In this document: positions 1-49,242 of the stretch, in pieces
How the letters are laid out: each line of letters opens with the position of its first letter
Position numbering within the stretch: position 1 is the stretch's first letter
IMG/VR virus record: IMGVR_UViG_3300046691_000106
Location: 1 to 49,242 of that record
Direction: 5' to 3' (one strand)
Length of the DNA stretch: 49,242 nt
From: a virus
Made by a program: the position numbers and the translations under genes
The notes under the pieces: model-generated
What the model was told of the DNA's origin: nothing
Database searches by the model: none
The model's input: only the letters and a program-made list of their open reading frames with translations

Positions 1-127
1 GGATTTTGGAATTATCTCGGTGCTGTTTTCCTTGATCCAATCCTCGGTTATTGTCTCTCCGGTGACAATCTTTCCGAGTAAAAGCTTTCTTAGCTTTTTA
101 GAGGTATTATCATTCGCTGCGCTTTTT
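1..127. repeat. Terminal overlap, left copy
   Basis: These 127 bases are identical to the last 127 bases of the window. Both copies read in frame through the same PP-loop gene, so collapsing them restores one open reading frame. The length of exactly 127 matches a common assembler k-mer size, which points to a circular contig rather than a phage direct terminal repeat. Confidence 0.95.
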
Positions 128-882
128 ATGCTTGCTGTGAGGATTTCATCACCATAGCAATAGGCAACCTTTGTCGTGCCGTATTCACTTAGAGCAGTAA
201 CTGCCTGGCCAGAGTTTACTCTAGCCAGGGCGAAGGACTGGTAGTGCTTGGTTTCTTCGAAAACGGATCGATAGATAGTGTTGAACCAGAATGGAGCAGC
301 CTCCAAAATTGTTCCGAACATTACCGTCTCGATTCCAAGGTAGTCGCTCAAGAGCAATGCGCCCGATGACATAAAGCGCCAATCGATGCTCTCGTTAAAT
401 GGCTTGCTCCTGAAATCGGTCTTCACAACAATTGGTTGCCACTTGGTGAAAAACTCACTTTCGCGCCTAAAGTTTTCACCGTAATCAATACTTATAAGTC
501 CGGCGTCTTGGCCTATCAAGTATCGTGCCGCGAGAGAGTCGACACCTCCGCTGAAGCTGAGATACCTATTTGATCTGCTTGGCAAAGCTCCCATCGACGG
601 CGCAGCACCAAAAACGATATTCTCTTCAATAGATTCTGATTCAACCGTTATCTTAAAGTCACGATTGAGTAAAAATATCGCATTTTTAGAGACCGGAAAT
701 GAAAAGGCTGCGCTTGTTATGGCCTTGGGTCTGCAGGCTACAATCAACGCGACCAGGCTGTCCGAGGATATGAAAAAATCAAGCGGGGTTTCGTACGTGT
801 GAACTTTTAGGAAGTCATCTTCCTTGTACGAAATCTCAAGCTGTCCGGTCTTTAATTTCGCAAACTCTACCGATATATCCAA
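1..882 (-). CDS. PP-loop ATPase-like protein, N-terminal part (gene spans the cut ends)
   Basis: This is the 5' part of a gene that runs off the left edge and continues at the right end of the window, because the molecule is circular. Joined across the 127-base overlap it is 393 codons, read from 882 down to 1 and on to 48816. The start is a TTG with AAGGAG six bases upstream; the codon before that region is a stop. Residues 111-116 read SGGVDS, the pyrophosphate-binding loop of N-type ATP pyrophosphatases (QueC, asparagine synthetase, PseA/WbpG-type amidotransferases). Such enzymes adenylate a carbonyl or carboxyl group. The substrate cannot be told. No N-terminal glutaminase domain is visible. 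The gene is AT-richer than the phage core and lies between tail spike and lysis genes, a usual place for accessory genes. Confidence 0.8.
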   Translation of the reverse strand, partial: MDISVEFAKLKTGQLEISYKEDDFLKVHTYETPLDFFISSDSLVALIVACRPKAITSAAFSFPVSKNAIFLLNRDFKITVESESIEENIVFGAAPSMGALPSRSNRYLSFSGGVDSLAARYLIGQDAGLISIDYGENFRRESEFFTKWQPIVVKTDFRSKPFNESIDWRFMSSGALLLSDYLGIETVMFGTILEAAPFWFNTIYRSVFEETKHYQSFALARVNSGQAVTALSEYGTTKVAYCYGDEILTASIKSAANDNTSKKLRKLLLGKIVTGETITEDWIKENSTEIIPKS

Positions 883-1099
883 TGCCTACTCCTTGCGCTC
901 AGAAAACATATCAGCGAGCCTAACAGAATCAGCGCTGATAAACTGTCGATCCTATCACAGACACCACGAATGTGGAAACGTTCCGCAAACCGGTAAGCAG
1001 GATTGAATTTTTGACTATCTACAACATATGCTCGTCATCAACCTTGAGCTAACAGAAAGAAGCGACTAGGCTGGCTTTCTTTAAATAGGGAGTCTCAGA

Positions 1100-1891
1100 A
1101 TGCAAAAGTGTCTGTTAGCTATTTCTCTTATTTCTTCTGCTGCGGTCGCTGGTGACTTTAGCTCCAGTCCCGCCATTGATGTTGACTTTACCAAGGGTCA
1201 GCAACTGGACCCATCACAATGGACAAGAACTGTAGGTGTAAATAACAACACCACAGTTTTCTACACTGACGGCGACCAAAACATAAGCTATGACGGCAAG
1301 TCACTTACGCTAGAGGCTAGAAAAGAGCAAATCAATAATCCTAAATACAAGAACGCTTCAGCAGGCTCAATCAAAGATATACCAAGCAGGGACATCAGCT
1401 CGGCTAGCGTAGCAACCAAGAACTACTTCAAATATGGAAAAGTTGAGGTGGTGGCAAAGACTCCTGAAAGTCCAGGCCTCCAACCGGCGATATGGCTGCA
1501 AGGGGAAAACAAAGGTCAGTACGGAGAAATAGACATCATGGAGGTTCCTGGGACGAAGAAGCCTGGGTTCCGCTTCGCTACAGTACACGCCGGTGAGTCA
1601 CCTACCAAGCTGACCAGAAAGAGTGGAGCTGGGCAGCTTGATGATGGATTCCATACGTATACCGCCGAATGGACTCCAGTCAGCATCAAAATTCTATATG
1701 ACGGAAAACAGGTGCTAGAGGTGCCTAGCAATTTAGCGGATGACGGAAAAATCTCACCGCTCAACCAGCCGATGCAGTTGAAGATAAACATCGGCGCTGG
1801 CACGGGTTGGTCTGGACCGGTTGACACCGCAAAACTTCCGCAGCAGATGCAGGTTAAATCGGTCAAGGTGTGGGAGTATTCTGGCAGCTGA
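1100..1891 (+). CDS. Secreted GH16-family glycosidase (beta-glucanase/carrageenase-like)
   Basis: The 263-residue product begins with a classical Sec signal peptide: a Lys near the N-terminus, a hydrophobic core and a probable cleavage after AVA at about residue 17. The catalytic signature of clan GH-B endoglycosidases is present as E143-I-D145-I-M-E148, where the two glutamates are nucleophile and acid/base. Upstream, FKYGKVEV matches the usual beta-strand before the active site in GH16. GH16 enzymes cut beta-1,3/1,4-glucans, galactans or similar polymers; the substrate here is unknown. The start ATG has GGGAG seven bases upstream. The gene stands alone between two minus-strand genes. A signal peptide is unusual for a virion depolymerase and suggests export from the infected or lysogenic cell. 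Confidence 0.85.
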   Translation: MQKCLLAISLISSAAVAGDFSSSPAIDVDFTKGQQLDPSQWTRTVGVNNNTTVFYTDGDQNISYDGKSLTLEARKEQINNPKYKNASAGSIKDIPSRDISSASVATKNYFKYGKVEVVAKTPESPGLQPAIWLQGENKGQYGEIDIMEVPGTKKPGFRFATVHAGESPTKLTRKSGAGQLDDGFHTYTAEWTPVSIKILYDGKQVLEVPSNLADDGKISPLNQPMQLKINIGAGTGWSGPVDTAKLPQQMQVKSVKVWEYSGS

Positions 1892-1900
1892 TTCGGACGT

Positions 1901-1926
1901 AGAGGGGTGGTGAATTCCGCCCCTCT
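1901..1926. terminator. Hairpin between convergent genes
   Basis: AGAGGGG at 1901-1907 pairs with CCCCTCT at 1920-1926 around a 12-base loop. It lies between the GH16 stop and the stop of the convergent acyltransferase. There is no long T-tract, so it may be a weak bidirectional terminator. Confidence 0.5.
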
Positions 1927-1940
1927 CCCTGCCTAAGCTA

Positions 1941-2516
1941 TCAGCCCTCTGGCAACACCATTACGGAGCGCGGTGCATAAACTCTCGCGCCATCAGGGAC
2001 ATCAAAATTCACCACCGCATTGGCGCCGATCATCACGTTTGACCCAATCTTTATGCCCCCCACTACAACGGCGCCAGTGCGTATTGATACGTTATCTCCA
2101 ATAGTTGGGGCGCCACCACGACCTTGGCCAACCGTGACATTTTGGTTTATGAAAAGATTTTTACCGATCGATCGTGCAAATATCCATGTGGAGCTTCCGT
2201 GCTGAACGAACGCGCCACCCCCAAGAGTCTTCAGGTTGAAATGAAGGTCGTTGGCTCTAGGTCTTTCTTTAAGAAATCGGGTGTTAGGAGGGAAGCACCC
2301 GGATGTTCTTATTCTGTAGTCGAAGAGATTCCTGAATTCGGAATAGCTCAAAACAAGACCTTCAAAGCTGGATTCGGCAGAGTCTGGATCCCAGCGTGAG
2401 CTCAGCGACGATCGGTATTGCTTCGACCAAACGGCTACATCTTCTCGAAGATCCGACGCTGATTCTGATCGGAAAAACTCCCAAACCTCATCGGGTACGA
2501 GGCTGCTGTTCGACAT
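1941..2516 (-). CDS. Hexapeptide-repeat acyltransferase (serine/sugar O-acetyltransferase-like)
   Basis: The 191-residue protein has a non-repetitive N-terminal half and a C-terminal left-handed beta-helix built of imperfect hexapeptides, from about residue 120 (NLFINQNVTVGQG, then PTIGDNVSIRTGAVVVGG and IKIGSNVMIGANAVV). The sequence resembles CysE-type serine acetyltransferases and sugar O-acetyltransferases, which move acetyl from acetyl-CoA to a hydroxyl. The ATG at 2516 was chosen because AGGGAG lies at good distance upstream; the ATG six bases earlier is too close. Longer upstream extension would run into a terminator. Lying with a PP-loop enzyme and a glycosidase, it may acetylate O-antigen or another surface glycan, but that is inference. 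Confidence 0.8.
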   Translation of the reverse strand: MSNSSLVPDEVWEFFRSESASDLREDVAVWSKQYRSSLSSRWDPDSAESSFEGLVLSYSEFRNLFDYRIRTSGCFPPNTRFLKERPRANDLHFNLKTLGGGAFVQHGSSTWIFARSIGKNLFINQNVTVGQGRGGAPTIGDNVSIRTGAVVVGGIKIGSNVMIGANAVVNFDVPDGARVYAPRSVMVLPEG

Positions 2517-2608
2517 TTTCATCTCCCTAAGCTGAAGCCTAATACTGCCATGTAGCCTCGCAACACTGCCATGCCCCGCGGCGATGTCGGGCAGACAATT
2601 ATCATTGA

Positions 2609-2631
2609 GCCCGCCCAGTGCGGGCTTTTTT
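2609..2631 (+). terminator. Rho-independent terminator upstream of lysis genes
   Basis: GCCCGC (2609-2614) and GCGGGC (2620-2625) form a strong stem with loop CCAGT, followed by six T residues. On the plus strand it would stop transcripts entering from the accessory cassette about 20 bases before the endolysin start. Confidence 0.8.
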
Positions 2632-2649
2632 ACGCCTGGAGAAAAGTGA

Positions 2650-3090
2650 ATGCATACATCACAGAGAGGCATCGACCTGATCAAGTCGTCCGAAGGGCTG
2701 CGCTTGACAGCGTATCCGGATCCAGCCACCGGCGGCGAACCATGGACGATCGGATACGGCACAACGCGCGGCGTAAAGCCCGGCATGAAGATTACGGCCA
2801 CCCAAGCCGAGGAATATCTGAAGACCGACGTTGGGCGATTCGAGCCTGAACTTGCCGTGCTGGTAAATGTACCGCTGAGCCAGAACCAGTGGGACGCGCT
2901 GATGTGCTTCGTCTACAACCTCGGATCGGCCAATCTCGCATCATCGACGCTGTTGAAGCTGCTCAACGCTGGCGATTATGCCCGCGCCGCTGATCAGTTC
3001 CCGCGCTGGAACAAGGCCGCTGGAAAGGAAATGCCCGGGCTGAGCAAGCGCCGCGCCGCCGAACAAGCATTGTTCCTGAGCAAAGCATGA
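2650..3090 (+). CDS. Endolysin, GH24 T4-type lysozyme
   Basis: The 146-residue protein is a glycoside hydrolase family 24 muramidase that cuts the N-acetylmuramic/N-acetylglucosamine bond of peptidoglycan. The catalytic triad is visible as E15 (SSEGLRL), D24 (AYPDPATG) and a Thr near residue 33 (WTIGYGTT). The C-terminal part carries the family-typical NQWDAL and FVYNLG segments. It has no signal peptide or SAR segment, so it should need a holin pore. GGAG precedes the start. The stop overlaps the start of Rz. Confidence 0.95.
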   Translation: MHTSQRGIDLIKSSEGLRLTAYPDPATGGEPWTIGYGTTRGVKPGMKITATQAEEYLKTDVGRFEPELAVLVNVPLSQNQWDALMCFVYNLGSANLASSTLLKLLNAGDYARAADQFPRWNKAAGKEMPGLSKRRAAEQALFLSKA

Positions 3091-3611
3091 TTGCCGCCCT
3101 GAAGCTGGTACCGGTCTGGGCGTGGGGCGTGGTCGCGCTGATCATCGGCTTGTCTGCTGGTTCGTTTGCCGCAGCCTGGTTCTGGCAGGCCAACGCCTAC
3201 GGCAAGGTCATCGCCACGAACGAAGCCAGCCACCAGGCCGATATCGCGCTGATCGCCAACGCCGGAGCAGATCAGGCACGCAAGGCGCTCGCCAAGCAGC
3301 AGGATGCCGAGGAGAAACTCGCCGCCCTGGACAAAACCGCCACAGAACAGAAGGAAAAGGCCAATGCCGAAAACGAATCTCTGCGCCGTGCTGTTGCTGA
3401 CGGCACTCGCCGGCTGCGCATCGCGGGAAGTTGTAGTGCCGGTGGTGGGAACGTGCCCGGTACCGCCAGCGCCGCCAGCGTGGGTGATGCAGGAACCGTC
3501 GAACTCGCTGCTTCTGTTGGATCAGCTGTTTACGACATCCGCGCCGGAATCATCTCAGATCAAGCAGCCCTAAGGGCGGCGCAGGCGTACATCAGGGACG
3601 TATGCCATTGA
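3087..3611 (+). CDS. Rz: Inner-membrane spanin (Rz-like)
   Basis: The 174-residue product has an N-terminal membrane anchor (about residues 8-32) followed by a long Ala/Lys/Glu-rich coiled coil in the periplasm, the layout of i-spanins. It overlaps the endolysin stop by ATGA and contains the Rz1 gene in another frame, the lambda Rz/Rz1 arrangement. With Rz1 it would span the periplasm and fuse inner and outer membranes after peptidoglycan is cut. Confidence 0.9.
   Translation: MIAALKLVPVWAWGVVALIIGLSAGSFAAAWFWQANAYGKVIATNEASHQADIALIANAGADQARKALAKQQDAEEKLAALDKTATEQKEKANAENESLRRAVADGTRRLRIAGSCSAGGGNVPGTASAASVGDAGTVELAASVGSAVYDIRAGIISDQAALRAAQAYIRDVCH
3364..3573 (+). CDS. Rz1: Outer-membrane lipoprotein spanin (Rz1-like), nested in Rz
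   Basis: This 69-residue ORF lies wholly within Rz in a different frame. It starts with a lipoprotein signal (MPKTNLCAVLLLTALAGC) whose lipobox LAGC puts the acylated Cys at residue 18. The mature part is rich in proline (PVPPAPPAW), as in lambda Rz1. The ATG at 3364 was preferred over an upstream start because it directly begins the signal peptide. It should sit in the outer membrane and bind Rz. Confidence 0.88.
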   Translation: MPKTNLCAVLLLTALAGCASREVVVPVVGTCPVPPAPPAWVMQEPSNSLLLLDQLFTTSAPESSQIKQP

Positions 3612-3646
3612 TCGAAGCGTCTTGACCGGCAAGTGGGAATTCTCGT

Positions 3647-3668
3647 TAACTGTACGCATATACAGTTA
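3647..3668. promoter_or_regulatory. LexA (SOS) box
   Basis: The 22-base palindrome TAACTGTA-N6-TACAGTTA contains the canonical CTG-N10-CAG core of gamma-proteobacterial LexA sites. It ends on the first base of the UmuD'-like start codon, so LexA bound here would block that gene until DNA damage. Confidence 0.88.
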
Positions 3669-4018
3669 TGAGCTTTGCCATGCTTTTCGATCAACAGAAA
3701 ATCTCTCTCGACCAGCTACTCAACATCCGCGCGCCTGGCACCTACCTAATAAAGGTGGAAGGGGACAGCATGCAGGGTGCCGGAATCTTTTCCGGCGACA
3801 TCCTGATTGTGGATAAAGGAATGGAGCCTGCGGCCGGCAGAGTCGTGATTGCCCTGGTCAACCGTGATCCGCTGGTTAAATACCTGTCGTTCGTTGACGG
3901 AATGCCGGTGCTCACGTCGGCGAATTCCAAATACCCGGCGCGTTACATCCTTGAGAACGATGAGTTCGAGGTGTGGGGCGTGGTCACCTACAGTATCCGG
4001 GACCACGACAGGAATTGA
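3668..4018 (+). CDS. UmuD'-like S24 peptidase-fold protein, SOS-controlled
   Basis: The 116-residue protein matches the C-terminal domain of UmuD/LexA. The catalytic serine is S34 in EGDSMQ and the lysine is K71 in PLVKYL; their spacing of 37 equals that of S60/K97 in E. coli UmuD. The N-terminal arm with the cleavage site is missing, so the product looks like the already processed UmuD' form. No UmuC polymerase lies nearby. There is no clear Shine-Dalgarno before ATG 3668 because the LexA box occupies that space; ATG 3680 is an alternative, and the mRNA may be leaderless. It could modulate host polymerase V or interfere with LexA/CI-type cleavage. Confidence 0.85.
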   Translation: MSFAMLFDQQKISLDQLLNIRAPGTYLIKVEGDSMQGAGIFSGDILIVDKGMEPAAGRVVIALVNRDPLVKYLSFVDGMPVLTSANSKYPARYILENDEFEVWGVVTYSIRDHDRN

Positions 4019-4052
4019 GCATGAAGGTGAAGGTGGTCTGCATTACCCAAGC

Positions 4053-5240
4053 TCAAGCCTTCCCCTTGGCGGCCTTCGTGATGATGTCCGCCCATTCCTG
4101 CATCATGTCCCGGCGCTGCTCAAGGTACGTGGCATGGTTGTAGACATCGCGGATGATGCTGGTGTCCGCGTGCGCCAGTTGTCGCTCAATCCAATCCCGG
4201 TTGTAACCCTTGTGGTTCATCTCTGTTGAGAACAGATGCCTGAATCCGTGCGGCGATTGTATGCCGGTCAATCCGCACTGCTCGATTACCCCGTTCGCAT
4301 AATTGGTGCCGATCGGCCGCTTGTTGTCCGTCCTGTTCACAAACACGTACTGCAGATGCCCGGTTAGGGGAAGCATGGTCTTCAGTAGCTCAACCGCCTG
4401 CGTCGGGAGGGGCACGGCATGGTTACGGCGCATCTTCATTTTGCTTGCCGGTATGGTCCAGGTGGCTGAGTCCAGATCGATTTCCGACCATTCGGCGTGC
4501 CGGACCTCCCCTGGGCGTGCTGCTGAATAAAGCATGAGCATGAAGGCCGACTTGATCTGCTGGCCAACATTCGCGGCGTTGATCGTCGCCAGCGTCTTCG
4601 GCAACTCGCTGATGGGCAGAAACGGGTGGGGCTGATGCTGCCCGATCTTCTCCGTGACTGCGTGCATTTCTGCCGTTGGGTTGACTGTGATAACTCCGGT
4701 AGCGATCGCGTACCTGAAAACCTGACCCATCAGCTGCCGCGTCTTCACTGCGGTCGCGACGGATCCTCGCTTCTCTATCCGGCGGACGATACTCACGATG
4801 TCCGAGCGGGTTATCGAGCTGATCTGCCGGCTACCGAAGACCGGCAGCCAGTCCAGTTCCATTGCGTTGCTGATCACCCGCAAGGTGCCCGGCGTCAGCT
4901 TTCCTTTGCGGAAGGCGAACCACTCCTCATACACGCGGCGGAACGTGTAGCCGCTCTCCTCAAGGGCCTGAACCCTTTTCTCCTTTCTCGATTCGCGCGG
5001 GTCAACTCCCTGCGCTACCTCTTCGCGGGCTTCATCACGCCGCGCTCGTGCCTCTTTCAAACCAATCTCTGGGTATGTGCCCAACGATATGCGGACTTGT
5101 TTGCCCAGCCAGGTGAAACGGAAGTGCCAGCTCTTCACGCCACCTGGCGCGATGTACATCGTCAATCCAAGCGAGTCGGCGAGCGTATAGGGTTTGTCCT
5201 TGGGTTTTGCCTGTCGAAGCGCGGTATCAGTGAGGGCCAC
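4053..5240 (-). CDS. int: Tyrosine-recombinase integrase, P4 type with DUF4102 arm-binding domain
   Basis: The 395-residue protein has an N-terminal DUF4102 arm-binding domain (about 1-90), a core-binding domain and a C-terminal catalytic domain. Catalytic residues are visible: Arg in SAARPGEVR, the HGFRHLF box, His in LAHAD and the Tyr nucleophile in NHATYLEQRR. It performs site-specific integration of the circular genome. I chose GTG 5240 because AGGGA lies eight bases upstream; a TTG at 5270 is possible but has no ribosome site. It is the last gene of the leftward operon, with its likely arm sites and excisionase just upstream. Confidence 0.95.
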   Translation of the reverse strand: MALTDTALRQAKPKDKPYTLADSLGLTMYIAPGGVKSWHFRFTWLGKQVRISLGTYPEIGLKEARARRDEAREEVAQGVDPRESRKEKRVQALEESGYTFRRVYEEWFAFRKGKLTPGTLRVISNAMELDWLPVFGSRQISSITRSDIVSIVRRIEKRGSVATAVKTRQLMGQVFRYAIATGVITVNPTAEMHAVTEKIGQHQPHPFLPISELPKTLATINAANVGQQIKSAFMLMLYSAARPGEVRHAEWSEIDLDSATWTIPASKMKMRRNHAVPLPTQAVELLKTMLPLTGHLQYVFVNRTDNKRPIGTNYANGVIEQCGLTGIQSPHGFRHLFSTEMNHKGYNRDWIERQLAHADTSIIRDVYNHATYLEQRRDMMQEWADIITKAAKGKA

Positions 5241-5268
5241 CAGTACATTCCCTGTTGGGTTGTCGGTC

Positions 5269-5497
5269 AATGTACTGGATGATGTACTAACTGTCGTGTC
5301 TTGGGAAGGTTTGGGATGGTACTCGGCGGTACGTCAATTCAGCGCCTTTGCGGGCTGAGTCTGTGTTTCTGACATGTGCCGGTTTGGGAGGGGAAATAAG
5401 GGTGGAAACCTTGAAAATTTCCAATTTAAGACCTGTATGGCTGGTAAACAGGGGCCTCCAGAAAAAGCCCCGTGTTCAGTGTACTAATCAATGTACT
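5269..5497. other. Candidate attP region with paired TGTACT arm-type sites
   Basis: Two pairs of direct repeats, each TGTACT-N6-TGTACT with 12-base period, flank this largely non-coding interval: 5271-5276 with 5283-5288, and 5480-5485 with 5492-5497. An inverted copy lies at 5242-5249 (AGTACATT). Repeats of this kind next to a tyrosine integrase are expected for arm-type integrase or Xis sites. The crossover core could not be identified, and no tRNA 3' end is evident. The right pair overlaps the end of the excisionase gene. Confidence 0.55.
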
Positions 5498-5700
5498 GAT
5501 TGGTCGTTGCTGGGGGTCAGATCAGTCATCCATTGAGAGATGTCGGACTGGCGCCAGGCGACCGAGTTGGGGCCTATTCTAACTTGTTTCGGGAATGTGC
5601 CCTCCCTGATTCTGCGATAAACAGTATTCCGACCCAGGCCGGTGGTGTGAAGCACCTCGTCGAGGCGCAGGAGTCGATCAATATTCTGTGCTGCAGCCAT
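5488..5700 (-). CDS. AlpA-family regulator / excisionase
   Basis: The 70-residue protein has the MerR-like helix-turn-helix of AlpA/Xis proteins, with the signature LRLDEVLHTTGLGRNTVYRRI and a following Trp-containing wing (VAWRQSDISQW). Proteins of this family activate integrase transcription or direct excision. GGAGG lies eight bases before the ATG at 5700; an upstream extension to 5748 lacks support. It lies immediately upstream of integrase in the same operon, and its stop lies within the right TGTACT pair. Confidence 0.85.
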   Translation of the reverse strand: MAAAQNIDRLLRLDEVLHTTGLGRNTVYRRIREGTFPKQVRIGPNSVAWRQSDISQWMTDLTPSNDQSVH

Positions 5701-5722
5701 GGTGGCTACCTCCGTCCGGGGT

Positions 5723-6151
5723 CTATGCGGGGTTGAGTGGTTGAACAAGCTCGGCTGGAACTTTCACGGCGTCGCCAATTTTGGTTAGCACCAAGGCTCT
5801 GCTGGCCGCTATCAGATAGGTTTCACCAAATGCTCCGTAAACCTCCGTCGCAATAACCGGCATCCCGTTTTCATCCATCAAAGCCGCGAATATCAGATTG
5901 GGGTGTTCGACCGTGAACTCGATCAGATGCTTATCGATCAACGGACCGCCGCAATGCCAGCAACTGGACGGCGCATAGCCTTCTTCACTAGCAAGCGGCA
6001 ATGCCAGAGATCCGAACAAGGCAAAAGGTTTCTTCTGATCCGATTGCCGTACGGGCATCATGATCGTCTTGACCTTATCCACCCGAGCGACAGCCCAATC
6101 GAGCGCTGAACCTGTCAGTGCGCTCGTCTTTACTTCGATCATTTCGGACAC
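5723..6151 (-). CDS. NinX-like DUF2591 protein
   Basis: The protein begins near MIEVKTSALTGSALDWAVA, the conserved N-terminus of the DUF2591 (NinX) family of phage accessory proteins of unknown function. A CWHCGG pair of cysteines lies near residue 58. The GTG at 6151 was chosen because CGAGGA lies eight bases upstream; the ATG at the MIEVK methionine is the alternative. It lies in the leftward operon between AlpA and the phosphatase. The family is common in lambdoid nin regions, where genes are often dispensable. Confidence 0.75.
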   Translation of the reverse strand: MSEMIEVKTSALTGSALDWAVARVDKVKTIMMPVRQSDQKKPFALFGSLALPLASEEGYAPSSCWHCGGPLIDKHLIEFTVEHPNLIFAALMDENGMPVIATEVYGAFGETYLIAASRALVLTKIGDAVKVPAELVQPLNPA

Positions 6152-6210
6152 GATGATTCCTCGCCCGCCGTACACCGGCAGGCATGTGGATAGATGGGGA
6201 AGGGGTTAGA

Positions 6211-6942
6211 TCAATCCCAGTCGTGGCTGAGCTTTGGATTGGCAGGCGGAAAGCATTCGAGCGTAGAAAGCTTGAGCAGCGTGAAGTGGCCGCCCATCCA
6301 TGCCGCAGTGTCGATGTGGATAACGTTGCCCAGCCTTGCTGGTTGCTTGATTGGCGTGTGGCCGACGATTACCGCCTTCACCCCTGTGACGATCGACTGA
6401 TCCTCATCGGTTATCCGCTTCCGCGACCACTGAGCGACAGCTTGCAGATGGTCCACTTCAGCAGGTCCGGCGTTATCAAGCGCCCAAGTGAATTCCGTCC
6501 AGCTTTCATATGGGCAGTCTGCATGAACAATTCCGATGACCCCATCCGCCGTTTCAACCTCGATGGCGACAGGCAGATCGGCAAACATGGCGGCATAGTT
6601 CTGCTGCTCATCCCAGTTCAAGGCAAGGAACCAGGCGCCGCCATTGCTCAGGTACATCCCGCTATCCGCGCGGGAGACTCTGGCGTAGCTGATCGCCATT
6701 TCTTCATGATTCCCCTGAACCGGGTGGAACCACGGTTTGTTGATCCAGAGAAACGAGTCAATCGACTCAGGCCCTCGGTCAACCAAGTCACCGACGCTGA
6801 AAAGCCGATCGGTAGCCGGGTTAAATCCGACGCCGTTCAGAGCGGCCTGTAGCTTGCTGAAATGACCATGAATGTCGCCGACAACCCAGTCAGTTCCGGC
6901 TGTGTTTATTTCGTATCGCTGAACCTTAGGTTTCACAGGCAC
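6211..6942 (-). CDS. Calcineurin-like Ser/Thr protein phosphatase (NinI-like)
   Basis: The 243-residue enzyme carries the metallophosphoesterase motifs in order: GDIHGH at 22-27, GDLVDRG at 51-57, GNHE at 77-80 and a later GHTP. These bind two metal ions and hydrolyse phosphate monoesters, as in lambda phosphatase NinI (NinI/PP-lambda). The GTG at 6942 has AGGAG at good distance; a TTG further up does not. A phage protein phosphatase could reverse host kinase signalling, but the target is unknown. Confidence 0.88.
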   Translation of the reverse strand: MPVKPKVQRYEINTAGTDWVVGDIHGHFSKLQAALNGVGFNPATDRLFSVGDLVDRGPESIDSFLWINKPWFHPVQGNHEEMAISYARVSRADSGMYLSNGGAWFLALNWDEQQNYAAMFADLPVAIEVETADGVIGIVHADCPYESWTEFTWALDNAGPAEVDHLQAVAQWSRKRITDEDQSIVTGVKAVIVGHTPIKQPARLGNVIHIDTAAWMGGHFTLLKLSTLECFPPANPKLSHDWD

Positions 6943-7008
6943 AACAGCGCTCCTCGCCGCATACGCAGCAGGCAATAGGGATAGGGTGGGGCCGAACGGG
7001 CGGCGGGG

Positions 7009-7425
7009 TTACTGCGGGGTGGCCGGGTGCGTTGCGTTCCACTGCTCGAAGGCTTCCTGCGTTGTGGCCGCGGTGATCGTCTCGTCGCAGGTGTAGCAGT
7101 AGGCCTTACCGCCGGACGCGCCTACATCGCGATGGCCCTGCTGGCATGGGTTCATGTGCCAGTCCTCTTCGTTTGGTGCGGGCTCTGGCGCTGATTGTCC
7201 GGCGAGGAAATCCAAAACCGATTCGCAATGCGCAGGGGTTGGCGAGCTACCGTGCTTCAGGAGTTCTCGCGCTGCGGCGATGTCCGATTCAAGATCATCG
7301 ACGCGCTGATCTGCCACGTTCAAGCGCTGCTGCAAAGCGTCTCGTTCCTTCACTGCCTGCGTATGCTTGCCGCGCCAGTGCAGCACCGATTCGAGTTCGT
7401 CCCGATCCATTTTTAGATTGCTCAT
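7009..7425 (-). CDS. Lar-like zinc-ribbon phage protein
   Basis: The 138-residue product has an N-terminal coiled coil (about residues 15-55, heptad-rich in LQQRL, DDLESDI) and a C-terminal segment AYCYTCDETI...EAFEQWNATHP. That segment resembles the end of Lar restriction-alleviation proteins, where a CxxC pair is followed by an ExxxxWN motif. A further Cys lies at MNPCQQG. Lar proteins relieve type I restriction by promoting host methylation, which would suit the two methyltransferases nearby; the assignment rests on a short motif. AGGAAGGGAA precedes the ATG, which overlaps the upstream stop. Confidence 0.55.
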   Translation of the reverse strand: MSNLKMDRDELESVLHWRGKHTQAVKERDALQQRLNVADQRVDDLESDIAAARELLKHGSSPTPAHCESVLDFLAGQSAPEPAPNEEDWHMNPCQQGHRDVGASGGKAYCYTCDETITAATTQEAFEQWNATHPATPQ

Positions 7426-7610
7426 TTCCCTTCCTCCCGCTCACCATCAGCCCGCATGGCGTCGATGGCGTATTGATGAATTTCCCGCGCCATTGCCAGC
7501 GCGGCGCTTGGTGACAAGTGGGTTTGAGGCAATCGGTGAAGGCTGATGCGATGACTGCCATCAGTGCCAACGAAAACGGTGGCTTTGACCATTCGAACTG
7601 GTTCAGGCAT
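7422..7610 (-). CDS. Small protein of unknown function
   Basis: This 62-residue ORF starts at ATG 7610 with AGGGA seven bases upstream; a longer version from 7631 has no ribosome site. Its stop overlaps the next start by ATGA, so it is translated with the Lar-like gene. It has a beta-like N-terminus (KATVFVGTDGSHRISLHRL) and a helical C-terminus. I do not recognise a family. Two GTAACC palindromes lie just upstream. Confidence 0.6.
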   Translation of the reverse strand: MPEPVRMVKATVFVGTDGSHRISLHRLPQTHLSPSAALAMAREIHQYAIDAMRADGEREEGK

Positions 7611-7622
7611 GGCGATATCCCT

Positions 7623-7668
7623 GTAACCCATTCAGGTTACTTTTCGAGATGTAACCTCTGGAGGTTAC
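7623..7668. promoter_or_regulatory. Two tandem GTAACC-N6-GGTTAC palindromes
   Basis: Two 18-base inverted repeats with identical six-base arms lie at 7623-7640 and 7651-7668, repeating every 28 bases. The second extends to eight-base arms (GTAACCTC/GAGGTTAC). They fill most of the gap between the methyltransferase stop and the next gene of the operon. Tandem identical palindromes suggest a dimeric regulator's operator or paired RNA hairpins controlling the downstream genes. Confidence 0.6.
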
Positions 7669-7679
7669 TTTGGGGTTGG

Positions 7680-9344
7680 TCAGACTTGTTTCAGCAGGCG
7701 TTGGCCGAGCCAGCGCACGACGGGGACGGCCTTGCTGTTGCCGATCGCTTTGTAGCGCGGACCGTCCGGGCACTCTGTGGCGGGCTTGCCGCGCCAGGGG
7801 ATCAGGGTGTAGTCGTCGGGGAAGCCTTGCAGCCGCTCGCACTCAACCGGAGTGAGGCGCCGAACTGATGCGCCAATCTGGGCGGACGGAATTCCTTGCC
7901 CGGCCTTGCCGCCGCCGGTGCTGAGCGCGCCGGCAATCCTGCCATCGCCGTTTTCATATCGAAGTTCAGCGCGAGAGTTCTCAGCGAATGCCGCGACAAT
8001 TGGCTGGCCGCGCCCAGTGCCGTCCTCACTTCCATCAAATCCCTCAGCCTTAAGCGTGTGAGTCACCTCCCCAGTAATGCACACAGCGACCTGGCCGCCG
8101 GCGTTGGCATGGCTTCCGCTATGGTTCATTGCCCGCAGGGTGAGCGAGAGCGATCCGGCGTCGGCGCCATGATCCTTGCAGCTGAAGGCGAGGATGGCGT
8201 TTTCTTGACCGTGATTGCGCCCGAGCGGGTGAGCCTTGTCTTGTATGACATCGGGGTCCTGCGTGCCGTGCACAACCAGAAGGCCTGCTTCGGCATCTTG
8301 TTGGGTTGCGCTGCCTGCGGCTTTGCCGCTGGATTGAAGCGTGCCGGCCACCAGATGGTTTACCATCCCGTGATCAACGTCCGCTCCGCCGTCAGTGCTG
8401 CGCAGCGTGCCAGCGACATCCCGATTTGGTTGAACGAAGAACGTCTCGCTTTCGATGTCCATGCGAGTGTCTTTCGCCGTGAGCGTGGCCGATCGCTCGA
8501 TCGAGCTTCCCAGGCTGTGGCCACCGAACGCCGGGATGCCGCCGAACATTGTCACCGCTGGGCCTTCATCACCCTCGCAGTTCATGCAGCCGTAGTGACC
8601 AAGCTCTTCAGGGAAGATGTGTCCGCATCCGCACTGGAGCGCAGGGCCGAAAGGAGCTGTTCCGGTAACGTCTTGCCCCTCGCCTCGGCGCGGCGCAGTA
8701 TCCCGGCGCACGCCTTCGCGCTCAAAAAGTACCTCAAGGGGATCGAACCCTCTTCGAGCACTTGCGACAACGAACACACGGCGCCGTCGTTGGGCCAGGC
8801 CGAAATATTGGGCGTCCAGGATCCGCCACGCGACTGTTCTTTTGGGTCCATACACACAACCAGCGTCTGTCCAACGCTTCCCTGAAGGCTGCAGCTCGCA
8901 GTCTTCCCCAGCAAGCGCACCAAGAAAGCATCCGAAGGCGTTTTGCTTATCGGAAAGGACTCCGGGGACGTTTTCCCAGACGACGACGCACTCGTCATCG
9001 CCTCGGGCTGTTCGAACATGGTCAACTGCATCTGCGAGCTCCACATATTTGATGGTGAGGCCGCCGCGCGGGTCCAGCAGGCCCTGGCGCATGCCGGCCA
9101 CGCTGAAGGCTTGGCAGGGTGTACCGCCGACAAGCACTGGCGGCGCCTTGATCTTCCCGGCAAGCACCAGGGCGGCGAGCTTGGTCATGTCGCCGTGGTT
9201 CTTCACCTTCGGGTAATGGTGTGCCAGGACGGCGGAGGGGAAGGGCTCAATCTCGGCGAACCAGACCGGGTTCATGCCCAGCGGGTGCCAGGCAGCCGAA
9301 GCCGCCTCGATCCCCGAACAAACGGAGCCGTATTCGATCTGCAT
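7680..9344 (-). CDS. C5-cytosine DNA methyltransferase
   Basis: The 554-residue enzyme has the ordered motifs of cytosine-5 methyltransferases: motif I near the N-terminus (SVCSGIEAAS), motif IV GGTPCQ with catalytic Cys77, motif VI ENV in VVWENVPGV, motif VIII QRRRRVF, a very long variable target-recognition region, and motifs IX-X near the end (RLTPVECERLQGFP, GNSKAVP). It transfers methyl from S-adenosylmethionine to a cytosine in a sequence unknown here. GAGGA precedes ATG 9344. No partner endonuclease is present, so it is an orphan enzyme, probably protecting phage DNA from host restriction. Confidence 0.92.
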   Translation of the reverse strand: MQIEYGSVCSGIEAASAAWHPLGMNPVWFAEIEPFPSAVLAHHYPKVKNHGDMTKLAALVLAGKIKAPPVLVGGTPCQAFSVAGMRQGLLDPRGGLTIKYVELADAVDHVRTARGDDECVVVWENVPGVLSDKQNAFGCFLGALAGEDCELQPSGKRWTDAGCVYGPKRTVAWRILDAQYFGLAQRRRRVFVVASARRGFDPLEVLFEREGVRRDTAPRRGEGQDVTGTAPFGPALQCGCGHIFPEELGHYGCMNCEGDEGPAVTMFGGIPAFGGHSLGSSIERSATLTAKDTRMDIESETFFVQPNRDVAGTLRSTDGGADVDHGMVNHLVAGTLQSSGKAAGSATQQDAEAGLLVVHGTQDPDVIQDKAHPLGRNHGQENAILAFSCKDHGADAGSLSLTLRAMNHSGSHANAGGQVAVCITGEVTHTLKAEGFDGSEDGTGRGQPIVAAFAENSRAELRYENGDGRIAGALSTGGGKAGQGIPSAQIGASVRRLTPVECERLQGFPDDYTLIPWRGKPATECPDGPRYKAIGNSKAVPVVRWLGQRLLKQV

Positions 9345-9389
9345 AGGATCCTCGCCAGTGGCGTGATTAAAAGTTGGGAAGGGGATGTT

Positions 9390-10526
9390 TCAGGCCGCGG
9401 GCGTGGCGTCGTGGAACACATCCATCTGCGCCGCGCCATCAAGCCAGGCAGCGTCGATTCGCGCTCTGGCCATTGCCGCGTATTCAGGATTCAGCTCACA
9501 CAGGATCGACCGGCGGCCTTCCTGCATTGATACCAGCGACGTGGTACCGGCACCGCCAAATGGGTCGAGCACTGTCCCGCCGCGTGGTGCGCCTGCCAGA
9601 ATGCAAGGCCTGATCAAGTCGGGCGGGAATGTGGCGAAGTGGGCGCCCTTGAAGCTGTGGGTTGCAACGGTCCAGACACTGCGCTTGTTGCGGGTCAAAA
9701 GATCCCAGCTGCTCGGCTCCCGATCTGGGCGGTGCGTGCCTTTGCTCTGGCCTGGTATCGCCTGCTCGCGCTTAGAGCCTTCGCGCTGAAAGCTGTCACG
9801 ATTGCTCCTGGCTGACCCGTCTTTGTGGAATGTTCCGTGTCCGCCTTCGCCGGTCGAGGTGTCCCAGCCGGCGGGGACAGTAACTCGCGGCTTCGGTACC
9901 GCGTCAAATCCGTGGCCGAATCCCACGCCTGATGGCGTCGGCCCATAAGCGGCCGGCTCGCGAATCGCCTGCATATCGCAGTGGTACCGGCGCGACTTAC
10001 TGAGCAGAAACAGATACTCATGAGCCTTTGTGCAGCGATCCCGTGTCGACTCCGGCATTGGGTTCGGCTTGTGCCAGATGATGTCCTGACGTAGATACCA
10101 GCCATCGTCCTGCAAAGCGAAGGCCAGGCGCCACGGTATGCCCATCAGGTCCTTAGGCTTGTACTCGGCGTGCGTGGTCGCCTTGGCCTTGCGCTGACTC
10201 GCCATTACCTGCCGTTGGCTGATCGTCGAGACACCAACGCCCATATCGTCCCGCCCATGCGCGCCCCAGCTGCCGGCGTAGCTGTCGCCCATGTTCACCC
10301 AGGCGGTGCCATCGTCGCGGAGTACTCGCCGCACTTCGCGGAAGACGTCGACCAGCCGGACGATGAACTCAGCCGGAGTTTCCTCCAGACCGATCTGGCC
10401 CTCGACGCCGTAATCACGCAGACCGAAGTAGGGCGGGCTTGTAACGCAGGTGTGAACTGACTTTTCCGGCAGCGTCCGCATCATCTCGATGCAGTCGCCG
10501 ACCAGAATCTGGTGCTGCTGGCTCAT
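9390..10526 (-). CDS. DNA N4-cytosine or N6-adenine methyltransferase
   Basis: The 378-residue protein has the catalytic motif TSPPYFGLRDY near residue 30 and the AdoMet-binding motif DPFGGAGTT near the C-terminus. This order (catalytic before binding) marks the beta class of amino-methyltransferases. SPPY leans toward N4-methylcytosine but does not exclude N6-methyladenine. The target-recognition region lies between the motifs, rich in charged residues. It sits directly upstream of the C5 methyltransferase in the same operon, and again no nuclease is near. Confidence 0.9.
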   Translation of the reverse strand: MSQQHQILVGDCIEMMRTLPEKSVHTCVTSPPYFGLRDYGVEGQIGLEETPAEFIVRLVDVFREVRRVLRDDGTAWVNMGDSYAGSWGAHGRDDMGVGVSTISQRQVMASQRKAKATTHAEYKPKDLMGIPWRLAFALQDDGWYLRQDIIWHKPNPMPESTRDRCTKAHEYLFLLSKSRRYHCDMQAIREPAAYGPTPSGVGFGHGFDAVPKPRVTVPAGWDTSTGEGGHGTFHKDGSARSNRDSFQREGSKREQAIPGQSKGTHRPDREPSSWDLLTRNKRSVWTVATHSFKGAHFATFPPDLIRPCILAGAPRGGTVLDPFGGAGTTSLVSMQEGRRSILCELNPEYAAMARARIDAAWLDGAAQMDVFHDATPAA

Positions 10527-10588
10527 GGTTCGATTCCATGCGGTTGGGAATGGCCTACGCTTACCTCTCCACAGGAAGGGAGAAGGTC

Positions 10589-10795
10589 ATGAGCGAGAAC
10601 CGGGAATTGGCCCTATCTATCGCGCTTGAAGCTGTACTGAACGCAGCGCGCGAGCTTCACGTTGATGTCGATGAGCTTTGCGAGCAGGCAATTGGGTCGC
10701 TGACGTTTCTGCCTAAGAGCGTCTCGCCATCTGTTGTGGCTGCTATCCGAGAGATCGAGGTTGCAGCTGATGGGCTCGAGTTCGGTGGCGAATAG
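10589..10795 (+). CDS. Small plus-strand protein of unknown function
   Basis: The 68-residue acidic, helical protein begins MSENRELALS; ATG 10589 has GGAG six bases upstream, better than the longer start at 10538. It is read opposite to the surrounding leftward operon, beginning 63 bases from the divergent methyltransferase start. I do not recognise a family. With the next gene it forms a two-gene rightward island. Confidence 0.6.
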   Translation: MSENRELALSIALEAVLNAARELHVDVDELCEQAIGSLTFLPKSVSPSVVAAIREIEVAADGLEFGGE

Positions 10796-10850
10796 GTTGG
10801 TGGTGGGCTATACGTGGTGACCGGCATGGGGCCGGCTTAAGGAGTGAGAA

Positions 10851-11060
10851 ATGACTGAGGAATATAAAAAGGTCTTGGGCATACCAGCGGAAAACACACT
10901 GGTTGAAATTGCCTCAAGCCGCGAGCAGCGAAAAGGACAGGACGCAGACCTGTACACGTTCAACGAACTCAACCCGGCAGGCGAGGTTGTAGCAACGCAC
11001 AATATCCGGGATACGATGTCAGTCTATCCGCCTCAGACACGCAGAATTATTGTGGAATGA
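10851..11060 (+). CDS. Small plus-strand protein of unknown function
   Basis: The 69-residue product has a well-placed AAGGAG before its ATG, so it is probably translated. It is polar with a short C-terminal beta-like segment (RRIIVE) and no recognisable domain. It follows the previous small gene on the same strand, and its 3' end overlaps the convergent minus-strand gene by 14 bases. Its opposite orientation within an early operon suggests an independently expressed accessory gene. Confidence 0.65.
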   Translation: MTEEYKKVLGIPAENTLVEIASSREQRKGQDADLYTFNELNPAGEVVATHNIRDTMSVYPPQTRRIIVE

Positions 11061-11373
11061 TCACCTCGTCTCCGGGGTCATTTCGAATCATTAGCATGCT
11101 TTTCTGATCAAATAGTCGCGCCACATTTTGTTTGACCACGAAAACGTGGCGCGGCGCAGCAAGGAAGGGCGCAGAGCCTTTCGGGCCAAGGCCATGCAGG
11201 TGATGAATCATCAGTGTCATTGCCTCGCCTTGTTCCTCTATGCCGTGCCACTCCATCAGCTCAGCGAGCGCTGTCCGCGTACCTTCCATGGCATGCATCC
11301 GAAGTTCTTCCGAACCTTTCGCTTTCCGCTTGTTTGCAGCCTTTGCGCTGCGGTCTGCCTGGCTGGCCGCCAT
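11047..11373 (-). CDS. Phage protein of unknown function
   Basis: The 108-residue protein has a Lys/Ala-rich N-terminus (AANKRKAKG) and a C-terminal part with MTLMIHHLHGLG and EVIIPQ. I do not recognise the family. Its start lies in GTGATG overlapping the upstream stop, with GAGGG at good distance, so translation is coupled. Part of its coding sequence is one copy of the CGCGCCAC/GTGGCGCG palindrome, which reads as Ala-Pro-Arg and Val-Ala-Arg. Confidence 0.65.
   Translation of the reverse strand: MAASQADRSAKAANKRKAKGSEELRMHAMEGTRTALAELMEWHGIEEQGEAMTLMIHHLHGLGPKGSAPFLAAPRHVFVVKQNVARLFDQKSMLMIRNDPGDEVIIPQ
11115..11155. repeat. Palindromic element CGCGCCAC/GTGGCGCG, copy 1
   Basis: CGCGCCAC at 11117-11124 and GTGGCGCG at 11146-11153 form an inverted repeat with a 21-base spacer. 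It lies inside the minus-strand gene at 11047-11373. Near-identical arms with similar spacers occur at 20676-20711 and 26183-26219. Read on the minus strand, its spacer keeps the same W-rich edges as the other copies. Confidence 0.8.
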
Positions 11374-11789
11374 CACGCTGCCCTCTGTGCTGCCACAAAC
11401 GCCTCGGCCTCATACTCCTGTACCGACAGCCTGACTATCTGATGCGGGGCCTTCGAGGTGGCGCACATGTACAGGATCTTCTTCAGTCCAGCGTGTTTGG
11501 CACGACTGCCCACCTCGGCCAGCACCTCCTTGAGCTTGACCGGCGAGTCGTGAATTTCTGCGGCCAGCGCCATGATCAGCAGCACGTCCAGCCCATCCAG
11601 CGGGCGACGTTCGGCACGCCACCAGACATGCGAGGCGCCTATTGCACCACGCTCACGAGCAACCTTGCCTTGGGTTTCAAGCTCAACCAGGTCAGCGCGA
11701 ACTGCCTGAATGGTCATCCCGGATGATTCGGCCAGCATCTTCGCTGTCATGCCTTCGGGGCGGGTGAGATATCGCCAGATTGGAGTCAT
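11373..11789 (-). CDS. Winged-helix DNA-binding protein
   Basis: The 138-residue protein begins with a winged-helix-like segment, about residues 10-60, in which LAESSGMTIQAVRADLVELE forms the recognition region and GKVARERG the wing. The C-terminal half is helical and ends in Ala-rich sequence. It probably binds DNA as an early regulator or recombination helper. It is in the leftward operon and overlaps the next gene at GTGATG. The function beyond DNA binding is unknown. Confidence 0.6.
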   Translation of the reverse strand: MTPIWRYLTRPEGMTAKMLAESSGMTIQAVRADLVELETQGKVARERGAIGASHVWWRAERRPLDGLDVLLIMALAAEIHDSPVKLKEVLAEVGSRAKHAGLKKILYMCATSKAPHQIVRLSVQEYEAEAFVAAQRAA

Positions 11790-11867
11790 GTTGAATACCG
11801 CTTGGAAGTAGGTGTATGTGTTCGGCCCTTCGCCGCGTTCTGGCGGCGAAGTTCGGCTTCATTCGTT

Positions 11868-12326
11868 TCATGCTGCGCGTGCCTGCTGCCAGACGCCCAT
11901 CGCTGTGAATACGGCGTTGGCCTCAGCCTCCGACAAGCTCACGTCGTCCGGTATGGCTATCCACCCTGATCCGATCACATGTTTCTGGTTGGCTGACGCA
12001 CATATCTCGGCGTGCCTCTCGATCATCATCTGTTCGAGCTGCTCCAGCCGGTGCACACCTTCAGTGGTGAACTCGGTGGCTTTGCTGTACTGGGCGCCGC
12101 TGGGCTCTTGGCAGAAAACCGCGATATGCACAGTCCAACGGTGTGCGATGTCGCACAGGGCATCGACAACTGGCAGGCTGCGGATCTGCTTGCAGTTCTT
12201 CCAGTTGAGCATCACCTGCCGGTCTGGCGGTTCAACATCAACCACGGCGGCGTGATTGGTCCGCACCAGGGCGCGGCGGGCACGATCGATTTGAACTCGC
12301 CTGTTGCAGGGCTTGCGCTTGCTCAT
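11868..12326 (-). CDS. Phage protein of unknown function
   Basis: The 152-residue product has a basic N-terminus (MSKRKPCNRRVQIDRARRALV) that could contact nucleic acid, and an acidic helical C-terminus. A central part mentions Cys and Trp residues (NWKNCKQ, HRWTVHIAVF) without a known zinc motif. It overlaps the upstream gene by ATGA. I do not recognise the family. A gap of 78 bases to the next gene holds no clear signal. Confidence 0.6.
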   Translation of the reverse strand: MSKRKPCNRRVQIDRARRALVRTNHAAVVDVEPPDRQVMLNWKNCKQIRSLPVVDALCDIAHRWTVHIAVFCQEPSGAQYSKATEFTTEGVHRLEQLEQMMIERHAEICASANQKHVIGSGWIAIPDDVSLSEAEANAVFTAMGVWQQARAA

Positions 12327-12904
12327 GCTGGCATCACCCAGGTGTTGCCGCCATTCTTGGGAAAGTCGATTTCGTACTTGGCGATCAGACGGTAGAACTT
12401 GCCGGTGCCGATACCCATCCGCTTGATCGTCTGATGACGGCAGATGCCAAGGTCTCTATAGGCCCTGATTCTTTCCGCACAGATCAGATCCTGAGATTCG
12501 TCAACCAACTTTGAGGGTGTTTTCGGCTGCAGATCCCTCGGCTTGCCGTGCATGCCAGCGAGAAATCTGAATCCGTGCCGGTACGCGATGCAGTGAAGCT
12601 GGTTGGTGGACAGTCGAACCTCCTCCGCCACCTGAACGCAGGTCATTGTTTCAGCCATCACGACGATACGATCGATCAGTTCCTGAGGATGACTGCGCGG
12701 CGGGCGGCCAAGCTTCTTCTCTTCCTTCGGCCTGGTGACCTTCTGAGGCGCTTCGATGTGTTTGGCGACCGGACGTGGCTTGCATTCCAAGGGCGGTGCG
12801 CTTTCGATCACCCCGCCATGACGCAGGAACTCATCTACCTGTGCGTTGAGGATTGCGGATTGGAGGCTGTTGTACTGGACCATGCTGATTTCAAGACTGA
12901 TCAT
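12323..12904 (-). CDS. Putative DNA-binding protein with two helix-turn-helix segments
   Basis: The 193-residue protein has an AT-hook-like KKLGRPPRSHP at about residue 85, then two helix-turn-helix-like stretches: MTCVQVAEEVRLSTNQLHCIA and LGICRHQTIKRMGIGTGKFY. The latter resembles recombinase/resolvase-type recognition helices. GGGAG lies before ATG 12904. It probably acts as an early transcription factor. It is first in a run of three genes, separated from the SSB-like gene by a hairpin. Confidence 0.6.
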   Translation of the reverse strand: MISLEISMVQYNSLQSAILNAQVDEFLRHGGVIESAPPLECKPRPVAKHIEAPQKVTRPKEEKKLGRPPRSHPQELIDRIVVMAETMTCVQVAEEVRLSTNQLHCIAYRHGFRFLAGMHGKPRDLQPKTPSKLVDESQDLICAERIRAYRDLGICRHQTIKRMGIGTGKFYRLIAKYEIDFPKNGGNTWVMPA

Positions 12905-12928
12905 TTCAGGCTCCCGAAATAAAGAGGC

Positions 12929-12946
12929 CCCAGTTACTGGGCCATG
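12929..12946 (-). terminator. Weak hairpin between early genes
   Basis: On the minus strand GGCCCAGT pairs with ACTGGGGCC with one bulged G, followed by TCTTTATTT. It lies between the SSB-like gene and the next gene and may attenuate leftward transcription. Confidence 0.4.
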
Positions 12947-12963
12947 CCGAAATCGCGGATTGA

Positions 12964-13617
12964 TTAATCGAATGGGATGTCGTCCCAGTCGTCAGGCGGT
13001 GTTGATTGGTCATGCGCCTGGCCGCCATAGCCCGAAGTCTGACCGCCTTTAGGCCGACGATCGATCAGGGGTTTTGCCATAACTGCCTGAACCATCTTTT
13101 CGAGCTTCGCTGGCGTTGTGACCTTCGCCAGGATCTCGCTGGCCGTCTTCTCGCTTTCGGCGGAGAACGGAGCGTAGATGGTCGGGCGCGGCAGTCCTTT
13201 TTCGCTGTTCTTCTCGATCTCCATCTGAATCAGTAGGCCGATAGGTTTGTTCATCAGCGAAGGAAATCCGGAAACCTGCACCTTTTCGCGCTGTTTGGAT
13301 TCGTTGTTCCACTTCTCCACGGTGACCTGCGCCGGATCACCCGAACTGTTCAGCTTGAAGCAAGCCAAAATCGCGCTGACAGTCTGCACGCCGCCGTTGT
13401 TGGCCTGCTGTTGTCCATCTTTCAGGTAGCTGGTGTTGATATAGAACTGCGCTTCGCTACCTCCTTCGGTCTTGAACGTCAGCCCAAGACCTACCGACCC
13501 GGTCTGACCATTCACAAGCTCTGCGCGGGTGAAGGCCCCGATGTATTTGCCAGCCTCGTCGATGAAGGCCGATTTGTTGTCAGCAGCGCACGCGGCGTTG
13601 CGATCGAGATTGAACAT
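12964..13617 (-). CDS. Phage single-stranded DNA-binding-like protein
   Basis: The 217-residue product ends in an acidic tail DDWDDIPFD that closely resembles the C-terminal tip (DDIPF) through which bacterial SSB proteins recruit partners. A Gly-rich linker (KGGQTSGYGGQ) precedes the tail, as in SSB. The N-terminal 130 residues are beta-rich and fit an OB-fold-type binding domain, though the fold is inferred. It lies next to a Sak4-like ATPase, a pairing common in phage recombination modules. AAGGA precedes the start. Confidence 0.75.
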   Translation of the reverse strand: MFNLDRNAACAADNKSAFIDEAGKYIGAFTRAELVNGQTGSVGLGLTFKTEGGSEAQFYINTSYLKDGQQQANNGGVQTVSAILACFKLNSSGDPAQVTVEKWNNESKQREKVQVSGFPSLMNKPIGLLIQMEIEKNSEKGLPRPTIYAPFSAESEKTASEILAKVTTPAKLEKMVQAVMAKPLIDRRPKGGQTSGYGGQAHDQSTPPDDWDDIPFD

Positions 13618-13628
13618 TCGTGGGTTCC

Positions 13629-14267
13629 TTATGCAGCCTTGAGGGTGGGGATTTCGTAGTAGGAGCAGATCGCGGCATCAACTGCAGCCAGGTCGTTGTC
13701 GACGAAGGGATCGTCGAACATGCCCATTGGGGCCTTGGTTGTGTCTGAGCCGTTGTTGCGGGTGCTGAAGAGGTGCTGGCCGTCCTGAACCACAGCCCGA
13801 AGCACAATGGTAACCATGCCTTCGAGGGTGATTTTCTCGTCCAGCATCTTGCCGATCGTCTTCATCTTCACCTGGCCAGAATCGGTTTCCTCGGTATGGC
13901 TGAGGATGTAGACGCGAACGTCTTCGGGCAGCCGAAGAAGGGCCTCGAAAATGTTCCAGGTGTGCCGGCCGATTTCGGTGAATTTATCGAACCCCTTTTC
14001 CTCACTACGACGCATGAACTCGTTGGCGAGGATGTACTGGAAGTCGTCGATTACGATGACCTTGCGTCCGGCCTTGTCTGCCGCTTGGGCGCGGGCGATG
14101 ACGTGCTGCCAGTTGTCGGTGACGTAGGGCTTCCACGCCTTCGCCTCGCGAAATGGCAGAGGCTTGGGGATCACTTGGATGAGCGCAGAAAGGGAAGGGC
14201 TCAGGCTGCGCAGTGAAGAGCTTTTGCCACTGCCTGATTTGCCCAGGATTAGCGTTACAGTTGCCAT
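13629..14267 (-). CDS. Sak4-like RecA-fold recombination ATPase
   Basis: The 212-residue protein carries Walker A GKSGSGKSS at residues 9-17 and a Walker B VIVIDDFQ near residue 75. The length and context match Sak4-type phage nucleotide-binding proteins, which are short RecA-like enzymes that stimulate single-strand annealing together with a phage SSB. ATG 14267 was chosen because the Walker A then lies at the usual position; the track to 14306 would add an unrelated leader. It lies directly upstream of the SSB-like gene. Confidence 0.8.
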   Translation of the reverse strand: MATVTLILGKSGSGKSSSLRSLSPSLSALIQVIPKPLPFREAKAWKPYVTDNWQHVIARAQAADKAGRKVIVIDDFQYILANEFMRRSEEKGFDKFTEIGRHTWNIFEALLRLPEDVRVYILSHTEETDSGQVKMKTIGKMLDEKITLEGMVTIVLRAVVQDGQHLFSTRNNGSDTTKAPMGMFDDPFVDNDLAAVDAAICSYYEIPTLKAA

Positions 14268-14277
14268 GTCGTTGGCC

Positions 14278-14418
14278 TCAGTGGTGACTGTCAAATTCCC
14301 GCTCAATCTTGCGGGCTTCGTCTTCGTACTCTTTTCGGTCGTCGCCAGTGAATTGCTCAGGCGTGAACGAACCGACCGTTGCCCAGTCCAGGTGGGCAGC
14401 CATGCGTGGTGAAATCAT
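14278..14418 (-). CDS. Small acidic protein
   Basis: This 46-residue ORF (starting MISPRMAAHLDWATV) lies tightly between the Sak4-like gene and a small membrane-protein gene, ten bases apart on each side. It is rich in Asp/Glu and Lys. No strong ribosome site is visible, so it may depend on coupling. I do not recognise a family. Confidence 0.45.
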   Translation of the reverse strand: MISPRMAAHLDWATVGSFTPEQFTGDDRKEYEDEARKIEREFDSHH

Positions 14419-14427
14419 GGGTATGTC

Positions 14428-14544
14428 TCAGGATGTGATGCGGTCTGCGAGTGCCAGACACAGCATCAGAATGGTGAAGGCGGCGAGTACTGGGAAAGAT
14501 CCGCGCCAGAAGACCAGACGGCGACGGCGCTGAGTGGCGGTCAT
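14428..14544 (-). CDS. Small single-span membrane protein
   Basis: The 38-residue product has a basic start (MTATQRRRRLVFWRG) followed by a hydrophobic segment FPVLAAFTILMLCLALA, the pattern of a one-pass inner-membrane peptide with its N-terminus inside. Its start overlaps the upstream stop by ATGA. The function is unknown. Confidence 0.55.
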   Translation of the reverse strand: MTATQRRRRLVFWRGSFPVLAAFTILMLCLALADRITS

Positions 14545-14675
14545 GACACCCTCGCAATCAACATTCCCCGCCGATTCTCGATGCGTATCTGCCTCGGTAA
14601 TGCGGCGACCATAAAAAAGCCCTGATTCACCAGGGCTTGAACAAGTGCCGCACGGTTGCGCGCGATGATCGTCAT
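14541..14675 (-). CDS. Small protein of unknown function
   Basis: This 44-residue ORF begins MTIIARNRAALVQALV and has a strong AGGAGG ribosome site. It overlaps its neighbours on both sides by ATGA, which strongly supports translation. It is basic and partly hydrophobic. The mRNA contains a stem (CCCTG...CAGGG) within it. No family is recognised. Confidence 0.6.
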   Translation of the reverse strand: MTIIARNRAALVQALVNQGFFMVAALPRQIRIENRRGMLIARVS

Positions 14676-14899
14676 ACCGAACCTCCTTGCTTGGCGAGAA
14701 CGTCCTCCATCTGCCCCATGGCGATGCGCAGGCGGCCTGGCAGCTCAGCAAGTCGCTTTGCTTCGGCAGCCTTGCGGCGTTCTTGGAGTGGATCAGGACC
14801 GTAGTTGAACCAGTTGTCTTCTGCGCCACCCAGAGAACTTCCGTCCATTCGGTCATCAAGCAAACGCGCCTGGGCGCTGTCCGCGTAACTCGTGCTCAT
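14672..14899 (-). CDS. Small protein of unknown function
   Basis: The 75-residue product starts MSTSYADSAQARLL, has a WFNYG segment and a charged helical C-terminus. It is linked to both neighbours by ATGA overlaps. I do not recognise a family. Confidence 0.6.
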   Translation of the reverse strand: MSTSYADSAQARLLDDRMDGSSLGGAEDNWFNYGPDPLQERRKAAEAKRLAELPGRLRIAMGQMEDVLAKQGGSV

Positions 14900-15126
14900 G
14901 ATGCGACGCTCAGTCGGCCATGTGTATGGGCGTAGACCAAGGCTTCGACATGGGCTATTTCGCGGAACAGATCCGAGTAATCGGTGGGGCTGATGACATT
15001 CCCCTCAAGCAAGCCCTCAATCCAGCCGAAGGCCCGGGCAATGAGTTCGCGCGCCACCAGGGAGAACTCTGGTTTCTGCGCTCGGGCGAGAAGATTTTCG
15101 AAACGTCTGCGTTGGAATTCGTACAT
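14896..15126 (-). CDS. Small helical protein of unknown function
   Basis: The 76-residue protein begins MYEFQRRRFENLLARAQ at ATG 15126, which has GGAGG seven to eight bases upstream. A longer form from GTG 15180 has no ribosome site, so the shorter start is better supported. The protein is mostly helical with a mix of acidic and basic residues. Its stop overlaps the next start by ATGA. Confidence 0.65.
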   Translation of the reverse strand: MYEFQRRRFENLLARAQKPEFSLVARELIARAFGWIEGLLEGNVISPTDYSDLFREIAHVEALVYAHTHGRLSVAS

Positions 15127-15179
15127 GGTCGCCTCCGTGGCGAGCTGAGAAATTCGGCGGGATAAAAAGGATTTATTCA

Positions 15180-15773
15180 CTAGGCCGCATAGAGCGACCG
15201 CAAAGCGCTAGCTACGCGCTGGTCAATCTGTTCTTTTGCAAGAATCTCAGCCTGTTCTCTCTTGAATTTGAGCCAGGCGGAGTGCGCCTCGGATGGCGTC
15301 TCGAACAACCCAAGATGATGTCTTTTGCCGGTAATTGCGCAGTGGGCTCTGGATCGATACTTCTTATGCCGCGGGCTGTAATCCACGCCAGGCGGGAGGC
15401 CAGATCTTTTCTTATTGGCTTCCCTGACGAGGCAGTTTATTGAGTGACTTACAAGGCAGCATGTATTTGGCCCGTAAACCCTATTGCCCTTAACTAAAAG
15501 ATCTTTATCTACTTCCTTGTCCTGCCATTCCTGGCGTTCCATCCAATTCTTAAAAGTGCTGAACAGGTGCCATTCTTCGGAAACAGTGCAGCCTTCGTAT
15601 GCAGGGCTGTTTGGTCTGCTCGGCGCGTGGTAGCAACGCCTGAGAATTGCTACCCATCTAGCGTAAACAGGGCACATGCACTTGTAGGTGATCTTCCCGT
15701 TCTCGGTTCGAGTCTGGGATACCACATAATCTGCGTCGTTTACGCCAACACCAAAAACAAGCGGACGGTTCAT
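15180..15773 (-). CDS. HNH-type homing endonuclease with AP2-like domain
   Basis: The 197-residue protein has the features of phage HNH/AP2 endonucleases: an N-terminal region with Cys residues, the segment YEGCTVSEEWHLFSTFKNWM, then DKDLLVKGNRVYGPNTCCLV, and a C-terminal AP2-like DNA-binding repeat around KYRSRAHCAITGKRHHLGLFETPSEA. Such genes cut DNA and spread as free-standing selfish elements. It is AT-richer than its neighbours, a sign of recent arrival. AGAGG lies before ATG 15773. Confidence 0.8.
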   Translation of the reverse strand: MNRPLVFGVGVNDADYVVSQTRTENGKITYKCMCPVYARWVAILRRCYHAPSRPNSPAYEGCTVSEEWHLFSTFKNWMERQEWQDKEVDKDLLVKGNRVYGPNTCCLVSHSINCLVREANKKRSGLPPGVDYSPRHKKYRSRAHCAITGKRHHLGLFETPSEAHSAWLKFKREQAEILAKEQIDQRVASALRSLYAA

Positions 15774-15806
15774 ACAAGGAACCTCTGGACCTGATTAATG
15801 CCAGCG

Positions 15807-15846
15807 CAGGTGACCAAGCCCGTGCCGTGAAGCACGCGGGCACCTG
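15807..15846. other. 40-base nested inverted repeat
   Basis: CAGGTG at 15807-15812 pairs with CACCTG at 15841-15846, and inside it GCCCGTG pairs with CACGCGGGC allowing a small bulge. The structure lies between two minus-strand genes. There is no T-tract on the minus side, so it may be a processing or regulatory hairpin rather than a terminator. Confidence 0.45.
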
Positions 15847-15869
15847 TCGATGCGGTCGATGGGGTGAGG

Positions 15870-16115
15870 TTATTTGGATCGTGCAACCAGCATCGCGTCG
15901 GCGACGGCGTATGCATCTTTTGCTGCGCCCAGTCCTAGAGAGCACTCGTCAGCGTTGTTGCCCGTGACAATTGCCTGCATCGCCTTGGCCGCGAAGTAGT
16001 CGCGCAGGCTCATTCCCAGCAACTGGCGCTTACACTCATCAACAGTTGTCGGGGATAGGGTTTCATGGTCGTAATCAGCGACCGGGAAGGCGTTGCCGCC
16101 GTCGTTCCTGCTCAT
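15870..16115 (-). CDS. Conserved phage protein with LRDYFAAKAMQ motif
   Basis: The 81-residue protein contains GMSLRDYFAAKAMQAI, a motif seen in many small phage and prophage proteins of unknown role, and a C-terminal Ala-rich helix. AAGGAG lies seven bases before ATG 16115; the codon-level alternative at 16121 is a TTG. It sits in the leftward operon between the HNH gene and an RNA-like structured region. Confidence 0.75.
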   Translation of the reverse strand: MSRNDGGNAFPVADYDHETLSPTTVDECKRQLLGMSLRDYFAAKAMQAIVTGNNADECSLGLGAAKDAYAVADAMLVARSK

Positions 16116-16266
16116 GCTCAATCTCCTTGCTGATTAACCAAACACACTCGGCTGCAACCACAAGAACGCGAACGGCCAAGTGGCAGCGGAGTAGTTGCAT
16201 GTGGGTGTGTTCGGGAGGGGTAGGGGTAATGCAGAGCCCGGTGCTGATCTCCGGGTTGAGAGTCAT
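16075..16266 (-). CDS. Doubtful small membrane-like ORF
   Basis: The 63-residue frame (starting MTLNPEISTG) has a hydrophobic centre LAVRVLVVAAECVWLI and a charged tail. It overlaps the next gene by about 40 bases and contains that gene's ribosome site. Only a weak purine stretch lies upstream. It could be real, but I cannot exclude chance. Confidence 0.35.
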   Translation of the reverse strand: MTLNPEISTGLCITPTPPEHTHMQLLRCHLAVRVLVVAAECVWLISKEIEHEQERRRQRLPGR

Positions 16267-16532
16267 GCCGCGGTCAACGGCTTTCGCCTACCGCAATGCC
16301 AGTTATTACGAGCCGGTACCGCGCGGGCATAAAATAGTACTTAGCCGGTCAGCGATCACTCTCGGGAACTGTTAGTTTTCAAACCCACGCATCAGCCTGC
16401 GCTTGCTTCTTCATCTGCATCGGGGTGCAATCTGCCGTCCGGGGTAGCCTGTCCGGATTACCGGTCAAAACCTGCTAAATCACCTGGCTCCCCGTGAGAG
16501 GCATATGTCTTTAGGTGCAGGCAGATCACACT

Positions 16533-16775
16533 CCGATACAGCCTCTTTCGAGGTGATCGGGCTTGCTTTTTGGCCCACCGCAAGCAGGTGGTTCGAAGGC
16601 CCTGGTGGAACAGGGATGCCATTCCTTGCTGCCGATACCCGGCAAGGCTGGTTTCGGATATGCCGGCCAGTGTTAGAGCACTGGCTTCGCAGATCGGCTC
16701 TGCGCATTGATGCAGGGGGCCGCTTTCGCGGTGTGGACTCATCCGCATCCCACTGCGCACTCTGTGAATGCGCAG
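16533..16775. other. Dense run of stem-loops, candidate structured RNA
   Basis: About seven hairpins follow one another: CCGAT/ATCGG enclosing CCTC/GAGG (16533-16560); CCACC/GGTGG (16575-16591); CCCTG/CAGGG (16600-16615); CCTTGC/GCAAGG (16624-16647); GCCAGTG/CACTGGC (16666-16685); CGCAGA/TCTGCG (16688-16704); CTGCGCA/TGCGCAG (16753-16775), with CCGC/GCGG (16720-16731) in between. Open frames on both strands here have no ribosome sites. The likely transcribed strand is minus, since the region follows the 16785-17327 gene. The rest of the gap, 16267-16532, shows no gene I can support. Confidence 0.5.
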
Positions 16776-16784
16776 GAGGCTGGT

Positions 16785-17327
16785 TCAGTAGGGCTTTTCG
16801 ACCTTGCCCTGGTCTTGCAGGCTTTTGATTTTGAAAAGGTCGTTCAGCATGGCGTCCATTTGATTGGCAAGCTGATTGCGCAGGCCGTCTTTCAGGGCGC
16901 CGGTTACGTTCGCCACGCTTTGCTGCATTTGCTTGCTGAAGTCTTCGGCGCAGATCTTGGTCATCAGCCACTGGGCTCGCGTGACCGCGTTGTAATCGCT
17001 TGTGGCCGGCTTTCCGTCACCAGGATTCACTTTGCCGTTCCAGTAGGCGGTGACCGTCTTCTCTAGTTCTTTGCGCAGAGTGGTTGCCGGGCCTTCCTGA
17101 TCGCCCCACTGATTGACGCGGCGGTATTCGCGCTCGAACGAACCATTGATGGTTTCGTCGATCGCCTTCTGGATCTGCGAGGTCACGCGCTCGTCAAAGA
17201 TCTTGTCGATGCGTTTTTTAACCTCAGTGGCGACCATTCCAGAGAGATCGTCATCCTCGCGGAGGAGCTGATCTGCAACCTGGCCCACGATTGCGGTTTT
17301 TAGTGCGTCTTCGTTGATATTGAGCAT
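16785..17327 (-). CDS. Helical phage protein of unknown function
   Basis: The 180-residue protein starts MLNINEDALKTAI at ATG 17327, with GGAGGG six bases upstream. It is charged and mostly helical, with repeated Gln/Lys/Glu stretches. I do not recognise a family. It is the second gene of the leftward operon and ends ten bases before the stem-loop cluster. Confidence 0.65.
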   Translation of the reverse strand: MLNINEDALKTAIVGQVADQLLREDDDLSGMVATEVKKRIDKIFDERVTSQIQKAIDETINGSFEREYRRVNQWGDQEGPATTLRKELEKTVTAYWNGKVNPGDGKPATSDYNAVTRAQWLMTKICAEDFSKQMQQSVANVTGALKDGLRNQLANQMDAMLNDLFKIKSLQDQGKVEKPY

Positions 17328-17391
17328 TTCAGTCCCTCCGTTGATTTCCAATACCGCCTCATAGAAGCGGCATCAGTAAATCGATCAGGTC

Positions 17392-17670
17392 TTATCGCCA
17401 CGGATAGCCAGGGTAAGGCTCGCCAGATAGCCGATGTTCTGCCTGTGCAGCCAACTTCTCCCATAGAGCCTTCAGCCGCTTCCGCCCAGCCTTCGTTTCT
17501 CGGTCGGGGATGACCGTTTTTGCCAGTGCGATCCCGCACTCGTCGCTACAACAGGAGAAATCGTGACCCCACGCAGTGCTAGACATGCGTGCTCCGCCCC
17601 ATTCATCAGGAGCGTCTTTCGCACCGCACTGCGGGCAGTCGTGGGTGAGGTGGTACTGTCGGTGACGCAT
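17392..17670 (-). CDS. Small zinc-ribbon-like protein, first gene of leftward operon
   Basis: The 92-residue protein has a CPQCGAKDAP knuckle near residue 11 and a later CCSDECG, which could bind one zinc. The C-terminus is basic (KAGRKRLKALWEKL). ATG 17670 with GAGGGCAGA upstream is favoured; a longer form starts with TTG at 17712. As first gene behind PL it would be an immediate-early product and might affect host or phage transcription, but no N-type antiterminator motif is clear. Confidence 0.6.
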   Translation of the reverse strand: MRHRQYHLTHDCPQCGAKDAPDEWGGARMSSTAWGHDFSCCSDECGIALAKTVIPDRETKAGRKRLKALWEKLAAQAEHRLSGEPYPGYPWR

Positions 17671-17930
17671 ATCTCTGCCCTCGGTTGATTTCCCGTCTGG
17701 CCCTGTTGCCAAGGCCAGCCAGTGAAATCTTCCTTGTCACTCACTGCGCCCGTCAGGGTCATTCGCACAGTTCGGTCATCACCTCGCCAGACTGAGCCCC
17801 TCAATGGCTTTCATCTGGCGCCGGTCGCCTTACAAGCGCAGCGGTTTGTTTCCTTCGGTTTACTGACCTCCCACCGATGGTGCCGGGAGTGACCTAACCG
17901 GTTTGGCCGGGTAGTCGTTCATGGCGCTGG
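17671..17930 (-). other. Untranslated leader of leftward operon
   Basis: This stretch lies between boxA and the first leftward gene. A CCGG-CCAAA-CCGG hairpin (17898-17910, four-base stem and five-base loop on the minus strand) lies about 20 bases after boxA and could act like boxB. I see no supported gene. Confidence 0.4.
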
Positions 17931-17942
17931 TTGTTAAAGAGC
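17931..17942 (-). promoter_or_regulatory. boxA antitermination signal
   Basis: Read on the minus strand this is GCTCTTTAACAA, the consensus boxA of bacterial rRNA operons bound by NusB/S10. It lies about 50 bases downstream of the predicted PL start, as in a nut leader. It suggests Nus-dependent antitermination of the long leftward operon. Confidence 0.75.
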
Positions 17943-17995
17943 GGCGGGTCTCAAGAGGCCCTGTCGCACCGTTGGTTTGTCGCTGCGATGGGTGT

Positions 17996-18024
17996 AGTAA
18001 ACAACACGTTTATAAACACGTCAA
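17996..18024 (-). promoter_or_regulatory. PL promoter with repressor operator
   Basis: On the minus strand a -35 TTGACG (18024-18019), 17-base spacer and -10 TTTACT (18001-17996) form a promoter for the leftward operon. The inverted repeat TAAAC-N5-GTTTA at 17998-18012 overlaps spacer and -10, and the same operator recurs at the CI start (19795-19809). CI or Cro bound here would block PL. Confidence 0.65.
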
Positions 18025-18076
18025 CACATTTTGTTTATTGTGTTTATTGGCTTTTCAAGGCTGATGATTTTTGGGC

Positions 18077-18102
18077 AAAAAAAAGCCCGCTCGGTGGCAG
18101 GC
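18077..18102 (-). terminator. Leftward terminator downstream of CI region
   Basis: On the minus strand GCCTGC and GCGGGC (one G-T pair) form a stem with loop CACCGA, followed by eight T residues. It would end leftward transcription that has passed through CI and antisense to the lipoprotein, before PL. Confidence 0.75.
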
Positions 18103-18157
18103 GTGGCTGATATCAATCCGGCTGATAGAATCAGGGAGTTTCCTTGGATTGGGGCTG

Positions 18158-19042
18158 ATGATGAATGGATGGGTAGTGGTAGGCGCCTTCGCGATGGCCG
18201 CGCTGGCTGGGTGCGCCAAAGCGCCAGCGTATATCGATAGTGACTTCACCTATAAGAAGCTATCCGATCAGCGCTTGCTCGGAGGCGAGGCTGGTAAAGC
18301 CGACAAGGTCGGCTTTGAAGGATCTTCGAAATTCACGGGGAAGGCATTTGAGATCTTCGCTATCTGCTCGCCGGAAGCCCGAAGATACTTCATTCAGGAG
18401 ACCGGCGTTTCTCCCGGCCGCAGCGGCAAACAATGGGTCGCGAGACTTGACGGCGGGGAGCTATGGAACGGGCGAGCAGAATTCTACGATGAATCAACAT
18501 ACCTAAAGTCTCTGGGTTCGCTTGAGGTGATTAGGGCGCCTAAGGGTATTGCGGGCGAAGAGAGGATGAAGGTCGCTAGCCGCGATATGGAACAGCTGCC
18601 GGGTCTTTGCAAAGCCAAGCAAGAGGCCGCACTGAATGAAGGCCGAGGCACTAAATCAGAGCCGGACCGGCAAAAAGACCGAAGATCTACCGAGGTTTCG
18701 AACCGGACTGGATTGCTACCGATGCTCAGCGGTGAAAACCGAATGGATTTGAACAACCTTGCGCTGCTCTACAGAACTTCGGGAACCGGTCCATATGAGA
18801 ATAAATTTGTTTGGGTAGATGCCGGCGATTATGAGGCGGTAGAGATTACGGAAGGTAAGGTCCTGCTGGTTAGCAGGTTCAGCCCAACCTTCCCGGCCGT
18901 GCTATTCCTGATCAATACCAAACCCTCCGAGGGGAGATCCTCGTTTCCTCTATTTACTAGCCCGATGAAGCTAATTGGCACTTCAAGCTACGAGACCAGG
19001 CTCGGCTACCGCAAACAGTTGATTATCTTTGAAGGAATTTGA
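18158..19042 (+). CDS. Lipoprotein beside the CI repressor (probable lysogenic-conversion gene)
   Basis: The 294-residue protein starts with a lipoprotein signal peptide (MMNGWVVVGAFAMAALAGC), lipobox AAGC-like LAGC at residue 19, so the mature product should be anchored in a membrane. The rest has no domain I recognise; it is polar with a few Trp/Tyr-rich stretches. It lies between PL and CI and is read opposite to both, a typical place for genes expressed from the prophage. ATG 18158 begins the signal directly; the longer frame from 18071 has no such start. It may alter the lysogen's envelope, e.g. superinfection exclusion. Confidence 0.7.
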   Translation: MMNGWVVVGAFAMAALAGCAKAPAYIDSDFTYKKLSDQRLLGGEAGKADKVGFEGSSKFTGKAFEIFAICSPEARRYFIQETGVSPGRSGKQWVARLDGGELWNGRAEFYDESTYLKSLGSLEVIRAPKGIAGEERMKVASRDMEQLPGLCKAKQEAALNEGRGTKSEPDRQKDRRSTEVSNRTGLLPMLSGENRMDLNNLALLYRTSGTGPYENKFVWVDAGDYEAVEITEGKVLLVSRFSPTFPAVLFLINTKPSEGRSSFPLFTSPMKLIGTSSYETRLGYRKQLIIFEGI

Positions 19043-19063
19043 ACTGCCAGTCCCCGGCGAGCT

Positions 19064-19795
19064 TTAGACCAGCACCGAGTACCAGAAGACTTTCCCGAGG
19101 ATGACCAGCTCGTTCTCCAGCATCTCCTGCTCCGTGTATTCCTCGTCCGGGTGCTCGTCGCGGTTGTAGCTACGCAGCCTGACCCCACCCTTCGGCATGC
19201 GGTACAGCATCTTCACGCGAAGCTGTCCGCCATGGTTCAGGGCGTACATCTTTCCGTCCACGATGGATGTGGTTCCTTGGTCAACGCCCACAGTGCTGCC
19301 GTTGGGTAAGACTGGCTCCATGCTGTTTCCGCAAACCGTCACACAGACAGCCTCGCTAGCCTGAACGCCTTGACGCTTCAGAGTGAGCTTGCCGAAGCGC
19401 AGCTTGCGACTGCTTGACTGCTCAACCACTGTCCTGCCGCTTCCAGCCGACAGCTCCACTTCCTTGAGGAAAGGCACATATACCTCGTCGTCGTCCAGGG
19501 GCGTGTCGTCATCCCAAACTTCTATCAGGCCCGACATTTCGGCGTTTGAATCGGGGATTGGCTTTGCAGGTGGATCAAATCTACCAGAAGAGTGCGCTCT
19601 TCCTGTCGTCAGCCAATGCTGATCCACAAAGAGCTTCAAGGCTGCTTGATAAATTGCGCGCGCCGGCAGTCCCCGGTTAAACCAGTTGTTCAAGGTCTGA
19701 GGTGAAACCTCAAGAGTCTCTGCGGCTTGCTTGGCTGTGAGCCCGCGATCGTTCAAAAACTTTCGCAGGCGTTCGCCTGAATGTTCATTCGTCAT
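19064..19795 (-). CDS. cI: CI-like repressor, helix-turn-helix plus S24 peptidase domain
   Basis: The 243-residue protein has an N-terminal helix-turn-helix (LTAKQAAETLEVSPQTLNNW, about 18-38) and a C-terminal self-cleavage domain. The catalytic serine is in VCGNSMEP and the lysine in LRVKML; an Ala-Gly pair in ELSAGSGR is the likely cleavage site. It should repress PL and PR and be inactivated by RecA after DNA damage. An operator overlaps the ATG at 19795 and no ribosome site is seen, so the mRNA may be leaderless like lambda cI from PRM. Extending the frame to 20128 would run through Cro's promoter and gene, so it is rejected. Confidence 0.92.
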   Translation of the reverse strand: MTNEHSGERLRKFLNDRGLTAKQAAETLEVSPQTLNNWFNRGLPARAIYQAALKLFVDQHWLTTGRAHSSGRFDPPAKPIPDSNAEMSGLIEVWDDDTPLDDDEVYVPFLKEVELSAGSGRTVVEQSSSRKLRFGKLTLKRQGVQASEAVCVTVCGNSMEPVLPNGSTVGVDQGTTSIVDGKMYALNHGGQLRVKMLYRMPKGGVRLRSYNRDEHPDEEYTEQEMLENELVILGKVFWYSVLV

Positions 19796-19837
19796 AAACA
19801 CAAAGTTTACCGGGGTTGTGTTGTTTATTAAATAAAC
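19795..19837. promoter_or_regulatory. Right operator region
   Basis: TAAAC-ACAAA-GTTTA at 19795-19809 matches the PL operator, and a perfect 15-base palindrome GTTTATTAAATAAAC lies at 19823-19837. They sit between the divergent CI and Cro genes and are the likely OR sites. Confidence 0.7.
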
Positions 19838-19844
19838 GTATCGT
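19816..19844 (+). promoter_or_regulatory. PR promoter candidate
   Basis: TTGTGT (19816-19821), a 17-base spacer and TATCGT (19839-19844) form a plausible rightward promoter about 35 bases before Cro, overlapping the 19823-19837 palindrome. Confidence 0.45.
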
Positions 19845-19879
19845 TGACGCGTGTTTACTCGCCGACGGCGGATTTGTTT

Positions 19880-20092
19880 ATGAAACCTACACCCCTTGAA
19901 CGCGCAATCCTCGCGGCAGGCTCCGGCAAAGCTTTGGCTGAACTGCTGGGCGTGACCCCTATGGCGGTCTCCTATTGGAAGGCTAGGGGTGTACCCGCAC
20001 GCCAGGCGCTCCCTATCGAAAAGGCTACTGGCGTATCCCGCCATGAGCTTCGGCCGGATCTGTACCCAACCGAATCCCTTTCTGCCGCTTAA
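19880..20092 (+). CDS. cro: Cro-like repressor (YdaS-type helix-turn-helix)
   Basis: The 70-residue protein has a helix-turn-helix in AGSGKALAELLGVTPMAVSYWKARG, typical of the YdaS/Cro family. It diverges from CI across the operators and is the first gene of the rightward operon. ATG 19880 was chosen because the longer frame from 19844 would start inside the promoter. It would turn off CI synthesis and tune early transcription. Confidence 0.85.
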   Translation: MKPTPLERAILAAGSGKALAELLGVTPMAVSYWKARGVPARQALPIEKATGVSRHELRPDLYPTESLSAA

Positions 20093-20120
20093 CCATTTCA
20101 TCAGCCACAAGGAGCAGCAC

Positions 20121-20309
20121 ATGTACACCGACCCTAACCACCTGCGCGATAAGGCTACGAAGGTGCGCCTCGACGAGGTAGCAGACGATTTACTTACAGC
20201 AATGGCCAGGTTCCACAGAACCCAAAAGGCAGTACTGGCGCGTGACCTGCTCGAGCGTGCTTTGAACCAGATGATGGAAGAGCTTAACGCGAAGACTGAC
20301 GTGGCTTGA
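20121..20309 (+). CDS. Small ribbon-helix-helix-like protein
   Basis: The 62-residue product begins MYTDPNHLRDKATKVRLDEV and looks like a ribbon-helix-helix regulator: a short strand (ATKVRLD) followed by two helices. AAGGAG lies six bases upstream of the ATG. It follows Cro and probably has a CII-like or other early regulatory role, which cannot be proven from sequence. Confidence 0.6.
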   Translation: MYTDPNHLRDKATKVRLDEVADDLLTAMARFHRTQKAVLARDLLERALNQMMEELNAKTDVA

Positions 20310-20327
20310 AGTAGCCGAGGAGGGACT

Positions 20328-20510
20328 GTGCCTGAAAAGAAAGAGCTGGAGATTCAGCTCGATATGAGGGGCAGGGCCGAGCTTGAGCTTGTTGCGAAGT
20401 TGAAAGGAATGACGCCTGAAGAGATGGGCGCATTTTTGATCAATAAAGCGCTTTCTCAGCTCCGTCCTGACCCATCCAGAAGCAATGTCAGAGCCTTCCG
20501 TAAGGGCTGA
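20328..20510 (+). CDS. Small ribbon-helix-helix-like protein
   Basis: The 60-residue protein starts at GTG 20328 with GGAGGG upstream. It has LEIQLDMRGRAELELVAKL, compatible with a ribbon-helix-helix fold, and a basic C-terminus. It follows a similar gene at 20121 by 18 bases, so both may be expressed together. Function unknown. Confidence 0.55.
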   Translation: MPEKKELEIQLDMRGRAELELVAKLKGMTPEEMGAFLINKALSQLRPDPSRSNVRAFRKG

Positions 20511-20573
20511 TTAGCCCCTGAGGGACTCATGAGGAACTGCCAGTGAATGATTCAACCACCAAATCGCAGGCAC

Positions 20574-20605
20574 AAAAAAACCGACGGACTAGGTCGGTTC
20601 TTTTT
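20574..20605. terminator. Rho-independent terminator in rightward operon (tR1-like)
   Basis: AACCGAC (20579-20585) pairs with GTCGGTT (20593-20599), followed by C and five T, and preceded by seven A. It lies between the second small gene and Rha, like lambda tR1, so it works in either direction and could be a point of antitermination. Confidence 0.75.
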
Positions 20606-20637
20606 ACAGCGCTTGCAACAACGTTCTGGAGCGAATA

Positions 20638-21444
20638 ATGCCCATGTCCAATTCATCTGTCAATTCGCCACTGCTCGCGCCACGAAATGACGACTCTGAT
20701 TTTGTGGCGCGCACGATGTCATCGCGAGAAATCGCCAAACTCACGGGCAAGGCCCACAAGCATGTTCTCGCTGACATCCGCTCGATGCTCACCGACCTTG
20801 AAATTGACTGGGCCGATTGTTCGGCTCAGTACCAAGACAGCACCGGACGAAAACTTCCGTGCTTCAACCTCAATCGGGAGCTCACCGATACGCTGCTGAC
20901 TGGCTACAGCGCAAAGATGCGTCTGGCTGTCATCCGCCGTTGGCGCGAACTCGAGCAGCAAGCGGCGTCACGCGAGGCAGTCACGGCGAACGGCACGAAG
21001 GTGATCGGCGAAATCGCGATCATGGAATGCTTCACGCGTCTGCTGAAGCCTGCGCCGTCCAGCCAGATGCTCATGCTGACGAAGATTGCCGAGAACAACG
21101 GCCTCGATCCGAAGTTTCTCCCAGGCTACGCCGTGGACGCAGCTCCGGATGCCTCCGGCGGCTCTTCCATGCCCACCAAATCGGCTACCGCACTGCTGAA
21201 GGACTTCGGCCTGGGCGGCTCAGTCGTGACCTTCAACAAGAAGCTTGAAGCCGCTGGCTACCTCAAGGTGCTCACCCGCAAGAACTCGAAGCAGGAGGTC
21301 GTCCCATTCTGGTCGATCACTGATAAGGGCCTCGCCTATGGCAAGAACCTGACCAGCCCTCAATCCCCTCGCGAGACGCAGCCTCACTGGTATGTCGATC
21401 GTTTCCTTGAACTGGCCGACCTGATCGGCAAAGGCGGCAAGTAA
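20638..21444 (+). CDS. Rha-family phage regulatory protein
   Basis: The 268-residue protein has the Rha domain: TMSSREIAKLTGKAHKHVLADIRSML near the start, followed by a Tyr/Arg-rich segment (YSAKMRLAVIRRWRELEQ) at about residue 85. Rha proteins interfere with phage growth in hosts lacking IHF. The C-terminal half resembles antirepressor-type DNA-binding tails. ATG 20638 is the natural start; ATG 20716 is possible. The first 75 bases carry a copy of the CGCGCCAC palindrome, read as Ala-Pro-Arg and Val-Ala-Arg. The stop overlaps the next start as TAATG. Confidence 0.85.
   Translation: MPMSNSSVNSPLLAPRNDDSDFVARTMSSREIAKLTGKAHKHVLADIRSMLTDLEIDWADCSAQYQDSTGRKLPCFNLNRELTDTLLTGYSAKMRLAVIRRWRELEQQAASREAVTANGTKVIGEIAIMECFTRLLKPAPSSQMLMLTKIAENNGLDPKFLPGYAVDAAPDASGGSSMPTKSATALLKDFGLGGSVVTFNKKLEAAGYLKVLTRKNSKQEVVPFWSITDKGLAYGKNLTSPQSPRETQPHWYVDRFLELADLIGKGGK
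20674..20713. repeat. Palindromic element CGCGCCAC/GTGGCGCG, copy 2
   Basis: CGCGCCAC at 20676-20683 and GTGGCGCG at 20704-20711 with a 20-base spacer. It lies within the first 75 bases of the Rha gene, just before a possible internal ATG. Its spacer (GAAATGACGAC...) closely resembles that of the 26181 copy read in the opposite direction. Confidence 0.8.
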
Positions 21445-22226
21445 TGGCCGGAGACTGGATAAAAATGCGCATCGAACTGCAAACGCATCCGAAAGTGTTC
21501 CGCATGGTGTCCGCATTGAATGCGGACAGACTCCGCATCATTGGTGGACTTCACATCGCTTGGAGCATCTTTGATGTGCATTGCGATGATGGTGTTTTGC
21601 GCGGATACACCGTTGATGCGATGGATGCGGTGGTGGGATGGCCGGGGTTTACCCAGGCCATGATCGACGTCGAGTGGGCTGCTGTCGATTCCTCTGGAAG
21701 CCTCGTAATGCCTCGCTTTGACGAGCACAACGGCAAGTCTGCGAAGCGCCGTGCGAACGACTCAGAACGCAAGCGAAATGCTCGTGATGCAGTGATGTCC
21801 GCTAGTGATGCGGACAAAAACGGGACCAGAGAAGAGAAGAGAAGAGAAGAGAAGAAAGATCAAGATCAAAAGCCCTCGTCGCCAGCTCCGAGCGTTGATG
21901 CGTTTTCGAAGTTCTGGGCGCTGTATCCGAGGAAGGTCTGCAAGGCAGCTGCCGAGAAGGCGTGGAAGAAACTCAAGGTCACTGACGACCTGTTCACCCT
22001 GATCGCCCAAGGTCTCGCCAAGCAGTGCGTTTCGCCGGGCTGGACCAAGGACAACGGCCAGTTCATTCCGCACCCGGCCACCTGGCTCAACGGCAAGCGC
22101 TGGGAGGATGAGGTTCAGGCGCCGAGCAACGTCCATCACCTGCCGACCAGTCGTCACACCGGCTTCGACCAACGCGATTACAAGGCCGGGCTCACCGCTC
22201 GCGGGGATGGCACCTATGACTTCTGA
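21444..22226 (+). CDS. O-like replication initiator
   Basis: The 260-residue protein sits between Rha and a DnaC-like loader, the position of lambda O. It has a helix-rich N-terminal half (MAGDWIKMRIELQTHPKVFR, typical of DnaT/O-type proteins), a charged linker with RREEKRREEKK and a C-terminal domain with WALYPRKVCKAAAEKAW and PATWLNGKRW, as found in many phage replication proteins. It would bind the origin and load helicase through the next gene. The DNA of the gene contains candidate origin repeats. Confidence 0.8.
   Translation: MAGDWIKMRIELQTHPKVFRMVSALNADRLRIIGGLHIAWSIFDVHCDDGVLRGYTVDAMDAVVGWPGFTQAMIDVEWAAVDSSGSLVMPRFDEHNGKSAKRRANDSERKRNARDAVMSASDADKNGTREEKRREEKKDQDQKPSSPAPSVDAFSKFWALYPRKVCKAAAEKAWKKLKVTDDLFTLIAQGLAKQCVSPGWTKDNGQFIPHPATWLNGKRWEDEVQAPSNVHHLPTSRHTGFDQRDYKAGLTARGDGTYDF
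21500..21855. other. Candidate replication origin inside the O-like gene
   Basis: CCGCAT occurs at 21500, 21511 and 21533 (steps of 11 and 22 bases), with two 19-base inverted repeats GTCCGC-N7-GCGGAC at 21509-21527 and 21797-21815. The second is followed by five GAAGA pentamers (21831-21855) in a purine-rich stretch. Iterons followed by a low-melting purine-biased tract inside the initiator gene is the plan of lambda ori. Confidence 0.5.
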
Positions 22227-23034
22227 ATCCCCGAAAGTCGACTTGACCGTGAACGACATCGAGCGTCGTTTCAGCGTGGTTGCCAAACAGGCCGCTGAAT
22301 GCCCAAGCCACGGCGCCTATGCCGCGATCATCCGGAAGAACTCTGATGTCGCCTCGGGTTGCCCCGGCTGCGCCGCGGACGCTCAGCTGCGCCGTGATCA
22401 GGAAGAACAGCGCCTGATGTATGCCCGAATCGCTGAAGAGCGCTTGGAGCGCAAGCTGGGGGCCTCCCTGATTCCGCGCCGGTTCATGGGCAAGAACTTC
22501 CAGGACTACCGCGCCGAGACCGCCGACCAGAAAGCCAATCTCGCGAAGTGCATCGAATACGCCGAGAACTTCCCGCAGCACATGGCGGACGGCCGCTGCA
22601 TCGTCATGACCGGCACTCCCGGCACCGGCAAGACGCATCTGGCTACGGCCATTGCTGGCTTCGTGATCGTGAACCACAAGGCGACAGCCGTGTATCGCAC
22701 CGTCGGTGGGCTGCTGCAGTACATCAAGGGCAGCTACGGCGAGAAGGCGACCTACACCGAGGCGGAAGCATTCGCCAGCCTGGTCGAACCCTCGCTACTG
22801 ATCATCGACGAGGTTGGCGCCACCAAGCCGACCGAGTTCGAGCTGGCAACCCTGTTCGCCGTGATCAACGGCCGGTACGAGGAGCAACTGCCCACCATCG
22901 TCATCTCCAACATCGACGCCAAGGAGCTTGGCACCGTGCTGGGTGATCGCAGTGTGGATCGTTTGCGCGAAGGCCGGGGCATTGGCCTGGTGTTCGAAGG
23001 TGCCTCGGCGCGCATTCCTCGGAGGGCTTCGTGA
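22216..23034 (+). CDS. DnaC-like helicase loader (P-analogue)
   Basis: The 272-residue ATPase has two Cys clusters near the N-terminus (ECPSHG and SGCPGCAAD) that may bind zinc, then Walker A GTPGTGKT at 133-140, Walker B LLIIDEVG and a sensor region. It belongs to the DnaC/IstB family and would load the host DnaB helicase at the O-bound origin. The ATG at 22216 has GGGGA at eight bases; ATG 22207 is possible. Its 5' end overlaps O, and its stop overlaps the next start. Confidence 0.88.
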   Translation: MTSESPKVDLTVNDIERRFSVVAKQAAECPSHGAYAAIIRKNSDVASGCPGCAADAQLRRDQEEQRLMYARIAEERLERKLGASLIPRRFMGKNFQDYRAETADQKANLAKCIEYAENFPQHMADGRCIVMTGTPGTGKTHLATAIAGFVIVNHKATAVYRTVGGLLQYIKGSYGEKATYTEAEAFASLVEPSLLIIDEVGATKPTEFELATLFAVINGRYEEQLPTIVISNIDAKELGTVLGDRSVDRLREGRGIGLVFEGASARIPRRAS

Positions 23035-23150
23035 TGACCAATCGAATCTGGGTCGTCCTGACCATCATCGTTGTGGTTGCCGGTTATGGCGTGCATCACA
23101 AAGTTCAGCGGGTCACTGCGCCTGCTCAGCAGGGGGCATTGTTCAAATGA
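23034..23150 (+). CDS. Small membrane peptide
   Basis: This 38-residue ORF has a hydrophobic segment IWVVLTIIVVVAGYGV after a short polar start, with GGAGG upstream. It overlaps the helicase-loader stop (TGATG) and the next start (ATGA), which supports translation. Function unknown. Confidence 0.6.
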   Translation: MTNRIWVVLTIIVVVAGYGVHHKVQRVTAPAQQGALFK

Positions 23151-23419
23151 GCATCGATAAAATGCGCGAAGAGTTCGAGGCTTGGCACAAGAAGGAGGTT
23201 GCCAGCTTCATCGCAGCTGGCGAGGTTCAGGCTGCCCGGCACATGCAGGCATTCAAAGAAACAATGCTGGCGGTATGGGAGGCCTCACGCGCAGCGCTGG
23301 TGATTGAGCTGCCGTCCCCAGACTCTGAAGAGGGTGAGAGCTGGGACGGATGCTGGAAGTACGGCGTAAAGCAATGCCGCGAAGTCATTGAAGCCGCAGG
23401 CGTGAAGGTGAAGCCATGA
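23147..23419 (+). CDS. Small early protein of unknown function
   Basis: The 90-residue protein begins MSIDKMREEFEAWHKKEV and is helical with several Trp residues (AVWEASRAAL, SWDGCWKYGV). It resembles short phage proteins lying before ninB. It is joined to both neighbours by ATGA overlaps. The upstream in-frame extension belongs to a shadow frame of the loader. Function unknown. Confidence 0.65.
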   Translation: MSIDKMREEFEAWHKKEVASFIAAGEVQAARHMQAFKETMLAVWEASRAALVIELPSPDSEEGESWDGCWKYGVKQCREVIEAAGVKVKP

Positions 23420-23835
23420 CTGAAGTCCTCATGCGCAGCCGTGAAGATACCAGCCGCCTCATGGGCATCCTCCACGCCACAGACTTCACCAAACCGAAGT
23501 TGATCGTCATCAAGGAGCCGGACCGCAACGGCGAACAGAACAAAAAGCTCCACGCCATGCTTGCCGACATCTCCCGTCAGGTTGAGCACGCCGGCCGGAA
23601 ATGGGACGTCACAGTCTGGAAACGACTCTGCACCGCCGCCTGGCTGCGCGAGAGCGGCGAAACGATCCAGATGATCCCGGCTATCGACGGGAAGGGCATC
23701 GACGTCCTGTACGAGCGCACAAGCAAGCTAACCGTGAGTAAGTGCGCCGAGTTGATCGAGTGGGTTTCCGCATTCGGCGCCGAGCACCAGGTGCGTTGGA
23801 CGCAGAAGGATTTGTGGGGTGGCCGCTATGACTGA
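23416..23835 (+). CDS. ninB: NinB-like recombination protein
   Basis: The 139-residue protein matches NinB (lambda Orf) in length and pattern: basic N-terminus, KKLHAMLADISRQVEHAGRKW in the middle and LTVSKCAELIEWVSAFGAEHQVRW near the end. NinB/Orf binds single-stranded DNA and SSB and assists RecA-type strand exchange in phage recombination. Its place just before NinG is as in lambdoid nin regions, and it would work with the SSB-like and Sak4-like proteins of the leftward operon. Confidence 0.85.
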   Translation: MTEVLMRSREDTSRLMGILHATDFTKPKLIVIKEPDRNGEQNKKLHAMLADISRQVEHAGRKWDVTVWKRLCTAAWLRESGETIQMIPAIDGKGIDVLYERTSKLTVSKCAELIEWVSAFGAEHQVRWTQKDLWGGRYD

Positions 23836-23929
23836 GTTCGCAAAGGGCCTCATACGGGCCATCGCCACCATGCTCGAGCACAGCTACCACTCGAACCCTT
23901 GCGCACATCAATTCGGGGGTGGGCTTTGA
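23828..23929 (+). CDS. Short ORF between ninB and ninG
   Basis: A 33-residue frame (MTEFAKGLIRAIATMLEHS) overlaps the NinB stop and the NinG start. It could be a short translated product or a coupling device. It is small and has no recognised family. Confidence 0.4.
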   Translation: MTEFAKGLIRAIATMLEHSYHSNPCAHQFGGGL

Positions 23930-24546
23930 TCGGACAGGCAGTGAAGAAGTCGCCGCCGGCACGCCGGAAGAAACGTTGCGTGAACCCCGACTGCGGCACC
24001 GCGTTCATCCCTCAACGCCTCGGCCAGAAGGTGTGCAGCCCAGCCTGCGCGCTGGCTGAGGCAAAGAATCCCGCGAATCAGGAGAAAGCCCACAAGGCAC
24101 TGGCGGAGCTGGACCGTCAGGACATCAAGGTGCGCAAGGAGAAGCTGAAGAGCCGCGGCGATCATTTGCGTGAGGCTCAGCAGGCGTTCAACGAGTTCAT
24201 TCGCTGGCGTGACCAATTGGCCGGGCACTTGTGCATCTCCAGCGGCAAACCATTGGACTGGAGCGGCAATGCCGTAGATGCAGGGCATTACCGCAGCGTT
24301 GGCTCAGCGCCGCACCTGCGCTTCGACGAGCGCAACTGTCACGCCCAAAGCAAACAGGACAATCGGTTCTTGTCGGGCAATGCCGTGGATTATCGGATCG
24401 GGCTCATTGACCGGATCGGCCAGGCAGCAGTCGACGAACTGGAGTCGGATCAGTCGGTGAAGAAATACACCGTGGACGACCTGAAAGAGATTAAGGCCCG
24501 GTACCGGGCAAAGACCAAAGAGCTGAAGGGGAGAGCAGCAGCATGA
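23926..24546 (+). CDS. ninG: NinG-like recombination protein
   Basis: The product (about 206 residues) has the NinG features: an N-terminal zinc-binding segment with RCVNPDCGTAF and GQKVCSPACAL, a lysine-rich coiled coil, and a C-terminal part with the conserved HNCHAQSKQDNRFLSGN-like segment (here RNCHAQSKQDNRFLSG). NinG (Rap) resolves recombination intermediates. The exact start is unsure: TTG 23926 overlaps the previous stop, GTG 23941 is also possible. It is followed by the Q-position gene. Confidence 0.85.
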   Translation: MIGQAVKKSPPARRKKRCVNPDCGTAFIPQRLGQKVCSPACALAEAKNPANQEKAHKALAELDRQDIKVRKEKLKSRGDHLREAQQAFNEFIRWRDQLAGHLCISSGKPLDWSGNAVDAGHYRSVGSAPHLRFDERNCHAQSKQDNRFLSGNAVDYRIGLIDRIGQAAVDELESDQSVKKYTVDDLKEIKARYRAKTKELKGRAAA

Positions 24547-25220
24547 GACTTATCGGAGCGCGTCAGGCATGGTCGGACGCACAGCACGAATCAAATGCCT
24601 CCATTAGCGCGATAGCGGCTGCAAAGGCAGAGACCGCAACCAAGGTCAGGACTGAGCGGGTAAAACGCCGGGAGGCTGTGTTCGCTGCGTTGGGTGACGA
24701 CAAGGAGGAACGCATTCAGGTCGTTCGCCAGCGAATCAGCATTTCGGAGACTCGCCGGACACCTATCGGCCGATCGACCGCGCGTGCCGCTCACCTGGCA
24801 ACCATCGGCAAGGTGCTCCGCGCCATCGACACCTTGCCGTTCCAAGTGCAGCAGTTCGGGCACTACCTGTACCACCCATGCATGACGGCAGTGCACATGC
24901 TCAACGCGGAGAAGTTGATTTGGAGCGAGGTGGATTTCTCTGCTCTGACTGACGCCAAGTCCGCGAAGGTCCACTGCATGATCACGGTGGCCCTGCAGTC
25001 GTACAAGGCGGAGGTACATGGTGGGCCGGCATGGGGGCCAGCGCGGGTAGCGGAGGGGATGCAGAAGCTGTACGGGATCACCATCGAGCCAAAACACTGG
25101 AATCGTGACTGGCTGGAGATCTGGGACTTCCTGCGCCAAGCCATCCACGAGGTGGACATTGAGGCTCAACAGCCGATTTGGCAGGTCATTCATGCAGAGA
25201 ATTCGGAATATGCTGCATAA
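24543..25220 (+). CDS. Probable late antiterminator (Q-position) protein
   Basis: The 225-residue protein is the last gene of the rightward early operon, directly after NinG and before the hairpin-rich gap that begins the late operon, which is where lambda Q lies. It is basic at the N-terminus and has Trp/His-rich C-terminal sequence (HWNRDWLEIWDFLRQA). I do not see a clear Q-family motif, so the function is inferred from position only. Confidence 0.5.
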   Translation: MRLIGARQAWSDAQHESNASISAIAAAKAETATKVRTERVKRREAVFAALGDDKEERIQVVRQRISISETRRTPIGRSTARAAHLATIGKVLRAIDTLPFQVQQFGHYLYHPCMTAVHMLNAEKLIWSEVDFSALTDAKSAKVHCMITVALQSYKAEVHGGPAWGPARVAEGMQKLYGITIEPKHWNRDWLEIWDFLRQAIHEVDIEAQQPIWQVIHAENSEYAA

Positions 25221-25296
25221 ACTATTTGCCATGGTGGGGGTTTTGGGGTAATTTTCCCACAGTGCGCAAATCACCCCCAGCGCAAACACACTTCAG

Positions 25297-25407
25297 AAGC
25301 CCAGCCATCGTGCTGGGCTTTGTCGTTTCTGATAGGCCTATTCAGGCCCTCAAATTTCCATCGTGCTGCTCCCCAGCGCTCCTTTGCCCGGATGCTTCGG
25401 GCCTTTT
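25297..25407 (+). terminator. Three hairpins before the late operon
   Basis: AAGCCCAGC (25297-25305) pairs with GCTGGGCTT (25312-25320); GGCCT-ATTC-AGGCC follows; then GCCCG (25386-25390) pairs with CGGGC (25398-25402) followed by CTTTTA. The gap 25221-25421 carries these and no gene. It fits a late promoter region with terminators that Q would have to overcome. Confidence 0.6.
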
Positions 25408-25421
25408 ATTCTGGATTGCCC

Positions 25422-25730
25422 ATGACTGACGTATCCCGCATCGCTGACAGCACGGTGTTCAAAATCGTCGTGCCTGTCCTTCAGACAATCCTGTCTGCTG
25501 CTGCGATTGGCGCGTTCGTGTATGTCGTGGGCTCGCTCTCTACGCTTCAGGCCTCGCTGAACGCATACCAGACCAGCCAGGCGCTGTTGACCCAGCGCGT
25601 TGACTCCCTCGAACGCTCGCGCGATGCCGGTGACAAGTTCATCGACACCCTGCGTAGCTCCGACCAGCGTCAAGACTTCCGGCTGGACTCGCTCACCGAG
25701 ATGGTCAAGTCGTTCGGACGGCCAAAGTGA
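25422..25730 (+). CDS. Single-span membrane protein with coiled coil (i-spanin-like)
   Basis: The 102-residue protein has a transmembrane segment at about residues 14-37 and then a coiled-coil region rich in Gln/Ser/Leu (QTSQALLTQRVDSLERS). Short N-terminal tail inside, C-terminal helix in the periplasm is the plan of inner-membrane spanins. It overlaps the following lipoprotein gene at GTGAG. Other roles, such as a membrane anchor, are possible. Confidence 0.55.
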   Translation: MTDVSRIADSTVFKIVVPVLQTILSAAAIGAFVYVVGSLSTLQASLNAYQTSQALLTQRVDSLERSRDAGDKFIDTLRSSDQRQDFRLDSLTEMVKSFGRPK

Positions 25731-25975
25731 GGTGCGCACTGGTTGTAGTGCTGTTGCTTGCCGGCTGCGCACAGCAAGACGCAGGAACCCGGCAACCAGC
25801 CGAGCACAAGACAACGATCTTCCGGTTCACGTCTGCCCCGTCGGTGTGTCCTGAGCCCGAACCACCAAAGGCTGCACTGCGCCGCTTGACGAAGAGCCGT
25901 GACGACTGGAAGCGCTACGCCGAAAGCCTAGAAAAACTCATCCCCTCGGACGCAGAACATGGCCCTCATCCCTGA
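25727..25975 (+). CDS. Small lipoprotein (o-spanin-like)
   Basis: The 82-residue product starts at GTG 25727 with a short lipoprotein signal (VVVLLLAGC), Cys14, and a proline-containing mature part (CPEPEPPKAALRR). It overlaps the preceding membrane-protein gene. Together they look like a second, side-by-side spanin pair close to the holin. The mature part is longer and more charged than lambda Rz1. Confidence 0.55.
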   Translation: MRCALVVVLLLAGCAQQDAGTRQPAEHKTTIFRFTSAPSVCPEPEPPKAALRRLTKSRDDWKRYAESLEKLIPSDAEHGPHP

Positions 25976-26180
25976 ATGGCGTAAGGCCTGGCGAATGACC
26001 AGTGTGCAATTGGCGGTGGCCGGTGCGGTGCTCAATGCGGCAGCGGCGGGATGGTCGGTGTTTCAGGGGGCAGTTGATCCATTGGTGTTCGCTGTCGTGA
26101 ACATGGGGCTCAGCATTGCTGTCGCGGTGTCCCGGGTGATCCAGCAATCGAAGCTGCGCGAACCGACGGTTAACGAATAA
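25959..26180 (+). CDS. Holin
   Basis: The 73-residue protein has two hydrophobic segments (about 13-32 and 38-58) separated by a short polar turn, a basic N-terminus (IPEWRKAWRMTSVQ) and a charged end. It resembles the short phage holins of Pseudomonas (DUF7940 type). It would form the membrane lesion that lets the endolysin reach peptidoglycan. It is near the start of the late operon, far from the endolysin, with its start overlapping the lipoprotein. Confidence 0.75.
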   Translation: MALIPEWRKAWRMTSVQLAVAGAVLNAAAAGWSVFQGAVDPLVFAVVNMGLSIAVAVSRVIQQSKLREPTVNE

Positions 26181-26221
26181 CTCGCGCCACAAATTCAGAT
26201 GCGTCCGTTTCGTGGCGCGAG
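26181..26221. repeat. Palindromic element CGCGCCAC/GTGGCGCG, copy 3 (intergenic)
   Basis: CTCGCGCCAC at 26181-26190 and GTGGCGCGAG at 26212-26221 form a perfect ten-base inverted repeat with a 21-base spacer. It begins immediately after the holin stop. Its right arm abuts the strong ribosome site GAGGTGATC of the next gene, so an RNA hairpin here could limit access to it. Confidence 0.85.
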
Positions 26222-26229
26222 GTGATCAC

Positions 26230-26397
26230 ATGGCAGCTTCAGCAATGATGCTCACCATCAAGCAATCCTGGTGGGTGATGCCATACATCAACGCAGTCGT
26301 CCTGTTCAGTCAGATCACTGGTCTGGAGCCCGACTACGACAAGGTGGCAAGCACTGCGCTTAAGGGAATCAGCATCAAGGCGGTAGACAGTCGATGA
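26230..26397 (+). CDS. Small protein before the portal gene
   Basis: The 55-residue protein starts MAASAMMLTIKQSWWVMPYI, is mostly hydrophobic in the centre and polar at the end. Its ribosome site GAGGTGATC is a near-perfect match. It overlaps the portal start by ATGA. The family is not recognised; the position and hydrophobic segment allow a membrane-associated or head-assembly role. Confidence 0.65.
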   Translation: MAASAMMLTIKQSWWVMPYINAVVLFSQITGLEPDYDKVASTALKGISIKAVDSR

Positions 26398-27800
26398 CCA
26401 CACAAAAACCGCGAATCCCGGTAACTGCTGGTCAAGTCATCACAACCGACAGTCTCTCGAACATGGTCGCCAACATCGGCACCAACCGGGACAAGCGCTC
26501 ACACAGCCAATTCGGCTTCGAGTTCGTCACACCGTATGAGCTGGAAGCGGCGTATCAATCGAACTGGCTCGCACGCCGGATCGTGGACAAGCCCAACGAG
26601 GACGCCCTGAGAGAGTGGCGTGCATTCAGCGGCAAGCAGGCCAAAGAGATTGCGAACGAAGAGCGCCGCTTGGGTGTGCAACAGGCCTATCTCGATACGT
26701 GCTGCTGGGCTGACCTGTACGGTGGTGCTGCGATCCTGATGGTGACCGGGCAGGATCTGAGCCAACCGCTCAACCTCGACAAGATCAAAAAGGGCGGGCT
26801 GAAGAACCTGGTGGTGTTCGACCGCTGGGACATTCAGCCGACCGAGTTCAACTTCACCAACCCTCTGGCGCCCAACTGGATGCTTCCAGAGTTCTACATG
26901 ATGGTGAACGGGCAGCAGAATATTCATCACAGTCACATCATTCGCCGCACGGGTGCTCGCCTGCCGCGCCGGATGCGTCAGTTCGAACAGGGCTGGGGTG
27001 ACAGTCGTCTGCGTCGTTGCATGTCAGACCTGCGCGATGTGGTTGCGACCAAGGGGGGCATTGCCTCTCTGGTGCTGGAAGCCAACGTCGACACGATCAG
27101 CGTCAGTGGTTTGAAGGCAGCACTTGCCAGCGCCCAGTGCGACAACGTGACCGAGCGCTACCGAATGTTCGGCATGCTCAAGTCCATCGTGAACCTTGGC
27201 CTGCTGGACAAGGAAAGCGAGACCTACGAGCGCAACAGCATCGCGTTCTCAGGGCTGAGCTCGATCATGGAGCAATTCATGGTGTGGACGGCAGGCGCTG
27301 CCGAGATGCCGGTGACCGAGCTTTGGGGGCAGTCAGCCTCCGGCCTGAGCGCCAATGGCGAAGGCGACCTGAAGACTTACCACGGCACGATCAAGGGCAA
27401 GCAGGACGGCCAGATGCGGCTGGACCTCGAGCTTATGGATCAGGTGCTGATCCGCTCCGCGCTGGGAACCTACCCGGACGACATCGAGTTCGAATGGAAT
27501 CCGCTGGCTCAGACCTCTGGTGTCGAGCAGGCTCAGGAGGATCTGGCGGAAGCCCAGGCAGATGCTTTGTACATCGAGAACGGCGTAATCAAACCAAGCC
27601 ATGCGATGCGCAAAGCTCAGGCCAAAGGCACCTACGCCATCACCGACGAGCAGATCGCCGCGCAAGAGAAGTTAGAGAAGGATCAGGCTGATGGCATTGG
27701 TGACGACGGCGACGGCCTCCCGGGTTTCTCCTTTGGCAAAACTGACGGCGCTGAACAAGACGCTGATGGGAAAACGGCAAAGGAAACCCCGAGCCCCTAA
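26394..27800 (+). CDS. Portal protein (DUF1073 type)
   Basis: The 468-residue protein begins near the DUF1073 portal signature (FVTPYELEAAYQSNWLARRIVDKPNEDALREW) and ends in acidic sequence. Portals form the dodecameric channel at one capsid vertex for DNA entry and exit. It is followed by the head morphogenesis and scaffold genes in the usual order, but no terminase precedes it. Its last 110 bases overlap the next gene in another frame. Confidence 0.88.
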   Translation: MTTQKPRIPVTAGQVITTDSLSNMVANIGTNRDKRSHSQFGFEFVTPYELEAAYQSNWLARRIVDKPNEDALREWRAFSGKQAKEIANEERRLGVQQAYLDTCCWADLYGGAAILMVTGQDLSQPLNLDKIKKGGLKNLVVFDRWDIQPTEFNFTNPLAPNWMLPEFYMMVNGQQNIHHSHIIRRTGARLPRRMRQFEQGWGDSRLRRCMSDLRDVVATKGGIASLVLEANVDTISVSGLKAALASAQCDNVTERYRMFGMLKSIVNLGLLDKESETYERNSIAFSGLSSIMEQFMVWTAGAAEMPVTELWGQSASGLSANGEGDLKTYHGTIKGKQDGQMRLDLELMDQVLIRSALGTYPDDIEFEWNPLAQTSGVEQAQEDLAEAQADALYIENGVIKPSHAMRKAQAKGTYAITDEQIAAQEKLEKDQADGIGDDGDGLPGFSFGKTDGAEQDADGKTAKETPSP

Positions 27801-28662
27801 ACCGGTCCTGCCGAGCAAGGATGCGGAGCAGTTCTATCGTGGGCAGCTTCGAGCGATGGTCCGGTTGATGGCGGGTGAGCTGGTTGCCGCCGTCGAGCCT
27901 GAGCTGAAACGGTTGAAGCCCGACTACATCGCGGACAGCCGCATGACGCTCGATGGAAGCTGGACGGAAGAGATCCTGAAGGCGATTCGCGGCGTGTCAC
28001 AGCGATTCGTCACGCCTCTGTTTGATGCGCAGGTTCAGCGGGTGGCCGCGAGCACGATCAGTCGCGCCGAGGCCGATAACGCTGAGGACTTCCGCAACTC
28101 GATCAACCGTGCTGTCGGTATCGACTTCGAGCTGATCACTCGCCCCAAGGGCATGCAGGATTACCTGGAAGCCTCAATCGCTGAAAACGTCAACCTGATC
28201 AAGTCCGTCAAGACCGAATATTTCCAGAAAGTGGAAACGATCGTGCTGGGCGGTATGAAGAGCGGCGCTGCCCCATCAGTCATAGCCAGGCAGATTCAGG
28301 AGCAGACAGGCATCACCGCCCGCCGCGCCAAGCTGATAGCGCGCGACCAGATGTCACAGATCAACGCCGACCTGACCGAGAAGCGACAGGCTGCAGCGGG
28401 GATCGAGTACTACAAGTCAGAAGACGCCGGCGACGTGCGTGTGTCTGGCAACCCTGCGGGGAAATACCCGAACGCCAAGATCAGCTGCTACGGCATAGCC
28501 CGCCAAGATATCGGCTTTGGCGAGGGCGTCTACAAGGTCGGTGTCGGTGCAACGTGGGCCGGACAAACCGGGTTGAAGCCGGGCAAGCATCACCCTCTCT
28601 GCCGCTGTGTCGCCATCTCCATGATCCCCGGCGTGAACTACTTCCCCGACAAGAACGGGTAA
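27691..28662 (+). CDS. Mu gpF-like head morphogenesis protein (minor capsid)
   Basis: The 323-residue protein has the MuF-type C-terminal part, with GITARRAKLIARDQMSQINADL and a conserved HHPLCRCVAI motif. MuF-domain proteins are minor head components put into the procapsid near the portal. ATG 27691 has AAGGA eight bases upstream, so the 110-base overlap with the portal gene is probably real. A start at 27766 lacks a ribosome site. Confidence 0.85.
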   Translation: MALVTTATASRVSPLAKLTALNKTLMGKRQRKPRAPKPVLPSKDAEQFYRGQLRAMVRLMAGELVAAVEPELKRLKPDYIADSRMTLDGSWTEEILKAIRGVSQRFVTPLFDAQVQRVAASTISRAEADNAEDFRNSINRAVGIDFELITRPKGMQDYLEASIAENVNLIKSVKTEYFQKVETIVLGGMKSGAAPSVIARQIQEQTGITARRAKLIARDQMSQINADLTEKRQAAAGIEYYKSEDAGDVRVSGNPAGKYPNAKISCYGIARQDIGFGEGVYKVGVGATWAGQTGLKPGKHHPLCRCVAISMIPGVNYFPDKNG

Positions 28663-28665
28663 CCC

Positions 28666-29766
28666 ATGAAAAGAATGACAATCGACGAGACGTTCGCGCC
28701 TACGTCTCGCACCCTCACGCCTGAAGGTTTCCTGTGCGTGAAGGGCATTGCGGCGCGCACCGGGGTTTATCAGTACCTCTCCAGCGAGTTGGACCTGGAC
28801 GGCCCCGAGCGGATCGTCAACGTGTACCGCTCCCCAGAAGAGGTGTTCGACCCCGAATCCATGGCGACGTACCTCGACAAGGACGTCACCAACGATCACC
28901 CCGAAGACCTGGTCGACTCCAAAACCTTCAAGGAGGTCTCGGTCGGTCACGTACGCGGCGTAGAGCGGGACGGCGACAACCTCATCGTCGACATGATCAT
29001 CAAGGATCAGTCGGCCATCGACGACATCCAGTCCGGTAAGGCCGAGCTTTCCCCCGGCTACCTGGCCGAGTACGTCGAAGCGCCCGGCATCGCACCTGAC
29101 GGCACGCCGTATGAGTACGAGCAGCGCGACATCCAGATCAACCACAACGCGGTTGTACAAGCAGCGCGGGCCGGAAAGGTCGCCCGCATTTTTGACCACA
29201 AACCGAAAGGTATCCCCCATATGGCGACCCGGAAAGTCTTCCTAGACTCCAAGAAAAGCCGCTCCATCATCCTGGACGAAGAGGCCGCTACGGTAGTCGA
29301 AGACGCCGTGTCCGCCCTGCAGAAATTCGCTGACGAAGAGTCGGAACGCGCAGACAAAGCTGAGGCCACCAAGGACGCAGCCGAAGAAGAGCTGGAGGAA
29401 GCCAAAAAGGCCACCTCTGACGCTGCTATCGGCCTGCGTGTCAAAGCCACCCTCGACACCATCGCCCTGGCTTCGAAAGTCGTGAAGTCCTTCGACGCCA
29501 AAGGTCTGGTTTCCCCGCTGGAAATCAAGCGCGCCGCCATGGCGCAGCTGAAGCCGACGCGCGACTGGGCGACCAAGTCCGAGGCATACGTTGTTGCCGC
29601 ATTCGACGCTGCCGCCGATGAAGCGGACGAGAAGGATGACGATGACGACGACGGCACCAAAACCAACGACAGCCTGACCCAGTTCGCCAAGGACGCCGCC
29701 AAGGCTCCAAAGCTGACCACTGACGGCTCCGACACCTACTCCAAGTTCCTGCGAGGTGAAAAGTAA
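28666..29766 (+). CDS. DUF2213 prohead protein (protease/scaffold)
   Basis: The 366-residue protein has an N-terminal DUF2213 domain with a beta-rich core (DVTNDHPEDL, VGHVRGVERDGDNLIVDMII, AELSPGY) and, after about residue 185, a long acidic coiled-coil tail. The family is thought to serve as prohead scaffold and maturation protease. An in-frame ATG at 29221 with upstream AAAGG could give a separate scaffold form (residues from MATRKVFLD), as in lambda C/Nu3. It overlaps the next gene by TAATG. Confidence 0.8.
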   Translation: MKRMTIDETFAPTSRTLTPEGFLCVKGIAARTGVYQYLSSELDLDGPERIVNVYRSPEEVFDPESMATYLDKDVTNDHPEDLVDSKTFKEVSVGHVRGVERDGDNLIVDMIIKDQSAIDDIQSGKAELSPGYLAEYVEAPGIAPDGTPYEYEQRDIQINHNAVVQAARAGKVARIFDHKPKGIPHMATRKVFLDSKKSRSIILDEEAATVVEDAVSALQKFADEESERADKAEATKDAAEEELEEAKKATSDAAIGLRVKATLDTIALASKVVKSFDAKGLVSPLEIKRAAMAQLKPTRDWATKSEAYVVAAFDAAADEADEKDDDDDDGTKTNDSLTQFAKDAAKAPKLTTDGSDTYSKFLRGEK

Positions 29767-30275
29767 TGGCCACCGCAATTGATACCTTTGGCCAGTACGC
29801 TGGCAAAGCCTACGAAGGTCAGATCAATGACCTGTCTATGGCCGACGTCACCACCGGTGTGGCAGACGTTGTCATCCCGTTCGCTCGCGCCTTGGTCTCT
29901 GGCTCCGCCGCCAAGCGTGATGCACTGCCAGGTGCAGGTGTTGGATTCTTCCTCGGCATCTCCGTGGCCAAGACCGTAGGCGTCAGCACCAGCTACGTGA
30001 CCGGCCAAGGCCAGGGCAGCACGAACCTTCCAGGCAGCTACCGCGTCGGTGAGGAAACCAGCCGCGTCAGTCACGGCCGCATCTGGGTCAAGACCCTTGG
30101 TGGCGCGACCAAGGACCAACAGGTCTATGCGGTTCCGCTCACTGGTGAGCTCACCAACGCCTCTACCGCTGGCAACCATCTCCTTCCGGGTTGCTTCTTC
30201 CTCACCTCGGCTGCTGCTGGTGAGCTTGCTCTGATTCAGGTCAAGGGCCTGAATCCAACCACCATTGCCGCTTAA
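29766..30275 (+). CDS. Head decoration / structural protein
   Basis: The 169-residue protein is Gly/Ala/Thr-rich and mostly beta, with no signal. It lies between the scaffold and the major capsid gene, the position of DUF2190-type cement or decoration proteins of HK97-fold phages. It would stabilise the expanded capsid. The assignment is from position and composition. Confidence 0.65.
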   Translation: MATAIDTFGQYAGKAYEGQINDLSMADVTTGVADVVIPFARALVSGSAAKRDALPGAGVGFFLGISVAKTVGVSTSYVTGQGQGSTNLPGSYRVGEETSRVSHGRIWVKTLGGATKDQQVYAVPLTGELTNASTAGNHLLPGCFFLTSAAAGELALIQVKGLNPTTIAA

Positions 30276-30286
30276 GGAGCGCTCAC

Positions 30287-31264
30287 ATGAGAACAATGGA
30301 CGCACAGGCCCAAGCGCAACTGGGCTTTCTGATCGGCAACCTGACGTATATCGAACAGGAAGTGCTGCGTCAGCCGTACGCGGAGATCAAATATCCCCGC
30401 GTGCTGAATGTCGACACCTCGGCACCGGACTACATTGAGTCGATCGGCTTCAAGGTCCTCGACTACAAAGGTGAGCCTGCTCCAATCGGCGACCTGTCCC
30501 ACGACTTCCCGCTGGCTGAGATCGCATCGAAGATCGGTGGCGTTGACGTGGTCCAGGCTGGCCTGGGCTACACCTACACCCAGATCGAAGTCGGCAAGGC
30601 CATGGAAATGGCGAACGCGCAGGGCTTCGGCGGTGCGATCAACTACCTGGCTGAGAAGCCGATCGCGACCCGCACCCTGACCGAGCAATGGCTTGACCGC
30701 GTTGCGATGGTGGGTGATGCGCGCTGGACCTCACTGGCAACTGGCGGTCTGATCAAGTATCCGGGCGTTCCTGTTCTCGCTACCGGCACTCTGCTGGGCG
30801 GTGCGAACAAGACCTTCGCTCAGATCCTGGCCGAGACGCCGGATGCCGCAGCAAGCGACATGCTGACCCTGCTGAACAACCTGATCCTTCAGGTTTACTC
30901 GGTGCAAACCAACAGCATCTTCCGTCCGACCCACATCCTGCTGCCGCTCAAGCAGTACGGGCAACTGACCACATTCCGCATCCCGAACACCTCTGAAACG
31001 TTGATCAGCTACCTGGAACGGGTGCTGAACATCACCTTCGAGCCAATCCTGCAGCTGGCAGGCGCCGGTGTCGGCGGTACTGACCGGATGATGGCGTACA
31101 CCAAAAACGCCCAGTTCGCGAAGTTCCACCTGCCAATGCCGTTCACCCTGAACGCGCCTATCCCATCCCACGGCGGCCTGCGCTTCGAGGCGGCCGGTGT
31201 GGTGCGCACTGCTGGTACAGAGCTGCGCGTTCCGATGTCCCACGCCTACGTCGACGGCATCTAA
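30287..31264 (+). CDS. Major capsid protein (DUF2184)
   Basis: The 325-residue protein begins MRTMDAQAQAQLGFL and matches DUF2184 capsid proteins in length and character, with the typical late segments THILLPLKQYGQL, ITFEPILQLAGAG and ERVLNI. It has an HK97-type fold by family. AAGGAG lies before the ATG. The order scaffold, decoration, major capsid is standard. Confidence 0.85.
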   Translation: MRTMDAQAQAQLGFLIGNLTYIEQEVLRQPYAEIKYPRVLNVDTSAPDYIESIGFKVLDYKGEPAPIGDLSHDFPLAEIASKIGGVDVVQAGLGYTYTQIEVGKAMEMANAQGFGGAINYLAEKPIATRTLTEQWLDRVAMVGDARWTSLATGGLIKYPGVPVLATGTLLGGANKTFAQILAETPDAAASDMLTLLNNLILQVYSVQTNSIFRPTHILLPLKQYGQLTTFRIPNTSETLISYLERVLNITFEPILQLAGAGVGGTDRMMAYTKNAQFAKFHLPMPFTLNAPIPSHGGLRFEAAGVVRTAGTELRVPMSHAYVDGI

Positions 31265-31273
31265 GGAGGTCAC

Positions 31274-31654
31274 ATGACTTCGAAGAAGGTTTACACCAAT
31301 ACCAGCGCCAATCCGGTGGTCCTGTCGGATGGCAGCTCGGTGGGCGTCGGTGAGCAAACCACCGATGCCCAGTACGAACTGGCGAAAGGCTCGTTCTGGG
31401 AAGAGCACGGCGTGCTGGTTACCGGTGCGCCGGAAGTCGCACCTGAGAGCAATGTCCAGCTCGACGAACTGCGCGCCGAGAACGCCAAGCTGAAGGAGGA
31501 CCTGTTCAATGAGCAGTCCAGCCGCCAGAAGCTGGAGACGGACCTGAAGGACCTGCCGGGCCAGCTCAAGACAGCGCAGGACAAGCTGACCGAAGAACAG
31601 GCTCGTTCCCAGAAGCTGGAGACGGACCTGAAGGCGGCGCTCGCCAAGAAGTAA
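31274..31654 (+). CDS. Coiled-coil head-tail region protein
   Basis: The 126-residue product has a polar N-terminal half and a C-terminal coiled coil built of repeated SRQKLETDLKDL / RSQKLETDLKAA units. The 26-base sequence starting CCAGAAGCTGGAGACGG occurs twice, at 31525-31550 and 31609-31634, so the coiled coil grew by a small duplication. Role unknown; by position it could be a head-end or capsid accessory protein. Confidence 0.65.
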   Translation: MTSKKVYTNTSANPVVLSDGSSVGVGEQTTDAQYELAKGSFWEEHGVLVTGAPEVAPESNVQLDELRAENAKLKEDLFNEQSSRQKLETDLKDLPGQLKTAQDKLTEEQARSQKLETDLKAALAKK

Positions 31655-31672
31655 GGCTGACCCGCTACACAG

Positions 31673-31695
31673 AAGCCCCGCCAAGTGCGGGGCTT
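31673..31695 (+). terminator. Hairpin between head and neck genes
   Basis: AAGCCCCGC (31673-31681) pairs with GCGGGGCTT (31687-31695) around CAAGT, followed by ATTCATTTC. It could partly terminate the late transcript or protect the upstream mRNA end. Confidence 0.65.
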
Positions 31696-31717
31696 ATTCA
31701 TTTCAGAGGTGCGCGAC

Positions 31718-32152
31718 GTGGCAGAAATCAATGTTGATGTGACGCCGCAGATCGTCGCGGACTTCCGCGAGTTCTACGAAGAGTTCGCAGACCCGGCCAA
31801 GTGGTCGGACGGCAAGATCACCAAGGCGCTGAACATCGCCAAAAGTGAGCTAGGCGCCTGCCGCTGGGGCCTGTACCAGCCGTATTCGTTCTTGCAGCGC
31901 GGATGGTTCGCCCTCACGGCTCACTACCTGACGTGGAGAGCAGCAACCTCCGATGCAACCTCTGCGGACGGTAGCGCTTCAACACCCTACGCAGTGTCCA
32001 GCAAGAGCGTGAGAGACGAATCTGTGTCCTATGCGGTTCCTGCTGCGAACGCCTCGCTGACGGCGTGGGAGGCAGCACTGGCACTCACTCCATATGGCCT
32101 TGAGTTCCTGCACCTGGTCAACCGGGCTGGCATGGGGGCTATCTGCGTATGA
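31718..32152 (+). CDS. DUF4054 head-tail connector protein
   Basis: The 144-residue protein starts at GTG 31718 (MAEINVDVTPQIVADF) with AGAGG upstream. Its helical N-terminus and ALNIAKSELGACRWG segment match DUF4054 head completion/adaptor proteins that extend the portal. The longer start at 31685 lies inside a hairpin and is less likely. It overlaps the next gene. Confidence 0.75.
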   Translation: MAEINVDVTPQIVADFREFYEEFADPAKWSDGKITKALNIAKSELGACRWGLYQPYSFLQRGWFALTAHYLTWRAATSDATSADGSASTPYAVSSKSVRDESVSYAVPAANASLTAWEAALALTPYGLEFLHLVNRAGMGAICV

Positions 32153-32652
32153 TCGCCCCCACCGTAAGCCTCATCGGCAAGCAGCAGGTTGAGCAGGCCC
32201 TGAAGGATCTTGCGCAACGACTGAAGGACGACACTCGAATCCTGGTCGGTGTGCCCAAAGGCGCAGGCACTTACGAGGATGGCAATAACATTGCCACCAT
32301 CGCAGCGGTGAACAATTTCGGCTCTGCCGATGGACATATCCCAGCGCGACAGTTTCTCGCTCCGGCCATCGACAAGGGTGCGCCGCAGTACCGGCGCCTC
32401 GCGCAAATCATGATCCCCAAAGTGCTCAGCGGTGACATGACCATGCTCATGCTGCTGAACAAGATGGGCAACCTCGCCCAGGATCACGTCAAGAAAGAAA
32501 TCATCGACCTTCGCACCCCAGCAAACGCTCCGTCGACCATTGCCAAAAAAGGGGCTGACAATCCTCTTATCGACACCGGCAACGCTGGCCTGCTCGGCTC
32601 GATTCGCTACGTCCTCGACAACGGCAGCGACCCTATCGAAGAGGGAATCTGA
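32149..32652 (+). CDS. Tail completion / neck protein (HK97 gp10-like or gpS-like)
   Basis: The 167-residue protein has helix-rich N- and C-termini and a central motif VNNFGSADGHIPARQFLAPAI, a feature of phage neck/tail completion proteins (Phage_tail completion families). It would cap or join the tail to the head. It is tightly coupled to both neighbours. Confidence 0.7.
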   Translation: MIAPTVSLIGKQQVEQALKDLAQRLKDDTRILVGVPKGAGTYEDGNNIATIAAVNNFGSADGHIPARQFLAPAIDKGAPQYRRLAQIMIPKVLSGDMTMLMLLNKMGNLAQDHVKKEIIDLRTPANAPSTIAKKGADNPLIDTGNAGLLGSIRYVLDNGSDPIEEGI

Positions 32653-33071
32653 TGGGCCTGAACATGCGCGGCCACGTCAGCGGCCCTTTCATCACCCACA
32701 AGGGCGTGCAACTCAATCGATACGCCAGCGCGGTAGTGGACTTCGAGCAAAAGCTGACCCTGGTCTACTTCGACACCTTCGACGCGAACGTGCAGCCGGT
32801 CAGTGACAAGGAAATTGAATTCCTGCAGATCGGCGCCGAGCGCATCAACGACGTGCGTGTCATCCATCGCAATGACGGCAAAGGTATCGAACCCTCAACC
32901 GCAGGAAAGCTCGCCGACATCCTGGTGTTCGCCGAGACGCCTGATAAACCAGCCACCTGGTGGAAGTCCATCGCGACAGATTTCAGGCCGTGGCACAACT
33001 TCTGCCGGGCCGTGATTGCCAAGCTGGACCCGGAAGAAATCGCCAAGCTGGAGGGCCAGGCCAATGCTTGA
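32652..33071 (+). CDS. Neck-region protein of unknown fold
   Basis: The 139-residue protein lies between two tail-completion genes. It is mixed alpha/beta and has DKEIEFLQIGAERINDVRVIHRNDGKG and a C-terminal WHNFCRAVIAKLDPEE helix. I cannot name a family with confidence. Position suggests a head-tail joining role. Confidence 0.55.
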   Translation: MGLNMRGHVSGPFITHKGVQLNRYASAVVDFEQKLTLVYFDTFDANVQPVSDKEIEFLQIGAERINDVRVIHRNDGKGIEPSTAGKLADILVFAETPDKPATWWKSIATDFRPWHNFCRAVIAKLDPEEIAKLEGQANA

Positions 33072-33621
33072 TACCAAAGCGTTGTGCAAGACGGTCTGCC
33101 GAATCGTTGTCGCGGCGACCGGCCTTCCTGCTGATCACGTCATCATCGGCGATCCGGGCGGCCCTTCTCCGGCTGGGCCGTATTGTGCGGTTCGCCTGCA
33201 AGACCCTGCGCAGTTCGGTCAAGCCAACGTCACTCAGCGCAACGTTCCAGCACTGGACAACCCTCAATACGAGGACGTCATCGTTCGGGTCGCTACGCAG
33301 TTCACGCTGGGCTTCAGCCTGAGCTTCTACCGCACGGGCGCCATGGCCTACGCAGCCTCAATCAACGAGGCAAACAAGCGTGAGCCCATCAAGAACATCA
33401 TGCGCCGCGACAAGCTCGGGTGGTCGCGCGTGTCAGCGGTGAACAACCTGACCGGCCTGTATCAGGCGGCCATGGAAGAACGAGCCCAGCTCACCCTCTA
33501 CCTCTACGGCGAATCCATCGCAGAAGACCGCGTGCAGCGGATCTATCGCGTCGGTTTCAACGTGCAAACCGAACAATCTGGCGCGATCGCGCAAGGGGAA
33601 GTAAATGGCTTATCCGGCTGA
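33064..33621 (+). CDS. LIC_12616-type neck / tail terminator protein
   Basis: The 185-residue protein starts MLDTKALCKTVCRIVVAATGL (ATG 33064; the frame to 33016 is an extension into the previous gene). It has a mixed fold with YEDVIVRVATQFTLGFSLSFYRTGAMAYAASI, which matches phage neck proteins found just before sheath genes. It probably terminates the tail tube. It overlaps the sheath gene by 17 bases. Confidence 0.65.
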   Translation: MLDTKALCKTVCRIVVAATGLPADHVIIGDPGGPSPAGPYCAVRLQDPAQFGQANVTQRNVPALDNPQYEDVIVRVATQFTLGFSLSFYRTGAMAYAASINEANKREPIKNIMRRDKLGWSRVSAVNNLTGLYQAAMEERAQLTLYLYGESIAEDRVQRIYRVGFNVQTEQSGAIAQGEVNGLSG

Positions 33622-34735
33622 AGACATCATCAACATCACCACGCTGATCAGTTCAGCCGGGCTCGGCACTGCCAACTTCGGCGCGGGCATGGTCTTCGCT
33701 GATTTCGACTCGTCCAGCGATGCGACCTTTGCGGAGGGCAGCTATCGCGACTACGGTAGCCCGTCCGCAGTAGCCAAGGATTTCGACATAGCGTCCGACC
33801 CATACAAGGCGGCGTTGGCTTGGTTCTCTGCCATTCCTAAGCCGAAGTCGCTGCGCATCTATCTGCGCCTCGAGGACGACACGCCTGTCGAGTCGATGAA
33901 CGACGCGATCAACAAGGGCATCTGGTTCTACTGGTTCGAGTTCGAAACAGCCATTCGCGCGAACGATGCTGATGTGCTGGCCTTGGCGAGCGCCGGCGAT
34001 GCTGCTGGCAAGTTCTACGCCTACACCACCAGCCAGGCAGCGGTGCGTGATCCATCGCTGTCGACCGACATCGTCAGCAAGGCGGTGACGCAGGGTTCAC
34101 GCCGCATGTTCGTGCTAAGCCACGCAACTGCCGCCTACGCGGGCTTTGAACTGGCCGCTGTATTTAGTCGCGTGAACTTCAACGCGGCTAACACCACCAT
34201 CACCGGTGAATTCAAGAAACTGCCAGGCATCGACGCCGAAGACCTGACCAAGACTGCATACGCAGCGATGAAGCAGAAAGGCGCCGTGTTCTACACCAAG
34301 GTGGAGACCGGTGGCGAAGTAGACAACGGCCGCGTCATCAACTCGAAGTCGACTTCGACGTTCGGTGAGTTCATTGACGATGTGTTCAACCTGGACGCAT
34401 TCGTCAACTTCCTTACTGTCGGCCTGTACAACGCACTTGCGACGATTCCGACCAAGGCCAAGCAAACCCCTGAGGGTCAGCAGATCCTGATCGATGCTGC
34501 CGCCCAGATCGGCGAGAAGTTCATCGACAATGGTTATCTCGGCGCGCAGACCTACACCAGTGATGAGACTGGTGAGGAAGTGCTGAGCCGGGGTTACGAG
34601 GTCCTGACCGTGGCGAGCGACATCCTCGACATCAGCGATGCCGAGCGTTCTGCCCGCGCCGCCGCCCCCATCACCATGCGCCTGTTCCGGGCCGGTGCCA
34701 TCCATACCGTCGATGTCACGGTTCAAGTTGATTAA
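33605..34735 (+). CDS. Tail sheath protein (DUF3383)
   Basis: The 376-residue protein matches DUF3383 sheath proteins of myoviruses, with an early Gly/Ala-rich segment and a conserved C-terminal region (VLTVASDILDISDAERSARAAAP). The sheath contracts to drive the tube through the envelope. Its presence, with the tube gene and baseplate proteins downstream, gives the phage its contractile-tail assignment. Confidence 0.88.
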   Translation: MAYPAEDIINITTLISSAGLGTANFGAGMVFADFDSSSDATFAEGSYRDYGSPSAVAKDFDIASDPYKAALAWFSAIPKPKSLRIYLRLEDDTPVESMNDAINKGIWFYWFEFETAIRANDADVLALASAGDAAGKFYAYTTSQAAVRDPSLSTDIVSKAVTQGSRRMFVLSHATAAYAGFELAAVFSRVNFNAANTTITGEFKKLPGIDAEDLTKTAYAAMKQKGAVFYTKVETGGEVDNGRVINSKSTSTFGEFIDDVFNLDAFVNFLTVGLYNALATIPTKAKQTPEGQQILIDAAAQIGEKFIDNGYLGAQTYTSDETGEEVLSRGYEVLTVASDILDISDAERSARAAAPITMRLFRAGAIHTVDVTVQVD

Positions 34736-34748
34736 GGAGCAATAGAGC

Positions 34749-35153
34749 ATGGCCTTGAGCGATCTCTCAGTAGAAAACACGATTGTGGTCATCACTGGCG
34801 TAGGCGTGCTGGACGACTGGGGTCGTACAGATCCGCCGTTCACCGTCGAACCGATCGATGATCAGGCGAACCTGTCGCGCGGCCTCGGCGGTAATGCCGT
34901 GCGCTTCCATCGGAAAAACCCAGGCCTGCGCCTGACGGTCAACCTCATGCCGGGCAGTCCTCAGGCTTTGGCACTTCAAGCGCAGATCACAGCAAAGGCA
35001 GAAATCTCGGGATCCTACGCCTCAATTGCCGGTCTTGAAGGTGCGGTGTTCAGTGAGGGTGTGGCGACTCGCGGCAAGTCCATGGCGCGCGGCGGCCCAG
35101 GCATGAACGACGCCACCTTCGTCATGGAATTCAACAAAGGCGTGATTGTATGA
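34749..35153 (+). CDS. Tail tube protein (DUF3277)
   Basis: The 134-residue protein starts MALSDLSVENTIVVITGVGV and matches DUF3277 tube proteins in length and in motifs DDQANLSRGLGGN and GRTDPPFTV. It polymerises to the inner tube. AAGGAG lies upstream and the gene follows the sheath as usual. Confidence 0.85.
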   Translation: MALSDLSVENTIVVITGVGVLDDWGRTDPPFTVEPIDDQANLSRGLGGNAVRFHRKNPGLRLTVNLMPGSPQALALQAQITAKAEISGSYASIAGLEGAVFSEGVATRGKSMARGGPGMNDATFVMEFNKGVIV

Positions 35154-35635
35154 ATGCCGCTGAGTCCATGATTCGGACCATTACGTTCGAGGGTGTGACT
35201 TACCGCTTCGCCATGCCCAGCGCCGAGAAGCAGCGCGCCGTGCTGTTTCGCCTGGGTAAGTACGGAGTCGAGCCGATGATTCGTGGCCTGGCGCTGGCTG
35301 AGGTCGGCGGCGCGTCCTCGATCGCCATTGCTGGCAGCATCGTCGGCACCATGCTTTCGCGCGTCCCCGAAGATGACTTCAACTTCATCTGCGACAGCAT
35401 GCTGGACAAGCTCTTCAAGCAAGGCGAGACCACGCCGCTGACGCTGAATGACTTCTCCGGACGCTTGAAGACCTACTTCACCCTGGTCGTTCTGGCGCTG
35501 GGGAATGCGTTCGAGGATTTTACCGGACTCCTGACCCTCTTCCAGAAATCTACCGATTCAGCCGAGGCGGTGGATCAGAGTCAGGAGAACGACTCAACCC
35601 CGCAATCGACTGGGAACTCTGGCGCCCCTGCATAG
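35150..35635 (+). CDS. Tail assembly chaperone
   Basis: The 161-residue protein lies between tube and tape measure, the standard place of the tail assembly chaperone. It has an acidic/Gln/Ser-rich C-terminal tail (SAEAVDQSQENDST) and a helical core. A second frame one base back stays open past its stop, and could be joined by frameshifting as in G/GT of lambda. It would bind the tape measure protein during tail building. Confidence 0.75.
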   Translation: MNAAESMIRTITFEGVTYRFAMPSAEKQRAVLFRLGKYGVEPMIRGLALAEVGGASSIAIAGSIVGTMLSRVPEDDFNFICDSMLDKLFKQGETTPLTLNDFSGRLKTYFTLVVLALGNAFEDFTGLLTLFQKSTDSAEAVDQSQENDSTPQSTGNSGAPA

Positions 35636-35781
35636 GGATTCCCGGTCTCTGCCCGCCGCTTTGCACCTACAAGGACTTGCAGGACGGGACCTACTCACTC
35701 GGGTGGGTGAGGCGGGCCAATCTCGCCATGGATGAAATGCTGTACGCCCGCCATCTGGCTGAAGCCAATCGTCCCAAATAG
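35605..35781 (+). CDS. Minus-one frame chaperone extension (DUF6889-like)
   Basis: Relative to the chaperone frame, the frame one base back is open from at least 35497 to a TAG at 35779-35781. Its product from about 35605 reads DWELWRPCIGIPGL, then YKDLQDGTYSLGWVRRANLAMDE, which resembles the DUF6889-type second frame of myophage chaperones. There is no good start codon, so a minus-one frameshift is likely. G-GGG-AAT (35500-35506) and T-TTT-ACC (35518-35524) are possible slip points; neither is a classical heptamer. Confidence 0.55.
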   Translation: MDWELWRPCIGIPGLCPPLCTYKDLQDGTYSLGWVRRANLAMDEMLYARHLAEANRPK

Positions 35782-35795
35782 CCCATCGCTGGGCC

Positions 35796-36545
35796 TTAGG
35801 GCTGAGCCAGCAAGGACATCCACTCGAACGGCTCTGTGAACATCAGCCTGTTGTGCTTCTTCGAGTTGATATTGTTAGGAATCACCTGGACGTTGTTCCA
35901 GCAGTGGAGGCCTGAAGCGTCCTTACCGAGAAGAGGTATGCAGTGGTCAACAACCCAGCGGCCACCGACATGCTGGCTCCGCAGCTTGCATAGGTGCTTT
36001 GCCTCTGTGATGACAAAGGCATCCAGTTCGCCAAACCAACGAGGCACGCGTTCAAGCTCCGCGCTTTTCCTTCTGCTGGCGTGGTGAAGCATTACGTGGG
36101 GGTTTTTCCTTCTCCACTCTCTCTGCTTTTCCGAGAGCAGCTTCCGGACCTGAAGATCGTGCTCGGCTTTGTTCTGAAGGATTTCATCTCTGTTTTGAAG
36201 GTAGCGATCCTTTGCCTGCTGAAGTTCGTGAGCCCGGTTCTCTCTATACCAAGCCGACTTGAGATTGGCTCTGTGCTCGACGTTTGATTTTTGCCATTCC
36301 CTGGCTCGCGCTTTGACCTGCTCCGGATTTCTCCGCTGGTAGTCGCGTACCCGAGCGATGGCTGCTGAAGGATCCTCCTTGTACTTCGCAAGCGCATTGT
36401 CGGAGCGTAGTTGCTGGCAAGCCGAGCATGAACACGCCCTGCCGTTAACTCGTCGCTCAGCAATGCCTCCCCGAGCGCAGGGCTTGCCGGTGAAGTACAT
36501 CGAAAGGCCGCGTGACAGTGCCTCTTTTCTGCTTATCAGTTCCAT
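35796..36545 (-). CDS. HNH homing endonuclease, antisense within the tail operon
   Basis: The 249-residue protein has N-terminal Cys pairs (GRACSCSACQQ), a lysine/arginine-rich middle with repeated RENRAHELQQAK-type coils and a C-terminal HNH-like motif with VVDHCIPLLGKDAS and HCWNNVQVIPNNIN. It is read opposite to all neighbours between the chaperone and the tape measure genes, so it interrupts the usual pair. ATG 36545 with GAGGG upstream was chosen. It is AT-richer than its surroundings, a sign of recent insertion. Confidence 0.85.
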   Translation of the reverse strand: MELISRKEALSRGLSMYFTGKPCARGGIAERRVNGRACSCSACQQLRSDNALAKYKEDPSAAIARVRDYQRRNPEQVKARAREWQKSNVEHRANLKSAWYRENRAHELQQAKDRYLQNRDEILQNKAEHDLQVRKLLSEKQREWRRKNPHVMLHHASRRKSAELERVPRWFGELDAFVITEAKHLCKLRSQHVGGRWVVDHCIPLLGKDASGLHCWNNVQVIPNNINSKKHNRLMFTEPFEWMSLLAQP

Positions 36546-36595
36546 GCATCCCTCTTCGCGTCGAGTGCTGAGGAAGCCATTATGGGGTATCTCGC

Positions 36596-38383
36596 GTGCG
36601 AGTTCTAGAAAGTTTCCTGATTGCCCTAGGCATAAAAGTAGACGAAAAATCTTTTCAGAAGGCTGACGCGGCATTCGGCGGTTTGACGAAGTCTGCCCTT
36701 CAGTTCGGCGCCGTATTAGCCAGCAAACTCGCAATTGACAAAGTAGTTGGCGACTTCAAAGACGTCGGCACGCAGATGGAAAACTTCCACAGGCTGACCG
36801 GCCTGAGCACGCAAAAGGTTCAAAGCTTCGGGCAGGCCCTCGCCGCGATGGGCGGCAATGCTTCTGACGCGCTTGGGACCTTTCAGAAGGTTCAGGAGTT
36901 AATGCGATCGCCGATTACCGGAAAAATCGAGTGGGCTGCAGACGCTGCAAAATACGGGATTGATCCTGACGTAATCATTAAGGCGAAGAGCACTGAAGAG
37001 GCGCTCGCAAACATCGCGGGCGAAATGGAGAAGCTCCCGCTGCTCCAGAAGCGCTTGGCTGGTCAAGCTATGGGGTTCAGCGACGGCGAGATAAATGTGC
37101 TCATCAAGGGCCGTGCAGAGCTCGAAAAACAGCTGGATGTGCGTAACAAGCTCGGAATCATGACCGACAAACAAGTAGAAGACGCGGCTCGTCTGACCAA
37201 GGCAAACAGCGACCTGAACCTGGTCTTTACCGATATGGGAAATACCATCGGCGGCGAACTGACCCCGGCACTTACGGAAATGGCTGAGGAATTTGTTTCC
37301 TTCTACCGAGCCAATAAAGACCTGGTCGACTCGGGGCTTAAGGAATTCTTCGGAGGCGTTGCCGACAATATTGAACTGGCTGCGGCTGCAATGGCGCTTC
37401 TTGGAGGTGCCAGCGCGCTGAAAGGACTCGCAGCCCTGAAGTCTCTTTTGGGCTTGCAGAAAACTGCACCCCCCGCGACCCCGGTGCCAACTAATGGACC
37501 TGGGGGAATCCCATTGATAGCAAGGGCGGGAATTCCTCTCGCTGCGCTCTTCTACTCAAGCAAGTTGAATGAGGGTGAAGATGAAGAGCTCCTGAAAAAC
37601 CGTATGAATCAGGGCGGCGCTCAGGCAGCCGGGCCCATGATCGACTACTTGCGATCCAAAGGTGTGTCCGAAACTCTTGCAAAAGGCATGACTGCCAACA
37701 TGCAAAAGGAAAGCGGATTCCGTGCAGATGCCGTCGGCGATGGTGGGAATGCCTACGGATTACTTCAGTGGCACCCTGACAGGCAGTCAGATTTTGCGAA
37801 GTTTTCCGGGAAGGAAATCCGCGGATCAAGCATAAAAGATCAGGCTGATTTCGCCATATACGAGGCCACAAAAGGCAAAGAGAGAGAAAACTGGAAAAAG
37901 GTTCAGAGCTCTCAAAACGCTTACGAGGCGGCAGCTGCTTACTCAAAATACGTTATACGACCTGCCGATAGAGAGGGTGAGGCCGATGAGCGCGGCAGAA
38001 TTGCTGAGTCCTACGGGGGCTCTTCACCGACTGCTTCAACGGCTCCAGAAGTCACCGACGAGCAACTGACCAAGCTCCGCGCCGGCTACGGCAAGCCAGA
38101 GCAGCCGCAGGAAGGCTTTCTAGATCAGACCAAGTCGTGGCTCGACTCCTACCGCAAACCCCCGCGGGAGTACTCAGTGGACGCGGTCGTGCAGCCCCCG
38201 GCCAAGGCCGCAGAGGCCCCGAGTCAGCAGGCGATGCCAGCCGCGGCAACCCCTGCCTACAACGACAACCGCCAGTTCCACATCCACGGTGCCGACACGG
38301 AAAAGGTCAAGCAGCTCTACAACGAGCAGCTGAGCGGACTCACTGAGTCGACGATGGAAGATTTCAGGAGCCCAGAACGATGA
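36596..38383 (+). CDS. Tape measure protein with tail lysozyme domain
   Basis: The 595-residue protein starts at GTG 36596. The N-terminal part is helical with Ala-rich and coiled segments, a hydrophobic stretch near 265-290, and a phage tail lysozyme-like domain from about residue 348, with a probable catalytic Glu in ANMQKESGF near 372 and AYGLLQWH after it. The end is proline-rich. Tape measures set tail length; the length suggests a moderately long tail (about 90 nm by the usual 1.5 angstrom per residue rule). The lysozyme domain would locally open peptidoglycan during entry. Confidence 0.85.
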   Translation: MRVLESFLIALGIKVDEKSFQKADAAFGGLTKSALQFGAVLASKLAIDKVVGDFKDVGTQMENFHRLTGLSTQKVQSFGQALAAMGGNASDALGTFQKVQELMRSPITGKIEWAADAAKYGIDPDVIIKAKSTEEALANIAGEMEKLPLLQKRLAGQAMGFSDGEINVLIKGRAELEKQLDVRNKLGIMTDKQVEDAARLTKANSDLNLVFTDMGNTIGGELTPALTEMAEEFVSFYRANKDLVDSGLKEFFGGVADNIELAAAAMALLGGASALKGLAALKSLLGLQKTAPPATPVPTNGPGGIPLIARAGIPLAALFYSSKLNEGEDEELLKNRMNQGGAQAAGPMIDYLRSKGVSETLAKGMTANMQKESGFRADAVGDGGNAYGLLQWHPDRQSDFAKFSGKEIRGSSIKDQADFAIYEATKGKERENWKKVQSSQNAYEAAAAYSKYVIRPADREGEADERGRIAESYGGSSPTASTAPEVTDEQLTKLRAGYGKPEQPQEGFLDQTKSWLDSYRKPPREYSVDAVVQPPAKAAEAPSQQAMPAAATPAYNDNRQFHIHGADTEKVKQLYNEQLSGLTESTMEDFRSPER

Positions 38384-39012
38384 GCGTCATGAGCGGCGTT
38401 ATGAGCATCTTTTCGAAAACGCTGCCTGCTCTGGGGCTGATCGAGTTCGATGCCAAGCTTGAGGGCGTCACCAGCAAGGCGATTCAGCTGACGCAGTTTC
38501 CGGTAGAGTTCGGGGCAAACGTCAACGATCACGCCATTCTGCTTCCTGATCGCTATCTGCTGACCGGTGCCGTGTCCAACACCCCGCTAGGGATTGGCCT
38601 TGACGACATCGGGATGATGGGTGCTGGAGCAGTCGCTTCGGCCGTTGGCGGCGTAGCTGGCGCGGCAATCAGTGCGGTATCGGCCTATCTGCTTGCGGGC
38701 AGCGACGAGACACGCTCGGCCACCACCTGGCGCGCGCTATCGGCCTTACTCAAGTCGCGCGCGCCCATCGAACTGGTGACCGAATACGAGACCATGCCCG
38801 AGATGGTCATCATTCGGCTTGATCAGAGGACACGCCCGGAAGACGAAGACGGCCTGATATTCATCGCCGAGCTTCAAGAGATCAGGCGCATCAGCTCTCA
38901 GGTCGGCCAAGGCGTCACCTCTGCTGATCAGTTGGCCCAGAACGATCCTATCGCCACTCAGGGCGCGCCAATGGTTACGACCGGCTCCGCGTCCGTGGAG
39001 GTCATTGCATGA
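38380..39012 (+). CDS. Dit-like baseplate protein
   Basis: The 210-residue protein follows the tape measure, where distal tail (Dit-like) baseplate proteins lie. It has a beta-rich N-terminus, a Gly/Ala-rich hydrophobic stretch (GAVASAVGGVAGAAISAVSA) and a late region with MVIIRLDQRT. It overlaps both neighbours by ATGA. Assignment is by position and pattern. Confidence 0.6.
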   Translation: MSVMSGVMSIFSKTLPALGLIEFDAKLEGVTSKAIQLTQFPVEFGANVNDHAILLPDRYLLTGAVSNTPLGIGLDDIGMMGAGAVASAVGGVAGAAISAVSAYLLAGSDETRSATTWRALSALLKSRAPIELVTEYETMPEMVIIRLDQRTRPEDEDGLIFIAELQEIRRISSQVGQGVTSADQLAQNDPIATQGAPMVTTGSASVEVIA

Positions 39013-39311
39013 GCCGGTACAAAGTCGAGGTTCAGGCCCTTCCTGCACAAACCTTCAGCGCCGCGCTGGGAGAGAACACGCTCACCATTGAGCTTCAGTG
39101 GATGGTCCGGCTAAACGTGTTTCGCGTGAACATCATGACGCCGCTGGGGGCCCTGCTCACGGCTGGCCGCTACTTGCTACCAAACGTCGATCTACTCGCC
39201 GGCCTGTACCCGCCTTCGGATACTGAGTACGGGTCCTTGGTGCTGGAGGGCGAGCAGCCGACACCCGCCAACCTTGGCATCACGAACATGCTGGTGTGGT
39301 CCGATGGCTGA
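39009..39311 (+). CDS. Baseplate plug-like protein
   Basis: The 100-residue beta-rich protein begins MSRYKVEVQALPAQTF and has the segment RLNVFRVNIMTPLGALLTAGRYLLPNVDLL, as in phage baseplate plug proteins. It lies between Dit-like and hub genes. It would close the tube end before contraction. Confidence 0.65.
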   Translation: MSRYKVEVQALPAQTFSAALGENTLTIELQWMVRLNVFRVNIMTPLGALLTAGRYLLPNVDLLAGLYPPSDTEYGSLVLEGEQPTPANLGITNMLVWSDG

Positions 39312-40239
39312 CGAAATCTACATGCGCCGGTACCGGCTGAAGGTCGGGCGTGAAACCGGATCGCTCGCTTACGAGATGGATGCCACTGGCGACGGGCTTC
39401 GCGTCACGTTCCAGATAACCCACTTCGCGGGCGGCGCCTTCAGCGTTGCCGAGATCACCATCTACAACGTGTCGGACTACAACACGCGTCAGATGCTCGG
39501 CGATGGGATTTCAAAGAAATACCAGTACATTTCGTTCGACGCAGGATTCGCCGGCCTCTTCGGCAACATCTTCACCGGGCAGATCACCAATGCCCAGCGC
39601 GTGCTGGAGGATGGCGGCTCTACTCGTGGCGTTCGGTTCTTCTGCAAGTCCTCCGCCAAGGAGCGGGACCAGAACATCATCAACCTGACGCTTTCCGCCG
39701 AGACAGATCCGGTTCAGATCATCGAGGCGTGCGCCGAGCCGTTCAATGCAGAAATCAGGTTCTACGGCGACTTCTCCGGGCTCAATCGGCGGTCGCGCGG
39801 CACGGTGCTCCAAGGCAGCCCCACCGCATGCATGAATGAACTGGCAGAGACATTCCAGTTTGATTGGATGGTCGAAAATGGCGCGATCAAGATCATCAAA
39901 CGCGGCTTCGCCATGCCGAATCAGGTTTACACGATCAGCTCAGCGACGGGAATGATCGGCTCCCCAGTGGTGACAGATACCGAAATCGGCATCCGCTCGG
40001 TGCTCAACCCAGCGCTGAAGCTCGGCAGCACCATCAAGCTGGAGTCGATGGCGCCTCAGTTCGAGTTCTCCGGGGCGTATTTCTACGAGGTCCCGCGCAC
40101 CATCGGCGAGGGCTTCTACAAGGTCAACTCTCTGGCCTACCTGGGCGACTCCCACGGCGACCCATGGGAAACACATATCAGCTGTCTGCGCCTCAGCGCG
40201 GCCGCTCAGTCAGGGATATCCGATAGGGCTACTCGATGA
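39304..40239 (+). CDS. Baseplate hub protein
   Basis: The 311-residue protein starts MADEIYMRRYRLKVGRE at ATG 39304, overlapping the plug gene by eight bases. It has beta-rich domains with ITHFAGGAFSVAEITIYNVSDYNTRQML and NAEIRFYGDFSGLNRR, as in gp27-like hub proteins of contractile tails. It forms the centre of the baseplate on which the spike sits. Confidence 0.75.
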   Translation: MADEIYMRRYRLKVGRETGSLAYEMDATGDGLRVTFQITHFAGGAFSVAEITIYNVSDYNTRQMLGDGISKKYQYISFDAGFAGLFGNIFTGQITNAQRVLEDGGSTRGVRFFCKSSAKERDQNIINLTLSAETDPVQIIEACAEPFNAEIRFYGDFSGLNRRSRGTVLQGSPTACMNELAETFQFDWMVENGAIKIIKRGFAMPNQVYTISSATGMIGSPVVTDTEIGIRSVLNPALKLGSTIKLESMAPQFEFSGAYFYEVPRTIGEGFYKVNSLAYLGDSHGDPWETHISCLRLSAAAQSGISDRATR

Positions 40240-40910
40240 ACGATCCGCTTTCGTCGCGCACGCAGGCGCAGTTCTCAAAGATGCTGCGGGAGATCTTCGG
40301 CGAGTACCTGAAGGACAACGTGCGCACCAGCATCCCCGGCCACGTTCTCAGCTTTGATCCTGTGAGCCAGTTGGCCGAAGTCCAGATCGGGCTGATGCTG
40401 GAGGACCGCCAAGGCGCAACAACGGAGCGCCGGCCGATCATTCATGTGCCGGTGCAGTTCTGGGGTGCTGCTGGTGGGACGCTTGAATGCCGCGTTGCTT
40501 CTGGAACTGAAGGGACGCTGCTCTTCTCGCAGGAGTGCATCGACTCCTGGGTCGATCAAGGCGGCGTAGCAGTGAAATCGGAGCCGCGTCGATTCTCGAT
40601 CAACGACGCCTATTTCATCCCGGGCGTGCGCTCCAAGCCCAATGCCATCACCGCATTCGCGAATGACGGTATACGCCTGCGCAGCCTGGACGGAACGGCC
40701 TACTTCTGGATTCACGACGACAAGACACTTGAGGTCGACGGGGTTTCGCTCACCGTGAAGTGCCTGACCAACTTCGAGAAGCCAGTGAACTTCGAGCAGG
40801 CGGTCACCACCGAAGCCACGATCACCAACCATGACGTGAGCATCGGTTTCGAGCATGCCCACATCGGCGTGCAGTCCGGAAACGGCACATCAGGGCCAGT
40901 GAATCCATGA
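40236..40910 (+). CDS. Baseplate spike protein (Gp138 N-terminal OB domain)
   Basis: The 224-residue protein has an OB-fold-like N-terminal domain (VLSFDPVSQLAEVQIGLML...VPVQFWGAAGG) as in Gp138/gpV-type spikes, and a His-containing beta-helix-like end (NHDVSIGFEHAHIGVQS). The trimer would form the needle that pierces the outer membrane. It follows the hub in the usual order. Confidence 0.8.
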   Translation: MNDPLSSRTQAQFSKMLREIFGEYLKDNVRTSIPGHVLSFDPVSQLAEVQIGLMLEDRQGATTERRPIIHVPVQFWGAAGGTLECRVASGTEGTLLFSQECIDSWVDQGGVAVKSEPRRFSINDAYFIPGVRSKPNAITAFANDGIRLRSLDGTAYFWIHDDKTLEVDGVSLTVKCLTNFEKPVNFEQAVTTEATITNHDVSIGFEHAHIGVQSGNGTSGPVNP

Positions 40911-41272
40911 CAGTCAGAAAACTCGACGCAGACGGCGATCTGGCCTTGGGTCAAAACAAGCTGATCACTGGCTACACCGCTGAAGAGGTCGCCCAAAACG
41001 TGCGCACGCGGCTCAAATTTTTCCTTGGAGAGTGGTTTCTTGATACCTCGGACGGCACCGACTGGTTCGGCAGCGTCTTGGGCAAGGGGTCCCGACTCGC
41101 GTCACGCGAAGCGGTCATCCGTCGTCGGATTCTCCTTGCCCCGGGCTGCGCCGGCATGACTGCCTTCAGCGTTACCTCGGACCCTGCAACCCGCGAACTC
41201 ACAGTGAGCGCGACGATCGTCAGCTCGAATGGCGACAGCGCAGACATCAACTACGTGCAGGCGATCGTTTAA
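40907..41272 (+). CDS. Baseplate wedge protein (gp25/W-like)
   Basis: The 121-residue protein has the motif TRLKFFLGEWFLDTSDGTDWFG near residue 35, typical of the small gp25/W-type baseplate wedge of DUF3383-type myophages. It lies between the spike and the J-like gene, as in P2-like and related phages. It helps set the geometry of sheath contraction. Confidence 0.8.
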   Translation: MTVRKLDADGDLALGQNKLITGYTAEEVAQNVRTRLKFFLGEWFLDTSDGTDWFGSVLGKGSRLASREAVIRRRILLAPGCAGMTAFSVTSDPATRELTVSATIVSSNGDSADINYVQAIV

Positions 41273-42531
41273 TGGCTGAAATCACAGATCAAGGCATCAC
41301 TGGCGAATCGCTCAACGATTACCTGGCGGCCCTCAAACAAAAGCTGCTGGCCATCGATCCGGATTGGAACCTTGATCCTGACTCGCCGGATGGGGAGCTG
41401 GTCGGCATTGAGGCCGAACTGATGGCGAACCTGGACGAGGGCGTGGTTGCGGCCTACCGCAGCAAGGATCCGGACAGCGCGACGGGCGAGGCGCTGCGCG
41501 ACATCGGGAAAATCTCAGGCGTGCAGATTCGCGCCGCTACCTACTCGGTCGCGCCTATCACCATCACAGGCCCTGCCGGGACGGTCTTGCCAGCTCTTTC
41601 GCAGATCCGCAGCAAGATCGACAACACGCTGTGGCTGACAACCTCAGCCATCGTTATCGGCATCAGCCAGAGCGCGACGGGATTCGCGACCTGTTCGACC
41701 TCTGGCCGGGTTCTGGCTGGGGCTGGTGAACTGAGCATCATTGGCACTCCTTACCCAGGTTGGTCTTCTGTTACCAACGGCGAGGCCACACCTGGTGAGG
41801 CGGCAGAGTCCGACGTTGAGTTCAGGGCGCGCCGGAATAACTCGGTAGCATTGGCTGGCAGCAACATGAAAGACAACATGCTGGCCAGCATCGCCAACGT
41901 GTCAGGGGTAACCGACGTCAAGATTCTGGAGAACAACAGTGATTCTCCGACGGATCCGGACGGGATTCCGTACACGGCCATCGCGGTAATTGTGAACGGC
42001 GGATCTGATGCCGACATCGGCAAGGCGATGTACGCGAAATACAACCCAGGCACGCCCATGTACCCGCGCTACAGCACCAAGACCGACACATGGGTGGACC
42101 CGCCTGGCGCCACTGGCGTGAAGGTCCAGGTCACCTCGGCCACTACCGGCAACGTTGAAACAATGACCTTTCAGCGCGCGGTCGGGCTTCCGGTGTATGT
42201 GGCCTTGAACATCAAGAAGGTCGGCAATCTTCCCAGTGACATCGATGATCGTCTGAAGAAGGCCATCATCGAGGATTCGACCAAAACTCTGTTTTCGGGC
42301 GAGTCGGTATCCGGCTTCAACCAGGGCGGCTATGACATCGGGGAGCTTGTTCCGGTGGGCAGGCTGTACACCCCGGTGAACAAGATCCTCGGGCAGTACG
42401 GCGACAGCTACATCATCAGTCTGACTATTGGGACCAGCGCCGAGAGCCAAGGCTTGACTCCTATCCAGCCTGGCATCGCGCAGATGGCCACCTTCGATCC
42501 TGACAACATCGACGTTACGGTGACGCTATGA
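41272..42531 (+). CDS. Baseplate J-like protein
   Basis: The 419-residue protein matches the baseplate J family, with DPDWNLDPDSPDGELVGIEAEL near residue 25 and a segment SDVEFRARRNNSVALAGSN in the middle. Its C-terminal half is beta-rich. It makes up the wedge of the baseplate between sheath and fibres. It begins as an ATG overlapping the previous stop. Confidence 0.88.
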   Translation: MAEITDQGITGESLNDYLAALKQKLLAIDPDWNLDPDSPDGELVGIEAELMANLDEGVVAAYRSKDPDSATGEALRDIGKISGVQIRAATYSVAPITITGPAGTVLPALSQIRSKIDNTLWLTTSAIVIGISQSATGFATCSTSGRVLAGAGELSIIGTPYPGWSSVTNGEATPGEAAESDVEFRARRNNSVALAGSNMKDNMLASIANVSGVTDVKILENNSDSPTDPDGIPYTAIAVIVNGGSDADIGKAMYAKYNPGTPMYPRYSTKTDTWVDPPGATGVKVQVTSATTGNVETMTFQRAVGLPVYVALNIKKVGNLPSDIDDRLKKAIIEDSTKTLFSGESVSGFNQGGYDIGELVPVGRLYTPVNKILGQYGDSYIISLTIGTSAESQGLTPIQPGIAQMATFDPDNIDVTVTL

Positions 42532-43187
42532 ACATGGACCACGTAGAGCGGGCGAAGAAGCGGATCATCAACCAGTATCGCGGAAAGCCACTCATGCTGA
42601 AGTGGCTGACGCATCTACCTCAGGTCGCCAACGATAGCCTGGAACCCGCTATCGATCAGATCTACGGCAGTTATGACGTTGACACGGTAACCGGCGAACA
42701 GCTGGACGTGATCGGTCGTATCGTGGGAATCCCTCGGCCGATCCTTCGCGGGGCAGCATATGACGTCTTCGGCTACGCAGGGAACGACAGCTACACCAAC
42801 TACAACGTCGCTCCTTACATCGGTGATGGTGCCGCGGTCGACGCGCCGCTCAACAATGACCTGTACCGGAAACTGATCAAGGCCAAGATCGCACGTAACG
42901 TCAGCGACGGTACCAGCGACAGCATCATCCAGCTTCTCGAAATCGTCATCGGCGTCAAGGTGACCGCGCTCGCAAGCAACGGCGACAAGTCATTCGACAT
43001 CGGAATCGCCTCAGAGCTCGACAACACCACGCAGTACCTGCTCGACAACTTCGACATCATCCCTCGCCCGCAAGGTACGCGCATCGGCCAGATATTCATC
43101 CTGCCGACAAACATTGCCGCGATCGAGCACGCCTCTGACCGCATCTACAACTTTTCAAACTTCACACTGCCCGGAGATGTGTCCTGA
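42528..43187 (+). CDS. DUF2612 baseplate protein (P2 gpI-like position)
   Basis: The 219-residue protein matches DUF2612 proteins, with EPAIDQIYGSYDVDTVTGEQ near residue 45 and VTALASNGDKSFDIGIAS in the second half. It stands where P2 gpI lies, after J and before the fibre. It likely connects the wedge with the tail fibre. Confidence 0.8.
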   Translation: MNMDHVERAKKRIINQYRGKPLMLKWLTHLPQVANDSLEPAIDQIYGSYDVDTVTGEQLDVIGRIVGIPRPILRGAAYDVFGYAGNDSYTNYNVAPYIGDGAAVDAPLNNDLYRKLIKAKIARNVSDGTSDSIIQLLEIVIGVKVTALASNGDKSFDIGIASELDNTTQYLLDNFDIIPRPQGTRIGQIFILPTNIAAIEHASDRIYNFSNFTLPGDVS

Positions 43188-44059
43188 TGGCAAGACAAGC
43201 CTTTAACAAGCGCTGGGCAGAAGACGTTGAGACTCAGAATGCTTCGACGGTCTTTCAGAACCCCGGTGACCTCAGGATCGGCACCGGCTGGGAAGGCGGC
43301 CAGGACAAGGACGCACCTCCTGCCGGACAGGAGAATTATTGGCACAACCGGGTCGATTCAGCGCTGCAGGACATCGAGCGCCATGGCGTGATGACCTGGC
43401 ATAACGAGGCGGTTTACTCCATCGGGGCACCTTGCCTTGCAGAAGACGCTCTCTATTACGAGTCGATCGCAGACGGCAATGTCGGTAATTCACCTCCCAG
43501 CAGCACTGCGTACTGGCGTCTGATCGGCGCAAGCCTGTATTCCAGTTTCACCGTTGGTGAGTATAAGGACGTCGCCCACAACGGCTCGCCTGACTCGGGC
43601 TGGCTGAAATGCAACGGCGCGTTGTTGCTCCGATCGGCATACCCGAAGCTATTCGCCAAGATCGCCACCGACTACAACACCGGCGGCGAGCTGAGCACCC
43701 AGTTCAGGCTTCCCGATTGGCGCGGCATGTTCCCACGCATGCTTGATGACGGGCGCGGGGTCGATACCGGACGAGCGCTCAACAACACACCCCAGGCCAG
43801 TCAGAACCTGGCGCACACACACAGCGCATCTACCAGTTCTGCTGGCGCTCACACCCACACCACCGAGTTCGCTCGCGAGAAGGTTGCGCCAACCCCGGCA
43901 GACAACGCGGTGCTCGGCGACCAGATCACGGACGGCAAGCAGACCATTGCAACCAACTCGGCCGGCGCCCATACCCACACCGTGAGCATCGGCTCCAATG
44001 GCGGTACGGAAGCACGCCCTGTCAACCTGACGCAGGTCAGATGGATCCGCTACTTATGA
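43187..44059 (+). CDS. Tail fibre / collar-domain protein
   Basis: The 290-residue protein has a phage tail collar domain at about 125-190 (SPDSGWLKCNGALLLRSAYP, FRLPDWRGMFPR) and His-Thr-rich tips (AHTHSASTSSAGAHTHTTEF, AHTHTVSIGSNGG) that resemble metal-coordinating HxH motifs of fibres. It would bind host receptor. It is followed by a small gene overlapping its stop. Confidence 0.8.
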   Translation: MARQAFNKRWAEDVETQNASTVFQNPGDLRIGTGWEGGQDKDAPPAGQENYWHNRVDSALQDIERHGVMTWHNEAVYSIGAPCLAEDALYYESIADGNVGNSPPSSTAYWRLIGASLYSSFTVGEYKDVAHNGSPDSGWLKCNGALLLRSAYPKLFAKIATDYNTGGELSTQFRLPDWRGMFPRMLDDGRGVDTGRALNNTPQASQNLAHTHSASTSSAGAHTHTTEFAREKVAPTPADNAVLGDQITDGKQTIATNSAGAHTHTVSIGSNGGTEARPVNLTQVRWIRYL

Positions 44060-44253
44060 CTCAGAAAACCGTTTACCAGTACGACGAGCAGGGTTGGTAC
44101 ATGGGCGAGACGCTGGCCGATGCTGACCCGATGGTCCCCGGGAACTGGCTGCTGCCAGCCGGTACAACTGAAATCAAACCTCCAATTTTCACAGCGAACA
44201 AGACCCCCAAGTGGGTCGGGTACAAGTGGAAGCTGGTAAGCCCGCAGGTGTGA
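44056..44253 (+). CDS. Small protein behind the tail fibre (fibre assembly candidate)
   Basis: The 65-residue protein starts MTQKTVYQYDEQGWYMGETLA at ATG 44056 overlapping the fibre stop. It has a beta-rich pattern with Trp residues and resembles the N-terminal part of tail-fibre assembly proteins. The function is inferred from position. Confidence 0.6.
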   Translation: MTQKTVYQYDEQGWYMGETLADADPMVPGNWLLPAGTTEIKPPIFTANKTPKWVGYKWKLVSPQV

Positions 44254-44254
44254 C

Positions 44255-44704
44255 ATGGAAATGAAGCGCAAACGTAAATTCAGCGACAAGATGGAGAAAT
44301 TCTGCCTTGCCTACGTTGAAACCGCGAATGCTGCCGAGTCATACCGCATCGCCTACAGCACCGCCAACATGGCCACGGCCACGATTGGTCGCGAAGGGTA
44401 CAACGTCCTTCAACTGCCTCAGGTACAGGAGCGGTTGGCAGAGTTGCGCGAGCGCGTGATGGATCGCCATCAGATCACCGTTGACACTCTCCTGCTTGAA
44501 CTGGAAGAGGCCCGCAAGGCAGCTTTATCGGCAGAGACGCCACAAGCTGCCGCCGCCGTAGGAGCGACCATGGGTAAGGCCAAGCTGCTGGGCCTGGACA
44601 AGAAAATAGTTGAGCTGACCGGCAAGAATGGCGGCGCCATCGAAACCAAGTCTCAGGTTACGGTGGACAAGAAAACCCTCGAATCTGTTCTCGATCGCCT
44701 ATGA
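44255..44704 (+). CDS. Small terminase subunit
   Basis: The 149-residue protein has an N-terminal helix-turn-helix region (CLAYVETANAAESYRIAY) and a central coiled coil, as in Terminase_2-type small subunits that bind the packaging site. It overlaps the large subunit by ATGA, and no other terminase-like gene is present. Its place after the tail genes is unusual. The packaging site is probably in or near this gene. Confidence 0.8.
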   Translation: MEMKRKRKFSDKMEKFCLAYVETANAAESYRIAYSTANMATATIGREGYNVLQLPQVQERLAELRERVMDRHQITVDTLLLELEEARKAALSAETPQAAAAVGATMGKAKLLGLDKKIVELTGKNGGAIETKSQVTVDKKTLESVLDRL

Positions 44705-46314
44705 CCGCGCTTCTCGACTGGGAAACAATGAGTCGGGAGGAAAAAGAAGCATCCAAAATGATCAGCGAGCATTCCCCGCTCGCGTTCATGCGCGTCTTTT
44801 TCCAGATCAATCAGGGGATGAAGTTCCTTTGCAACTGGCACCACCGCTACATGGATTACACCGCCCAGCAGGTCCTGCAGGGCAAGCTTAAGAACGTCGT
44901 CTTCAACATGCCGCCAGGTGGCACCAAGACCGAATACTGGTCGATACACCTGCCGGCATACGTGATGACGAAGTTCGACCGGACGCGCAATCTGAGCGTT
45001 TCCTACTCGAAATCGCTGGTCGAAGAAAACTCCAACCGCATCAAGTCGATCATCACCAGTTCGGAATATCAGGAGCTCTGGCCCTGCTCTCTGGGGAAAG
45101 CTGACGTTGCGAACTGGATCGTCACCGACGACAACGGGCGCAACAAGCACCAGATCTTCAGTCGCTCAACTGGCGGGCAGATCACTGGCGTCCGGGGCGG
45201 CTACATCTCCGAAGGCTTCAGCGGGTTCATCAACCTCGATGACCCAGAAAAGGCCGACAGCGCATTCAGCGCGACCATGCGGGCCAAAGCCCAGCGGATC
45301 GTGGTCAACACCCTACGCAGTCGGCGGGCATCACCTGACACCCCGGTGATCTGCACTCAGCAGCGCCTGCACACCGACGACGTGTCGGGATTTTTGCTCG
45401 CCGGCGGCATGGGCCTCGATTTCTCGCACATCAAGGTTCCAGCCTTGGTGACGCGCGAATATATCGAAAGCCTACCGCGCGAGATCCGGGAGCACGCCGA
45501 GCGCGACGTGTTCAGCGGGCCCTCAGTCGTCCGGGGCGGTGTCGAGTATTGGTCCTACTGGCCTGCCAAGGAGTCGGTCTTTGACCTGATGGCCCTGTGG
45601 GACCGGGATGCTTACACTCTGGTCAGTCAGTATCAGCAGTCACCTATCGCCCTGACTGGCGGCATGATCGATGCCGACTGGTTCCCGACCTACGAGCAGC
45701 TGCCGTTCCTTGTTTGGCGCGGCGTGTATGTCGACACAGCCCAGAAGACCGATGAGCAACACGACTTCTCGGTGTTCAGTCACTGCGGTCTGGGCATAGA
45801 CGGCAACCTGTACATCATCGAGATTGTTCGCGGCAAATGGGATGCCGGTGATCTGGAGACCGAAGCGCTCAAGGTCTGGCAGCGCTGGCAGCCTTGGGAC
45901 AACTTCCGACCGGCAACCCTTCGCTATATGCGGGTCGAGGACAAATCGAGCGGTACCGGCCTGATTCAGACGATCAGCAAAAAGGGCTCGATCCAGATCC
46001 AGCCACAGCCGCGCGGCCCCGCCAGCAACAAAGTCGTGCGCTGCATGGATGCCGTGCCGTGGTTCAAGTCTGGTCGGGTCTTCGTTCCCGCCATCTATGA
46101 CGAGCACGGCAACAAGATCGACCAGGTGAAGGATCACCGAGGCGTTGCCATTGCCCCCACGGATTGGGTGCCGACGTTCCTCACCGAAGCATCCGCGTTT
46201 ACCGCTGACGACACCCACGACCACGACGACCAGATCGACACGATCTTCGACGCCGTAGCCGACATGCTCATTTCGGGCGGCGGCGACTTCTTCTCCAGCA
46301 ACTGGCTTTCATAA
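44701..46314 (+). CDS. Large terminase subunit
   Basis: The 537-residue protein has a Walker A-like PPGGTKTE at 71-78 and a Walker B candidate FINLDDPEKAD, then a nuclease domain (VYVDTAQKTDEQHDFSVFSHCGLGIDG). It powers DNA packaging and cuts the concatemer. It lies downstream of the tail genes instead of before the portal. A 56-base gap separates it from the tail spike. Confidence 0.9.
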   Translation: MTALLDWETMSREEKEASKMISEHSPLAFMRVFFQINQGMKFLCNWHHRYMDYTAQQVLQGKLKNVVFNMPPGGTKTEYWSIHLPAYVMTKFDRTRNLSVSYSKSLVEENSNRIKSIITSSEYQELWPCSLGKADVANWIVTDDNGRNKHQIFSRSTGGQITGVRGGYISEGFSGFINLDDPEKADSAFSATMRAKAQRIVVNTLRSRRASPDTPVICTQQRLHTDDVSGFLLAGGMGLDFSHIKVPALVTREYIESLPREIREHAERDVFSGPSVVRGGVEYWSYWPAKESVFDLMALWDRDAYTLVSQYQQSPIALTGGMIDADWFPTYEQLPFLVWRGVYVDTAQKTDEQHDFSVFSHCGLGIDGNLYIIEIVRGKWDAGDLETEALKVWQRWQPWDNFRPATLRYMRVEDKSSGTGLIQTISKKGSIQIQPQPRGPASNKVVRCMDAVPWFKSGRVFVPAIYDEHGNKIDQVKDHRGVAIAPTDWVPTFLTEASAFTADDTHDHDDQIDTIFDAVADMLISGGGDFFSSNWLS

Positions 46315-46370
46315 CTCAATCCGTCGGCCGCTCCCGGTCGCGCTCATCAAATTCGCCCCAAGGAAATCAC

Positions 46371-48776
46371 ATGGCTGACCAGACTCAGCGTCTCGAAATC
46401 GCGACTGTCCGTGCGGAAGTGGGCAGCAATATCGTGTATCGGTTTGCCAATGACGCCGCAAATGAAGGCGGCATTCCCACTGATTCGGGAAGCATCCAGA
46501 ACCTGAAACAGGTGATCCTTGAAATTCAGTCGGATGCCGCCGAAAAAATCAGCATCGCAACCACCATCTATCAGACCGCGGCCGCAGGCTTGGCTGCGAC
46601 CGCTGACGGTGGCATCTTCCTTGTGCAGTCCTCCGACGCCGACACGATCTACACCGTCTGGAAGAATCAGGCAGGCGCCGCCGTCAACACCGGCAAAACT
46701 GCCATGTCGTCTCAGGCAATTGAGCAGGCCCTGACCGCATCAAACGAGGCCGCACAGGCAGCAGAGGATGCTGCTGATATCGCTACCTCGCGCACGGCTG
46801 GCTTTCTTCAGCCAGCAGCAGAATCCCCAGTAACTCGCGATGACGGTCTGCCGCTGCAGGAAGGTGATCGCTACTTCAACACCGAGCAACAGACCGAATA
46901 TCTCTACAAATCCGAAGGCTGGAGCGCCAACGACAGCCTTGAAGCCATCGCTCTGCTGGAGGAGAGCATCACTGTCGCGCCGTCTCCGAGCGGGATTCCG
47001 CGCGCTGACACCTCTGGAAAGCTCGATTCCGCCTGGCTACCCTCCGCACTGACAGAGAGCATCGCCCGGGCTCAGGCCAAAATCGACTACTGGATTGACG
47101 CTCGGGATTACGGAGCTGTGCCTGGTGCAAGCTCGGATCAGTCCGCCGCAATGAATGCCGCAGCCGCTGCCGCGCTGGCGCAGGGCAAAGGCCTGAAGGT
47201 ATCCGGGACGTATCGACTTTACCTACCAGTTAATTTCAGGAACGTACCTCTCGACGCCGCCGAAGCAACATTCTTTCTTGATACGAGCGACAAAATTGGC
47301 CTGATCCTGGGTGGCGACGCTTCTCAAAGCTGGAACCCTCGACAGGAGGTCGGCAAGGTTTTCAGGGTCGACGAAAGCCTGACCGTCCCATCAATCCGCG
47401 TAATGGGCGCGAAAGGACAACGTATACACGTCGGGCGAACGCATTATCTGCAGTTGTTCGCTAGCACTACCGCCCCAGATACGAGCAGAAGCTACAGCAT
47501 CGCTTACAGCACATTTCAGCTAGGCCACATCACTCAGCTTGAGCTAAGCACTGACCCGCTCAACGCCTCCGGCCCGGCTAACTCGGGCGCTGGCGGCAGC
47601 GTTCAATGGATTAATGAAAACCAGTTTTTCATCAACAGGTGCATGGGTCTGCTGATCACGGGATCTTACACGCACAACCACAACAAGTTTCACGCCGGTA
47701 CGTGGGAGGGGCCGTGCACCATTCGCATGGACACGGGATTCCACAACTATGTTCTTGGCGCGAGGTTTGAGGCAGGTCCAACGACAGTTATTTTCGGTGC
47801 TCAGTCTGCGAATTGCTGGCTTCAAAAAACCTGGGATGGAACCATTGACGATCGAGAACCAGGGCTTATCAACGGCACCGTGACCGATGCCGGTACTTGC
47901 AACGTAGTTGCTGATGACTTCAGTTTACGTCACAACATCAGCTGTATTGCCTATGCATCGATCAACGATCCAATAACAAACAACTCTGCAGACCTTCCCG
48001 CTAGATTGCCACTGCTGCAAAGGGTGGGTGGTACCGCCGGCAATGCCCCAGTCCTCATGTCGGACAAAATCCGAATCGAACGGAATATGCAGTTCTATTG
48101 GGCGTGGCTTGATTACGATCCGGCTGACGCTGTTCTATATCGGCCGTACATGGAGTTTTTTGATAAGAACGGTGTTCCCATAAACGCCGCTACGGCTTGG
48201 GCCCTGACGCCCGGCGCTACCACTCCGTCTGGCAATTTCTTGAGCACTGGCACGGGCGTAGGACCATCAAACTATTGGGCCACCATTGTTCAAGCGGCGC
48301 TTACTGCAGGTGCAGTGTACGTCCGTGTCGGTACGAGAATTTCTAGCGGCCAAGTAGCCGGATCTTTGGCAAGAAGCCTGGCTATTTACTGCTCAGTACC
48401 GCCTAACGTCGTATTCCAAGGCGCTGCGGAATCCAAGCGACGGGATATGGCAGTCGTCACCGCCGCCCCAACGCAGGGTTTCGTACCGGTTGGTTACACC
48501 TGCGTATTGAGCACGGGCGCCAGTCTATACGTATGCACATTTGCGCTTGATACCCTCAGCACTGCTGCGCTTTCGGCAGCAGGAACAAGCCTGGCGGTAG
48601 CGTCAGCGACAGGGGTTGCCGTTGGAGATCGCATAGGGATAAATATGGACAACCGCGATACTCACTGGACCACCGTCAGCGCTGTATCCGGCGCGACTGT
48701 TACGCTAGCGGCGGGTGTTACGTCCGCATCCGCATCTGGCTCAAGGGTTGTATTCAATAGGCAGGTGGTGAAGTAG
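46371..48776 (+). CDS. Tail spike / fibre protein, probable host-polysaccharide binding
   Basis: The 801-residue protein has an Ala-rich helical N-terminal part (ALTASNEAAQAAEDAA), a linker and, from about residue 245, a beta-helix-type region opening with DYWIDARDYGAVPGASSDQSAAMNAA, a motif found at the start of pectate-lyase-like spike domains. The end is beta-rich with Gly/Ala/Ser (AAGTSLAVASATGVAVGDRIGIN). It would bind or degrade a surface polysaccharide. Catalytic residues cannot be picked out. It is the last late-operon gene before the accessory cassette. Confidence 0.85.
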   Translation: MADQTQRLEIATVRAEVGSNIVYRFANDAANEGGIPTDSGSIQNLKQVILEIQSDAAEKISIATTIYQTAAAGLAATADGGIFLVQSSDADTIYTVWKNQAGAAVNTGKTAMSSQAIEQALTASNEAAQAAEDAADIATSRTAGFLQPAAESPVTRDDGLPLQEGDRYFNTEQQTEYLYKSEGWSANDSLEAIALLEESITVAPSPSGIPRADTSGKLDSAWLPSALTESIARAQAKIDYWIDARDYGAVPGASSDQSAAMNAAAAAALAQGKGLKVSGTYRLYLPVNFRNVPLDAAEATFFLDTSDKIGLILGGDASQSWNPRQEVGKVFRVDESLTVPSIRVMGAKGQRIHVGRTHYLQLFASTTAPDTSRSYSIAYSTFQLGHITQLELSTDPLNASGPANSGAGGSVQWINENQFFINRCMGLLITGSYTHNHNKFHAGTWEGPCTIRMDTGFHNYVLGARFEAGPTTVIFGAQSANCWLQKTWDGTIDDREPGLINGTVTDAGTCNVVADDFSLRHNISCIAYASINDPITNNSADLPARLPLLQRVGGTAGNAPVLMSDKIRIERNMQFYWAWLDYDPADAVLYRPYMEFFDKNGVPINAATAWALTPGATTPSGNFLSTGTGVGPSNYWATIVQAALTAGAVYVRVGTRISSGQVAGSLARSLAIYCSVPPNVVFQGAAESKRRDMAVVTAAPTQGFVPVGYTCVLSTGASLYVCTFALDTLSTAALSAAGTSLAVASATGVAVGDRIGINMDNRDTHWTTVSAVSGATVTLAAGVTSASASGSRVVFNRQVVK

Positions 48777-48780
48777 AGGG

Positions 48781-48805
48781 TTTGGCTGCACATTGTGCAG
48801 CCAAA
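48781..48805. terminator. Hairpin between tail spike and PP-loop gene
   Basis: TTTGGCTGCAC (48781-48791) pairs perfectly with GTGCAGCCAAA (48795-48805) around an ATT loop. It lies between convergent genes and can end transcription from either side. Confidence 0.75.
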
Positions 48806-48815
48806 CGATCACAGG

Positions 48816-49242
48816 CTATGCCTTGAATCTGAATCTATCTGCAAGAAAACCACGTACAGCTTGCAGAGCCGAAATATCCGACTCGTCATACGGCAGGATG
48901 CCAATGTTTTCGTAAATCCCGACGAATTTACGTTTCAGATCGGAAGGAGTGGATGAAAGATTGAATTGGTTGTACTTCTCAAAGAATCCCATGTCGGCAG
49001 TCTCAGCGAACTTTGAAAAATCTTCATCCATTCGCAAGATATAGCGATCCGTCAGATCCGCGCCAACCTTCCATGCGAAATACAATCCGAGAATATCGCC
49101 AGCGAAAGAAGAGCCGGATTTTGGAATTATCTCGGTGCTGTTTTCCTTGATCCAATCCTCGGTTATTGTCTCTCCGGTGACAATCTTTCCGAGTAAAAGC
49201 TTTCTTAGCTTTTTAGAGGTATTATCATTCGCTGCGCTTTTT
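48816..49242 (-). CDS. PP-loop ATPase-like protein, C-terminal part
   Basis: This is the 3' part of the gene whose first 882 bases lie at the left end; the frame is open to the right edge and ends at 48816. The reported TTG at 49085 is an internal codon, not a start. The segment is helical with FAWKVGADLTDRYILRM and a charged end (LADRFRFKA), and shows no second known domain. Its role is described with the left part. Confidence 0.8.
   Translation of the reverse strand, partial: KSAANDNTSKKLRKLLLGKIVTGETITEDWIKENSTEIIPKSGSSFAGDILGLYFAWKVGADLTDRYILRMDEDFSKFAETADMGFFEKYNQFNLSSTPSDLKRKFVGIYENIGILPYDESDISALQAVRGFLADRFRFKA
49116..49242. repeat. Terminal overlap, right copy
   Basis: These bases repeat positions 1-127 exactly, giving the circular join described for the left copy. 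Confidence 0.95.

Follow-up and report, generated by a model that had tools for sequence, protein, structure and literature searches.

A long two-fold DNA site at three fixed places in Pseudomonas temperate phages, with PHROG 5439 as its candidate binding protein

Arc/Mnt-type proteins control ant in phage P22. In the cluster A mycobacteriophages L5, Trixie and TipsytheTRex, a monomeric repressor binds stoperators, which are asymmetric 13-mers present more than 20 times per genome in short intergenic spaces and oriented with transcription (PMC6550527, PMC9283540). The element described here resembles each of these in part. As with the stoperators, several putative regulator sites are scattered over a temperate phage genome outside classical promoters, and their spelling differs from phage to phage. 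With stoperators this follows the regulator of each phage; here a possible counterpart is a residue-spelling link that involves few independent switches. Unlike the stoperators, the sites are long palindromes, one to four per record, two of the three studied here lie inside genes, and the reader protein is a candidate only. Neither a stoperator-type asymmetry nor a count of 20 or more is seen, and both arms are alike in 60 of 64 sites (44 records). The likeness to P22 lies in a small, possibly ribbon-helix-helix protein at an antirepressor-type gene, but the site here, 36-37 bp long, lies inside the gene, has 28-29 bp between its half-site centres and is found again at two distant loci. An Arc-like gene (PHROG 4113) is present, but it does not track the type of site.

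The window, a 49,242-nt stretch of DNA from an IMG/VR virus record, has the Pseudomonas phages psageK9, phiPSA1 and MR15 among its nearest named-phage DNA relatives. It carries three exact copies of the spaced inverted pair CGCGCCAC-N20/21-GTGGCGCG, where none is expected (100 dinucleotide shuffles). The 8-mer arm on its own is only mildly enriched (9 seen, 4.3 expected); it is the spaced inverted pair rather than the lone arm that stands out. An earlier note on this DNA had described the copies from the letters alone, and its positions and spacers of 21, 20 and 21 bases are exact (Table 1), as are the ten-base arms of the third copy (CTCGCGCCAC/GTGGCGCGAG). It was also right in placing two copies within genes and the third in an intergenic gap beside a ribosome site. 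The second copy lies in rha and the first in a minus-strand gene; the gap runs from the stop codon of the holin-like gene (26178-26180) to the ATG of the next ORF, with AGGTG upstream. The sites are called L, M and R in order of position. Elsewhere in the window, the late region (26395-46962) shows, across 58% of the half that was queried, about 77.5% likeness to MT835615.1, a 'Bacteriophage sp.' sequence without annotation that comes from human faecal samples. A 193-aa PHROG 9129 gene on the minus strand (12323-12904) weakly resembles the SutA RNA-polymerase-binding domain, below the threshold for a match.

Table 1. Sites and neighbouring genes in the window
Feature	Position	Strand	Remarks
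L site, CGCGCCAC-N21-GTGGCGCG	11117..11153		within 3' part of PHROG 5439 gene
M site, CGCGCCAC-N20-GTGGCGCG	20676..20711		38 nt into rha gene
R site, CGCGCCAC-N21-GTGGCGCG	26183..26219		2 nt past holin-like stop; adjoins ribosome site of next ORF
PHROG 5439 gene, candidate binding protein	11047..11376	-	109 aa from GTG 11376; ATG next at 11373
rha-type antirepressor/regulator gene (Phage_pRha), M site in 5' end	20638..21444	+	PF09669 E 2.9e-16
Holin-like gene (DUF7940), ahead of R site	25959..26180	+	PHROG 1356 holin E 1.8e-17; PF25612
55-aa ORF directly past R site	26230..26397	+	PHROG 9557, catalogued function unknown
Small Arc-like gene (PHROG 4113), 369 bp upstream of M site	20121..20309	+	disfavoured as specificity factor

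The search of phage and Pseudomonas genomes that the earlier note had proposed finds the element widespread and in many phages. A scan of viral contigs that allowed spacers of 18-24 matched at least 120 stretches, and 122 of 129 distinct matches, among the matches listed, have a spacer of 20 or 21. In 11 phage sequences, arms with no mismatch or one occur only with these two spacer lengths, and two mismatches give background. At least one site is present in 68 of 149 Pseudomonas genomes drawn evenly across the genus, against one in the backwards control. Among bacterial genomes, only Pseudomonas yields matches whose inner edges are W-rich; exact matches outside the genus lack these edges and look like chance. 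Paper searches of the open-access literature found no description of the element, and a KfrA paper that contains both arm strings has them as primers.

From 244 distinct spacers the half-site is read as CGCG[C/A]CAC-R-WWW-Y, with the WWW triplets mainly TTT, AAA, ATT and AAT and with T-A steps rare. Two such half-sites, in opposite orientation, flank a centre that varies. The bracketed position distinguishes the spelling of the window (C type) from a second one, CGCGACAC/GTGTCGCG (A type), which is found at L, M and R alike; a control scan with G or T at this position gave chance matches only, as judged by edge score. The spelling is concordant between M and R in 14 of the 15 records with at least two exact sites outside the L gene. 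When the L-gene protein was used as the query instead of DNA, 206 relatives were found, and their in-gene L place holds CGCGCCAC..GTGGCGCG, CGCGACAC..GTGTCGCG or degenerate forms of either. In Rha, the encoded residues shift with the change from C to A, from APR..VAR to ATR..VSR, and since the protein changes with the DNA spelling, selection acts on the DNA. The earlier note had recognized that arms conserved only as Rha protein would undo the idea of a DNA element; that case is not what is seen, as the arms also persist where the reading frame is another one and in a gap between genes. The element is almost certainly a real, symmetric, type-matched protein-binding site. Sites of the two types, one of each, lie 32 bases apart in one Pseudomonas genome (G272, contig C8:21711-21815).

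The places of the sites were compared between the window and the annotated phages phiPSA1, Medea1, Cruim01, Aurca01 and MR15. In all of these, rha, ant, roi or a similar gene contains the M site at 34-41 nt into its sequence, the R site directly follows the stop codon of a lysis or lipoprotein gene, and the L site is in the 3' part of a small gene of the left operon. The three places are constant even in phages that have different genes there, and some phages have one further site among their late genes. The centres and the spacer lengths differ among the sites of a single phage, and likeness between spacers is confined to half-site positions or to one position class. One of the site-bearing phages, Cruim01, also has a retron-type reverse transcriptase and an annotated misc_RNA in its left operon (L267:27661-29051).

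The L gene is the candidate for the binding protein. Every L-gene product subfamily tested matches PHROG 5439, which is catalogued as of unknown function (E 6.6e-37 for the gene in the window), and the libraries searched attach no DNA site to this family. Of 14 site-bearing phages 13 have PHROG 5439, whereas none of three site-less phages does. The exception is YMC, which has one R site and no member of the family in either part read. Of the records selected for C sites 37 of 44 have a member, and of those selected for A sites 23 of 39; broader profiles recovered more divergent members in 6 of 13 re-examined records; judging from the site spacing, several of the remaining member-less records probably end before the L region. 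Among the 149 genomes, 53 have both sites and family, 15 of the 68 site-bearing genomes have no detected member, 17 have the family only and 64 have neither (Fisher p 2e-12, an association that is partly expected since both are prophage markers). No other gene family separates site-bearing from site-less phages as well, and most are equally present in the site-less ones. CI, Cro, Rha and the small Arc-like protein did not emerge as binders.

The residues before a Gly-Thr pair in PHROG 5439, in what may be its DNA-binding strand, vary with the M/R spelling. Leu occurs with 16 A-type and no C-type phages, Arg-Pro with 26 C and no A, and Met with 13 C and 3 A, under a rule that was set after seeing the data and with a Fisher p of 1e-11 that is uncorrected for relatedness. 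Across the 76 phages, nearest-neighbour class agreement is 94-97% with close relatives included. Closely related proteins with HTM or HTL differ in spelling accordingly, and the protein tree holds only five type changes, with two well-supported independent pairs. Because the type switches are so few on the tree, the link is suggestive of PHROG 5439 specificity rather than proof of it. PHROG 5439 is, by a small margin, more likely than not the binder of the sites.

AlphaFold models the single chain (pLDDT 84.7) with a basic N-terminal helix, an extended stretch at about 20-30 and helices at 31-43 and 49-62, and no strand is assigned in the monomer. This topology possibly resembles ribbon-helix-helix proteins, and membership in that group is not claimed. 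The spacing of the half-site centres exceeds the usual ribbon-helix-helix spacing. No Pfam or NCBIfam family was matched, a PDB sequence search gave nothing convincing, and the best Foldseek match was not significant (E 4.1), several of the weak matches being VapB, MazE-mt1 and Reg576 chains. PHROG 5439 also occurs in a tandem two-domain form of about 170 aa, in which the L site lies between the domains (L611-L620, e.g. L615:1501-2007); its AlphaFold model (pLDDT 51) is too poor for use.

The reading we prefer, at a probability of roughly 0.45, is that the three copies are operators of one phage-encoded two-fold DNA-binding protein, most likely PHROG 5439, that obstructs transcription at three points. 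As the product of the gene with the L site in it, PHROG 5439 would be expressed from the left early operon. Bound at L it would obstruct transcription within and beyond its own gene, at M just inside rha or ant, where the right early operon begins, and at R at the boundary between lysis and late genes, and so would hold down or time the lytic programme. That the sites silence by acting as roadblocks is the more tentative part of this reading. Obstruction at three points would resemble the action proposed for stoperators (PMC9283540, PMC6550527). In broader terms, and put forward no more firmly than the operators themselves, this may be a new regulatory system of Pseudomonas temperate phages, in which PHROG 5439 reads a long two-fold site in its own gene, in an antirepressor gene and at the lysis/late boundary, with two immunity-like classes set by one or two residues, in prophages of about half of the Pseudomonas species. 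If so, a widespread phage protein family catalogued as unknown would gain a function and a DNA code, and there would be an explanation for a conserved element that is easily missed, two of its three places being within genes. The two natural specificity classes would at times meet in one cell (G241, G264), which makes cross-talk between prophages directly testable.

The sites may instead be real binding sites of another protein, either a conserved Pseudomonas protein that takes both spellings or Rha/Ant, the PHROG 4113 product or CI, with the L gene a mere host. We regard this as a serious possibility at somewhat under even odds. It would suit the restriction of the sites to Pseudomonas and the frequent disagreement of the L spelling with that of M and R (G030, G034, G059, G105, G133, G134, G136 and others). 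It would also suit sites without PHROG 5439, as in YMC and in two genomes that seem truly to lack the family, G020 and G108, where the left site sits in the 3' end of unrelated genes. These unrelated genes (near 38291 in G020 and near 5084 in G108) end in ..ENVSRH.. and ..SEKVSRH.., which resemble the site-encoded tail of PHROG 5439 and Rha genes. Against another binder is the failure of any rival gene family to separate the phages as well. The type is also not set by the host, since C-type and A-type sites occur in separate prophages of one cell (G241, G264 and G183), which rules out host-determined spelling. The Arc-like PHROG 4113 was rejected as specificity factor, since near-identical proteins accompany the C spelling in G004 and the A spelling in many others.

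It is unlikely that the sites serve partition, tethering or nucleoid organisation, in which a protein bridging the sites would serve the folding, tethering or segregation of the phage DNA and hardly affect transcription directly. Two to four palindromes roughly 5-10 kb apart could serve such a protein, and ribbon-helix-helix proteins are centromere binders elsewhere, but the sites lie at operon landmarks (gene starts and stops) and are unclustered, unlike a centromere, and no partner ATPase was noticed in an analysis directed at other genes. Less likely still are recombination sites with a tyrosine-recombinase-like core that exchange modules at conserved boundaries. Two inverted arms of 13-15 bp about a centre of 6-7 bp, in mosaic genomes whose L differs from M and R, have that appearance, but the equal central overlap that recombination calls for is contradicted by the differing centres and spacer lengths within one phage, integrase is equally common in site-less phages, and M lies within a reading frame.

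It is very improbable that the element works as an RNA hairpin or cruciform, in antitermination or in translation. The arms are complementary, and one position covaries between them (C:G to A:T), but this is the only arm position that varies, and it takes C or A only. Over the 244 spacers, pairing of the spacer edges is below shuffled at position 9 (117 vs 140), no more than shuffled at 10 and 13, less at 14 and somewhat more at 11 and 12, where the excess may reflect A-tract polarity. The lack of consistent pairing at the edges argues for a two-fold protein-binding site rather than a hairpin, and the avoidance of T-A steps in the A-tract is a feature of a duplex.

The earlier note had weighed a regulator's binding site that couples early and late genes against a mobile palindromic element, inserted in frame like the Rickettsia palindromic elements. 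The first stands as a predicted protein-binding site that has a fixed place in each of three operons and comes in two symmetric specificity types. The mobile element can practically be dismissed: the copies within reading frames leave these unbroken and share that setting with the Rickettsia palindromes, but here there is no trace of insertion, the places are fixed, the centres are not common between positions, and conservation is of half-sites only. The relatives without the insert that the note had looked to are not found at the M place of Fyn8, U9 and EV13, which keep a decayed 36-base stretch, equal in length and changed by 5-6 substitutions without any indel. The PHROG 5439 family and intact sites are both absent from these three phages and from D3 and F116 (the latter two read over 50 kb), and such erosion in place in phages without the protein is in keeping with a binding site and not with an insertion.
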